Shown one piece after another: positions 1 through 64,000 of a DNA stretch of 64,000 bases (position 1 is its first letter; every line of letters begins with the position of its first letter). The stretch is from assembly GCA_016748015.1 (NCBI GenBank), contig JAAOMT010000012.1, positions 124,001 through 188,000 of the forward strand, given 5' to 3'. Below the pieces are notes generated by a model. The model ran no database searches, had not been told where the DNA came from, and worked only from the letters and a program-made list of their open reading frames with translations. Position numbers and translations under genes: made by a program. This DNA comes from Geosiphon pyriformis (lineage: Eukaryota; Glomeromycota; Glomeromycetes; Archaeosporales; Geosiphonaceae).

Positions 1-1180
1 TTATATTTAATATAAAATATGTACATGTTAAATATATTTAAATAACAGTTATATTATATTATTGTGTAAACAATAAAATATATATATATATATATATATA
101 ATATATAATATATAATTAATTTAATAAATAAAATTATTAAACAAAATATTTTATAAAATATTAATATTTTTGTTAACAAATAATAATAACAAATAATAAT
201 AACAATAATATTATCAATAATTTCAGAATTTATAAATTAATACATATATGACTGATTATATTTAATAAAAAAATAAATTATAATATTAATCAACCAAAGT
301 AGTTTTAAATATTGGTAAATTTTCTAGATATAATATATTATTTAGTATTACTTAATATTTCATTTGTTTTTAATCTTTGCAAATTTTAATTTTAATAATC
401 TTTTTTTTTTTAAAAAGTATTATTAAACAAGACATTAACAATTAAATAATGTATTAATATAAAATAAAAAAAAAAGCAATTTCAATTAACAATAAAATAT
501 AATGTTGTTGAATGCAAAACTTCTTGTCAAAAAATTTTAACCAAAATTCTCAAATATCATTTTGCATTCAAGCTTTCAAATTCTACTTGTAAGTAATGAG
601 TAATGAACTGATATTTATGCTTTTGAAACAATGAGCCTTTGTATGTTCAACAATTACAAATGGTTTTAGTTTTTCTGTATCCGTGGCATTTAGTAAAAGG
701 AGAATGGTAAAATAAGAAAAATGTGGCGATATTCTCTTGTCATGTTACAAATATTGTATTTTTTAGTACCGACATATTTCTTTACCCAACATATCAATTA
801 TAGTGGCGCACTTTTTGTTTTTTTTTGGTACAGGTTGAGTAGATATTTGAAAAGAAATTGGTCGAGCAAAAACTTTTTTCACAACAGACCATTTTCAATT
901 ATTTAATTTTTGATCGTCTGGATTTAATCACATATAATGTGAAATTTTGAATATTTACAAAGAACAAATCTATATTGGTAGGAATAGTAGCCATGTGAAA
1001 GGGAAGATCAGTGATCCTATGTTTTGGGACGTCATAACTGCAAAAATATTATTGGTCAATATTTACACGGGATTAAATCTGTAAATATTCTATAATTTTG
1101 ATCGGGTTTTGAAATTATTATTTTTAAAGCCAATGTTCTTATATAATGTGTTCTTAAAAAATGTAAAGAAAATTTAAGAA
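1..1180. other. AT-rich sequence upstream of the PPCDC gene
   Basis: No gene is supported here. The first 600 bases are almost pure A/T with a TA run near 78-100. The open frame at 721-906 (61 codons) has no recognisable domain. From about 950 the composition becomes less extreme, which is probably the promoter and 5' leader of the gene starting at 1181. Confidence 0.5.
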
Positions 1181-1384
1181 ATGACTACGATAACTTTATC
1201 CGATTCTATTGAGCCTATCCGTCAAAAGCAAAAGATCAAAAGATTATTGATAGGGACGACCGGTAGTGTGGCCAGTATCAAAGTTCCAGTATTGGTTAAA
1301 TTGTTAACTGAGGTAACTAACTATTATGATAATTATGATTGCTAAAGATTTGAATAAAATTTAATTTTATTATTATTATTATTA

Positions 1385-1473
<89 letters not shown>

Positions 1474-2420
1474 CCCAATCTGATTGAACTTGACAAGAAA
1501 AGCTTGATCCTGATCTGCAAATAAAGATATGTGCAACCAAAAATGCGTTACACTTTTTTGATTGTGAGGCAGTGACAAAGATTAAAGATGGAATTGAGGT
1601 ATTAACGGATGAGAATGAATGGAAGGTTGTAAATTTTGGCTTTTTATTTGAATCAAAGTGAGGAGATGAAGAGTTATTGAATTTTTGGTAATCTTGTTTT
1701 TTCGAATGATTCCCATGATTTTGGATAGACTTGGAATAAGATATCGGATCCAGTGATGCACATTGAGGTTCGTATAACTTTTTAACTTTTTTTGTTTTCT
1801 TTTTCTTTTTTTTTTTTGAAGAATCCAATTGATTATTTCGTGTTTCTATTTTAAAACAGCTTCGAAATTGGGCTGATGCTTTCCTAATAGCACCACTCGA
1901 TGCAAACACGTTGGGAAAAATTGCAAATGGTCTTTGTGATAATCTCATTGTAATTTTACAATATATATATATATATATATATATATACATTGGAAAACCC
2001 CTTATTTTTTCATTGAATGAATCATTTTTTTGTTTAATATATATTTCCACGGTTAATCACATCATTTTAATTCACTCTACATATATACACAAAGACATGT
2101 GTTCTTAGAGCATGGGACCTCGCCCGTCCAGTAGTCGTTTTTCCAGCAATGAACACAAATATGTGGAATCATCCATTCACCGCGCGGCATTTATCAGTGT
2201 TACGTGATGAACTCGAATTTCAAATTGTTGATCCAGTTTCCAAAACCTTGGCATGTGGTGACACTGGTATGTGAGAGAAAGGTTTTATTTTTGGAAGCTT
2301 ATTGAAAATTTGATTCAGTCTCGGATTTTTTTGGTTCGAAAATGATTAGGAATCGGGGCTATGGCTGAAGTTGGAACTATTGTGGAATATGTTCGACGGG
2401 AGCTACTTCTTCTAGATTAA
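1181..2420 (+). CDS. PPCDC: Phosphopantothenoylcysteine decarboxylase (PPCDC), six exons
   Basis: Decarboxylates 4'-phosphopantothenoyl-L-cysteine to 4'-phosphopantetheine with FMN, the third step of coenzyme A synthesis; probably cytosolic. Exons 1181-1312, 1503-1625, 1729-1767, 1860-1949, 2095-2266 and 2350-2420 join in phase to 208 codons, close to the human enzyme (about 204). Visible HFCD-family marks are an N-terminal flavin-binding segment (LLIGTTGSVAS, residues 22-32), the catalytic His in SDPVMHIEL (H96), the substrate-clamp motif PAMNTNMW (145-152) and the active-site Cys in ACGDTG (C182). It is a single-domain enzyme, unlike yeast Hal3/Vhs3/Cab3 with their extra tails. Intron 1 holds an ATT microsatellite and intron 4 a TA run. 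The intron 2 donor (GTTGTA) is weak. Exon borders are inferred. Confidence 0.9.
1367..1472. repeat. (ATT)n microsatellite inside PPCDC intron 1
   Basis: About 100 bases of nearly perfect ATT repeat, broken once near 1389. It fills most of the 190-bp first intron. The long poly-Asn and poly-Ile frames it creates on the minus strand are artefacts. Confidence 0.95.
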
Positions 2421-2425
2421 TTGAT

Positions 2426-2480
2426 TATTTGATTTGATTTAATTTGATTTGATTTGATTTGATTTGATTTGATTTGATTA
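2426..2480. repeat. (GATTT)n pentanucleotide repeat
   Basis: About nine tandem copies of GATTT begin just after the PPCDC stop codon, so they lie in its 3' UTR or immediate downstream region. Confidence 0.85.
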
Positions 2481-2984
2481 TAGTAAAAATTTTGGAATAA
2501 AATATGCTGCTGTTTTTGAAGTCAAAAGTTTATTAAACATTGATATATATACATTTACATAAATTCTAATTTTAATAATTATTTAATTATAAAAGACAAA
2601 CAAGTTTATTTATTTATTTGTTTGTTTGTTTGTTTAATTGATTGTTTATTTGTTTATTTATAAAAATATATTATTTAATAAACAATATTTTTATTAAATT
2701 TTTTTATTAAAAATTACAATTATTATTATTTTTTGCTTTCTTATTTGTTATTTTAATTCTTAAAATAATGTTTAAAATTTAAAAAATTATATATATACTA
2801 AATTAATATATTTTATTTAAATTTATAATTTTAAAAATATATTTTTTTATGTATTAACTATAAATTAAACAAAATAATAATAATAATAAAATTTTTTGTA
2901 TTTTTATAATTACAATCAAAACAAAATTTATTTTATTATTTTTAATAATAATATATAAAATAATAATAATCTGATAATATTTTT
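2481..2984. other. AT-rich intergenic DNA
   Basis: Low-complexity A/T sequence with a TTTA/TTTG tetranucleotide tract near 2605-2660. I see no gene. Confidence 0.5.
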
Positions 2985-3598
2985 TTTGTTTTTTTATTAT
3001 ATTTAATAAGTAAAGTCTAAATACTATCTAGTATAATACATTAAACTAAGTAATCTAAATTATATATAAATTATGTATTTTGTTATATGTGACCAGTTAC
3101 TTAGATTAATCAAAACAATATTATATATTATTACTAATTAAAAATTGAAATATTACTTGACATAAAATTATTTTTATAATTTCTATCATTAATTAATATA
3201 TATTATTATTTTAATTTATTACTTATTATCTTATCAAATTATTTAAAATATTATTCAATTAATAATCTGATTTATACAAAAAACAAATATAATTAAATTA
3301 TAATAATTAGATTATATAATATACTAAACTATATAATAGTTAAAATTTGCTAAAATATTTAGTAATTCAATCAAATATTTAACAATTCACTAAAATAGTC
3401 TATAATTTGCAAAAATAACTTATAGTTCAACAAAATATATTTTTAGTTTATTAAAATATTAAAAAAAAAATATTGGCTTATAAAATAATATTACAATAAG
3501 TTATATAAAAAAAACTTTTTTTTTAAAAAAAATATATCTTAATTAGTATTTTTCACTAAATATTTTAGTAGAATTACTTTCTTTACAAATTAATTCCA
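2985..3598 (-). mobile_element. Decayed LINE 3'-end fragment
   Basis: The stretch around 3005-3120 lines up, read on the plus strand, with the 3' end of the better preserved LINE at 41,180-41,300: shared landmarks are AAGT-(A/G)AGGTC-like, CTA-CTAGTA-TA-AC-ATTA and GTGACCAG-(T/C)AC-T. Most differences are C-to-T or G-to-A. The remainder is AT-rich without identifiable coding. This is an old, heavily mutated fragment with the same orientation as the large LINEs. Confidence 0.6.
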
Positions 3599-4990
3599 AT
3601 GTTATAAATTATTTGGGGTGTTGAAATAAATAACAAATTCATAACTTAATGTTCAATAGCTGGAAATATTGGTAATTTCTAAAGATTTTGAAATTTAAAG
3701 ATTTTGATTGAGTTTTTTGTATAATAAATAGAGATTTGATTAATGATTTCTTTTGTAAATTTTTTTTTCAACATAGTGGTTAGTTTATTTTAACAGTTGT
3801 GTTTTTCTGATAAGTTATTCTTAAATTTTAACTCTTATTTCCAAGTTTTTTATCAGACTATTCTTAATGTTAAATACTTAGTGCTTAATTTTTTTAATCA
3901 ATTAATAAACAATAAAAAAATAAAATAAAAAAATAAAAATAAAAATAAAAAATAAAATAAAAAATTAATATCCTATTAATAGTTATAGTTAAGAGCTATT
4001 GGTTCAGTATATTTAACTATTAAATTCTATCAATATAGAGTATTAATAGTGTAGAAGTAATTAATATTTTTTTAATTAAAAGATGATAACATAAGTTTAA
4101 TATTAATATAATTTTATTTTAAGTTATAAAAAACTATTTTTTAAAAGAAGGAGCAAAGTAAATAATTATTGCTAGTTATTGTTTTATCTAAATTAAATTC
4201 TGAATTTAATTTTATCTATTTTTTTTGAATTTTCCTGAAATTACTTTTTCTGTTTTTAATACTCTCACTATATATATAATTCATGTTATATAAAATTTTT
4301 TAAAATTTTGTAATTCTTTGAAAAAAATTCTGCAATTCTTTAAAAAAAATCTTGAAATTTCTCTTTTTACTATGCTTATTTCTAATTGGCTATTTTATTT
4401 ATTATTATAATTCCTAATTTTTATAAATAATACCAATAAAATTCATTTTAAAAAAACATAAAAATTCTCAATTATTTCTGTTTAAAATTAATCATCTTAT
4501 ATTAACAGTTTGAAATTAATTAGCTACCAATTTTTATAACTGTTAGTAACTTTTAAACTTGAATCTAAAACAACTTTTTTGACATATTTCTCACTTTTTT
4601 TTTGTTTATATTTTTTTATATTTTTTTATATTATTAAGTAGTCTATAATTAAAATTTTTTATAAAAGAGTTAAATTTTACAACAAAATAATTATACACAT
4701 TTTTAAAAAGCTTACAAATAATATTTTTTTGTAAAAAAATTGACTTTTATTGCAAAGTAACTATATAAATTATTAATACAGAATTAGTCATTTTATTATA
4801 AACCCAACAGGATATATAGTTCAAAGTATAAAAAAATATTTTAAAAAAAAAATTAGCTTATTAAAAATTTATTACTTTTTATTAACAGCAAAATTAAAAG
4901 CAAAACAGTATTAATAACATTAAAAAAAAGGTAAAAAATTTTTTGGTAATAATATTTAAATATACAAAGACCATATTTCTAATATTAAAA
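3599..4990. repeat. Dispersed repeat family, copy 1
   Basis: Begins with TGTTATAAATTATTTGGGGTG and resembles the sequences starting at about 61,191 and 63,150. Shared blocks in the same order are the opening, a TTTTGTATAATAAA-AGA block, a TTTTATCAGACTATT block, an A-rich ATAAAATAAA tract, and a TTAATATC(C/T)-TTAATAG block near 3965. The TGTTA start and the TATA/poly(A)-like block suggest a long terminal repeat, but no element body or matching end was found. It appears to sit inside a LINE (pieces on both sides). The right boundary is uncertain. Confidence 0.55.
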
Positions 4991-4999
4991 AAATAAACA

Positions 5000-6115
5000 C
5001 AATTTGTATATATTAAACTTAATTTTAAAAGCCTTAATAATTCTAAGTAACTTAATTATACCACTAGATAGTGTAGATAACAAACTAACAATAATCATTA
5101 GTATAATTTTATTGTATAAAATTAAACCACTTTTTTTCATAAAAATTTAGTGCTTAAAATAAATAAACTAAATATTATTTTTATAAGCCAAACCAAAATT
5201 ATGTATAAAATTTACAACTTTACAATTAGCAATCTTAATATTCTTGAAAATTAAGAGAGATTTTTGGAACCAATCTTTAAAAACAAACTTTTTACACAAA
5301 GCCAAATACAAAGTAATATTAAAGAAACACAAAAAAAATAATTGAAATATACATAATAATAATATATACAGACCAAAAAACATTTTTTAAATGGCTATAT
5401 AGATATTTAATAGTAATTTAAAAACTCAATATTTTTATAATACAGACATAAAACACTATAATAATATTTATTATACAGATATTTATAGATAATTACAAAT
5501 AATCTGTAATATAAAATCTTTATAAAATAAGAATATACTCTAATTGTAATCTTGCTTATAAATTTAACTACTATGTAAAAATTAAAGTGTCATATCATTA
5601 AAAATCTGATCTAATTTATGTTTCTAAGCAAATTACTCTTCAAAATTTTAATACTAAATCTAATTATTTAACAGATACAATAAATTATCTAAAAAATTCT
5701 ATAATTAAAATACTTTGTATTTTTAAAAACAATTTTATTACCAGTTTTAAAAAAATATTTTTGTATGTAAACTAAAAATATTACATTTAAAAATAAGACA
5801 GTATTAACCAAAATATCAATATTTTTATTGCTTAAAACATCTAAATAATCCTTAATTTTATGTCAATTAATACTTAAATTTTTTTTCTAATAATATTTAT
5901 TATTTATAAATGCTTAATTTAATAATAATTATGAAAATCTGATAAAATTAAAACCAATTTTGAACAATATATATTTAGAACTGCTTGGCTATGTGTTTTT
6001 TTAAAATAAATATTTAAATAATACAAATATAAAACAAATTTTAATTATTAATAAAACATTTTTTGGCTTAAATTAAGAGTTTTTTTATTTTAAGTTTTTT
6101 TTAAACAATTAATTA
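5000..6115 (-). mobile_element. Decayed LINE fragment (3' part)
   Basis: On the minus strand, 5383-5168 encodes a stretch (FVFKDWFQKS-LIFKNIKIA, then GLAYK) that matches the C-terminal region of the LINE at 41,290-41,730 (FVFNGWFCKAVSVFHNSKIA, GLAFRKDVW). The surrounding frame is full of stops, and the composition has drifted to A/T. With the 2985-3598 piece it is probably one LINE split by the repeat at 3599-4990. Confidence 0.6.
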
Positions 6116-6124
6116 AAACTAAAT

Positions 6125-6125
<1 letters not shown>

Positions 6126-6163
<38 letters not shown>

Positions 6164-6165
6164 TT
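6126..6165. repeat. (AAT)n microsatellite
   Basis: About twelve tandem AAT units. Confidence 0.9.
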
Positions 6166-6179
6166 TATTTTTTATTATT

Positions 6180-6745
6180 ATGCTGTAACGAAATGTGGCC
6201 CAATCGCCAACTATAACATATTGAATGGTAAATTAATTAAATTATAACAGTAATGTACACTTTACCAATAACAAAAAAATATACTTAATATAATATATAA
6301 AATAATAAGGAATGTTTTGTGTTCTTAAAAGTTATATATATAGAAAAACATTACATGTTTCTAAGAAAATGGCTGGGTTCCAAAAAAAACAATGTTATAC
6401 TTCAAAGCCCAGACCTGAATCTAATTGAGAACTTGTGGACTAAATCTTCAGAAATGAAATAAAAAACTATTTAATTTTTACTTAATTTGAGCAATATGTT
6501 AAAAATGCATGAAAAGGAATTCCAAAGCATTTTATTAAGAAATTGGTTAACAATATCCCAAAACCCATTCAGACATTGATTGCGGCGAAAGGAGGGGCAA
6601 CAAAATATTAATTACCTAGTACAAAATGTGGGTTTTAACCGATTCTCAATAAATGCTTATTAGCACTTTTAACATTTACATTTCTTTTATATTAGGTGAA
6701 AAAAGCATTTGAAAACCTTTGTATTTCATCATTGTCGTTTCTAAA
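6180..6745 (+). mobile_element. Tc1/mariner transposase remnant
   Basis: The plus strand at about 6395-6600 reads QSPDLNLIENLW, the hallmark region around the last catalytic acidic residue of Tc1/mariner transposases, followed after stops by IPKPIQTLIAAKGGATKY, the usual C-terminal end of the family. Only the C-terminal third is recognisable. It is broken by several stops and has no intact start, so this is a dead fragment. Terminal repeats were not identified with confidence. Confidence 0.75.
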
Positions 6746-7694
6746 TCCAAGCCAGATATTTGGGCTCGATATAAGTCGTGTTTCATTTGGTGATAGATGA
6801 CCTAGTCTGCCCTAATTGCTTTTAGTTTCCTCTTACAAGAATCGCTTTGAGTGAGATAAATGATTATCTTTTAAAAGACATTAATTACAACGTAATGATT
6901 GAGGTGGCCCATTATCACCGCTCTGCAGCAGAAGTTCTAGCAACCCTCCAGCCTTCTGCCCCGCCAAGCTTTTTGTCCGACATTACTGTTGCTTAGCTAT
7001 GTTCTGGGATTCCCCACCCGAAGAAGGATTAGGTAAATATAATTTAATCATTTCAAGTTGCATTTAGTAATTCAAGTCTTCCATAACTTCTCCAGAAAAC
7101 TCGTGTCGCTTTGAAGCAGTTTGGGAACAACAGCGTGATCAACAGAGAAAAGTTGGATAAGTTCGAATACTTTAATTTTACTTCAAGCTTCATCAGGATA
7201 CCCGCCTTGTTGCGCCACCTTTAAATAATAATTGGCATTCGGTTCTCTTTTTTCGGTGCTGTTAGCAATTATCCCTGATGTCGTTTTTTATGAGCAACAG
7301 CGAAACGATTCTTAGAATAGGCCATTTAGTTCCCTAGATTTTTATTTGTAAAAAAAATACGTCTTAATTTGAATGGGTTTCGATCATCTGAAATCGAGGT
7401 AATTCTTACTTATTTATGGAACCGTATTGCGCGACATCACCTCCGCGTTAATTATTCAAATTTTCCTTATCAGTGAATAATCTTCCATAATATAAAACGA
7501 AGTTTGCTGTTGAAATTTCGTCGGAAATCGGTCTTTTGCTTCTAATTAGCGCAGAAAACTTGATTTACTGATGAAACAATCCTCATGATTTGTGTTAGGT
7601 AACAATAATATACAAGAATTAAAATTAAGTATATAAGTATTAACGAACTGACCCCTTTCTATACACATAAAAAGTTGACTATGCTTAAAAAGAT
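6746..7694. other. Intergenic region upstream of the HMG-box gene
   Basis: More balanced base composition than the repeats to the left, but I find no gene, tRNA or rRNA. It probably includes the promoter and 5' leader of the gene at 7695. Confidence 0.4.
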
Positions 7695-9162
7695 ATGGCA
7701 GAATACGAGGAAAGACAGTTAAATGATCCTATTCTTTTGGCGGTAAGGACGCGAAAACTTGAATATTCACCAAGAGTAAAGATTTTTTGAAAAAATTCAA
7801 TACAACGCGTGAAACGTATAATGAAACGAGTAGGCCGAGCTACTGGAAATGGCAAGTCGCCAACTCGCAATGGCTGCAGAGGCGTTCAAATTAGCAGGCC
7901 AAGGTCATGCGTGGGTGTCGCTTTCAGAGCTTCGAAACCACAAAAATAGTAGTGAGAAGGAATCATCTCAAAGGAAACGTCCATTCAAGAGGCCGCAGCA
8001 GCCCTTTTTGATTTTTTGTAATGATATGCGTGTAATTATTAAGAGAAATAATCCAGAATTGGATGACAGATCCGTTATTTCTAAATTATCTAACATTTGG
8101 AGGAACCTAGGAGAGGAAGGAAAAAAGGTGATAGTTTGGTTGGATGATTTCGGTCAAAAATCATTTTTATATTTATGGCTTTATTATTTTTACTTGCTTT
8201 AGAAATACGAAGAACATTATCAACAAAAAATGGCTGAATATCGACAAGAACTGCAGGAAGATAATGAGGGAGCCGAGTCTCATTCTACCATAAAAGCTGT
8301 TGGTACATCTAAGCAACCTGATGATCAGGAATATCAGGAAATAGACGAGAATTCCTTGCCCGTAACACCTCCTGTCACCTTTAATAAATCTAATGAAATT
8401 AATCTTGGTTCTCCGGTACTTCCTATTTCTAAGAACGGCTCGTCGCAAAACCTTTCATTGAAGGGACAGGGGGAAGAAGAAGAAGACTCTCTTACCAATG
8501 AAGATGCTATTGGTGAACCAGATGGCGAATACGAAGGTCAACCTTCACCTTTAGATGATGGTGATGATAATTTAGATAAAAAATATCAAGCAAAAAAAAA
8601 GACTCGAGTAAATCAGCAGAAACATCAACCGCAATCACAAGTGAATTCGCAACCTCCATCTACGCCTCAAAGACTGACCAAAACTTCTTTAATGAAAAGT
8701 AGAGTTGGCTCATCCACACCAAGATCTCTTCAAAATTCTTTAGTGGATATCGAATCAAACCCATCATCAATAAGAGCCTCTAAAATTTTTAAAGAGGTAG
8801 GAGCGGGCTCTTCACCACTCAAGACTCTTAAGAAGTCTGCAGAAACAGTAGCAAGGAGCTCATTATTCCCAAGTCCTTTTGAGATTTCAGCATCGACTCC
8901 CAACAGATCTCCAACAACAAGGATGACGACGACGACAACACCATTAAGTGCTAAATCAGATTTTAAAGATAAGCCAATATCTAATGAAGAAAAGAAAAGG
9001 TTAAAGCAGGAACGGAGAGATCGAAAAAAGAGACGAAAGCTAGAAAAGGAGCAGAAACAGGGCTTATCTGGTCAATTTGAAAGTTCAAACGAGAATGAGG
9101 TCAACAAAGAGCCAAAGAAGAAAAACATTAAAAATCGGAGGGAAAAGGAAGATAATTATTAA
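7695..9162 (+). CDS. HMG-box chromatin protein, three exons
   Basis: Predicted nuclear DNA-binding protein of about 433 residues with one HMG box. Exons 7695-7742, 7834-8127 and 8203-9162 join in phase 0. Intron 1 has a GTAAGG donor and a TAG acceptor; intron 2 interrupts the HMG box. The box (about residues 66-137) starts KRPQQPFLIFCND and ends GKKKYEEHYQQKM after splicing, with the expected aromatic residues (F in PFLIF, W in SNIWRNLG, Y in KYEEHY). Upstream is a short alanine-rich helical segment (AELLEMASRQLAMAAEAFK). The C-terminal half is acidic, Ser/Pro-rich and apparently disordered, then ends in a strongly basic region (EEKKRLKQERRDRKKRRK). It could be an Nhp10-like INO80 subunit or another HMGB-type factor; the sequence does not decide. 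The start choice rests on the in-frame splice. Confidence 0.82.
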
Positions 9163-9440
9163 AGTATGAATTGTCTATTATTAATTTATGTGTATACAAT
9201 ATTGGAGTTGTAGTCTTGAGATAATAAGGATAAGTTGAATAAATTCAGCATTTAGAGTATCAATTTTCGAATAATGAATGATGAGTAAAATTGTGCAGTT
9301 GTGAAATACAATTGTAGATATTTTAGATCTCAAAACTCTCAGAAAGCTGAACTGGATCTTGCAATTTAATTTTGATCTGCTATCACATAGCATTATAACA
9401 ATTAGCCACTTTCCCACTCATTTTATTGGTGGAAACTGAA
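9163..9440. other. Intergenic sequence downstream of the HMG-box gene
   Basis: No coding signal stands out; probably the 3' UTR and spacer. Confidence 0.35.
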
Positions 9441-9464
9441 TTATAATACAGTTTACTAATATGA

Positions 9465-9795
9465 AGTACCCAGTCTCCCATCTACGAAACACTTGGATTT
9501 GGAAAGAATCGAATAATAGCCTTGGATAATTATCATCTAATATTAAATGATATTGCCTGGATTACCGAATATTAGGTCTTAAATTTACGCTTCGATCAAT
9601 TTTTCTTTTAGATGCGATTGACAACAGGTACCTCGTTGATCAAGAATTTCTAAAAAAAAACTTTCATCAGATTGTCAGTTGCCATGTTGAATTCCATGTG
9701 CCTGTGCACGTAATAAACGTAAGTGATTTTTATATAGAAAAATAGTATCAATAATGATTACATTGATTATTCTTATGATGATGATGATGATGATT

Positions 9796-9839
<44 letters not shown>

Positions 9840-9912
9840 TGAGTGATGTATGATTGTGATTATTATTTTAGGTTCCAGATGTGTATGTGGAAAAAGGAAA
9901 AGATGAAAATTG
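9465..9912 (+). pseudogene. Exon-like fragments of an unidentified gene
   Basis: Three protein-like stretches lie in order. The first, at about 9478-9570, includes GFGKNRIIALDNYHLILND and ends in a stop. The second, 9612-9717, follows a TTTTAG acceptor, contains CHVEFHVPVHVIN and ends at a perfect GTAAGT donor (9718). The third, from 9872, follows a TTTTAG acceptor and ends in GKDENW plus a stop. The last intron carries a GAT microsatellite. The splice signals look real, but I could not connect the first piece in frame and recognise no family. It may be a broken gene or a gene whose 5' part I mis-modelled. Confidence 0.3.
9775..9840. repeat. (ATG)n/(GAT)n microsatellite
   Basis: About twenty ATG/GAT units with one interruption, inside the putative last intron of the fragment at 9465-9912. 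Confidence 0.95.
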
Positions 9913-10081
9913 GTAATGAGAACCGAGAGATAGGGATTTTCGCTCGATTGAAAAGAACGAGGATTTTGAATGATGAGATTGATACACAAATAAAAAGTGC
10001 GAAATAGGCCAAAATTGACGACGTTACTGATTAACTGATCCTAAATATTTTTACTGATTTACTTTTATAATATAATATATT

Positions 10082-10671
10082 TTACATGACTGTACAACAC
10101 CACCACGATCCTCCGGATGGAGCGTAAGCGTCGTCACGTTTATCCACCGGGCCCCATACTGAGGGTACCAAATAATCACGAGTATTTTTACAATATCGAA
10201 TTAGACTGCGCGGGAAGAGAGGAAGATGGGCAGAGAAATGTGTAGAGAGGAAGAAGATGAGATTCAATTATTAGTATGAGAGGTAGAAATTAGGATGAGA
10301 ATTGATTAAATTCGACTTTTTTTTAGTTTAAAAAATTCAATTTGTATGCTATTTGGGAAACCCTTTGATGATCGGTTAACATCACAATAGATATCGATTG
10401 ATGATTATTCAATAGCACGCGATATTTATAATATTTTGTCCTTTCCTGTTTTGTTTACTTTTCCCTTCCCTATCCTATAATATCCTATTCTACCCTTTCG
10501 TTCACTCTCTCCTCAAAACAAAAAACCTTGAAACCCAATTTTTTACCTGGTGCTAGCCTCACTAACCATTACTCTCGGTCGATCCAAGTCTTCACGTAGT
10601 CTTTGGTTAAGTTCCAGTAACCGACGAAGTTTAAGCTCTGACATTGTTTGTTGTTTCTGTCTTGCCATCAT
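10082..10671 (-). CDS. STE18: Heterotrimeric G-protein gamma subunit, two exons
   Basis: Partner of the G-beta subunit in receptor signalling at the plasma membrane. Exons 10671-10547 and 10205-10082 splice in phase (AG/T codon) to 82 residues. The N-terminal helix reads [19 protein letters not shown] and continues [16 protein letters not shown] across the splice, the conserved core that forms the coiled coil with G-beta. The C-terminus is [14 protein letters not shown] is a CaaX box for prenylation and the preceding Cys a likely palmitoylation site, as in other fungal gamma subunits. The length is normal for fungal G-gamma. The intron is 341 bp, the longest in the host genes here, yet the join matches the family without an extra exon. 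Two tandem ATG codons (10671 and 10668) could start translation. The symbol names the yeast counterpart. Confidence 0.9.
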
Positions 10672-12012
10672 CTTTACGAAAAATGAGGTGATTTGTTAGT
10701 TATGCTTGACAGTTAAGGTTTGTGGCGCGTAAAGGTAAAGATAGAGAGAGGAGATAATTTATGGTGTAGAGCTAAACTTGGGAGTTTACTTTTAGGCAAA
10801 GTTAAATATTTGCAAGTTATAATTTTATGATTTAAAGGGTGGTTATATCTATCTTGAAAAGATAACCTATTATTTGTATTCTTAAATATCTATTAAATAC
10901 TCAAAAGTTGGATTTATTTAAGTTTCTAATATTTTCGCTTTTTGAGAGAGAATACCTTTTAAAGCATCTATTTTTTATGGCAAAAGGTGATATATTTCTA
11001 GAAGTAAACACCCAAATTTATTATAATTCCTTTTAAAGGTCCCCTTCAACATCAACATAAAGATCCTAAAAAGTTTCTATTTTGAAGAAACTATAAACCA
11101 CACAACTCATTCAAGAACTTTGGGAAGTTTTTAATATTCTTGTGTTCTTGTGCTTCAATGGTTTGTTTGGTATGATGTATATAATTAGGGAATTTTATGC
11201 TGTGCAGGTTAAGAAGTTGTGATAGTTTTTGGCTAGTTAATGGTAGGGGGTGGGCTTTCTAGCTATACTTGCTATTGTCAAACAAATCCAATCCTAGGAA
11301 CAAATGAAAATGATGGTTTAGGCAAATGATAAAATTGTCGGGTGACAGCAATAAGATTTACCAATCTAATTTCTTCTAGAACTTGCCATGAAAAGTTAAA
11401 TTATAAATTGACAATAACATGATGAAAGAACTGATAAGTTACAACATCAAAAAAAAGTGGCACAATTCTCCAGAGAACAACAGAATGGCTATGTTATTAA
11501 AAATTTTCATTGTAATTAAATAATAAACAATTTATGTTTTTAAAATTAAAAATAATCTATAAATAGAAATAGAAATAATAAATAATAAAATAAATTTTAA
11601 AAGAAAGATTAAAATGATTGTTTTATGATTATTTAATTATTATTATTATTATTATTATTATTATGTTAAAAAATAAATGTATTTTATAAAACTTTACATT
11701 TGTAAAAATATTATATGGTAAAAATATAAAATAATGTTTAACAATTCAATTGATTTGTAAACTGATCACATATATAAACATTTAAATGAGTATGAGTGAC
11801 TCAATTTTAAAAAATACATTGTTTCCGGTTACCCAAGAATCTCGTTTTTTGATAATCAGTAATCTTTCGCGATGGAACTTTTTATAGACTTTAGTTGTGA
11901 AAAACATTCATTATAAATAGACCTAAAATCATATAACCTTGCCTTGTGATATTGATATTGATACTGATATTGTCTTTCCTGTTATCTTTCTGGCTTTTTT
12001 TTCGAAAATAAA
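10672..12012. other. Intergenic region between the G-gamma and homocitrate synthase genes
   Basis: The two genes diverge, so both promoters lie here. A TTA microsatellite is at about 11,636-11,664 and a pyrimidine-rich stretch near 11,975-12,003 precedes the homocitrate synthase ATG. I find no additional gene. Confidence 0.45.
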
Positions 12013-13698
<1,686 letters not shown>

Positions 13699-13986
13699 TA
13701 GTGAGGAAATCTTTTTATATAGACTAATCTCGTATACTTGAATTACGTATCATATCCGAAAAAGTTGTTTTTATAATTTGATCCTATTTCCTTTATTCTC
13801 TAGTAAAATTGCTGTTCCAATGTCATGCATAATTTTTTAAATATTAATGAATTTGATTTAACTCAATTCTGATGAAAAATGACAAGTGCCACTCAATAAA
13901 CATGTGATCAAGTAATTGATCTTAATTTATAAAATTATACATTGCATTTGCTGTGCATGCAGCATAGAAGATAATAGAACAACAGT

Positions 13987-14711
13987 ATGGACAATTTTCT
14001 ACCCGGACAAATATTTACAACTTCGGCCAGTCTGGTGGATAGCGTTGACAGTATAGTATTTATTTCTTCACTCAATTTCCTTTCTATTCTCAGTCTGCAG
14101 TAGTCTTTAAATAAAGAGACTTTTACTAACTTTTCAGTTTGCTCATTTTTCATTATCTTCTCTTTGATTCATTTTTAGGAAAGGTTTTGGTAGTTCTTCG
14201 TGACGGTAGAAAACTTATTGGAGTGTTAAGATCTTTTGATCAATTTGGTAAAATACAACGTTCATGAAGCCCGCTTTTTCATAATCTCAATTAATTTGCG
14301 ACGTGGTTTCAACTCGCAAACAAATTTGTTCTCAAAAATTAGCAAATTTGGTATTACAAGATACCATAGAGCGAATTTATGTTGGTGATGCATATGGTGA
14401 TATTCCACGAGGAGTGTTTATTATAAGAGGGGAGAACGTTGTTCTTTTGGGAGAAATTGTAAGCCTTTTGGCACTTGTTTCTTTTTCTCATCTCTGATTC
14501 ATTGGCTATTTTCTATCGTTGCTTTTGGACTTTTGCCCATAAGGATTTGGATAAAGAAGATGATTTACCGCTAAGACAAAGACCTGTAGAAGAAATTCTA
14601 TTAGCCCAGCGAGAAGAGATGGAGGCGCGACAGAAGCGTGAAAAACTGAAGAACAAGCTTTTACACGATCAAGGATTTAGTGTTGATTTTACCGAAACAG
14701 ATTTGTATTGA
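13987..14711 (+). CDS. LSM1: LSm1, subunit of the cytoplasmic Lsm1-7 mRNA decay ring, four exons
   Basis: Lsm1 defines the Lsm1-7-Pat1 complex that binds oligoadenylated mRNA 3' ends and promotes decapping in the cytoplasm. Exons 13987-14050, 14179-14247, 14343-14458 and 14544-14711 join in phase to 138 residues (human 133). The Sm1 motif reads [27 protein letters not shown] and the Sm2 motif [15 protein letters not shown]-like ([13 protein letters not shown]). The charged C-terminal tail ([19 protein letters not shown]) is typical of LSm1 and separates it from LSm8. Exon 1 ends at an A/GTATAG donor chosen because it restores the SLVDSVDRKVLV join. It lies 288 bp downstream of homocitrate synthase on the same strand and converges with SPO11. 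Confidence 0.93.
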
Positions 14712-14887
14712 TTGTTCTTTGGTGTAATATTAAGAACGAATAAGATAATCTGGCTATTTTGAGGGCTCTAATGAGATTAAATCTCTAACAGATAAAGATA
14801 TCAGATAATTGAGATATTTTTTATCAAATATTATCCGTTATTTTTAGCGGGGAAAAGGCTTCTTCGATACCCAAGTTACATGGAAGA

Positions 14888-17162
14888 TCAAAGCCATCCC
14901 GAGGGAATTTCTACTTTCTTCAGCAAATATTCTAACAGATTATCAGAAACTCCAGTGCAAAGACATTGTATTTCCGCTTTCTTGCCTGCGATCAAGATAC
15001 GAGAAAGCTCATGCCTTTTGAGATATCATTATTTATTAGACCAAAAGTTAGTAAGCGGATCAGATAATTGTTATTATTACATCCAGGAATTTTTTTATTA
15101 CCTCCATTCTTCCTTGAAATAGTCACGTCGAAGCAAGCTTAAAGCCTTCTTGTGATCAGCATACGTAATTGGTAATAAATCGTTCATGGAAATATTGAAT
15201 CTGAAGGAGGAAAAGATTTTGGACCTTATCCATTGTATTCTTTGCTCGATGCAATCAAAATGTTATTTATAAATACCTGCGCCAGTCGTGACAATGTACT
15301 CCAAGCCACTGTACATCGGGCGTTGCGAGGTTTTCGTTATCGAATGACATTGACTAAAGAGTTTAAAATTAGATTCACAAGCCTCAACGCCATGTTGAGA
15401 TGTAAATCAGCACTTACCGTCGATCCACATCTGTATACGCTAAAAATGTCTATTCCTAGTAACCCATTTTATGAAGAAAATCATTTTAGAAAATAGAATG
15501 GCTAAGTGGGCTGAAAAGTCATATATTACCATAAGGATCATTATCGAATAAACCTAAAATTGGGATGCTTGTTTGACCGGCATAACCATGATCAATTTTC
15601 TTCCAATTGGGTGGGTTTCTTTTGATTTGATCCGCAATGAGTTTAACTAATTGGCGTGTTGCCAAATCCTTTGTATCAAGGGTATATTAATGGCCATAGT
15701 AAATTCATATAATATAACATGCCAACTTACTGGATAGCCTTTACCCTAAGAAAGTGTATGTTACACTTAATAGTTTCCCTAAACAACACATCTTATATGG
15801 AAAGAAAACAAACCGTGATCATTATGCAAGCACCAAGCATTTGAAATATTTCATTTGAAAGCATATATTGAAATGTGGCCTGTTGAAATGAAAAAAGTGT
15901 TATTTGGCACCCAAAAATAGCTTAGGTAAAAGTTGAGATTTAATACTACCTCTTTTTCAATAATAAATACAAACTTGACTTGGCTAGAAATTTCGATTCG
16001 TTTTTTATTAATATTAAATAAGAATTTAAATAATTTAAAAAGAATAAGCTAAATAGCCGTCAAAAAAGGATATTATTGATTAGCTCCAGTGTTGGAATTA
16101 AGGTCCCCTTCAATTTTTGAATTGGTTTTGGGGTGGCAAATATTAGTTCAAAATACAATTGAAAGGTAAAAATTGCTTTTTTTTTTTAATGAAAAAATTC
16201 ATGCTTGAATCATTGCCTGATAGTTAATGGGCGAGCAATCAAGAATTGTCCCGTCCTTCTGTATAATCTTGAGTTCTCCAGCTACCAAGCCCTTCGCTGA
16301 AGCTGTCTATAAAAGTATATTATTAAAATTTTAATAGTGAGTCAATAAATTGTGGTTCAATTGGGAAATTTCAACTTACAACGTTCAAACAATAACGGGG
16401 TACTTGAAAAAGACATGCTAATTCGTCGATTCCCTAAAAAAAAAACAGATAAAAAGGGTACTTTTCTTTGGAATTATGTGGTATTTTTTTTTCTTACTAT
16501 GTCAACTGTATGTTGAGTTCCGAATAATTGGACGTCTTTGTAATAAATATCACTAGTGGTGAAAAGAAAAATCATAAATTTTCCTTTGGCAAGTTAGAAT
16601 TCTAATTGGTAGTCTATGTGAAAAAAACCGTTTTGTAGCTGTCGTGTTCTGCACCAAAAGCTCATGAATAATCTCCAAGAGTCTGATAATAACTGCGAAA
16701 CTGTGAGGATTCTTTGACGAAAGAAAATTCAAATGTTTCGACGCGACTAAATGGTTTCTCCTTAGTGTACCAGTCTGTGAATCATAACTATTAAATTTGT
16801 ATGAAACAAAAAAAATTAAAAAATGAGACTGAGGTGTTTAAGCATAATTTTTGCTTATTTGATTTTCTCGTACCGAGTGTACATGTATTTCCTCGCTAGT
16901 GCGTTTGAAACTGTTTTTATTATTAGAGGATTACCATTTGCAAGATCATGTAAGAGTTTTTCTATGATCGATTCGATTTTTAAAATTACCCAGGTTCTAT
17001 GAGGAAAAACCAAAAAAAAAAAATTTTAAATTTTAAATTTTTTGCTCCAAAAATTTCTATCAGCTTTCTTTGCCTTGGTCGAAAACTAGTTTTGATAAAT
17101 TCCATCGCAGGAGGAATAATATTGACTTCATCTTGGTCTTGAACGGTTATCGGAACTTCCAT
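14888..17162 (-). CDS. SPO11: SPO11, meiotic topoisomerase VI-A-like protein, fifteen exons
   Basis: Makes the programmed double-strand breaks that start meiotic recombination. Exons: 17162-17074, 16996-16874, 16787-16629, 16552-16498, 16433-16380, 16306-16217, 16107-16074, 15999-15950, 15879-15814, 15745-15731, 15668-15530, 15455-15418, 15353-15277, 15200-15102, 15014-14888. All phases agree and give 404 residues (human 396). The 5Y-CAP winged-helix region carries KRDIYYKDVQLFG with the tandem catalytic tyrosines (Y127/Y128). The Toprim domain carries FIIEKEATFQYML (glutamate E216) and LGLFDNDPYG (metal-binding D287, D289). The end, KKAEIQCLCTG onward, matches the usual SPO11 C-terminus. Introns 1 and 6 appear to use GC donors, intron 7 is AT-AC, and exon 10 is 15 nt. 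Exon 1 is the least certain. All catalytic residues are present, so the gene looks functional. Confidence 0.92.
16000..16073 (-). other. SPO11: Putative U12-type AT-AC intron of SPO11
   Basis: On the minus strand this 74-bp intron begins ATATCCTTTT, the U12-type 5' splice-site consensus, and ends AAAAAAC. There is no GT or GC donor within reach that gives an open frame. Using the AT-AC borders joins LIN to RIEISSQVKF through an A/GA codon and keeps the conserved alignment from GTLIPT to FIIEKEATF. The segment TTCTTA, 19 nt before the 3' end, is a possible but imperfect branch site. Confidence 0.75.
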
Positions 17163-18110
17163 TTTGAGAAATCAAGTATTAAGTCAAATATCAAAGTTTC
17201 CGTGATACTTTAGGGAAAGCTTCTAAATACGTCATTTAAAATGATATTTCGATTTCCTGCAACTAAATGATGAGAATTCTACCAATATATCAGTTCTCCT
17301 GATATCATTAAAAATTAAAAAATATGGTATTCTAGCAAATCTGAAATCAAGAGTTTTCAGGAAAAGAACCAAGACTCAAATTAAAAACCAAAAAATACAA
17401 ATATTCATATGTATTGATTTTGTAATATTTACAAGTTAGATAAAATAATTGTTTAGTTTTTTAAAAAATATTTCAAGATATTATAATTTTAGCCAAATTA
17501 TGTTTTGACCTTAAACAAAAATATATATTTTTAATTATTAATTAGTCAATTTTTTTTTTAAAAACTATAATTTTAGTTTCGTTACTTTGGAGAATATAAA
17601 AAATTTTAAATTTTCAAGATAAAAGTTAAATTATTAATATATAATTATAAAAGTTAAATTATTAATATATAATTATACAATTTAAATTATTAATATTATT
17701 ATAACTCTTTCTCTTCTTATTTTCATGATTCCAACCAAAGCAAAAAGTAAAAAAAAGAGACAATTTACACTTTTTTTATAGTAACAAAGAAAACAACAAT
17801 CCAAAAAGCTTTCTCAGTTATAAAAACAGCTAAACTAAATATTATAAAAGTATTTTCTTTAATTAATACTGATTTAAAACAACCAAAAATTATTTTAATA
17901 ATATTCTTTTCTTTGATTAAAAGTAACTCTTTAGTTAAAATTTTTATTTAACCAGTATACTAAGAACAGCATTAGTTTTGTGTTTTTTGGAAACTTTAAA
18001 TTTATTATTACTGTTTTATAACCTGCTTTTTTTATTTAATACCAATTTTTTTTATTAATCTAGTTTTATTAATTAAAACAATAACAATAAATTTCAACTT
18101 AATTATAAAC

Positions 18111-18147
<37 letters not shown>

Positions 18148-18714
18148 TATTTATTAAAATAAATACTAATTATTTTTTATTAAAAAAACAAAATAAGTTA
18201 TGTTCTAATATATACTTTATTTAATTATTAAATAGTCTTATTTAATTCAAAAATTGGGTTAAAACAATATATTTTTTTAAAACTATTGCATTATTAAATT
18301 TAATAATTAAGAAATTATTATTATTATTAAATTTTTTTTAAGTAAATAACTTTTATTTTCGTGTTTAATGTTTTTTTTTAAAGAATAATTGGCTTATATT
18401 AAAATTATATTTTAATTATTATATAATTTTGTTAGTCTTAAATTAAGTATTAAACACAATATTAAATTGTTTTGTATAAATTTTGCATTTTAAATTTTTT
18501 TAAATAATAATATTAAAATTAAACTTGTTAAATTACTTTTTATATATATATAAGCTTTTGGTTAATTTATATAAAATATAAATATTATTAAATAAGCAAT
18601 TAAACTAATTTTTAAAAAATATATTTTTTAATAAAATGTCCAAAAATTGTAATTTTAATTAATGTATTTTATTGTTTTTGTTTTTGTAAAATAATTTAAG
18701 TAATTTTGAATTAA

Positions 18715-18760
<46 letters not shown>

Positions 18761-19326
18761 TATTGTTAAAAAAATTTACATAAAATAAATATAATAAATA
18801 ATTTAATCATAAACATTAATATTAAAAAACTCAAATATCAAAATAAAAAATATAAATAACACTTGAAAAATAGAATTGTAATTAAAAATAGTTGGTTTTT
18901 TTTATTAAATACATTATAAACATATTAAAAAATCAAATTTTGCTTAAAAAACAGTATAGAAAATAATGCACCAATCAAAATGCTGGACTTCAACAAAAAG
19001 TTGCAACCAAAATGGTAATAGCCTTAATTACAAATAAATTTTAATGAACATTTTCGTCTACTTAGGTTCCAAACTAAAAATGAAACCAAATCCCGGATAT
19101 CTACAAACCATATGTTAAGTAAGATGGAGAATTTCCCAAAAAACTCGATTTGATCATCTTTCTAATAGACATTGAAAAATTACTATGGACTAAATTCAGC
19201 TTGTCGTCTACTTAAAATCATGTCGAAGCTGCTGTTAAACTTTGCAACTTGGCCAGTGAATGAGGACATGTTGAGCAAGAAAGATGGGCATATGAGAAAA
19301 AATTGTAAAATTAATTTGTCTCTCGA
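17163..19326. other. AT-rich spacer between SPO11 and the end of TAF1
   Basis: From about 17,390 onward this is low-complexity A/T sequence with AAT microsatellites at about 18,114-18,147 and 18,717-18,761. The latter tracts resemble the TAA-rich tail of the LINE at 41,150, so they may be old retroelement tails. No coding is supported. The first 200 bases should hold the SPO11 promoter. Confidence 0.45.
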
Positions 19327-22300
19327 TTATCCATCAAGAGAATGCAGGCTAGATTGCTTGGTTGGAGATATTTCCATCTTTTCCTCTAGTATTGCTTGCT
19401 CTAACGGTGCTATATCACTCATTTTCTGTGTGAAATAAAAAATTATATAATTTAAAAATAGAATAATTGGTACAAATATCATATAATTAGCAGGTTAAGA
19501 AATCTTAACCTCATTAATTAGTTCTAAAGCCTTGTTCCTAATTTTATCGGCCCATATTGTGAGTGTATCTTTGCCATTATACTGATGACAGTTATCAACC
19601 ATCAATTGAATATCTCTCAAGAATTCAGAAGCAGTATGATACCGGAAATTCTTGCAATTCTAAACGAATAACATTTATGAGGTAAAGTCTAATAAGAAGA
19701 ACCAAAAAATCGAAAAGAATAATTGCCTCTTTGATAGTTCCCAGATCCATTGGATGTTGAATTATTTCATGATATTGTGGGGCATTCTTGACAGGTTTCA
19801 TAAATGGGACAGCCTAAATTGAACAATATTAAAATTAGAAGGATGCACATCAATCCAAAAGAAAATTTTAAATAGATAGACATATTTAAAACCTCATCCA
19901 TTGCAAATAATGCATAGCAAATTCTTTGAAGAACATTAGACAATTCAACGTCGGGTCGACGTCTGCCGTGACCGTAGCTTTTAACATGGGGACGAACATA
20001 ATCTCTAAAGTGTTCTTGTTCAGTTTCTTTACGCTTACGCTTTTCACCTGTAATAATTACAAATTACTATAAATAATTACAAATTAATTCCTGAAAGCGA
20101 TAATACATACTTGAGGATTTGTTCCCTTGTGCTAAAGATGCTTCTGTTACTCTGTTTGAAAGCTCAAGTTAAAAATTGACGCAAAAATATCATTGCTAAC
20201 AATTATGTATAATTTATTTCATGCTCACTTTTCCACCACAGCCTTTGATATTGATATTTTGGTTCCTTCCATTTTAATTATAGGTTCCTGTTCAAATGGA
20301 GGGTCTTGTGAAGTAGAAGAGGAGAATAGCTCGGATTGTTTGTCGGGATTCATTTCTTTAAATTTTTTGCACTTTCGGTTAGTTTTCATATGGCCTAATT
20401 CTCCACAGTTTCCACATCGACGCTATATATAGGATTTTCAAATGGATGAACTTTGAAAATAAACTATAAAATACTCGCGTCTATTAATGGTTTTATCTTA
20501 ATCTTACAATAGGCTCCGGTTTTTTGTCTTTTGGATTAGAAGTAGATCCCTCTATCGAAGTCTCGGCTTGTCGCGCAGCCATACGTTGAAGACGACGTTC
20601 TTGATTTCGCTTGAGTTTTGCCAATTGATCTTGGATCCTTGAAATAGGTCGACATAATAATAAGATAAAACTCTTAATATAAAAGATTGATCCTAAAATA
20701 CCTTTTTTTCAAGCGCTTATTTTTTTCCTCATCATTTGTGGGTTCCAATTTATCAGCACTGACAATAAGTATTGAACAGATTTAATTAAAATAAAATAAA
20801 TACATATATGCCTTTACTTAAAATAATAACTGACCTCGTTGTTTGTTCTTCGATCATGTGTCTATGCCGCATGTATGCATTTATGACAGCCGGATCTATC
20901 ACATCTTCAACTTGAAAAAGTTCTTCACCTGAGCTCATCCTGATCTAATTTTACGGAGGAAAGCGCCAACCCGAGTTTCAGGCTAATAAATAAAAATGAT
21001 GAGATACTGAAAATACTTGCTATTGGTCAATTTACCTTGCGAGTAATGGTGAGCCTTCTATTGCGATGAGATCCATAGGCATAGCTAGCTCTGGATCCCA
21101 TACTGCCATCAACGGAGTAATTATCATCCAGGTCACCCGATGAAAACATCGAAGGAGAGGAAGCCGAAGAGTATGTATGATCCTCGTCGAGTTCTGCCTA
21201 GTTTAAGATGTTAGTAATATTATCGCCAAAAATTGTAGCTCCTCTAGCTTACCTGATGTAGTTCATTATTATTACGAGATTCTTTATAGTGTTTTTCTTT
21301 AGATTCTTGGACATTGCCCGATTCGTCAAAAATTTCTTGTTTATTACTTAATGAGTTATACTGTGCGTTCCATATACGATCTATCTAGTGAAAAGTTTAA
21401 AAGTTAATTTTTATCTCATTTATTATAGAAATTCACTTATGCTAAAAGAATCCTATTAAAATGGAGAGAGAAAAATACTTCTTCTTGGTATCTTTGTTGT
21501 TGCTCTGCAACACTGTACTTGTGGGCACTTTTGGGTAATTTTTCGATTTCAGCTATTGTGGATTGAGAAGACGATTAGTGATGAAATGCTAAATATTGAG
21601 GAAGAAATTTGTTACCTTGTTTATCCTCGGCGGATTCCCCAACCTTCAAAAAAATATCTTTCATAGAAACTCTAATGAAACTAAAGCCTTCATCTATCCC
21701 AGTAGGATCACCATCACCGTGAAGTTTTAACATAGCTTTATTCTTGATATTAAATTTAAATTTGGTAGATCGAGATAATGTTAAATAATTTCAGAATAAA
21801 AGAACTTGATTAAATTGTATAAAATGAGGCATGAAAGATACCTGTGTGGCGTTCAAAAAATTACGTGTGGTAATCCACGGAGCTAGTTGTTCTTCGATGG
21901 AGAGTTTAGATTCATCTCCTTCTTCTTCGCCGTTTCCCGACTTTCCAACATTTCCATAACCAGAATCCAGTAAATGACGCTGACCGACCAACATGCTTTC
22001 GTATAGGCATATCTAGAAAAGATTAATTTAAACTATTAATATAAATGAAAATGCAGATGCATCAGATCAAATTATATTTACCATTTCTGGTGTTAACATT
22101 GTCCTTAAGTCTTCTTCACTTGGGAGATTTTTTGATTTTGATCTCCAGAAACCTCTGTTAGTTCCATTTCGTTGAAGCTCGGCAAATTCCTGCACAATGA
22201 CCAAATCGATAGTTAAAAATTAGATACTATTTCCCATAAAACGGAAAAGAAATTCAACTCAAGAATGTAATTTGATACCTTGAGACGTTGACGTATTTGC

Positions 22301-25300
22301 AATTCACTGTATTCCTGGAATTGTTTTAAGAGCTTTCCTAGTTTTAGTCGATGATTTGGATTTTTTTTCATGAGCCTTAATGCAGCGACTTGCAGTCGAT
22401 TTTTGATCGTTGTCGTTACTTTGCGCGAATGTGGACCAGGTACTTCTTGCAGTGGATAAGTTTGACCAACGACGAAAAGATTGTTGATTTCTCGTATATA
22501 ATATTTCGTCTTTCCTTTGTATGTATTTCTGAAATTCACAAATAAATGAGATAATTAGAAATCTCTTGAGGTGCTTGATAAAATAATGCTTACTTAATGA
22601 CAAGAAAATCGGAATCTTTTGGACTATGCATAAACAAGGGTGCTCTTATCAAATTATTGAAGATTGCAGGCAAAATTTGGCCTGGTTCAACGTCGCCAAA
22701 ATTCATAAAAGGAGAGGCATCTGCTACATCCAATATTACAGGTTCACCAATATCAAGCTGAGATATTAAGATAGGAAATTTGAATCAGATTTCTCTAGAA
22801 AACCTAACAAGAAATGGAAAAGTATACACTTACTTTTGGAATTGTCGTATCATTTTGATCAGTTTTTCGATAATAGTTGAGCAAAAGACTGCCCATTCCG
22901 GTGTTTGACATAACTGCAGGATACTCTTCCTTCAAATATAATAAAGAAGGCCCTTGTAATAGACTTGATGAAGAAACAAAAAATACTGTTATGTGAGAAG
23001 TTCTCTTACAGAATATTCCAGTAAAATAAAATTGCTATTGTCCTTTAGTGTCAGCTCTTTGGAAGTTCGCATCATTTCTGCAACTTTGTGCTTCATTTTA
23101 CGTTTCTTCATAGAGTTGACCTTGGAAAATCGAATTTCTTGTTCGACTGGAAATTGTATTGATGTACGATGAAAAGCACGTAATTCCGCTTTACTCAATT
23201 TGGTCTTGAACTAAAATTTTAAAGATAAGAATAAGTAATTTTTTTGGTATCTATACGACATCAAAATGTACCAAGAATTTAACTCACGTATGGGATCTGT
23301 AATTTTAAAGCTGGAATAGAATGTTGGACAACAAGCTGGCCATAAGTTTGTCTTACTCTCTGATCTCTGCCATCACGATTGGTGTCGTAGGATGTATCAC
23401 ATGAAATATTGAATCGATCAGTCTTAATTCGTTTTGTAAGAGGAATTTTCGGTATTCCTCCACCAGGATACTTTTCCAAAAGATCATAATCACTAGCCTT
23501 TAGACAAAATTTAAATTTCCGGGTCAATTTAATATGTGTGAGAGGAAGTATTTAACCATTAGAATATGTGATTCCTACCTTTGAGGTATTCTTTCTTAGC
23601 GTCCCTTTTTTTATAGTTCCTGGATAAAATAAAATGAGATCGGTACTTTTGCTAACAGATAATGTAACTTTATATTGCCGGATTTTAATTTGCCCTACCA
23701 CTTTTTGTCTTGAAAGTTGGAAGAGAAAATTCCATAAGAGATCTATCAATAGATCCATGAGTCTCCCTAAACTCCAAATTTTGATTTATCGAGTTTTGAG
23801 TTTTTTGGCTAAAATCCCATAATATAGAATTCACCCAAGATCCGCGTTCCAACTCTAAGGATTTGGGATTGGCCTATTAATTCAAAATGTAAAGACTTAA
23901 GATAATCATTCTCAAATAGAAACCATCTTTAATCGAGAAAATGTATTACCTGATATGCTTTACGAAAGTTCCGCAGACTACCAGAAGGAAAAAGGAAATT
24001 TAAATTTTTGTAAAATAATATGGGAACTCATAAAATGAATACCTATATGCATTATCGTCATCCTCCCAAATGATATCATCTTCCCATGAATGCATCATTA
24101 AGGGGTTATAAATATTTGAAAGATTGGCCAAAAATTTTTGTTCATTAAATTTAAGGTCAACCTCCTCCTGAATTTGCGGATTAAAAATATGATAAATAAA
24201 TATACACTGATGTCTTATATTCAGAAAAAGGCTCTCACCTGAATCTCAACATTTCCATTTTGATGGGACTCACACAGAGGCTTCATAGATTTTGATCCAA
24301 ATGGTCCATTATTTTGTGTTTGAATTGAAAAGAAATCATTGTTATTTACAGATTGTTCCAACAATTGCCGATAAAGTTTGCGATCATCATCTTCAAATGC
24401 GAATTCACGGCGGACCAAGCTAGACACTTCAAATATAATTTCTTAAATATGTAAAGAAACGTAAAGATGATTTAAAAGATTAGATCGATATTAATTATTC
24501 ATGAACCTTTTGGAGTTCGCAATTGAATTTTGCGTCGAGGAGGAACTTTAGTAGCAAATAGTTGGGTGAAGTTTAGAACCTCATCTTTTTTAAATGCGGG
24601 ATACAAAGATGTGATATCAGGCTGTGGTGGTATAGAAAATGTTTCGGGGGCAAATGATATTGATTTCTCCCATACAGGGGTTTCTGAATGCGAAATGAAA
24701 AGAAGAACCTTTAGGTTAAATGTGTTACCCGTCTAAACTCTAAAATCTCGAAAAATTGGAAATAGCTACTCTCAGGAACTCTGCGATCCGGATCAAGTTC
24801 AGAGACTTTAATTTCAGATTTCACACTTTGATCATAATCTTCACCATAATCTTCGAGCGATGAATGAAGAGAAGGTAATAATATTGGCATTGTCAATGAA
24901 CGTTTGAGGTTTATTAGACTGTGTACACCCTGTGGATAGTATTTATTCAAAACAATCGGATCTTCTGCAGCCAATTCATCAATTTCGAAAAAATCTATGG
25001 CATTTTCTTCAGGTTTTATGCTAGAATTCTGAAAGGTAGCTTGGACGCTGCCTTTTTCAAGTTGTTGTTCTTTAACCTCAGCGAAATCCAAAGAGACAGG
25101 AAGCAGCTTTTCGAAAAATTCTCCTCCATTTTCAGTGACGTGCTGTAAGGATTGTATAACTTCCTAGAAAACATAGTAAAAAGGTCAATGAACAAAATTG
25201 ACTGATTCAAAAGTGAAATCAAACTTCAAAACTTACCTCATCTAAACCATTGTAGTCGATTTGGCCTTCTTCGTCAACGTTCCCAAAGAGAATACCGGCT

Positions 25301-25311
25301 AGGGAGTCCAT
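19327..25311 (-). CDS. TAF1: TAF1, largest TFIID subunit, many exons, one bromodomain
   Basis: Scaffold of the general transcription factor TFIID in the nucleus. It starts at 25,311 with MDSLAGILFGNVDEEGQIDY, the TAF1 N-terminal opening; exon 1 is 25,311-25,237 and exon 2 runs 25,163-24,729. Roughly twenty exons follow with short introns. Recognisable parts in order: an acidic N-terminal region (TAND-like); the central TAF1-specific DUF3591 region, including WEDDIIWED (near 24,070) and QLAPWITTRNF (near 21,880); a Ser/Asp-rich linker (near 21,100-21,200); RHRHMIEEQT (near 20,860); a CCHC zinc knuckle, RRCGNCGELGHMKTNRKC (20,375-20,430); and a bromodomain (about 19,510-19,990) with the acetyl-lysine-binding Asn in NCHQYNG. 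The stop is at 19,327-19,329. One bromodomain lies between the human state (two) and baker's yeast (none in TAF1). Internal exon borders were not all fixed. Confidence 0.93.
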
Positions 25312-25693
25312 AACAGAGTAATGTTTTGAAATTGATTAGAACGGTTAGAACCAGAAAAGCACTTTATCGGAAAATACCGGCTAACATACAGCTGCTATTC
25401 GATAAATTATTATAAATCGGAATATTCTTCGGTAATTGAATAGGTTTGCAATCAGTGATTCGTCTAAAATCACGTTGTATTTCCGCGGATATTTTGCCTG
25501 CTATGAAATAGGCAAATTTCAAAAGCCAGGTAACTGTATATTATATTTTTGCAGTCTAGTCGAAGCTTTATTAAATATTCCCAAACGATTGGCCACTGGA
25601 CTTCAACTGATCAACATTACCATTCTTGATATATAATGGGAATGGTACATGTCACTTTGCCAAAACGAATTCTACATTATTAATAACATTAAA
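25312..25693. promoter_or_regulatory. Divergent promoter between TAF1 and acetyl-CoA synthetase
   Basis: Only 382 bp separate the start codons of two oppositely transcribed genes, so both promoters must lie here or inside the genes. A GATAAATTATTATAAAT segment near 25,404-25,420 is AT-rich, but no specific factor site can be assigned. Confidence 0.6.
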
Positions 25694-27842
25694 ATGTCGA
25701 ACGGCAACGAAATTCAAGTTCACCCAGTGCCTGAACGCTTGAAATCACCTGATTTTCCAAAACCACATATTAACTCCTTTGAGCAATATCAGGAGCTTTA
25801 CCAAGAGAGCATTCAAGATCCAACTGCTTTTTGGGGAAAAGTGAGTTTATAGACCGATGATTAGCAAGCAATTGATATGAGAAAACACCTTTTTTTAGCA
25901 TTAGTTACAAATCGTTCAAGTTATGCAATTTATTCGTTTCTATTTTTTTAAAAAAAGCTCGCCGAGGAGTTGCTTCATTGGGATAAACCTTTCAAGACTG
26001 TGTTATCCGGAGGATTTTTGCACGGTGACGTGACCTGGTTCTCGGAAGGTGAGTTGAACGCAGCTTATAACTGTGTCGACCGACATGCGTTAAAAGATCC
26101 GGGTAAGGTAAGTTACCAAATCGTAAAAATTTCCATTTTCCTTCAAAGTTGATTTTATATTTCATATCCCTAAACAGGTTGCCATAATTTATGAAGGAGA
26201 TGAACCGGGGATATCCCGACAAATTACATATGGGGAGCTTTTACGCGATGTTAGTCGAATAGCCAATGTTTTAAAAAGTTATGGTCTAAGGAAGGGGGAT
26301 ACTGTAGCAATTTACCTACCAATGGTTCCTGAAGCAGTTGTTGCATTCTTGGCGTGCGCGAGACTTGGCCTAATTCATTCTGTTGTCTTTGCGGGATTTT
26401 CCTCGGATGCCTTACGTGATCGTATACAAGATGCTGCCAGTAAGCTTGTCATAACTTCTGATGAGGGTCGCCGTGGTGGAAAAATAATTAAAACCAAGAA
26501 AGTTGTGGATGATGCTATAAAGGAATGTCCAACTGTCGAGCACGTTCTTGTTTTTCGTCATACTGGCTCCGAAGTACCCTTTAATGCCCCACGAGATCTT
26601 TGGTGGCATGAAGAAGTTCAAAAGCATCGACCTTACTGCCCACCAGAAAGTATGAAAGCAGAAGATCCTCTGTTCTTACTATACACTTCTGGATCAACGG
26701 GAAAACCAAAGGGTCTTCTTCACACAACTGCTGGTTATCTTTTAGGAGCCGCTACAACACTGAAATATGTTTTTGATTATCATCCAGGAGATGTATATGG
26801 ATGTATGGCTGATATTGGATGGATCACGGGGCATACATATATAATTTATGGTCCACTCTGTAACGGTGCAACCACTGTTTTATTTGAATCAACACCAGTT
26901 TACCCAACACCAAGTCGTTATTGGGAAACGGTCGCCAAGCATAAAATCACCCAATTTTATACTGCACCAACCGCAATTCGTCTTTTACGTAAATTTGGCG
27001 AACAACATGTGGAAGGTCATGACTTATCAAGTTTAAGGGTGCTCGGTTCGGTTGGAGAACCAATAAACCCTGATGCTTGGGAATGGTATCATGAAGTGGT
27101 TGGCAAGAAGCAATGTGCGGTAGTCGATACTTATTGGCAAACAGAAACTGGATCTATCGTTATCACTCCATTGCCTGGTGCTATATCCACCAAACCTGGT
27201 TCTGCTACATATCCATTTTTCGGTATCGAGCCAGTTGTACTGGATCCAGAAACTGGGGAAGAGTTAAAAGGCAATAGTGTTGAAGGTGTCTTGGCTATCA
27301 AAAAACCATGGCCATCAATGGCACGTACAATTTACAACAATCATCACCGTTATATTGAAACTTATTTTAATCCATATAAAGGGTATTACTTTAGCGGTGA
27401 TGGTGTTGGCAGAGATAAGGACGGTTATTACTGGATCCGTGGCCGTGTTGATGACGTTATAAATGTGGCTGGTCATCGTTTATCCACTGCAGAAATTGAG
27501 TCTGCCCTAATTATTCATCCGGCTGTTGCCGAGGCAGCCGTCATTGGTGTCAATGATGAGGTGGCAGGCCAAGCTGTCAATGCTTTTGCCACTTTGAAAC
27601 CCAATCAAGAAGTTGATCACAAAGATTTGATATTACAAGTGAGAAAAGTGATTGGCCCATTCGCTGCCCCCAAAAAGATCTATCTCGTGTCCGAATTACC
27701 GAAAACTAGAAGCGGGAAAATAATGCGAAGAGTTCTTCGAAAAATAGTTGCTAAAGAAGAGGATCAATTGGGTGATTTAAGCACATTATCAGATCCTTCG
27801 ATTGTCCCAATTTTGATTGAAAAAGTTCGCACATCTTTATAA
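25694..27842 (+). CDS. ACS1: Acetyl-CoA synthetase (AMP-forming), three exons
   Basis: Converts acetate, ATP and CoA to acetyl-CoA. Exons 25,694-25,840, 25,958-26,107 and 26,178-27,842 join in phase 0 to 653 residues, the normal size. The N-terminal ACAS_N region ([20 protein letters not shown]) is followed by the adenylate-forming core with [13 protein letters not shown] (residues about 267-278), [23 protein letters not shown] and [20 protein letters not shown]. Near the C-terminus, [12 protein letters not shown] holds the catalytic Lys (about K613) that is acetylation-regulated in the family. There is no peroxisomal or mitochondrial signal, so the protein is probably cytosolic/nuclear. An upstream in-frame ATG at 25,649 would add 15 residues (MSLCQNEFYIINNIK); the 25,694 start, MSNGNE, is preferred because the extension lacks family similarity. 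Confidence 0.96.
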
Positions 27843-28230
27843 ACTATATTGTCCACGTGTAAACTGACCCAAGATACTTTAGCGTATTATAGATTTGTAA
27901 TTACATTTATACAACTCATAAACTATTGTAATTTGAATTTTGAGCATCTCACCTAAATCTTTTGGAATTGGAAATTAGAATGTTTAATATATTACGTTGC
28001 AAGGATGGGCCAGTTTGGATTATAGAAAAATATAATGGGCGCAAAAACAAGGAAATAATTCGAAGAAATTGTTCATTAATCGATGGCATATATTTCCAAA
28101 TATATTATACTTTGAATCGTTTATTTAACCACTTAATGTCATGTTCGATGTGTAATTACCCACTAAAATGAGAAAGAATTTATAAATGAGCTAGAAAAAT
28201 AATATATTATCAACATCAAAAATAAATAAA
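27843..28230. other. 3' spacer between convergent acetyl-CoA synthetase and DGAT1 genes
   Basis: A 388-bp AT-rich spacer holding the two 3' UTRs. The small open frame inside has no support. Confidence 0.5.
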
Positions 28231-30110
28231 TCAGTTATAGCCTACCTGATAATAATATAACAATACACAGGCTGGTTGTCCGACCACACAAAAACTCACC
28301 CAAAAAATTACATTTCCAAGCGTTGTACCTTTACCCCTCCACTTTTCCAGCTACAATTAAATTGTGAAAGAGATCAGGGATAGTTATTTTTTAAAAAAAT
28401 AAACAAATTTCAAGAAACCAATTCTAATATATACCGGCTTTGTCAATTCGATTAATGGTATTTGAGCCTAAGCATAAGGTCATACATAATAAAGTCAGAA
28501 TTTCAGTATTTAAAAGAGCAACTTTAAACAAAATTTCTTTTGGAAAGAATACCATCATGCCTCCAAACGCGTAGCCCATTATGGCATGGGTCGGTACACC
28601 GACCATCAATTCATGCAGCGCTGCAGAGATTGTAAAGACTATCAAAGAAGCTATCATTGGTGATATTCCAAGATCAAACAACGGTAGGTAGACATGACGT
28701 TTGAACCATTGATAGACGGGACGATTCCAAAGTCGCCAATAACTATTTAATGAACCGGAATTCCACCAGGCAAGATAAAAAGTTCGATCACCAAACCGAA
28801 GCACCTATTCAATAAAATTGATACTTGAGTTTATGAAACTCATTGATTCATTCAAAGGGTTATCTTTAGTTCTAACCTCCGCTAACGCGTTCAAGAAACT
28901 ATGAAAAAATGCATAGAACATTAATAGCCAAATCGCCAAGCTAGTCGTGCTCAGCTTTAGTACTCTCTCAACTATATTGATCAAAGAGAGTTCTTCCATC
29001 GCTCGTATGCTATTCTTGAGGGTTGGATTAGCATACTGTTCAATCAAGAAATACATCATAGTACAAGCTATTGCGAGTTCTCCGCAACGTTTCAGGAAGA
29101 AACCAGGACGAAATCTTTCAGGCGCTCGTGGATATGATGGTTGATAACATAAAGTAGGAGCAAACCAAAAATAAACCAAATTGGCGAAAGTAATATTCTT
29201 TGGATATTCGACTGTGTAACTATCCAGATTGAGATTAACGATGTCTTTTGAAGCGAAGATTCCAGTCAACTGAGAAAGCCGAAGATCACGATTCACCAAA
29301 GCATATGAGAGAAGCTTGAGAAACAGAATAACTCCAATAAATAAGGTGAATGTAGCAAGGACTGGATGAAATATTAGAAAGTAAGAAAAAATTGTGGGAT
29401 AAAAAAGAGTGACAGAAACATTGATCGTATGTAAAATTGCGGCTCGTTTATTGATTGATTGGATTTTTGGGTTAAGTTTAGGCTCTCTGTCTTCCACCTT
29501 TGCCGTTTTGATTTCGGTCATGAATGGAAGAACAGTGGTTTTCTCAATGTAGTAGGCAAAGAGAAGATTGATAGGAAAGAGGAGCATAGAAATTGGGAAA
29601 AATATGTAGTCCTTCAAGCAAAATAAAAAACAGAACTGTAGATAAATTTAATTGAAACCCTGCAAATGCAAGTGTACAGTTATAAATACCTCTGGAGGAA
29701 CAAAAGTGCCTGGTGTTGATATTAGAAATCCATATTTTAAATAGTTTTCAATGATCAAACGAATATTGCTTACTGCAAGAATTAACACTTGAATAGGAAA
29801 AGTAGGAAATTTAAAGTCAAAGAAAAAATAGATAATTCGTTGAAATTTGTGCAAAAAAGCTCAGGAAAAGGGTTCCTAGTGCTGCAATCTCGATGACCTT
29901 ACTTGCAAGATTCAGAAACCCACGATAACTTTCTGGGGGTGCCTCTTTCGATAAAACTGAAGGCACATTTTTCAAGTGAATAGCACACGCGTGTTTGTAG
30001 CTACGGTTGTGGTCTGTTTCGTTAGTTGAACTGATATTATCAGATTTTGTTTCAATTTCATCAGAGCTTGTTTGCAAAGATACTCTCTGCCTGATAGTTT
30101 CTTGAGACAT
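28231..30110 (-). CDS. DGAT1: DGAT1-type diacylglycerol O-acyltransferase (MBOAT), six exons
   Basis: Membrane enzyme of the endoplasmic reticulum that transfers an acyl group from acyl-CoA to diacylglycerol, giving triacylglycerol, the main storage lipid. Exons 30,110-29,861, 29,787-29,690, 29,611-28,877, 28,804-28,553, 28,467-28,435 and 28,350-28,231 join in phase to 495 residues, a typical DGAT1 length. Signatures are NIRLIIENYLKYG, FYLAWWNSGSLNSYWRLWN (FYxxWWN) and HELMVGVPTH with the presumed catalytic His, then AFGGMM/AQIPLIELTKP after splicing. Many hydrophobic segments are present. The N-terminus is polar. The first intron has no GT donor; the model uses a GC dinucleotide at 29,860-29,859 and is tentative. 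A sterol O-acyltransferase is the alternative, but the N-terminal signature favours DGAT1. Confidence 0.87.
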
Positions 30111-30488
30111 GGTTAACAAATGTGCTTTCGAAAATTTAATGTTTCAAAGTCAGGGTACTGCCAATTTAAATAAAAATATGATTTCAACGTGAACGTGTTG
30201 CCGAGAATTCAATTCTGACTTACATGTGAAAGTGGAACAATGGTCACATCATGAGAAGTTCATGGGAATTGCCGATATTTCTCGATTGAGTTAATTCATC
30301 TATAACAGGTTCGACCAATTATTCTTGTTTGGGAATCTTTATCATTTAATGATTGAAGATGAATCAATTATAATCAGTAACAAAAAAACCTGGTCACAAT
30401 GATTTTAAGATAATAAAATAAATTTTTTTTTGGTAATAAATTCATTTTTTAAAATTTTCAAATATATGTAATTAAAAAGTTTGTATGC

Positions 30489-30519
<31 letters not shown>

Positions 30520-31012
30520 TTAAAAAACACAATTAGCATATAAATAGTAGTTTCAATATGATAAAATAATTACAAACTAAAAATGATATTTAATGTTTAA
30601 TATTCTTTATAATAATAATAATAATAAGTTGTTTTAATTCTTTAAATAGATCTAAAAACATTTATTTTGTCAAAATGGTTTTTACTTTTCGAAATATATT
30701 AAAAATATCACCATTTTATGATGAATTATTACTTCTCTGTGTATCTTCATAATACAAAATCTTACCTCTCCCATTCAGGCACGTTTATTATTGGCGGTTG
30801 ATTTGTTTATGATAAAATTTAGTGGATGATCGCGCATTTCTTGACTAACCTGTTTTTGCTGGTTTTTTTTGTGGGAGGAAGGAATCCAAAGAGAATTATT
30901 TCTGGGTTCATGGTTGCTTTGGTCCATTGTGTGAAGAAATTATCTGAATAACTGCGCATATCCTCTCAAAGCCTATACTGTGCTTTGCTTGACCATAAAT
31001 TTTTCCCGAAAA
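30111..31012. other. Divergent intergenic region between DGAT1 and the BTB gene
   Basis: Both flanking genes are transcribed away from this 902-bp region. An AAT microsatellite lies at about 30,490-30,520. No additional gene is seen. Confidence 0.45.
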
Positions 31013-31850
31013 ATGTCTCAATCAACTGCCGACGAACGAATTATCTTGAACGTGGGGGGCGTTAAGGTAAACCTTTTTTTTTGCAAAAAAAATTGATTCA
31101 TTAATCACGTAAAAAACTTCAAACCATGAATGCGATCAGTCACATTAATCTAATCTTCAAGAAAATATCACTTTGATAAATACCCAGTATGAAACCCTTC
31201 GCTCAACTTTAACCTCACAACCACATACCCTCCTGGGTAAACTCTTCAAAGAAAATACCATCAAACCCACCAAAGGAAACGAATACTTTTTCGATCGCAA
31301 CGGTCGTGCCTTTCACTATGTTCTCGAATACTATCGTACGGGACGTATCACTTTACCACGAGACTCCAAAGATTTTAACACAAGCGGTAAAGGTGCACCC
31401 CTTAATCATGATATAATCGAAGAATTAAATTATTTTGAAATTGTCCCGAAACACCTACCATTTCAAAACAAAGCTCTTGCTATTCGACTCGATGAAATGG
31501 TTGGCATGTTTATGGATATTTATTTCGAGATGGCTGCACGGATGGTGACCAATTTGAGTGTTAGATTTCATATCGATGGCTATTTCGCTGTACCATGTGA
31601 TGTGAACACGTTGATTGGGTCGAGCGCATATGTGGTGTTGGAGAAGTTTAGTCAGGATATCCAATCTCATTTGAGTAATAGTATTCCCGAGCTGAAGATC
31701 ACTTTCAATCATTTTCCAAAAGGGTTTCAATATCCTGATGGGGAAACCGTTCCTATTCCGCACTTCGATGTTGAGTTAACCCTGAATAAGGATCAGTATG
31801 ATTTCGATCTTATTCGTAATAATTCTTGCCTGAGATCAAGAGATCCTTGA
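31013..31850 (+). CDS. BTB/POZ (potassium-channel T1-like) domain protein, two exons
   Basis: Exons 31,013-31,066 and 31,188-31,850 join in phase 0 to 238 residues. The start MSQSTADERIILNVGGVKYETLRSTL is the classic opening of the BTB_2/T1 fold found in KCTD proteins and Kv channel N-termini. FFDRNGRAFHYVLEYYRTG, inside the same fold, matches the conserved FxDRxxxxFxxILxYxRTG pattern. No transmembrane segment follows, so this is a soluble KCTD-like protein, probably an oligomeric adaptor (for example for cullin-3 ligases). The C-terminal half (about residues 120-238) has no domain I recognise. The function is otherwise unknown. Confidence 0.85.
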
Positions 31851-34199
31851 GTATGTTTCAGTAGTCAGAGAAATCGGTCATAAAGTGAGCATCTGTGAAC
31901 TATACGTTTTTAAATAGCATGAAGTATCTAAAAATTTAAAGACAAAAAGACCGAAAATTTTTTGAGTTAATTAAAATAAATAAATCTGGTCAGTTTTTAT
32001 ACAATTAAACGTTCAAAAAATATAAAGGGGAAGGCTTTAAATATTCGAGACCTCTAAGATCACCAACGCACGATCCTTTATCTGAAATGTCAAATTTAAA
32101 ACAGGCAAGAGTTTGATTGGCTTTTGGGATCTTGGATCTCAAGTCTCCTGCGAATCAAACAACTAAAAAGATGAAAGTACTAATATGATGAGTGCATCAT
32201 GAAAAAATTAGCATAAACAAATAGAGAAAAGACATAAAATTTGTCACAGAGATAATTGGATCATAAAATCAACTGGAAATAGTAACAAATATGAATATAG
32301 AGCTGGTAAAACAAAGAGTTTGTTTTTTTAATGTTATCAATAAACAGTAGAATAAAACATTATTATTATTTACAAGAAATGGATTTAATAAATTTTCGAA
32401 GTCTTTTGTCTTTGTATAAAGTAAATATTAGAATATAACTTAGCAATATTTAACATAAATATATAGTTAATGTTTTTACTATTGATTAATCTCTTAACTG
32501 CAGTTTTTTTATTACTCTTATCATTCTTGTGCATTTTATGATCTTATATTTTTTTATTTAATTTATTAATTATTATACTATTATTATTTTTAGCTACTAT
32601 AATTATTATAATTATTGTATTATCAATAAACATTAAATTATTATATTGAATTAAAGTTTTGGTTGATTTTGGCTTTACCTATTATATTTTTGTCAATTTT
32701 CAATTAAATTAAAAACTTTATAATAGAAGATTAAATAATTAGAAATATTTTATCTTATATGTTTAATTTTTTACTTAATTAAATTAATAAATGATTTTAT
32801 ATATTAAACAACTAAATAAGTTTTCTATGTTTTAGTAAAATCAGTAATAAATTGATAAGTAATCTTAAACATCAGACAATTAAATAATTATTTGTGTTTT
32901 AATACTGGTTTTATAACTTAATAAATAGTTTTAATTGATAAAAAATTAAGTAAATTTCTATTATATTATTATTCTATCTATATATTAAATTAAAAATTAC
33001 TTTTTTTTATATTTAATATTGTTAAAACTTTTAATAGAAATATTTATCTTTTATTAAAATAATTTGGTATTATAAAAGTTTAAAAATACCAAAATATGCT
33101 ATTTAAAAAATTTTTTATTAAAATATTTATGTATTCTAAAATCAAAAAAAATCAAAATTATATAAATAGAAAATAGCAAAATTTTTAATCTTATATTTTA
33201 AACAAAATAATAAAAATATCTTGTTAAATTTAATCTAATCCAAAAATATATATATAATTAATTATGATAATAAATATATTATTTTTAAAAAACTTATGAT
33301 TTATTTTTCAAAAATACATTTTTTAATTTATAATTTATATAAATAAATTTTATAAAAATTTTAAAAATTTTTTTCCAATTTTATCTTGTTAAATAGTATT
33401 AATTAATTTTTTATCAATAAACAAATATTCAATAAATTAAGAATATTATTTATAAAAATTTGCAATAGTGATTATTGTGATTAAAAATAAGAATTAATTA
33501 AAATAAAATATATTTTACATAATTTTATTATATAATATTACTAATAATCGAAATTAAAACAAAAATTATATTAAAATTATTAATAAATAAATATAAAGAA
33601 ATTTTTAAATTCTTAATAAATATTTTTGCTTGCTTAATAATATTTTTTTTAACTTTAAAATACATATTATATAATTTTTTTGTTAATTTATTTACAATAA
33701 ATACTTTTTTTCTTTTTTTATTTGCTTATTTTTATTAATTTATGTTTTAATAAACTTTAAATTTACTTTTTTAAAATATTTTTTAAATATTAACTATTAA
33801 TAATTTCATATTATTATATATATATTTATATAAATTTTAAAATAAATAATAACAATTAAAAAAAGTAAATTTTGATATATTTTTGCTTTTTATTAATCTA
33901 TTTATTATTAAAAAAGTCTTTTAAAATATTTATTACAAAAAAAAATCTTATAAATTTTTTTAAAAATTTTATTCTTTATAAACAAATATTTTTTTAATAA
34001 TAATACAAAAAAAAAATTACCAATTAATTTACATAAATAAAATATTATTTTTTAAGCTTACTGTAATAAAATTTAAAAAAAATTGTAAAAACAACTTAAA
34101 AAAAAGAAGTAAATATTGGTATGTTTAAAGATTTTATTATTAAATATTTTTTGTATAGTTTTTTTTAATATATATAAAAATTTATTTATTTTATAAGTG
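31851..34199. other. AT-rich non-coding stretch
   Basis: The first 500 bases are moderately AT-rich; from about 32,330 the sequence is almost pure A/T with homopolymer runs. It may be eroded repeat sequence, but I cannot align it to anything else in the window. Confidence 0.45.
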
Positions 34200-37100
34200 C
34201 AGTTTAACTACTATTTAATATACAAAAACAAAGCAAATGAATTAAACCAAACATAATTTATGTGCTTTTTACATGTAACCAGTTACTTGGGCTAATTAAA
34301 ACAAGACTACATACTTATAAGAACTTTTATATTATTGTCTAAATTAGAAAAAACAAATATGGTTTATGCAAACCAAAACTAACAACAAAAAATTCAACAA
34401 TACCAAGCAAATAAACCACCCTTTTAAATAAAAAGCTGGTTAAATCACATGACAAATTAAACATCATACTCATATTATAGACTAAGCCACTTCTCTGTAT
34501 ATCTGCTCTGAATTTAGCTTTTAATAACTAAGACTTAACACAATGCTTATTAGCCAAATAGCAAATAAAATTAATTACTATTAACACTGCTTTTTTTTAA
34601 TCATCAAAAACAGATATCATATTCTTAATTTATTCTTTAAAAACAAAGTTTTTGTACAAGACTATATATATATCAATATTTAAAGCACCTAAGAAAAGAG
34701 TGTACAATACTAAAAATAATAATAGAAAGCAATTTCTTACCAAAAATTTTCACAGTTCAATGTAATTAGATAAAATATCAAAGTGCACATAAACATTTTT
34801 GAAACAAGTAAAAGCATAATCTAACAGCTTAATATTATCACACATTAAGTACAAAACACCCAAATAATTCTTATTATATAGTTTTTTGTAAACAACAATT
34901 AGCAATCTTTTGTGTACAGTTTTTATCAAATAAATGTACAGAACAATTAACTTTTTACTAGTAAATTCAGCCAGTATGTAAGAATCTAAATGCCAAACTG
35001 AGGCAATACAATTCCAATTTATGTTTTGAATGAATAAATTGTTTAAAACATTTGCCTTAAAACTAGCTTTTTATAGTGTTCAACAAACAATCTAATAAAT
35101 ATTATGAACAAAATAGTGATTATTATCCAAAACTATTTGTTTATCTGTTATAAAAATCTTTTTATAAACTCCAATAGGAAGAACCAAATGCAATTGCACT
35201 ATAACACAAGCAAAAATATTAGTTTACTTATTATTAATGTCTCTTGAATGGTCTTTTACTTTTATTTATTTTACAAAAATGTCTTTTGACTTAATTAAAT
35301 TAGCAATATAATGTTTTTCTACTCAATACTTATTCCAAAATCAGGCTGACAAAGCTTGCATCTTAATAAACATGTATCCAAAACCACTTGGCTAATCATA
35401 TGTAAAACCACTAAGCAAAATAAGAAAACACATTCCAAAGCCAAAACAACAATCTACAATTTTAATATCATTGAAAACAGCAATCTATGCATCTCAATAC
35501 TCATACTTATATCAATATTAGAAAAGTAAACTGCAATCTTAGCAGTCACTTTTGATGTACTCAGATCTTTTAAGGAATCATTAATATAAATATTAATTAT
35601 CTTAGTTTATACTTCATGCAAACATTTATGCACACCTAAAAACTCATTTAAGCAAAGAAAATTTGAACAGTCTAAATTAGCAGCACTACTATCAGATCTC
35701 ATTAGAAGATTGCTCATATATACTAAAGTTTTTTTAAATCACATTGGTACCAAACTCCTTGAACTCAATCTTTTCTAACATTGAAAAGTCTTACAATTTA
35801 TGATTAGATCATACTTGTCTAACAAACTGTTTCCAAAAACAAGATCAAAATATTTCAAAAAATGCATTATATTAAAATAATAAGTGTTTTCTAGTATTTT
35901 GGATATTAGAAAGTGACCAGACCCACAAAATATACTAGGCAAATTATTGGCCAAAAAAATCTTGGTGTCCAAAAAAATCCTAATAATACCTGCCAGAAAA
36001 TTATTCTTTGAATTAATTTTTAGCTTGATTAAATATTATAAAAGATTTAGAGACATTCATTCTAAAACTTGCAGATCCAAAGCATGGTGTTTGAACAATC
36101 AGCCAAAAATTTTAGCAACATTAAAAAATTTAATTACTAAAACAATTTTGGTTTCAGTTTAGATCTGTTCAAAAGATTTCAAACCATATAAAGATAGGTG
36201 ATGCAAAATCTCATTGGAAAAATTCTTTGGTAGATTGGCCTTAAATCTAAGCCTCTTTTATATCATAATATTTTACTTATAATATGTGCTTTTAGATATA
36301 AAACTAAATTGTATTTGATAACTTATTATAGGCTGCAAAACTGTTTATCTGACAATATTTTCCTGAGAACTATATTTGAGAAGAACCTAATATTTGAGTG
36401 TGTTTTTATGAGACTTAGTTTAAATAAGCTCTCTATTAATAAGAAAATACCAAAATATCTATAAAACTTATCATGTTTGACTATGAAAATCAGTTAATTA
36501 CTAATGTACAAAAAAGTCTTTACCATCTTTTAATTAATAAGAATGACTATTGTTTTGTTATTATTAATAGAAATATTATTAATTCTGAAAAATTTATTTA
36601 CAATATTCAAAATATACTGTGATAAATTCTGACTGTTCCTTATACAAATTGTATTATCAACAAAAGCATCAGTCACAAAAAACAATGATTTGTTTTTACT
36701 AACCTCTACTCTCTCTGTTTTTGCCACAAAATTTAAATTGATCTTATATCTACACAAATATCTATGCCTCTTAACCTTACACAACAAAGAGTCATAAAAA
36801 ATTCTCCAAAAAAGCAGTGAGAAAACTTTATCTTAATTCAGCTTATTATGAACTCTGTAGTTATTTATAAAAACAGAGTTAACAGGATGATAACTAATTT
36901 TGGCTTTTTAAATATTTTCAAAAAACTCAATAAACTTGTCACATATTTTAATATGTTTTAAACTTAATCTTAAATAATACTACTCAACTGAATCATAAGC
37001 TTTGTGTATATTCTGTATAAACAACCAAATTTTTCAGCCTTTTTCTAGAGTATTCTTTACTACTAAACCAACAACAAACACAGAAGACTAAGTTGAAATA

Positions 37101-40100
37101 CTTTTCAAAACTGAAAAATTATTATTATACAGAATGTTAAGCTTATTACAAATAGATAAAATCCAATTTGAAAGAATCTTGGACAAAATCTTCTTAGCAG
37201 TTTCAATTAATACAATAGGCTAAGTGTTAGTCAAAATGATATTCTAATTATAAGGCTTGGGAATTATCAAAACCCATGTTTTTTTCCAAAGATCTGAAAT
37301 ATCACCAAGTCTCAAACAAGAATTGAACAGATCCAAAAGACATTTCATTACTTCTTTATTATAGTGTTTCTACAATTCATTTAATATGCCAGAAAAACCA
37401 GCTGCTTTGCCATTAGATAATTTATTAATTACCAAAACTAATTTTTCCAAGCAAACAATATTTATTATGCCAAAAAAAACATTATCTCTTACATGTTCTA
37501 AAAGTGCATATTAACAAGTCCACAAATCTGGTAGAACTAAAGGTATCTTTTGTTTTCTCATTTAATCTATCATAATATCATCCATTTTAGACTTTACTTT
37601 ATTCAGTTTCAAAATTATTTCCTCCCTAATTATCAAATGATCTAAAACAACTTTGCAGAAAAGTTGTTTCAAAATATTTTTTATCATGTTTTTTTATTTA
37701 AACTGAAATTTTCCATTTGTTTTTCAATTGCATTTTTGATAAATGTGCTCTTTACCACTTCTGATTCATAATACTTTGATTTTTAATAACTTTTCTTAAT
37801 CTTTAACAAATGTTTAATTATTCTTGTAGGTCTTATATTATCATGAAACAAAATAATAATTTTAAAAGTCTTAGCATTATTAATAGTTAACCAGATTCTA
37901 ACAAGCCATTCGAAATCAGACACCCTACTCAAACTTAAACTTTTTACTGTTTTAGCAATTAAAGATTCCAGCTTGAAGAATTTTAAAGATAGTTTGCTTC
38001 TTGAGCAATTAAGTTCATAAAACTAATACTTAGAAAACACTTCATTGGCTGATTTAATCATAACATTTTTTAATACCTTTTACATTTTATACAAACTTCT
38101 ATTATCTTTTGTTTTTATAAAATTATTTATTATTATTAGCAACTTAACAGAAGAACATTCTCTAAAATGTATCTACTTGGTTTTATTTATATTGTTAATT
38201 TAAAACTTTTACCAATTCTTATTGGCCTGCTTGTAAACACTATTCAAATAAATATTCAATAAACTTTCCAATCTGATCAAGACTGAAATAATTTTATGAT
38301 TAATATTAAAAAATTCAAATACAGAACTAATCACACACTTAGTAATTATTAAAGACATATATTTGCTTATGAAAACATAATTAATAACTTTCTTAACCCC
38401 TCTGAAGTTGCTTTAAGTAAACAGCTTACTTAAAAAATATTCTCTTAAAAAATTGACCAAACTTATATCTAAACACTTTTTAAAACTGGCATATTTCTTA
38501 AAACCATTTTTATTAAAGTCACTATCCAAAACAACAAAAAAACTAGAATTAATTATCTTAGAAATAACTAAGTTGACATTAAAAGCCTGATTAAACTGAA
38601 TTTTGGTTGATACACAAGCATATAAATCCAGAATTATGACTAAAAATTTGTCTTTAAATAATAATTAAACAAAATAACTCTGTTAGAAATTTTCTTTATT
38701 CTTGATACATGCTAAGCCAGAAAACAATTTATAACAACAGCTATATTAGCACCAAAAAAATTTTTTTTTAGGTTTGATATAAAAATTTAAACATTATTAA
38801 ACTTATTTTTAATCTATGACCTAATTTTAAATCTTAACTTAGTTTTAATAAGAATAGAAATTATTTTGTCAGATTTTAAATATTAACAAATAATATTCTT
38901 TTGTTTTGTTAAATTGTTTATACCCCTAATATTATATGTAACTATTTTCCAAACTAACTTACTCATTAGAAAAAAAACCCATTAAAAAAGCTAAGTCAAC
39001 ACACAACTGATCTAATTTTACTAAAACAGAACCAACAAAAGTTTCAAAAGCTACTAGCTTTAACTTTAAGCTGTCCATTTTGGTAGTTAAAATCTTTAAA
39101 CTACTTAGACCCAAGACTAAAGCTTTAGCAATAATCAAAGAAGGAGACAAAAACAGAACATTTAAAATGTTTAATACCATATCTAAATCCAAACTGGAAC
39201 TTTAATCTAAAGGGGAAACTGAAGCAAAAAACTGAGAAACAGATATCAAAGAAACCAGTTTCATATTGTTAATTCTGCATAAAAAACCTGAAATTTGGTC
39301 AGCCAATAATTTCAATAAACACTTTAAAGAAGCCAAATAGGTCTTAATTAATAAAACACATTATAGAAAAAAGAAAATTTTTACATTATTCAAAATACCA
39401 AAAGAAGAAAAGCCAAAACCAGAACCAAAACCAGAGAAAACATTATTATAAATTGAAGCTAATAACACAATTTAAGCTCATAACTTGTTATCAAAGACAA
39501 CAAAGTGGAAGATAAGAACATTTTTTTTATGTACAATCTTGTCAATTGAAGATAAATCTCATCTAAAATAGCTTTTTTAAATGTTTTTAAAAGCTTAGGA
39601 ATGGATGTAATTGGTCTATTATATTTTAGAGCAGAATGTTCAAAATGCTTACACTTCTTATAACAAACCAAATTTATTTTAGCCTAAGAGAACTTTACAC
39701 CATTAAAGATTAGTTTCATGTAAAAAACAGATTCTAACTTTTTATCAAAATCAAAACCAATTACAGCATAGCAAATCTTATTGCCAGTAATTAATAATTA
39801 ATTTATAACACGAGTTTTTTTACCAGCTTTCTCTAAAAGAGCTCCAAAATTATGTGCAGTTGTTTTTACTAACAAGATAAACAAAAGCACCTTAAATTGA
39901 TCTTTTGATGCTTAAATATCATAATTACTCACAGTTTTAGCTATATGTACTGAATTTTTTCTGATTAAGAATAACTATCTTGCAACCAATTGATCTGCTT
40001 GTTCCAATTTGGCAAACTCTATCACAGTCTTTTGCCATATTCCAATTAGTTACAATTTAATTGACAAAATTTGACCATATTCTGCAACTACAACAACAAT

Positions 40101-40880
40101 CATTTTTTTTGATATGTCTATGGAAATTTTTTTATTACTACAGCCTAATCTAAATGTATTTCTTGTTTCTTAAAATTATTGTTTACCATAATGTCTTTTT
40201 TTTGGCCAATGAAATAGCCTTTTTTATGCTCTTTTTTAATATAAACATAGATTTAATGATTTTTTTAAATTTTAAAAAGATAGTAATTTTTCTAAAATTA
40301 TTAATTAATAAAAACATTTTTCTAATTATTTGAGTTTTTGCAGTAATTAATTTTTTATTATTATAAAGAGATTAATATCAAGAGCAAAAAATTTTTTAAC
40401 AGATATTTCAATCCGAGTTTTTATTATTTTTGGATTAATCTATCTTTTATCCAAAGAAATGTTAAGTAAAAAAGAAAAGAGTTCTTCATTTTCATCTATG
40501 TTATAATCAATAGTATCATAGGAAAATCATATTTTAGACTAATATCTGATTTCTTTTTTACTTTAGAAATATTTGCCACTAAATTGAGAAAAGAGTTATT
40601 ACTAATACTTAAAAACATACTATTATTTTCACTATTATTAAATACACTCTTTTTATTTGAATATATGCTATTGTCATTATCAAATTTAATTAAAGAGATA
40701 TCTTTTTTATTGTCAGAATGCTTAATATTGTCTATTAAAATTTTTTTCTTCTGAAAAAAAAAATTTACAATAAGATCTTGAAAAGCACCCTTAAGCACTT
40801 TTTTTTTCAACATACTATTACCTAAAACAGCCATTAAGTCCACCACAAAAAAATTATTTGTTTGAAAAATATTATAAGAA
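34200..40880 (-). mobile_element. Near full-length, AT-drifted LINE retrotransposon (dead)
   Basis: Minus-strand element whose 3' end at about 34,240-34,320 aligns with that of the better preserved LINE at 41,180-41,300 (GTAACCAGTTACTTGGGC here against GTGACCAGCCACTCAGGC there). The RT region is recognisable near 36,530-36,790 (AFVDNT in place of FVDD) and 36,980-37,400. The 5' end encodes an ORF1-like start at 40,846. Nearly all differences from the other copy are G:C to A:T, and stops interrupt every frame. At about 6.7 kb it is the longest LINE copy in the window and gives the family's overall extent. Confidence 0.75.
40496..40846 (-). pseudogene. LINE ORF1 N-terminal remnant
   Basis: A 116-codon frame starting MVDLMAVLGNSMLKKK and containing IDNIKHSDNKKDISLIKFD. 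The same segment recurs on the plus strand at 45,655-45,720 as FINNIKHFNDKKKISLVKFD, showing that it belongs to a repeated element. No known domain is recognised. Its position upstream of the RT region suggests ORF1 (the nucleic-acid-binding protein of LINEs). Confidence 0.6.
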
Positions 40881-42054
40881 ACTAATAAGAAAAAATAAAA
40901 AACAAAAAACTTTTTTTTTAAAAAATGTTTTTTGGAGAATTAGAAATATAGAAAAAAAAAGTTTTTTAAATATTAAAAATATTAAAAATTAAATAAAAAT
41001 TAATAATATTTTAAAGTAGTTGTTTACAATTAATTTTTATTTTTTTATTTATTATTAAAACCATAATTTTATAAGTTTTTTTATTATAAATTTTTGATAT
41101 TTATATATATATAATATAGATAATACAAAAGAATATTTTATATTTATGTTTATTATTATTATTATTTTTTTATTGCTTAACAAGTGAGGTCCAAACACTA
41201 CCTAGTACTATACATCAAGGAATTGATCTAAACTAGGCATGAATCATGCACTTTCTACACGTGACCAGCCACTCAGGCCGATCAGAACAACACTATACAG
41301 CTATATGAACTGACACCAATTCACCTATACCTAAAAAGAACAAACAAGACTTGCGAAAACCAAAATGAACACCTAAAGCATTAGTGATGCCAAGTAACCT
41401 AACCACCCCTGCAGAGAACCTCGAAGCCAAACCATGAACTGAGATGACGGCCAAACCATCTAGCGGGATCAGTCCATTCTTCTCCATATATACATGATGC
41501 TTAGTATAAACTGACCAGACATCCTTCCTAAAAGCAAGACCAAGAGAGCACACAAACTTGACAATCTCCAAAACAGCAATCTTGGAGTTGTGAAAGACAG
41601 AAACAGCCTTGCAAAACCACCCATTGAAAACAAAGCCCTTAAAAAGAGCCATGAACACAGAGGAATCAGAAACACTGGATAATAACAGCTGCAATATACC
41701 CGAGAAAGAATAAGAAGAACCAGAAAGCATCTTCTAGAACCCTACATGAGAATCCAACAACTAACGTTGAACAGACTTGTCAATCTTGCAAGAGAACACA
41801 TGATCTGACACCTCCACCTTACCACAATACAAGCACAACATGCTAGAATAACATTTATTATAGAGGCGCTTTCAAACAGCAACTGGCAGCTGATGGTGTA
41901 AAGACTTCATAAAGTAAGTATGCACACTGGACAAAGACCTGCTGGTGAAATCTGCAGCCATGTGCAAATCAGAATGCCATACCAATGATGAGTAGAGCCA
42001 ATCAACCTCAGAAGACAAGCTGCCCACCAAAACCCCAGAACCAGAACCAACCTC

Positions 42055-44514
42055 CTATTGTGCACGACAAATAGAACAATAAACATCACGAACAAAATGT
42101 CTCGAATTTTCAGAAACAATATTACTATTAGCTGACAAGTAGTGCTTACTCAAGCAAGAGAGAAAATACCAATTGGAAAGAGAAGCAGCACCAGCGATTG
42201 CATCAGCACGCTCATTTCCCAAAACACCAGAATGACCTTTTATCTTGTGAAAGCTAACCCTTAACTTCTTACTGTGAATCACATTGACAATATGATGACA
42301 TTTGACCCAACACTGATTACGATAATTAGGATACACCAGACCCAACTCTGACCTGCAAGCATCCAAAGCCGATTGACTATCTGAGAACAAACAAACAGAG
42401 CTTGATAAGGGAACACACTCCAGAGCCAAGGCGACAGTCTGCAATTCCATCAAAGTAGACGACATCAAATCCAACACACTAACGCCCAAACCCAAACCAA
42501 TGTCCTCAAAAAAAACAGCAGCACCAGCTCTACAGCCAACTATGCCAAGATTACTAAGGGACCTATCCATATATACTGACAGGCTGCTAGCACCAGTTGC
42601 CAAGAGATGATTACAAACAGACACAAATTCACCAAACTCAAGAATGTTCGAAGGACTACCATCACCCAAAACTAAAGACTGAGTGTGAGAAGATCCCATA
42701 CTATTAAGAAACAAAACAGAATGCTTAAACCACTCAGGAACTGGGCCACAGGGGTCCAATCTCTTCCACCACTTGAAAGTGTACCAATTATAAACAGCAC
42801 CATGACGGTTACGAAATTGATCCACAAAGGCAATACCATACCACCGAAGGGAAGAGAGAAACCTAAGAAACCTTGACTCGCCCAGAACTTCAAACATAGG
42901 CACTTCACTATGAGACCAAAAGAAACTAACTAAAGAGCCATCCAGAGACACATTGCAATTGAAAAGAACATGAACCATGCTTACCAGAAAGTTATTAGAT
43001 GCACTAACACGAATACAAACAGGAAAACTCAACAGATGAACAGGGTGCCAACACAGAACTTGCAAGTCATGAAACCTGTGAGAAAACAAACAACCCAAGA
43101 TACTACCAGAGTTCACAAAACTGACAAGAAAAGCAATCTTGCTCTCAATTTGAACTTGAAAAAATGACTTTAAACCATAAAATGAAGGGTGATAAATTGC
43201 ATCATTAGGGAAATTGAGCAGCAAACCAGACTTAAGCTTCAAACCTTTATGAATCAGAGCATCCCACTTGTTGCACATGCCAACAAGAATAAAACTGAAC
43301 TGAGTTCTATAGCTGACTATTGGATGCAGAACTGCCAACACCAAATACAAGAACTGTTTATCTGAAATCGCCTTCCTCAATACCAGATTGGTGAAAAAGC
43401 GAATGTCCGAATGCGTCTTAACCAAGCTAGACTTCGAAAGACCCTCAGTCGATAGAAAAATGCCCAGATATCGGTGAGATTCCCCTTTTTTGGCAATAGA
43501 AATGGGTGAACCGCTAATAGAAAGAGAGGGATTGCTAACTCTACTATTGATAGGAATGGCTACCATTTTGTCATTATTAATAGAGATGTCATTGACATGA
43601 AAAAATTCACTAGCAACATTGAAAATATGTTGAGTAGCTGTCTGACTACTGCCAACCCAAATTGTGTCATCAACAAAAGCACCAGTGGCAAAAAAAGAAG
43701 AAAACCCAGTCTGAGATTCGGAACGACCATTCTTAGAAACAAAGTGAGAATTCAACCTATACCCACATACACTCTTCTGTCTTTTGACTTCACACAAAAA
43801 AGGATCATAAAATATGCACCAGAAAAGAGGAAAAAAGACTTCTCCCTGGTCCAAACCATTGTGCACATGATAACCACTTGTTAATCCAAAATCAGTTATG
43901 ACTCGGTTGGTATGATTCCTATAAATACTACCAAAAAACCGAATAAATTTGCTACACATCTTAATCCTGACCAAATTCTTTTCGAGATGCTCCCAGCCAA
44001 CTGAGTCATACGCCTTTCTCATGTCCTGTAGAACTAGCCAGAGCTCACTGTTTTTTTCCAAAGCATCTTCGACCACCAAACCAATTGCAAAAATAGGAGA
44101 CTGGGTTGTTGTACCCTTCAGAACCAAAAAATTGGCCCCCCAAAACACGTCAAAAGTACTGCATGCCAAAGAAATCCTGTCAGAGAGGATCTTGGAAAGA
44201 ATTTTGCAAGCTGTTTCAATTAAGGCAATAAGACATATGTTCATCAAAACACCTTCCCACTTATAAGATTTGAGAATCATTGCAACCCATGCTTCCTTCC
44301 AAGGGCCAGGCACTAATTCACTAGACAAACAAGAATTCAAGAGCACCAACAACATATCTAAAACTGACCTATCACAATGTTTCCAAAGCTCATTTGAAAT
44401 ACCTAACAAACCAGCTGCTTTACCATTTAGAAGATCAGAAACCACCCCAAGGAACTCATCATATTCAATCAAACACATGACACCAGAAAAAGCTTCATCA
44501 AAAACATACTCCAA
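42055..44514 (-). pseudogene. LINE ORF2 segment: reverse transcriptase and RNase H
   Basis: An uninterrupted frame of 819 codons. RT motifs are visible: AYDSVGWEHL (motif A Asp), NGLDQGEVFFPLFW (motif B) and AFVDDTIWVGSS (motif C, with both Asp retained, near 43,665-43,690). A C-terminal RNase H domain follows with VYMDRSLSN (first Asp), the acidic residue in LMELQTVALALE, SDSQSALDA and KIKGHSGVLGNERADAIAGAA. The reading frame is cut off from its N-terminal part by two stops just upstream, so it is not expected to give a complete ORF2 protein, although the RT-RH part itself looks catalytically intact. Confidence 0.88.
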
Positions 44515-44532
44515 CAGCTAATATTGGAGGTG

Positions 44533-45165
44533 CTAATCATCCGAGACATTATCAATCACCTGACGCTTCCTAGTCCAACCTTCTATGATTGCATCCACTT
44601 TGAACTTGACCTGCTCAGGTTCTAAAATCAAATTATCATTAACTACTAAATGATCCAGCACAATCTTATGAAACGGGTGCTCTAACACACTCCTTATTGT
44701 ATGACTTTTATCTACTTTAAAGCTTTCCATCCTCTTGTCTATCACAGACCTGATGTTCGCATCTTTAGTACTCTGAGATTCAACGAGCTTGGACACCCAA
44801 TAAGATTTCCTAGCACCAAAAAAAGCAAAACGAACATGATCAGATTCCATACCAGAGTCCACCAGATTCTGTATGACTGAAGCCTTGACACTGTTCAGAG
44901 AAGCCCAACACTTCATAAGAGAAGCAAAATTCACAGCACACTTCACATGAAATGCCTTAATAATCTTTGAAACCAGAAGCTCCAACTTGTGAAACCTTGA
45001 AGACTCTTTGGTAAAGACATTATTAAATTCCTTGAACCACTTTTTCTTGAACACTTCACTAGCCAAAAGAACTATTATCTTGTGAATAACATTCCACATT
45101 GTGTCCAAATCCGAAAACCCCACAGAAACAGTGAACTCATCTGAGAACATTGTTGCATTAGCCAA
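44533..45165 (-). pseudogene. LINE ORF2 segment upstream of the RT
   Basis: A 210-codon frame in the same reading frame as the RT segment but separated by two TAG stops. It has no recognised domain and corresponds to the linker between endonuclease and RT in LINE ORF2. The segment SSRFHKLELLVSKIIKAF recurs, mutated, at about 60,560-60,615 as KFYKLELLVTKLVKFF on the plus strand. Confidence 0.7.
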
Positions 45166-45180
45166 TGTGGCACATTTATT

Positions 45181-45600
45181 ATTAAAGAGACCAAAAAAAG
45201 TTTATTTAATATTATTTATTTTAACATTATTTTAATTAAAAAAAATATTAAAAAAAATATTAATAATATTTTAATATTTATATTTATCTTAAATATATAA
45301 TATAAAAAAGTATTTTTTTAATTAAAACATTAATTATATTTGTTTAATAATTAATTTATATATGTTATTTTAAATTTTTTTAACAAATAAATTATCTTAT
45401 AATAAATCAAATAAATTTAAAATTTATTACAAAAATTTTTTTTTCTTTTATGTTCAAAATTTTTAAAGAACAATTTTTGAAAAAGAAGTTTTTGTCTTTA
45501 TTTTTTTAATAATATCATTTTTAATATTTCTTAAGTTAATAATAATCTATTTATAATAAACCTAAAAACTGTTTAAGTAATATTATATCTAAAAAAAAAA
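45181..45600. other. AT-rich spacer between LINE copies
   Basis: Almost pure A/T with no coding signal; probably eroded repeat or target sequence. Confidence 0.4.
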
Positions 45601-46423
45601 TGTTTAAAAATGCTTTTTATAATCTTGTTAAAGATTTTTTCTTTTAAAAAAAAAGTGTTTATAAATAATATTAAACACTTTAATGATAAAAAAAAAATTT
45701 CTTTGGTTAAATTTGATTTTAGCAATAGTATGTATCCAGATATAAATAATAAATTTAATAACAATAAAATTAATAATGTATCAATGAGTGTTAATAATAG
45801 TTTTATTTTGGTTTAACTATAACAACACTTAAAGTTAAGAGAATTAATACTGGTTTGGATTATAGTTTTTCTATTAGTGTACTCAATTATAACATAGATA
45901 AAGATTCTCTTTTTTTTTTATTTCTTTTGGCAAAAAGTAAATTGACTTTAAAATAGTAAAAACTTAAATTAAAATAGCCATCAGAAAATTTTTTGTATTA
46001 AATATTAATTCTTTAAATTGGCAATAGCCAAAAATCAAGTTATCAGAAAATTTTTTTTTACAATTAATGGTTTTTAAAAAGTTATTACATTCTTAAAATT
46101 TGAAAAAATTATTAGATTAACATTTATATCAGAAAAAACATAAAAAAAGCCATGTTATTAGCTCAAAAAAAAGAGATTATTGTAAACAATAATGTCAAAA
46201 AACAAAAAATTAAATTAAATTAAACTGTAATAATTAAAAAAATTTTCATAAATATGCCAAAAAAAATAATTATTGCAGTTTTTTTCAAGTTTGGTTAAGT
46301 AGTGTCAATTCAATTACAATTAATTGAGCTATGACAAAAGACTGTGATAAAGTTTGTTAAATTGGCTTAAACAGATTAGTTGATAATTAAATAGTCATTT
46401 TTAATCAGAAAAAATTTGGTATG
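45600..46423 (+). mobile_element. LINE ORF1 fragment, plus orientation
   Basis: Encodes FINNIKHFNDKKKISLVKFD near 45,657 and LNQ/NQKKFG-like sequence near 46,405. The same segments occur in the same order on the minus strand of the 34.2-40.9 kb LINE (near 40,740 and 39,965). Stops are frequent. The fragment ends exactly where the DNA transposon terminus begins (46,424). Confidence 0.6.
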
Positions 46424-46444
46424 CAGTGAACTTTCTCTATAGTC
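46424..46444 (+). repeat. Left terminal inverted repeat of the DNA transposon
   Basis: CAGTGAACTTTCTCTATAGTC; pairs with 60,350-60,370 with a few C/T-type differences. Confidence 0.85.
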
Positions 46445-46697
46445 CTCTGGTTATAATTACTATTTTTTTATAATCACATTTTTTTAAAAACCAAAACCAT
46501 TTATATATAATATTATTTTCTTATAGTTATTTTTACTATATATATCTTCTTATAGTCTCTATTTCCACAAATATAATAACAGAATATAAGTAATTTCCAC
46601 TCTCTATAGTCACATTATAATTATATAATATTAGATATAAACATCAGATGTCATCTTATATTTAATTAGACATGTACAGTCAGGGAGATTTTCCAAT

Positions 46698-47057
46698 TTG
46701 TCAATAGAAATTATTCTTTTTATGGTAGTAAAAAAAATTAGAAAAGTTTCTGGAAACAATTATAGAATACTAAACAAAATTTCTGAAATATTACAACATT
46801 CAATTCCTCTTTTTCTTTATAAGCTGCCACCACCATTAGAAGACAATAATAGAACTATTATATCTGACTTGTTGTTTGCAAGTATTATGAAAATTTTAAT
46901 AATAGTTGACATATGGTACAATACTGCTGCTCTTGGTGCTTTGGAGACTGGTAGTGCTTCAGAAACTGGTAGTGCTTTGAAAGCTGTTGCTACAAGTATT
47001 GATGAAGTTACTTTGGATCAAACTTTGGCTAATGAGATTACTTTTTATCCATATTGA
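46698..47057 (+). pseudogene. Unidentified frame near the left end of the DNA transposon
   Basis: A 119-codon frame without a recognised domain. A short internal repeat, ALETGSASETGSALK, lies near its end, and a protein-like continuation (RIMAQRDPPGTSLLIGHCLS) follows a stop. It may be part of an accessory transposon gene; I cannot assign it. Confidence 0.3.
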
Positions 47058-47415
47058 AAGAAGAAATTAACAGATCTACAAGTAAGAATAATGGCCCAAA
47101 GGGATCCTCCAGGAACAAGTTTGTTAATAGGACATTGCTTAAGCAAATCAATTAGGAACAGAGTTCAAATTTACCTTTCCTTAGGAAAAAAAATGTGACC
47201 AGTAATAAAACTCAGAACATGAAGATTCCGATATATACCCAATAAATACATTTTTACACCAACTTTGGCATCTACAATTAAAAAAGGACTCCATACTAGC
47301 AATTATATTTATCATTTAACCAATATTTAATATTAGCAAGTGAAAGTTTGACTGATAGTTTTAAAGATATATTAAAAATTAACTTTTTTGGGGCAAATAA
47401 ATCCATGTTGAATGC

Positions 47416-48466
47416 TGTTACCCAAGTAGAAAAACCAATCCAAAGTTATGAAAAAACGTGACCAAAACGTGATATAACAGAATAATGCACAATAACATTG
47501 GATAATGCGTTATAACATAGGATAATGTGTTATAATGCAGAATAACACAAAATAACATGCAATAATGTAGGATAATGTGTTATAACACAAGATAACACAG
47601 AATAACATATAATAACATCAGATAATGTGTTATAACATAGGATAACTAGCAATAATGTAGAAAAACGAAGCAATAACAGAAACAACAAAGCAATAGCTAG
47701 CAATAGCGAAACAATTGAAAGCAATTCTGTAAAACCAAAAGAATGTATAAAAGCAAGTAGTTGTAGAAATGAGAAAAGACAGACAGATAGATACGAACCT
47801 TTAGACAAGAATTAAATATCCATACCTCTTCATCCTTTATTATCTTCCCTATTTCATCTCCTGAAATAAACCAATTATTAAAAAGAAATCAGAATCATGA
47901 ATTTATGTTCTCGAACTTCGTAGAATTTACATGAATTAACTCTTGTTTCATATCTCCATTCTAGAACAGATGTTCTTAACATAACTGTCTCGAACCTATT
48001 AACAATTTGGACCAATTGCTCTTGATCATGGTGATTGATGATACTAATTTTTCTTTTTTTTTCTTTTTCTGTCTTATTTTTGTAGAGCAGCAACATAGTA
48101 AAATTGACTGTCTGGGAATAGACTTCGTAATAGCCTGGTAAAAGAGAGAAGCTTTCCCTAAGTTTTGAATATTAATATTATCTTGTTAGTTTACCAGAAG
48201 GGTGAAAAGACAATGCCAGACCCTAATGACTGTGCTCGTTAGCTCAGAGAAGAAAGCTCACATTTACAAAAAACGTTGCAATTGACGAAAAACAAACTCT
48301 GTGCCTTATAACCAAAGAACTTAACGGGTAAATTCACATCCAGGAATAGACCTTCAGAGACTGATAATCAAGACTAAGCCAACAGAATTATGCAGAAGAT
48401 ACATCATCCATAATTGAGAGCACCAAATGTTACCATTTCCCATACTCACCAAGTTTATCCGTAACA
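47416..48466 (+). repeat. 5' LTR of the gypsy element
   Basis: From TGTTACCCAAGTAG to CCGTAACA, 1,051 bp. It contains the phased ATAAY array (47,471-47,660), a CT-rich stretch near 48,050 and one arm of the terminal hairpin (48,416-48,432). Confidence 0.92.
47471..47660 (+). promoter_or_regulatory. Array of nineteen 10-bp units with ATAAY core in the U3 region
   Basis: Every ten bases a unit of the form NATAAYRNNN occurs without a break (for example AATAACATTG, GATAATGCGT, TATAACATAG, GATAATGTGT). Many units contain GATAA. The same array with the same phase is in the 3' LTR. Confidence 0.85.
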
Positions 48467-48478
48467 TTTGGTGCTCTC
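48416..48478 (+). promoter_or_regulatory. Perfect 17-bp inverted repeat across the LTR/primer-binding junction
   Basis: GAGAGCACCAAATGTTA (48,416-48,432) is the exact reverse complement of TAACATTTGGTGCTCTC (48,462-48,478), with a 29-nt loop. The right arm spans the LTR end (48,466) and the start of the internal region, where the primer-binding site lies. Confidence 0.9.
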
Positions 48479-48529
48479 TGTGAGGTTATAAATCCACAGA
48501 GACAGAGCACCCCCAAAAATACATAAAAG

Positions 48530-50345
48530 TGGCGACTATTAGAACAATAGGAAAGGACCACTCCTTGTATGGAAAAGCACTATTTTAATACTTTCGAAAA
48601 GATCTAGGAATACCAGCAGAAACCGCTTATGCAGAAAGTAATTTTTGTAACTATATCAATGCAAAAATCGATTGCTTGTTAGGCTGCACAACTGATACAA
48701 AAAGACTTGGAGAACAAATTCATCAAAGCTTTCTAGGGTACTCAACAGCCACGACTACCCGAACAATCACTGAAACTCTGTGCATAATTGATACAGACAT
48801 TAAATATTACGTGGCATAATGATTCTCTCAAGTACAACAACCAGTGGAATCTGACCCTGAAGAATACGAAAATGAATCCAACAACCCCATAACTGCCCAA
48901 GCCAAGTCCACGGTCAACAAAAAACCAAGAATCCTCTCCTCAACAATTCCATCATACTATCAGACATCCCAGAGTAGAATTGTATTCAACTCACCCCTGA
49001 AAACTCAGTCAGAAACACCACGAACTCTTGGAAATCTACACCTTTGAAATTAACACAGTTGGACCAAATCACTAGGAAAATATGGATCGCTGTTTGGAAA
49101 TCTTACCCCAGCAGCTGGTCAAACAGAAGAAAACCCGTCAACTTGGGAACAGCCACCAGCACAAAACCTAGTAGAATCAGCATCTCTCTTAATAGAAGAA
49201 ACAGCTATTTTACAACTTATTGGTTCAAGCAACAAAGGAAAGCAATCAGCATTAGCACCTAGAGAACACTTGAATACACAGACACCAATCTCTTTAAACA
49301 TAACCAGTAACATTCCACCCATTAACCGGATCATGGCTTACCGGGATATTGCTAAATTGGAAAAATTCTCTGGTAAAGAAGATAACACATATTCTTGGAT
49401 CGTGGACACCAAGAAAGCAATTACCATTAACAGTTAGAACAATGACCACACAATTTAGGCACTGCCATTTTTTTTAACCAAAACTGCCAATTCGTGGTAC
49501 CAGAGTCTTGCAGAGAAGCCTACCTCCTTTACCGAGTTTAAACTTGCATTTTTGCAATACTTCTGTGACCCCAATACATTAATTCAATTGCAGAATCAAT
49601 TTAGCATAATTAAACAAAAAGATTACAAAGCAGTAACTACTTATTTCGGACAATTCAATCAAATTCTGCATCAAATATTAGCTATCAAAAGGGACTACTA
49701 CACCACAGCGCAAGTTCTTAATCAATTCATTAAAGGATTGCAGAATGGTATTCTAAGATCTGTAAGACCCTACCATCCAATCAGTTTACAAGACGCTGTC
49801 ACTCTTGCTCGTGATTTTGAGTCTGCAGAACAAGAAGTGAACCATACCTAAGCCGTTAATTTAGCCATTAATAGAACCTCTGATATCGACACAAAGATAA
49901 TCCAATTGAGTGAGAAACTAACTCAGAAAATTGAGGGATTCTTAGCTGGAACTACAGGAACTTATCAACCACCCCAACGGAGAGAAAATAACAACAACAG
50001 CAGATACTCACAGCAACAGAACCGTCAGCAACAGCAACAACCTTGGAGATCTGATCCCTGTAACTATTACTACTGCCAGAAATCTGGACATATCGCCCAT
50101 AACTGCAGAAGGAAGATCATGGACCAAAATCAAGGAAACTCATACCAGCAACCCAGATATCAGCAAAACATGGTATCCCAATATTCCATACCTCAGAATC
50201 AACTGCCCCTATATGCACAACAAGTCCCATATACTCAACCACTGCCCCAGAATTATTATCAACCACTACTAATAACACAAGCAATCCCTCACTATCAAAC
50301 TTCCCTTTACAGCCCATCCAGACCTCAAGCTATAGACTATAATTA
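48530..50345 (+). pseudogene. Gypsy gag with zinc knuckle, interrupted
   Basis: Begins near an ATT/ACT-rich start after the LTR and is broken by several stops. The recognisable gag core (retrotrans_gag) spans about 49,370-49,840: KLEKFSGKEDNTYSWI, ANSWYQSL, FTEFKLAFLQYFCDP and NQFIKGLQNGI. A Gln-rich stretch and a nucleocapsid knuckle follow (CQKSGHIAHNC near 50,073-50,105). The first Cys of the knuckle appears displaced or mutated. A Gln/Tyr/Pro-rich tail follows to 50,345. Confidence 0.85.
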
Positions 50346-50639
50346 GGGATGAAAGAATCCCAACAACAATTAGGTGCAAACCAACAGTAGACTGTTTTGA
50401 CCAATCCCTCACGGTCCTGCCCAATCTCGACCAACACCAACTGGATACCCGAATCAAGCTTTCTATCTCAGTCTTATGGAAAACCAGAGTTTTAATAAAT
50501 CTACACCTGTGGAAAAAGGGAATATAAAACAAATTTTCCAATCTTCCAAGCAAACAAAAAGCAATATTCTACCAGTCACTATTACTGAAGACACCACCCT
50601 AGCCACCATATTTCTTTTTGACATCGATAATTTGAACAC

Positions 50640-51228
50640 CTATAGCCTTTTTAGTGGAGCAGCCATCAATCAGAATAAACTAATAATGGCCTTATACACT
50701 GATGCCAGAGTTGGAGGAATAGACATTAAATTAATCCTGAATAGTGGATCAGCTGGTAACATAATTACGAAGCAGCTTATGGACCAATTAGATCACTGAG
50801 TAGACCATGCCACTACCGCCCAGATTATTACAGTGGATGGAAACACAAAAACCCCGATAGGAAAAATTGACAACTTCCCCTTCGAGATTAATGGAATCCA
50901 AATCTCTACCAAAGTACTCGTCATGGAAGCTATTCAATATCAAGCTCTAGTAGGAAATGATTGGTTGTCAAAAGCCAACACTACTTTCGACTGGAACACC
51001 CAAGAACTTCAACTCACATTCAACGGACAGCATGCCCAAGTCCCAGCTACGTGCAGACACTTTAAAACCCAACATACCGAGGAACTTCTTATTGAATTTG
51101 AAGACACATTAATACCACCAATCATCGAGACCTATCAGGTTTCATGGGCAGATGATTATCAAACTAAACTACCTCTACCACCAACCTGGGAAGAAAAAAG
51201 AAAAGGCAGAGCCGAAGAAGAACCCTAA
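50640..51228 (+). pseudogene. Gypsy aspartic protease, catalytic Asp lost
   Basis: LILNSGSAGNIITKQLMDQL (near 50,732-50,795) is the retropepsin active-site region with Asn where the catalytic Asp of D(S/T)G is expected, explained by one G-to-A change. A stop follows near 50,797. VLVMEAIQYQALVGNDWL (near 50,913) is the conserved second half of retroelement proteases. Confidence 0.85.
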
Positions 51229-52160
51229 TTGTCATTACTAGGATACGTAATCTCAGACCAAAGAAACTTATTTTACCAACTCCTAAGACTAATATGTGTT
51301 GATTGTGGAAAAAAACTATCCACTATGAGCACATGTATTGGGGACAACGAAAAATGGCCCACCGCTACCAAATACTATTGCAGACCTTGTTTACTAAAAA
51401 GATTTGGACGACCAAAATGACAAGACAAGTGGGACAACATGTCATGCCTCGCATGTGGCGAAATCCTACCAAATGAAAGACTCTGGAATGATGTGTCTGA
51501 CAGAGAAGAAACATGCAACGAGGTTTGTCAATACACCATATTAATCAACGATTGGGTACGAAAGGAAATCTCTATTGAGGACACTTGGAAATGAGTCCTC
51601 AACAGGCTGGACGGTTATCCATATGATGACCATGAAATCTAAAGAATGGCAAGTGCCAAGGCCGAAAACGCCATGCCCGAAGAAATACAAGAAATTAAGG
51701 ACAACCCTTGGATGCCCAAATATAATGAACCTGACTACCCCGAGAATGATTTCTTCACAGATGACCCAGACACATTTCAGAACTGATATCAGGAATTGGC
51801 CCCAACTCACGAAAAACAGGAGCAAAGGTTGGCCGATTTGAATACCAAACTGTGTGATCACTATTTGATCCCCTGTCATTTCCAGTACTGCAACAAATGT
51901 GATCTTATGTTCAATCTGTCTCCAAGAATACTGTTTCCAATCACCAAACTACCTGAACCCGAAGAAGAGGTATTGATTACCGAGGACATGTCATTTCAAG
52001 ATCCAACTGAGGATACTGAAACAGAACAGTATCTCGCGTATTCTGACCTATCCAAAAAACTAGAGCTAAAATGGTATAGTGACAACGAGGAAGGAATCTG
52101 CCCTAAAAAAACACATGACACCAATGCCAGTTTTGACCTACAATACCCTGGACAATGATC
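51229..52160 (+). pseudogene. Cysteine-rich insert of the gypsy polyprotein
   Basis: Three cysteine clusters that look like zinc ribbons: CVDCGK followed by YYCRPCLLKRFG (about 51,298-51,415), CLACGEILPNERLW (about 51,445-51,485) and CHFQYCNKCDLMFN (about 51,875-51,915). The rest is acidic. Stops interrupt it at several places. Its position between protease and dUTPase is unusual, and I know of no assigned function. Confidence 0.6.
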
Positions 52161-52620
52161 CATTATTATAGCCCCACATTTCCTCGTAAAAATAGATCTT
52201 AAGATAGCGTTAGAAATTCTTGTTAGTACAATGGTACAAGTTGCCTTTCGATCTAGTCTAGCCAAGAAAGGAATCGACGTAAAAGGAGGAATTATCGATG
52301 CTGGTTACACAGGAAACATTATTGTAATACTACAGAACAATTCGGACAGACTCTACAAAATAGAATCACAAGAAAAGATTGTCCAAGCTATCTTCCTACC
52401 CATAGTTAAAATATCCCAATTAACCCTGGTAACAATCTGAGAAGAATTAGGCCTTACTGCCTGAAGAATCAACGGATTTGGATCAAGTGAAAAAGGAAAC
52501 ATACCAGTTAATTTCATGGAGGAAAACAGTAACCAGGTAGAATTTATTAACACTGATACCATCATCTCCATTCCCCCATACCGACAATACATCCTTAAGG
52601 TGAATTGAAAGATCCAAGAT
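52161..52620 (+). pseudogene. dUTPase-like domain in the gypsy polyprotein
   Basis: Five dUTPase motifs can be traced in order. VKIDLKIALEI lies near 52,188. FRSSLAKKGIDV (52,246-52,281) corresponds to the P-loop-like motif 2 (PRSSLAxKGI). GGIIDAGYTGNI (52,288-52,323) is motif 3, with the catalytic Asp retained. EKIVQAIFLPI (52,372-52,405) is motif 4. INGFGSSEKG (52,468-52,497) is the glycine-rich motif 5. Two TGA codons (52,438 and 52,462) break it. The trimeric enzyme hydrolyses dUTP to dUMP; in retroelements it would limit uracil incorporation during cDNA synthesis. Confidence 0.82.
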
Positions 52621-52999
52621 CAAGTCCTGTTATTTGAAGCCAGTTCCGAAATCTGTTCCCTAGCCAATGTTGCTAATCTATACCTACTGGCCAAAGCCCA
52701 TAAACACTTCAAAATCCTCATCCACAATCCAATAGAAGATGTTATTGAAATCCCTAAAGAGACCTTCGTCAGTTCCATATCCACAGATATTCAGAATTCT
52801 AAAAAATCCCAGTCTATTCCAGATTTTGCACAATTATTCTTATTCTGTGACATTACCTCACAAGTATGGAATTTGCCAAAAGAAAGTTACTTGTTCACAC
52901 CAGAAGAGATCAATAAATTGAATTTAGGAAATTTAAGTACCCTGCAACAAATGCAATTCAAAGTCTTTCTGAATCAGTATGCTGATGTCTTTGCAAGTG

Positions 53000-54320
53000 A
53001 AAATGAGTTTGGACACACTGACATTGTGAAGCATCAGATTGATACAGGAGACACTCGACTGATTAAGCAATGAGCTTACCGTGTACCCCCATTTGACAAT
53101 AACCTAATTAAGCAAGAAATGCAACGGATGCTTGATAACGGCCTAATTAAAGAATTATTAAGCCCTTGGTCCTCTCCAGTAGTCTTGGTTACCAAGAAAA
53201 ATGGAAAAGTGCAATTCTGCGTAGATTATCAAAAACTAAATAGCATCACGCGAGAAGATAGTTATCCCACTCCCCTCATCCAGGAAATTCTGGGCAATCT
53301 AGGAAAAAAAAAATGGTTCTCATTATTAGATTTAGCAAGTGGTTACTGGCAAGTTGAAATAGACCCCAAAGACAAAGAAAAAACAGCGTTTACCACTCAA
53401 GATAGAAACTTCAAGTTTAACATAATGCCTTTTGGACTTTGTAATGCTTCTGCCACATTTCAATGTCTGATAGATGTAGTATACAAAGGAATCCTTTGGA
53501 AATCAGTAGTAGTCTACCTAAATAACACAAACATATTCTCCGAAACATTCAATGACCATCTGCTCCACCTGCAACAAGTCTTCGAATGCTTTCGTAGTGC
53601 TGGATTGAAACTCAATCCCAAGAAGTGCTTCTTTGGAAAAACCGAGTTAAAATTCCTAAGACATGTAATTGGCAAGGACGGAGTTAAATCCGATCCAAAT
53701 AAAGTACAAAAAGTCAAGGATTTTCTAGTCCCAATCAACCTCAAAGAATTACGAAGATTTCTAGAATTGGCAAGATATTATTGTCAATTTGTCAAAGATT
53801 TCTCGAACATCACAAAACCACTTCATCAATTGTTGTCCAAATATGTACTGTACTTGTGGAAGGAAGATTAACAGAAAGCATTCGACTATCTCAAGCAGCA
53901 ATTGATCACATCTTCAATCCTGATTTATCCAGATTTCACTAAATGGTTCATTGTCACTACGGACACCTCGAAAAATGCTCTAGGAGCAGTCTTATTACAG
54001 ATAGGACTGGACAATAGAAAACACCCAGTTGCCTACACTAGTCGCAGTACCAGCCCAGCAGAAAAGAATTACAGCACAACAGATCTGGAATGTCTCGCCA
54101 TTTATTGGGCCATACAGACTTGGAAACATTACCTCAGTTAACCATTTGACCTATATACCAACCACAAAGGACTTATTTGGTTACTTAACAATCCACAACT
54201 AGAAGGAAAATATGCAATATGGAGTACTTATCTGCAACAATTCCCACTCAAAGTCGATTACAAGGAAGGATCCAAGAACACCAATGCCGACAGTTTGTCA
54301 AGGATGCCACAAACCTAATC
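53000..54320 (+). pseudogene. Gypsy reverse transcriptase and RNase H, catalytic site lost
   Basis: RT spans about 53,080-53,750: SPWSSPVVLVTKKNGKVQFC, SLLDLASGYWQVEI (motif A), IMPFGLCNASATFQ (motif B) and VVYLNNTNIFS, where the YxDD box reads YLNN (53,514-53,525), both Asp changed to Asn. RNase H follows with VTTDTSKNALGAVL and AEKNYSTTDLECLAI, then YTNHKGLIWLL. TGA at 53,071, TAA at 53,869 and TAA at 54,139 interrupt the frame. The link region HQLLSKYVLYLWKED is typical of Ty3/gypsy RT. Confidence 0.93.
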
Positions 54321-54499
54321 CCAGACCCATGGACACACTCATTTATCAATGACTATATCAGTACCTATTGACACTATGTTTCAAGGAGATATTATCTCAA
54401 CAAAAACAAAGTACCATATGAAAACAAGCCCAAAATTATTTTATTCAAGACAACCAACTATATCGACGAGAACGCTGAAACCACTCCAACCCACAATGA

Positions 54500-55386
54500 C
54501 TAATCAAGGACAGTGAAAGAGAAACTATACTATATAGCGTGCACTCAGATCTGACTGCAGGACACTTTAACAAAGATGCTACCCTTGAAAGAACACTAAA
54601 CTTATACTATTGGCCAACAATGTACAAAGACATTTTCAAATACATGCTCAATTGTGACATATGTCAGTAAAGAGAAGAAGCAAGATCAACAGAACCACTT
54701 CGACCCATTCCAATTGGAAATCCATTTGATAGAATTGGGATCAACTTGGTTGGACTTCTTTCAATTACATCCCAAAAAAATCGCTATATTGCTATAGCCA
54801 TAGACTATCTTACAAAATGGCCAGAAGCCAGAGCAATCCAAGTGGCCAACGCCAAAACAGTAGCCGAATTTGTGCATCAAGACCTAATTTGCCAACATGG
54901 ATGTCTGAAAGAATTATTATTTGATCAGGAAACACACTTTGTTAATAATACGCTGACTGAACTAAGCCAACAGTTTGAAATAAAGAGACCCTTATTATCA
55001 CCATATCATCCACAAATGAATGGACTGGTAGAATGATTTGACAGAACACTGTGCGAAGCACTAGCAAAAATAAGTCATGAAAACAAACAAGAATGGGACT
55101 TATTCATACCTTCTGTACTCTTTGCATACCGAACATTAAAACAAAATACGACTCAGTTCACACCGTTCAAACTAGTCTATGAAAGAAAAGCAATGTTACT
55201 GATTAAATGAGTGATATCATCATACCCAACAGAAACAATTAATGAAGAAAATTTTGAAGCTATCTTATACCAAAGAATGTACCAGCTAATGGAAATGTTG
55301 GAAAACAATCAAACATTACATGAACAAAGCCATGATAACAGATACATATGGTTTTGCAGGAGCTCAATTTTAAAAAAAGAGGGATA
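54500..55386 (+). pseudogene. Gypsy integrase, interrupted
   Basis: The zinc-binding HHCC region is partly visible (HSDLTAGHF, CDICQ near 54,540-54,668). The catalytic core reads YIAIAIDYLTKWPEA (first Asp), LLFDQETHFVN (second Asp) and YHPQMNGLVE (final Glu), then VLFAYRTLKQNTTQFTPFKLVY. Stops occur at about 54,668, 55,035 and 55,206. The frame ends close to the 3' LTR. Confidence 0.9.
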
Positions 55387-55387
55387 A

Positions 55388-56451
55388 TGTTATCTAAGTA
55401 GAAAAACCAATCTAAAGTTATGAAAAAATGTAACCAAAACGTGACATAACACAGAATAATGCACAATAATATTGGATAATGTGTTATAACATAGGATAAC
55501 GTGTTATAACACAAGATAATACAGAATAGTGCGCAATAACATAGAATAACATGTTATAATGTAGAATAATACAGAATAATATGTAATAACGTCAGATAAT
55601 GTGTTATAACATAGGATAACTAGTGATAATGTAGAAAAACAAAGCAATAACAGAAACAACAAAGCAATAGCTAGCAATAGCAAAACAATTGAAAGCAATC
55701 CTGTAAAACCAAAAGAATATATAAAAGCAAGTAGTTGTAGAAGTAAGAAAAGACAAACAGATAGATACAAACCTCTAAACAAGAATTAAATATCCATATC
55801 TCTTTATCCTTTATTATCTTCCCTATTTCATCTCCTGAAATAAACCAATTATTAAAAAGAAATCAGAATCATGAATTTATGTTCTCGAACTTCATGGAAT
55901 TTACGTGAATTAACCCTTGTCTCATACCTCCATTCTAGAACAGATGCTATTAGCATAACTGTCTTGAACTTATTAATGATTTGGACCAATCACTCTTGAT
56001 CACAGTGATTGACGATACTAATTTATCTTTTTTTTTTCTTTTTTTTTCTTTTTTTGTCTTATTTTTGTGGAGCAGCAACATAGTAAAATTGACTGTCTGG
56101 GAATAGACTTCGTGATAGCCTGGTAAAAAAGAGAAGCTCCCCCTAAGTTTTGGATATTAACATTATCTTGTTAGCTTACCAGAAGGGTGAAAAGACAATG
56201 CCAGATCCTAACAACTGCGCTTGTTAGCTCGAAGAAGAAAGCTCACATTTACAAAAAACATTGTAATCAATGAAAAACAAACTCTGTGCCTTATAACCAA
56301 AAAACTCAATGGGTAAATTCACATCCAGGAATAGACCTTCAGAGACTGATAATTAAGACTAAGCTAACAGAATTACGCGGAAGATACATCATCCATAATT
56401 GAGAGCACCAAACATTACTATTTCCCATACCCATCAAGTTTATCTGTAACA
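55388..56451 (+). repeat. 3' LTR of the gypsy element
   Basis: TGTTATCTAAGTAG to CTGTAACA, 1,064 bp, colinear with the 5' LTR. It differs mainly by C/T and G/A changes and short indels. The 10-bp array is at about 55,441-55,635. Confidence 0.92.
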
Positions 56452-57720
56452 ATGCTTTTTATAATCCAAACATAATCATGCAGAATGGAGATTTGGACCT
56501 AGACTCAACATATCATGTTTTAAAAATACTAATTATAAATGGTAATGCACCCAACCCAATGTAAACAAAACTGTACACAATACAATATATTTCTAACTTC
56601 TTGAAGAATATTTATTAAGCTGTCACACAATTAACTTGATAAGCTTTGAAAACATGATCACTTAAAAGAGGTATTAGAAAGTTAATAATAGATAATAGTT
56701 GTGATTTTATTAACAGATTTATATTTTTTAATAATTTGCTTCTTTACTTATTACTGGAATTGGTTTCCAAGTACCTAACAATGTTTTCTTAATTTGTCTT
56801 GTTTTAAAAAAGTCTATTCTTTTCATTCGTGCAATTTTACTGAATTTTTTTATTTCTTCACTTAATATCCATTTATGGCTAATATCACAAAAAACACAAT
56901 TAGAGACATTTGGATTTACAAACTGTGTCTTTCTTATCTGAACTTGAAATCAATTTGATTCAGCAATAAAGCTAGGATGTATATGAGACCTGTATATTTT
57001 ACTTTTAGAATATCCAATAACATTAAAAAAGTTAGTATGCAATCTCTCAAATTTGATACAGTTATGTGCTGCAATTTCTCAATGCCATTGTAAAAATGTA
57101 GAAGGAATCAATAATTTGAGCATTTTCTTAATTTTTTCAAGTATTGCATCATGGCCTTAATGTTAATTTAAAAGTTTAGATTGAGAAATTACAATTCTTT
57201 CTTGAATCAGCTTGCAAACTTCAGACTTCAATTATAGTCATTGTTCTTTATCAGCAATTTCAATTAATTGGTAAATAAAATAGTGCCAAGCAGACCAAAT
57301 TGGTACAAACATTTGTCTAACTGCAAGTCTTAATAAAGACCTATTGAAACAAACTCCAATGGAAAATTTAATAATTGCTTGTAAATAAAAAAAGACTTGT
57401 TTATACTTTAACCTGAATGTAGAATCTATTTCATTTTGAGTCCATTCTAAGTAACCTTCAACAGATGAATTTTCCTTAGAAACAATATATGGTCATATTA
57501 ATTTAGAAGCTATTGCATGCCTATATATATTACATATCAAATTCTACGACTTATAATGATCAGAACATTTTTTAAAAAACTGCAGTTGACTTTCATTCCA
57601 ATATTCCTAACATTATGTAAAGTATTTTATATTGATATTTCAATTGATATAAGTATTGCTGTGTTTAGAAGGCTTGACAACATGACATTGTATTATTTTC
57701 TATGTGATTATGCAAGTATG
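56452..57720 (-). pseudogene. Unidentified transposon ORF on the minus strand, split by the gypsy insertion
   Basis: Read on the minus strand from about 57,640 down to 56,460, a stop-ridden but protein-like sequence appears, with stretches such as SSVEGYLEWTQNEIDS (about 57,475-57,425), ICKVGVCFNRSLLRLAVRQM-like FNRSLLRLAVRQMFVP (about 57,345-57,300), NPNVSNCVFCDISHKWIL and LLGTWKPIPVIS (about 56,790-56,755). It seems to continue left of the gypsy element at about 47,410-47,290. No family is recognised. Its position inside the DNA transposon suggests an accessory gene, or a separate older element. Confidence 0.5.
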
Positions 57721-58675
57721 TGAAGAATCAAATTAACAGTCTTCATTATTGATTATCAGTTGGGATTAAGAGGCAAAAAGTGTTGTAAATGCATTGTTAC
57801 GATTGAAACACATAGTTTTTATTAATTATCACATGTATTAGCCACTAATGTCATATAATTAGCCACCCTATTTTTAGATAGTAATCATTGATCTGATCAT
57901 TAACCTGGTCATTGACCACTTTAGATAGCTATATAAATGATGATTCCCTTAGCTGTAAAAAGACATGATCAAAGTAATAAAATAAACAATATCAATTACT
58001 TCTTTTCATAATTGCTTATTCCTCTTTTCTTATCTTCAAGTATCTACTTGTTGGCATTCACATATCTTATCTTTTCTCCTTCTTGATTTGTATTTGTTAG
58101 AATTAACCTGAAAAGCAATTGGCTTGCTCTTGTAATTCATTGAATAAAGAAACAATTGAAAAGTACAACAATACCTGTTATTGATTCTAAGAATCACCGA
58201 GTTGAGGCATAAAATAATAGCAGTGGTGTTATCTTGTTGACAATCACGGACTATTCCTCTACCTTCAGATTTAAGAAAAGACTAGCGACTGTGATTTTTA
58301 TGAGACTGATCACACATCTTGAATTCCTATTTATTCAATTCGCTCCCTTATTGTAATTTTTTCTTTGTTTATTTCCATTGCCATACAATACTGTTTTCTT
58401 TTGCTATTTGTTAGCTTGTTACTCCAACCCATAACAGCATTATCAAAATTAGGTTTTTTTTTACTGAGAATTTGTGATTTGCACTTAGAATCCTACAGTT
58501 GTATTAAAACCTTCATTTTTATAATTTGGCTGCTTTTTATAATCTGAGGCACCTCATATGACATAAGACACTTCACATGTCCAATTAGATATAAGGCAAA
58601 ATAATGTTTGAGACATAACAGATATATCAATGCATTATAAAAGCAAAATGCAATAAAAAGTGTGTTCTTATTAAC
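57721..58675. other. Non-coding stretch with LTR-like features
   Basis: Contains TGTTACGATTG near 57,795, a TATAAATGATG box near 57,932 and an AATAAAATAAAC signal near 57,977, which together look like part of an LTR, but no second copy, clear end or target duplication was found. The rest may be the 5' leader of the transposase at 58,676. Confidence 0.3.
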
Positions 58676-60229
58676 ATGCCAAAAAATGTGAACCAAAAGC
58701 GAGCAGCAATCTCCTTGGAGACTAAAAAAGCTCTCTGTCAGTACAAACTAAAGCATTCTAATTACTCAACAAATAGACTTATTAAAATATTTAATCTAAA
58801 GATTGACTGCTCTACAAAAATACTCACAAAATCAGACCAATGAATTGAAAAAAATGTATTTGGCAACTTTGGTCAATTGACAAAGGACAAGAAAGAGATG
58901 TTTCTAAAGATAAATAATGCATTGAGAGAATGAATGCTTGGAGCACTAACTACCAACTGCATTCTTACTGGAAAAATTTTACAAATAAAAGCTCTCAAGT
59001 TTGCTGAAAAGTTTTCAGAAGAAAATAACTTTAAAACATCAAATAGTTGGTTAGAAAAGTTCAAGAAACATCATAATTTGCATCATATTAAGATGTATAG
59101 CAAAGCAAATAGTATCCTCTTGGAAATTTTACCAGAAGAATGAGAAAAACTGCATGAGATTATTAGCAAATATGATCTAAATAATGTTTACAATACTGAT
59201 AAGACAGCATTATTCTTTAAAATGCCACCAAATACAACTTTGGCAACAAAATTTACTTCTGGAACCAAGCGTGATAAGAGTCAAATTACTATACTTCTTG
59301 CTTATAATGCAACAGGTAGCATCAAGTTGCAGCTTTTAATTATCGGTAAAGCTGCAAAGCCATAATGTTTTTGCAATATTAATATAAATACACTTTCAAT
59401 CACTTATTATTACAATACAAAAGCATAAATGCAAACTGATATTTTTAGTGAATGACTTAATTTATTAAATGAAGAAATGTGTTACAAGAAAAAAAAGATT
59501 TTACTATTGCTTAATAATGCTGGTTTTTATGGTAAAAAATCTTTAGTATTATCTAATATTATAATTAAATACCTACTATCCAATACAACATCCCATTTGC
59601 AACCATTAGATGCAAAAATTATTACATCTTTTAAGACACAATACTAAAAGTTGTTTCTTTTCCATCTTATTAATCAGTATGATGGCAAAATTCCAATATC
59701 AACAGTAACATTAAAGGATGTGATTGACTTTCTAATTGATGTATAGTCAATGGTAACAACAACTACAATTCAAAACTGTTGGCATTATACGGAAATTCTA
59801 AATAATAGTTAAATGCCAGCCCATCCATTAGATATTAAACAAAAACTCCTACAAGAAGTACAAGTTCTTATTGAGCATGTTGATATTGACAAGCTATTGG
59901 CAATAGATTTTATTAATATTGACAAGTTTGAACATTATTCACTTATGCCTCAGAGAATAAAATTATGGATCTTATTAACAACAAGTATAGTGGAAATTCT
60001 AATATAAATGAAGATTTAGAAAGTAAAAATGAAGATAAATCTTTGTCTTTGCTATCTACATATTAAGATTAAAACTGTATTTGAAAATACATTGCACTAT
60101 TGTGAAGAGCAGTATAATAAAAAAGTTGATTCAAACTTTTTTAAAACTTTGAAAACATTAATTCATAATACTGTTCTCAAAGTTTAAGAAAAGAAAAAAC
60201 AGTTGCAAATAAATAGCTTTTTTAAATAA
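58676..60229 (+). pseudogene. Tigger/pogo-type transposase, degenerate
   Basis: Starts MPKNVNQKRAAISLETKKAL (helix-turn-helix of the psq/CENP-B type). A CENP-B-like second DNA-binding domain follows (LQIKALKFAEKF, SNSWLEKFKKHHNL), then the DDE core: NVYNTDKTALFFKMPPN (first Asp retained), LLLLNNAGFYGKKS (second Asp changed to Asn) and TSHLQPLDAKIITSFKTQY. At least four stops are TGA where Trp is expected by alignment of the surrounding sequence (near 58,841, 58,931, 59,141 and 59,453); TAA stops also occur. A frame shift lies near 60,060. The C-terminal stretch ends QLQINSFFK. Not functional. Confidence 0.85.
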
Positions 60230-60349
60230 AATATATATAATTGGTTATTATATTATGCATGTAATATATAGATCATGTGATAAGATATTAATTATTTTTT
60301 ATAGTCTCATCTTTCTATAGTCATCACAAATGTGCTGATCAAAAGATGT

Positions 60350-60370
60350 GATTATAAAGAAAGTTCACTG
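60350..60370 (-). repeat. Right terminal inverted repeat of the DNA transposon
   Basis: GATTATAAAGAAAGTTCACTG, the counterpart of 46,424-46,444. Confidence 0.85.
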
Positions 60371-60379
60371 TATACTTCT

Positions 60380-60699
60380 TTCTTATTGGTTATTTTTCTA
60401 CTTATTATGATTTTTATTTTTATAAGTAATAATAAAGTGAGTAGAAAAGAAAATTTGAATACAATATAAAAACTTTTACAAAATATTATAATTGTATTAG
60501 TTGATAAAGCATTTTCTAAACATTAGTATAGTAAAACCAAATGTTTTTCTAATAAACAATTATCAAAATTTTACAAATTAGAATTGCTTGTTACCAAATT
60601 GGTAAAATTTTTTAAGTTTGATAATATGTCTAAAACTAATTCTTTGTTTTATGCTTAATTAGTTTTTAATATAAAAAGAATTTTTAAAATGTAAATTTT
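60380..60699 (+). mobile_element. LINE fragment (region upstream of the RT), plus orientation
   Basis: KFYKLELLVTKLVKFF near 60,565-60,615 matches FHKLELLVSKIIKAF of the LINE at 44,533-45,165. It is short and interrupted. Together with 45,600-46,423 it may be the LINE into which the DNA transposon jumped, after an internal deletion. Confidence 0.5.
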
Positions 60700-61190
60700 T
60701 TTTTATCATTTAATAAGTAAAACCCAAATGTCATCTAGTATAATATATTAAACTAAGTGATCTAAACTAGGTGCAAATTATGTATTTTTTATACATAACT
60801 AGTCACTTAGGCCAATTAAAGCAACACTATAGAACTATCTTAATAGATACTATATTATTAGTTCCAAAAAAAACTGCAAGGCTTGTGAAAACCAAAACTA
60901 ATATCATGTGTTTCCACAATACCAAATAATTTAACAACACTATTAAAAAGTAGTGATGAAAACTCATAGATCTTTAGAGGCACCAAACTATTACTTATAA
61001 TTAAACTTTTTTTTTCCATAATTACTCTAAATCTAGCTCTTATTAACCATATCTCTATTTAATAAGCCACTCTCAAATCTCTTATCAAGTCAATAATTAA
61101 CTTGCCAGCAATTTTAGTACAGCCAAAAATAGACAAAGTTTCTGAATACTAATATTTAAAAACAAAGTTTTTGTACAAAGCTGTTGTTAC
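60700..61190 (-). mobile_element. LINE 3'-end fragment
   Basis: Aligns along the plus strand with 41,180-41,650: AATAAGTAAAACCCAAATG here against ACAAGTGAGGTCCAAACAC there, then ACTAGTCACTTAGGCCAATT against ACCAGCCACTCAGGCCGATC. Nearly all changes are G:C to A:T. It ends where the repeat starting TGTTACAG begins. Confidence 0.75.
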
Positions 61191-64000
61191 AGATAATTAT
61201 TTAGGGTGTTAAAACAAATAACAAACTTATAACTTGGTGCTTAATTGCTATAATAGTGGTAATTTCTGAAGATTTTTATGGTCTGAAGATTTTGGGTTGA
61301 GTCTTTTGTATAATAAACAGAGATTTAAGTATTGTTTTATTCATAGCTTTTCAGAATCACAATTTTGTCAAATTTTTTTCTCTGCATAATGGCCAGTAAT
61401 CTTTCTGGTAAGCTATTTTTAATTATAAGTGTTCTATCTTTGTTTTATGAGTCTTTTACCAGTTCTTTTGACATCAGTAATTCTGTACATTAATCTTTAA
61501 TCAATTAGTAAATAATAACAAAACAAAAAAGAAAAAAATAAATAAAGAAATAAGTCAAAGCAAGAAAGAGTTAATATCTTATCAATAGTTGTGATTAAGA
61601 ACTATTGGTCTAGTATAATTAAGTATCAACAATTATCAACATAAATTTGTTAATAGTGGAAAGATAAATTGTAATAATAACAAGTATTTTATTAATATTT
61701 GATGTTTTCACTTTAAGTTATAGAATACTATCATATAAAAAGATAGATATGAAATGAAACTGATGGTTCTAAACTAAAGATTTTGTCTTTTCTGCTTTTA
61801 ATACTACCACTATATATAAATAAATTTTATTGTACAAGATTCCTTGAATTTCTTAATTTTCTAACTAGAATTTCTGGAATTTCTGAAATTTTGGAATTTC
61901 TGGAATCCTGTAATTTCTTGAAAAAAATTCTGGGATTCTGGAATCTTGCAATTCTTTATACAAAAATCTTATAATTCTGAAATCCTGCAATTCCTCTTAG
62001 AAAAATTCTGGAATTCTACTTTTATTACACCTATTATAATTAGCTAATTTATGTACTAATATAATTTTTATATTCTATAAGTAACACTAATTTATTTTAG
62101 CAGTCATGTTTTTTTGATAAGCTATTTGTAAATTTTTTAAATTTTATATCCTTCCTTTGGAGTTTTTTATTAAACTATTTTTAATGTCAATTACTTAGTG
62201 CTTAATTTTTTCAATCAGTTAATAAATCAACAAACAACAAAAAAATAAAAGAAATAAAAGAAAATAAAGAAAATAAGAAAAGAAAATAAAAATTAATATC
62301 TTGTTAATAGCTATAATCAAGAGCTATTGTTTCAGTGTGGTTAAGTGTTGGATTTTATTAACATGGAATATTGATAAAGTAGAAATAATTAGTATTTTTT
62401 AATTAAGTGGTAATAATATGGATTCAAGTAGTAATTGATAATTTATTAATAAGTAATATGGATTTTGAACTGCTTTTAACTGCTTCTTAACTGGAAATTC
62501 TAACTGTGTATTTTAGCTATAAAGTTTAGCTATTCATCAATTCTGTTTTTTCTGCTTTTAACACTCTTACTATATATATATAATTGATATTTTACAAGAT
62601 CTTACACATTTGTAAGCAATGTGCTTTAATTTTTTGAGCAATGTTTACATTGCTGAATGATATGCCTTAATCTATTGACATTGCTTATATTGTTAAGCAA
62701 TATGTCATAATTCACTGATATAGCTCTTATTGCTAAGCAATGTGTCATAATTCATCAGCAATGTGCTTATATGCTCAATACTATTTTTTTATTGGTCTAT
62801 TTTCCTATCTGTTTTTCCTATTATTTCTTTTATACTTTTTTTTATGAGTAACACTGTCATTTTTCTTATAGTTAAAGCTGGTTTTTTTAATCAAATACTT
62901 TTTTTTCATATTAACACTGTTAGACTTGATAGTGTTACCAGCTTTTGAATTTCATAAATAATTATTTAGTTTTTTAGCAGAAATCTTTTTGTTACTAATA
63001 CTGTCTTTTAAAGTACCACTTCTTTTTTTTTTCTAAATAAGACAGGTTTAATACTGATATTAAAACCAAAATTCTTAAAAGTCTTTTTCATAATAGTAAT
63101 ACTAGAGCCAATAGTGGCTTTGTAATCAAGCAAAAATAATTTGAATTTATTGTTGTTATAAGTAATTATTTGAGATGTTAATGTAAATAACAAACTTGTA
63201 ATTTGGTGTTCAATAACTGGTACAGTTAATAATATTTAAAAGTTTTGGTATTTGAAAATTTTAGTTAAGTTCTTTGTATAATAAACAGAAATTCAATGCT
63301 GATATCTTGTTGTAATGTTTCTAATTTTTTTTCCAACTCTTGAGTTGGTATGCTTTAGTATCCATAGTTTCCCAGAATGTCTATTCTGTTAATTTTTTTT
63401 TTAGCTTAATAACTAATATCTTCTGATAAGTTATCTTCAATTTTGAATGTCTACTCTTATTCTTGAGTCTTTTATCAATTTTTTTTAACATTAGTACTCC
63501 ATGCATTAATCCTTTAATCAGTTAGCAAATTAATAAAACAACAAATAAAATAAAATAAAATAAAAAAAAAAAATAAAAAAAAAAATAAAAAAAAAATTAA
63601 TATCTCATTAATAGCCATGATCAAAAGTTATTGTTTTAATATGGTTAAGTATTGGATTTTATTAACATAAAATGTTAATAGAGTAGATATAATTAATATT
63701 TCTTAATTAAGTAATGATAACATAGATTCAAGTAGTAATTGATATTTTATTGATAAATAATTTAATTCTGCTTCAAGTTGTAGAAAACTACCTTTTAAAA
63801 AAAAAATAAGATATAATTAATGTGTCAAGTATTAATTCTGAACTGGATTCTAACTGGAAATTCTGTCTTTTCTGTTTCTAATACTCTTGCTATATATACA
63901 TAATTAATGTTCTATAAGATTTCATATATTTATGAGCAATGTGTCATTATTTCTTAAACAATATTTACATTGTTAAGCAGTGTATTCTAATTTACTGACA
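61191..64000. repeat. Dispersed repeat family, further copies with internal minisatellites
   Basis: One copy starts TGTTACAGATAATTATTTAGG at about 61,191, another starts TGTTATAAGTAATTATTTGAG near 63,150 and runs past the window; a partial unit begins near 62,100. Shared blocks follow the same order as in copy 1 at 3599. Inside are a GAATTTCTGGAATTTCTG-type minisatellite (about 61,845-62,015) and an AGCAATGTG-based one (about 62,610-62,770, again near 63,930). The TGTTA start, a TTTTGTATAATAAACAG block and repetition suggest LTRs of a retrotransposon, but no coding region is visible. Confidence 0.6.

Follow-up and report, generated by a model that had tools for sequence, protein, structure and literature searches.

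The genome of Rhizophagus irregularis is described in the main text of Larue and Roy 2023 (PMC10639083) as carrying U11, U12, U4atac and U6atac, minor-spliceosome proteins and 205 predicted minor introns, among which phase 1 is the commonest. Going by that text, such machinery in a glomeromycete is therefore not new; the likeness to the Geosiphon pyriformis genome analyzed here lies in candidate counterparts of these components, and the SPO11 intron that we describe below is also of phase 1. SPO11 itself has no mention in the main text of that paper (PMC10639083). A second point of comparison is CENATAC, which the main text of PMC8280824 presents as a human factor for AT-AN (A-type) introns from work on patients and depleted cells, with fungi unmentioned there; the likeness consists of the AT-AC termini of the SPO11 intron and of a CENATAC-like gene in the Geosiphon genome. 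As for the host gene, Spo11 was not found in the gene repertoire of Gigaspora rosea, a result that the authors, in the excerpted text of PMC4771724, blame on incompleteness or low expression. Our literature search, carried out at the level of listings, found no published description of an AT-AC intron in SPO11. The intron reported here is a credible new case of a phenomenon for which an arbuscular mycorrhizal fungus provides a published precedent.

The Geosiphon SPO11 gene lies in the window (the whole 64-kb stretch of DNA that was analyzed), where the gene and the segments on both sides of the intron were modelled as follows:

Positions 14888-16989, minus strand: SPO11 gene, with 14 modelled exons and 13 introns (11 GT-AG, one GC-AG, one AT-AC)
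Positions 16108-16216, minus strand: upstream neighbour intron, GC-AG, phase 0, 109 nt
Positions 16074-16107, minus strand: 34-nt exon encoding GTLIPTLELIN plus one base, directly upstream of the AT-AC intron
Positions 16000-16073, minus strand: putative U12-type AT-AC intron, 74 nt, phase 1, with donor ATATCCTTTT and acceptor AAAAAC
Positions 15950-15999, minus strand: downstream exon (IEISSQVKFVFIIEKE), which carries the EKE of the Toprim part

The model ends at a stop codon at 14,888 and begins at an arbitrary start at 16,989, the N-terminal exon(s) upstream of 16,989 lying outside it, and its 13 introns range from 62 to 109 nt. The joined protein of 372 residues scored above the cut-off for both Pfam domains (81.9 bits for TP6A_N and 149.2 bits for TOP6A-Spo11_Toprim), contained the YY, EKE and DND motifs, which have catalytic roles, and matched five PDB chains of Topo VI-A/Spo11 in phmmer comparisons (2zbk, 1d3y, 8urq, 2q2e and 9o0g). 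Its likeness to the Topo VI-A/SPO11 family (PDB 8urq, 2zbk and 1d3y) thus comprises both Pfam domains, the three motifs and an alignment that spans the junction, whereas introns are a property of the gene rather than of the protein family. When run against the genome, the PF04406 profile gave zero matches, probably because the domain is split among exons, and a PDB search with a single SPO11 exon returned chance-level matches only. No relatives of SPO11 were confirmed in prokaryote genome contigs or in viral contigs. Elsewhere in the window, an HMG-box gene (7849-8202, plus strand, 39.2 bits) is located ~6.7 kb away from the SPO11 3' end, an LSM-domain exon on the opposite strand (14285-14497, plus) adjoins that end, and two reverse-transcriptase ORFs are found at 42055-44514 (minus strand, also with RNase H) and 53119-53871 (plus strand).

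Because the intron at 16108-16216 is GC-AG, the 34-nt exon has introns with non-GT donors on both sides, and two such adjoining introns are what one might see if a sequence error or a decayed gene had left no intron, or a broken allele, at this place. We consider such an origin very improbable: i) joining the 14 modelled exons gives a single stop-free reading frame with YY, EKE and DND present; ii) a perfect U12 donor at an exon end is improbable as an error; iii) no second copy of SPO11 was found in a search of the 124.7-Mb assembly, which returned 13 rows, 11 of them at SPO11 and the other two with E > 0.5.

In favor of a U12-type AT-AC intron, the donor at 16,073 and the AC at 16,001-16,000 (minus strand), which the first-pass annotation had given as the intron borders, were confirmed in both coordinates and sequence. 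The minus-strand junction context, with slashes at the borders and the intron running from 16,073 to 16,000, is CTAATCAATA/ATATCCTTTT...AATAAAAAAC/GAATCGAAAT, and its splicing signals are:

Positions 16064-16073, minus strand: U12-type 5' splice site ATATCCTTTT, which fits the U12 donor criterion ATATCCTT
Positions 16013-16021, minus strand: candidate branch site TTATTTAAT, matching TTCCTTRAY at 7 of 9 positions, with 14 nt from its A to the intron end
Positions 16000-16001, minus strand: AC 3' splice site, in the form AAC, which is weaker than YAC

The 3' end of U12-type AT-AC introns is usually YAC, and their branch site is expected ~10-20 nt ahead of it. On both strands of the 64-kb window the motif RTATCCTTT has a single copy, located at the SPO11 donor, and the chance of a U12 donor motif is ~1.5e-5 to 2.1e-5 per position. 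Since shuffled windows held 2.76 copies on average, and 93 of 100 shuffles held at least one, the motif in itself is not rare; the telling point is that its lone copy sits at the exon end which homology demands. The same annotation had also claimed that the exon offers neither a GT nor a GC donor. The first half of this claim stood, as no GT dinucleotide occurs between 16,130 and 15,980 on the minus strand, and the second half did not, as the exon contains a GC at 16,084 (in a context that is poor relative to the donor consensus).

The other intron signals discriminate less. A branch match of at least 7/9 was reached by chance in 11% of random sequences and in 16% of shuffled versions of the intron itself, which makes TTATTTAAT a weak signal, and one of the other 12 introns of SPO11 also reaches 7/9. 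The donor 9-mer can pair with the 5' end of the genome's U11 and with U6atac; U11 pairing energy was rejected as a discriminator, with 1652 of the 127,982 9-mers of the window pairing equally well or better. Pairing of U12 with the region from 16,025 (-7.1 kcal/mol) was likewise set aside as a signal, since the region near 16,049 (-7.2 kcal/mol) and the donor itself (-7.3 kcal/mol), both in the same stretch, pair equally well.

Choice of the exact borders was addressed by scoring the 826 stop-free, phase-compatible junctions against four homologue fragments. Recognized termini were present in eight of them (two AT-AC, five AT-AG and one GC-AG), so that the AC at 16,001-16,000 is not, as had been asserted, the only phase-compatible end. 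Both AT-AC junctions use the AC at 16,000, and their scores were the top ones among the eight: the summed junction score was 109 for donor 16,076, which lacks a U12 donor motif, versus 106 for donor 16,073, the only one of the pair to have it, while against the fragment of 2zbk (the closest homologue) donor 16,073 scored 58.5 and donor 16,076 scored 50.5. With termini ignored, the 16,073/16,000 junction ranked 47th of the 826 by protein fit; thus protein fit alone backs the region of the junction and not its exact bases.

At full length, four splicings were compared by their phmmer bits against 2zbk, 1d3y, the meiosis-specific SPO11 8urq, 2q2e and 9o0g (in this order): AT-AC splicing reached 93, 54.1, 50.4, 31.3 and 30; AT-AG splicing 86.7, 49.1, 47.5, 28.7 and 27.3; GC-AG splicing 83.1, 46.4, 46.7, 27.4 and 26.1; and skipping of the 34-nt exon 80.9, 40.5, 47.9, 27.9 and 26.6. 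AT-AC splicing therefore outscored its three rivals against all five PDB homologues. Moreover its alignment to 2zbk (Topo VI-A) was gap-free across the junction (iptlelinrieiss over eptpdlidfidvda), which bears out the earlier statement that this splice rebuilds the SPO11 alignment.

Under exon skipping, the major spliceosome would remove one long GC-AG intron (16,216-15,974) and SPO11 would be 20 residues shorter. The GC donor of the upstream intron and an in-phase AG at 15,974 speak for it, and the Pfam score was uninformative as an arbiter (149.5 bits with the exon skipped versus 149.2 bits for AT-AC splicing). However, skipping lowers the score by 12.1 bits for 2zbk, by 13.6 for 1d3y and by 2.5 to 3.4 for the remaining three chains, and it deletes residues that are aligned with Topo VI-A immediately ahead of the Toprim strand; we give it very little probability. 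The least probable of the alternatives that we weighed is a splice to a downstream AG, either AT-AG from the same donor to 15,979 or GC-AG from 16,084 to 15,984. Both are phase-compatible, and AT-AN minor introns are documented in the main text of PMC8280824, but both scored lower against all five homologues and their proteins are shorter, by 7 (AT-AG) and 9 (GC-AG) residues.

Given a U12-type AT-AC intron, full-length SPO11 would need minor splicing, since the unspliced frame hits a TGA inside the intron. The first-pass annotation had taken the intron to imply a minor spliceosome in this fungus, and searches of the genome for its RNAs and proteins agreed with this. Candidates were obtained for all four minor snRNAs: U11 (80.9 bits), U6atac (70.9 bits) and U12 (55.1 bits, just above the gathering score of 53) had one match each above the Rfam gathering score, while the U4atac candidate (43.7 bits) fell below its gathering score of 53. 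Among the 14 prokaryote genomes that served as controls, U11, U12, U4atac and U6atac gave nothing above the gathering score. For the U4atac candidate and U6atac, the predicted duplex has an energy of -32.6 kcal/mol, with one unpaired base in the first 16 pairs and more pairs after a loop, and this extensive pairing makes the U4atac call credible despite its sub-gathering score; the candidate also has a 3' AAUUUUUGG, which we take to resemble an Sm site.

On the protein side, contig C355 holds a CCDC84/CENATAC-like gene in four collinear stretches. The top one scored 38.8 bits against a cut-off of 25.3; three pass the cut-off singly and the fourth together with its neighbours, and none of the 14 control genomes passed for this family. 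A zf-U11-48K finger was also found (27.3 bits, cut-off 21.1); it carries less weight, since one of the 14 controls passed the same cut-off. This finger also occurs in other proteins. Some components of the minor spliceosome are therefore predicted to be encoded in this genome.

Genome-wide, raw counts of U12-like patterns were rejected as evidence, because a reversed control gives about as many: the strict AT-AC pattern was found at three places versus two in the control, and the relaxed one in 26 rows versus 31. Only the strict GT-AG pattern exceeded its control (two matches versus zero), and no coding junction was readable within the 150-nt flanks of these matches. With the intron removed, the frame was open across the junction at each of the three strict AT-AC places. 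The first is in MIOS (Pfam MIOS_WD40, 66.4 bits), with a matched segment that runs across the junction. At the second, which resembles a calcium channel, EF-hand matches stayed under the cut-off; the third resembles NRDE2 and has no family match over the Pfam cut-off.

For the relaxed pattern we counted 17 distinct donors, excluded five that were repeat-like and inspected the other 12 with one intron end each. Two were common to the strict set, one fell in an XPG_N gene, one was VAC14-like and eight were others. Removal of the AT-AC intron rebuilt XPG_N at 106.9 bits, with a match that spans the junction. The junction of the donor whose gene resembles VAC14 was open, with no family match over the cut-off. 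At the remaining eight donors no coding junction was convincing; L032, which is among these eight, was open and had no family match. The loci with readable junctions are:

Locus L039, positions 1501-1574 on its reverse complement: XPG/RAD2-like gene with an AT-AC intron between ELAI and DASIWL
Loci L015, L016, L017 and L027: AT-AC candidates whose coding junctions are open, in genes that are MIOS (by Pfam), EF-hand and calcium-channel-like, NRDE2-like and VAC14-like

AT-AC introns in conserved genes, as predicted from these junctions, are thus present in the genome, and pattern counts alone are insufficient to show them. The five excluded donors, on contigs C7, C212 (two places), C323 and C357, belong to a repeat that looks like a U12 intron core (ATATCCTT...TATCCTTRACAT) and is possibly a mobile element.

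This locus is very likely best explained by a U12-type AT-AC intron within SPO11, as the first-pass annotation put forward, and the candidate minor snRNAs, the CENATAC-like gene and homology support that reading. The explanation is based on sequence, reading frame, homology, candidate machinery genes and the AT-AC introns in other conserved genes, and from these we infer that the splicing happens. The intron would interrupt SPO11 between its winged-helix and Toprim parts. The sequence AUAUCCUUUU at the start of the intron would be base-paired first with U11 and next with U6atac, the order of snRNA action generally known for minor splicing. U12 would pair with the degenerate branch region ~14-19 nt from the intron end, where the putative branch nucleotide would be the A at 16,014 or the A at 16,019. 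The minor spliceosome, probably aided by the CENATAC orthologue, would then join AATA to GAATCG, and this joining would restore the codon AGA and the reading frame.

Any effect on meiosis we likewise infer. It is conceivable, and in our view unlikely, that SPO11 has kept an ancient A-type minor intron through which the initiation of meiotic recombination relies on CENATAC and on minor splicing, so that the efficiency of minor splicing would gate meiosis in a lineage long thought asexual. Gene predictors that take all introns to be GT-AG or GC-AG would disrupt the SPO11 model given here. Through the predicted AT-AC intron, minor splicing is linked to a central gene of meiosis, in a fungus for whose presumed relatives cryptic sexuality is under debate. 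The single junction of this intron would offer a readout of A-type minor splicing as well as of SPO11 expression.
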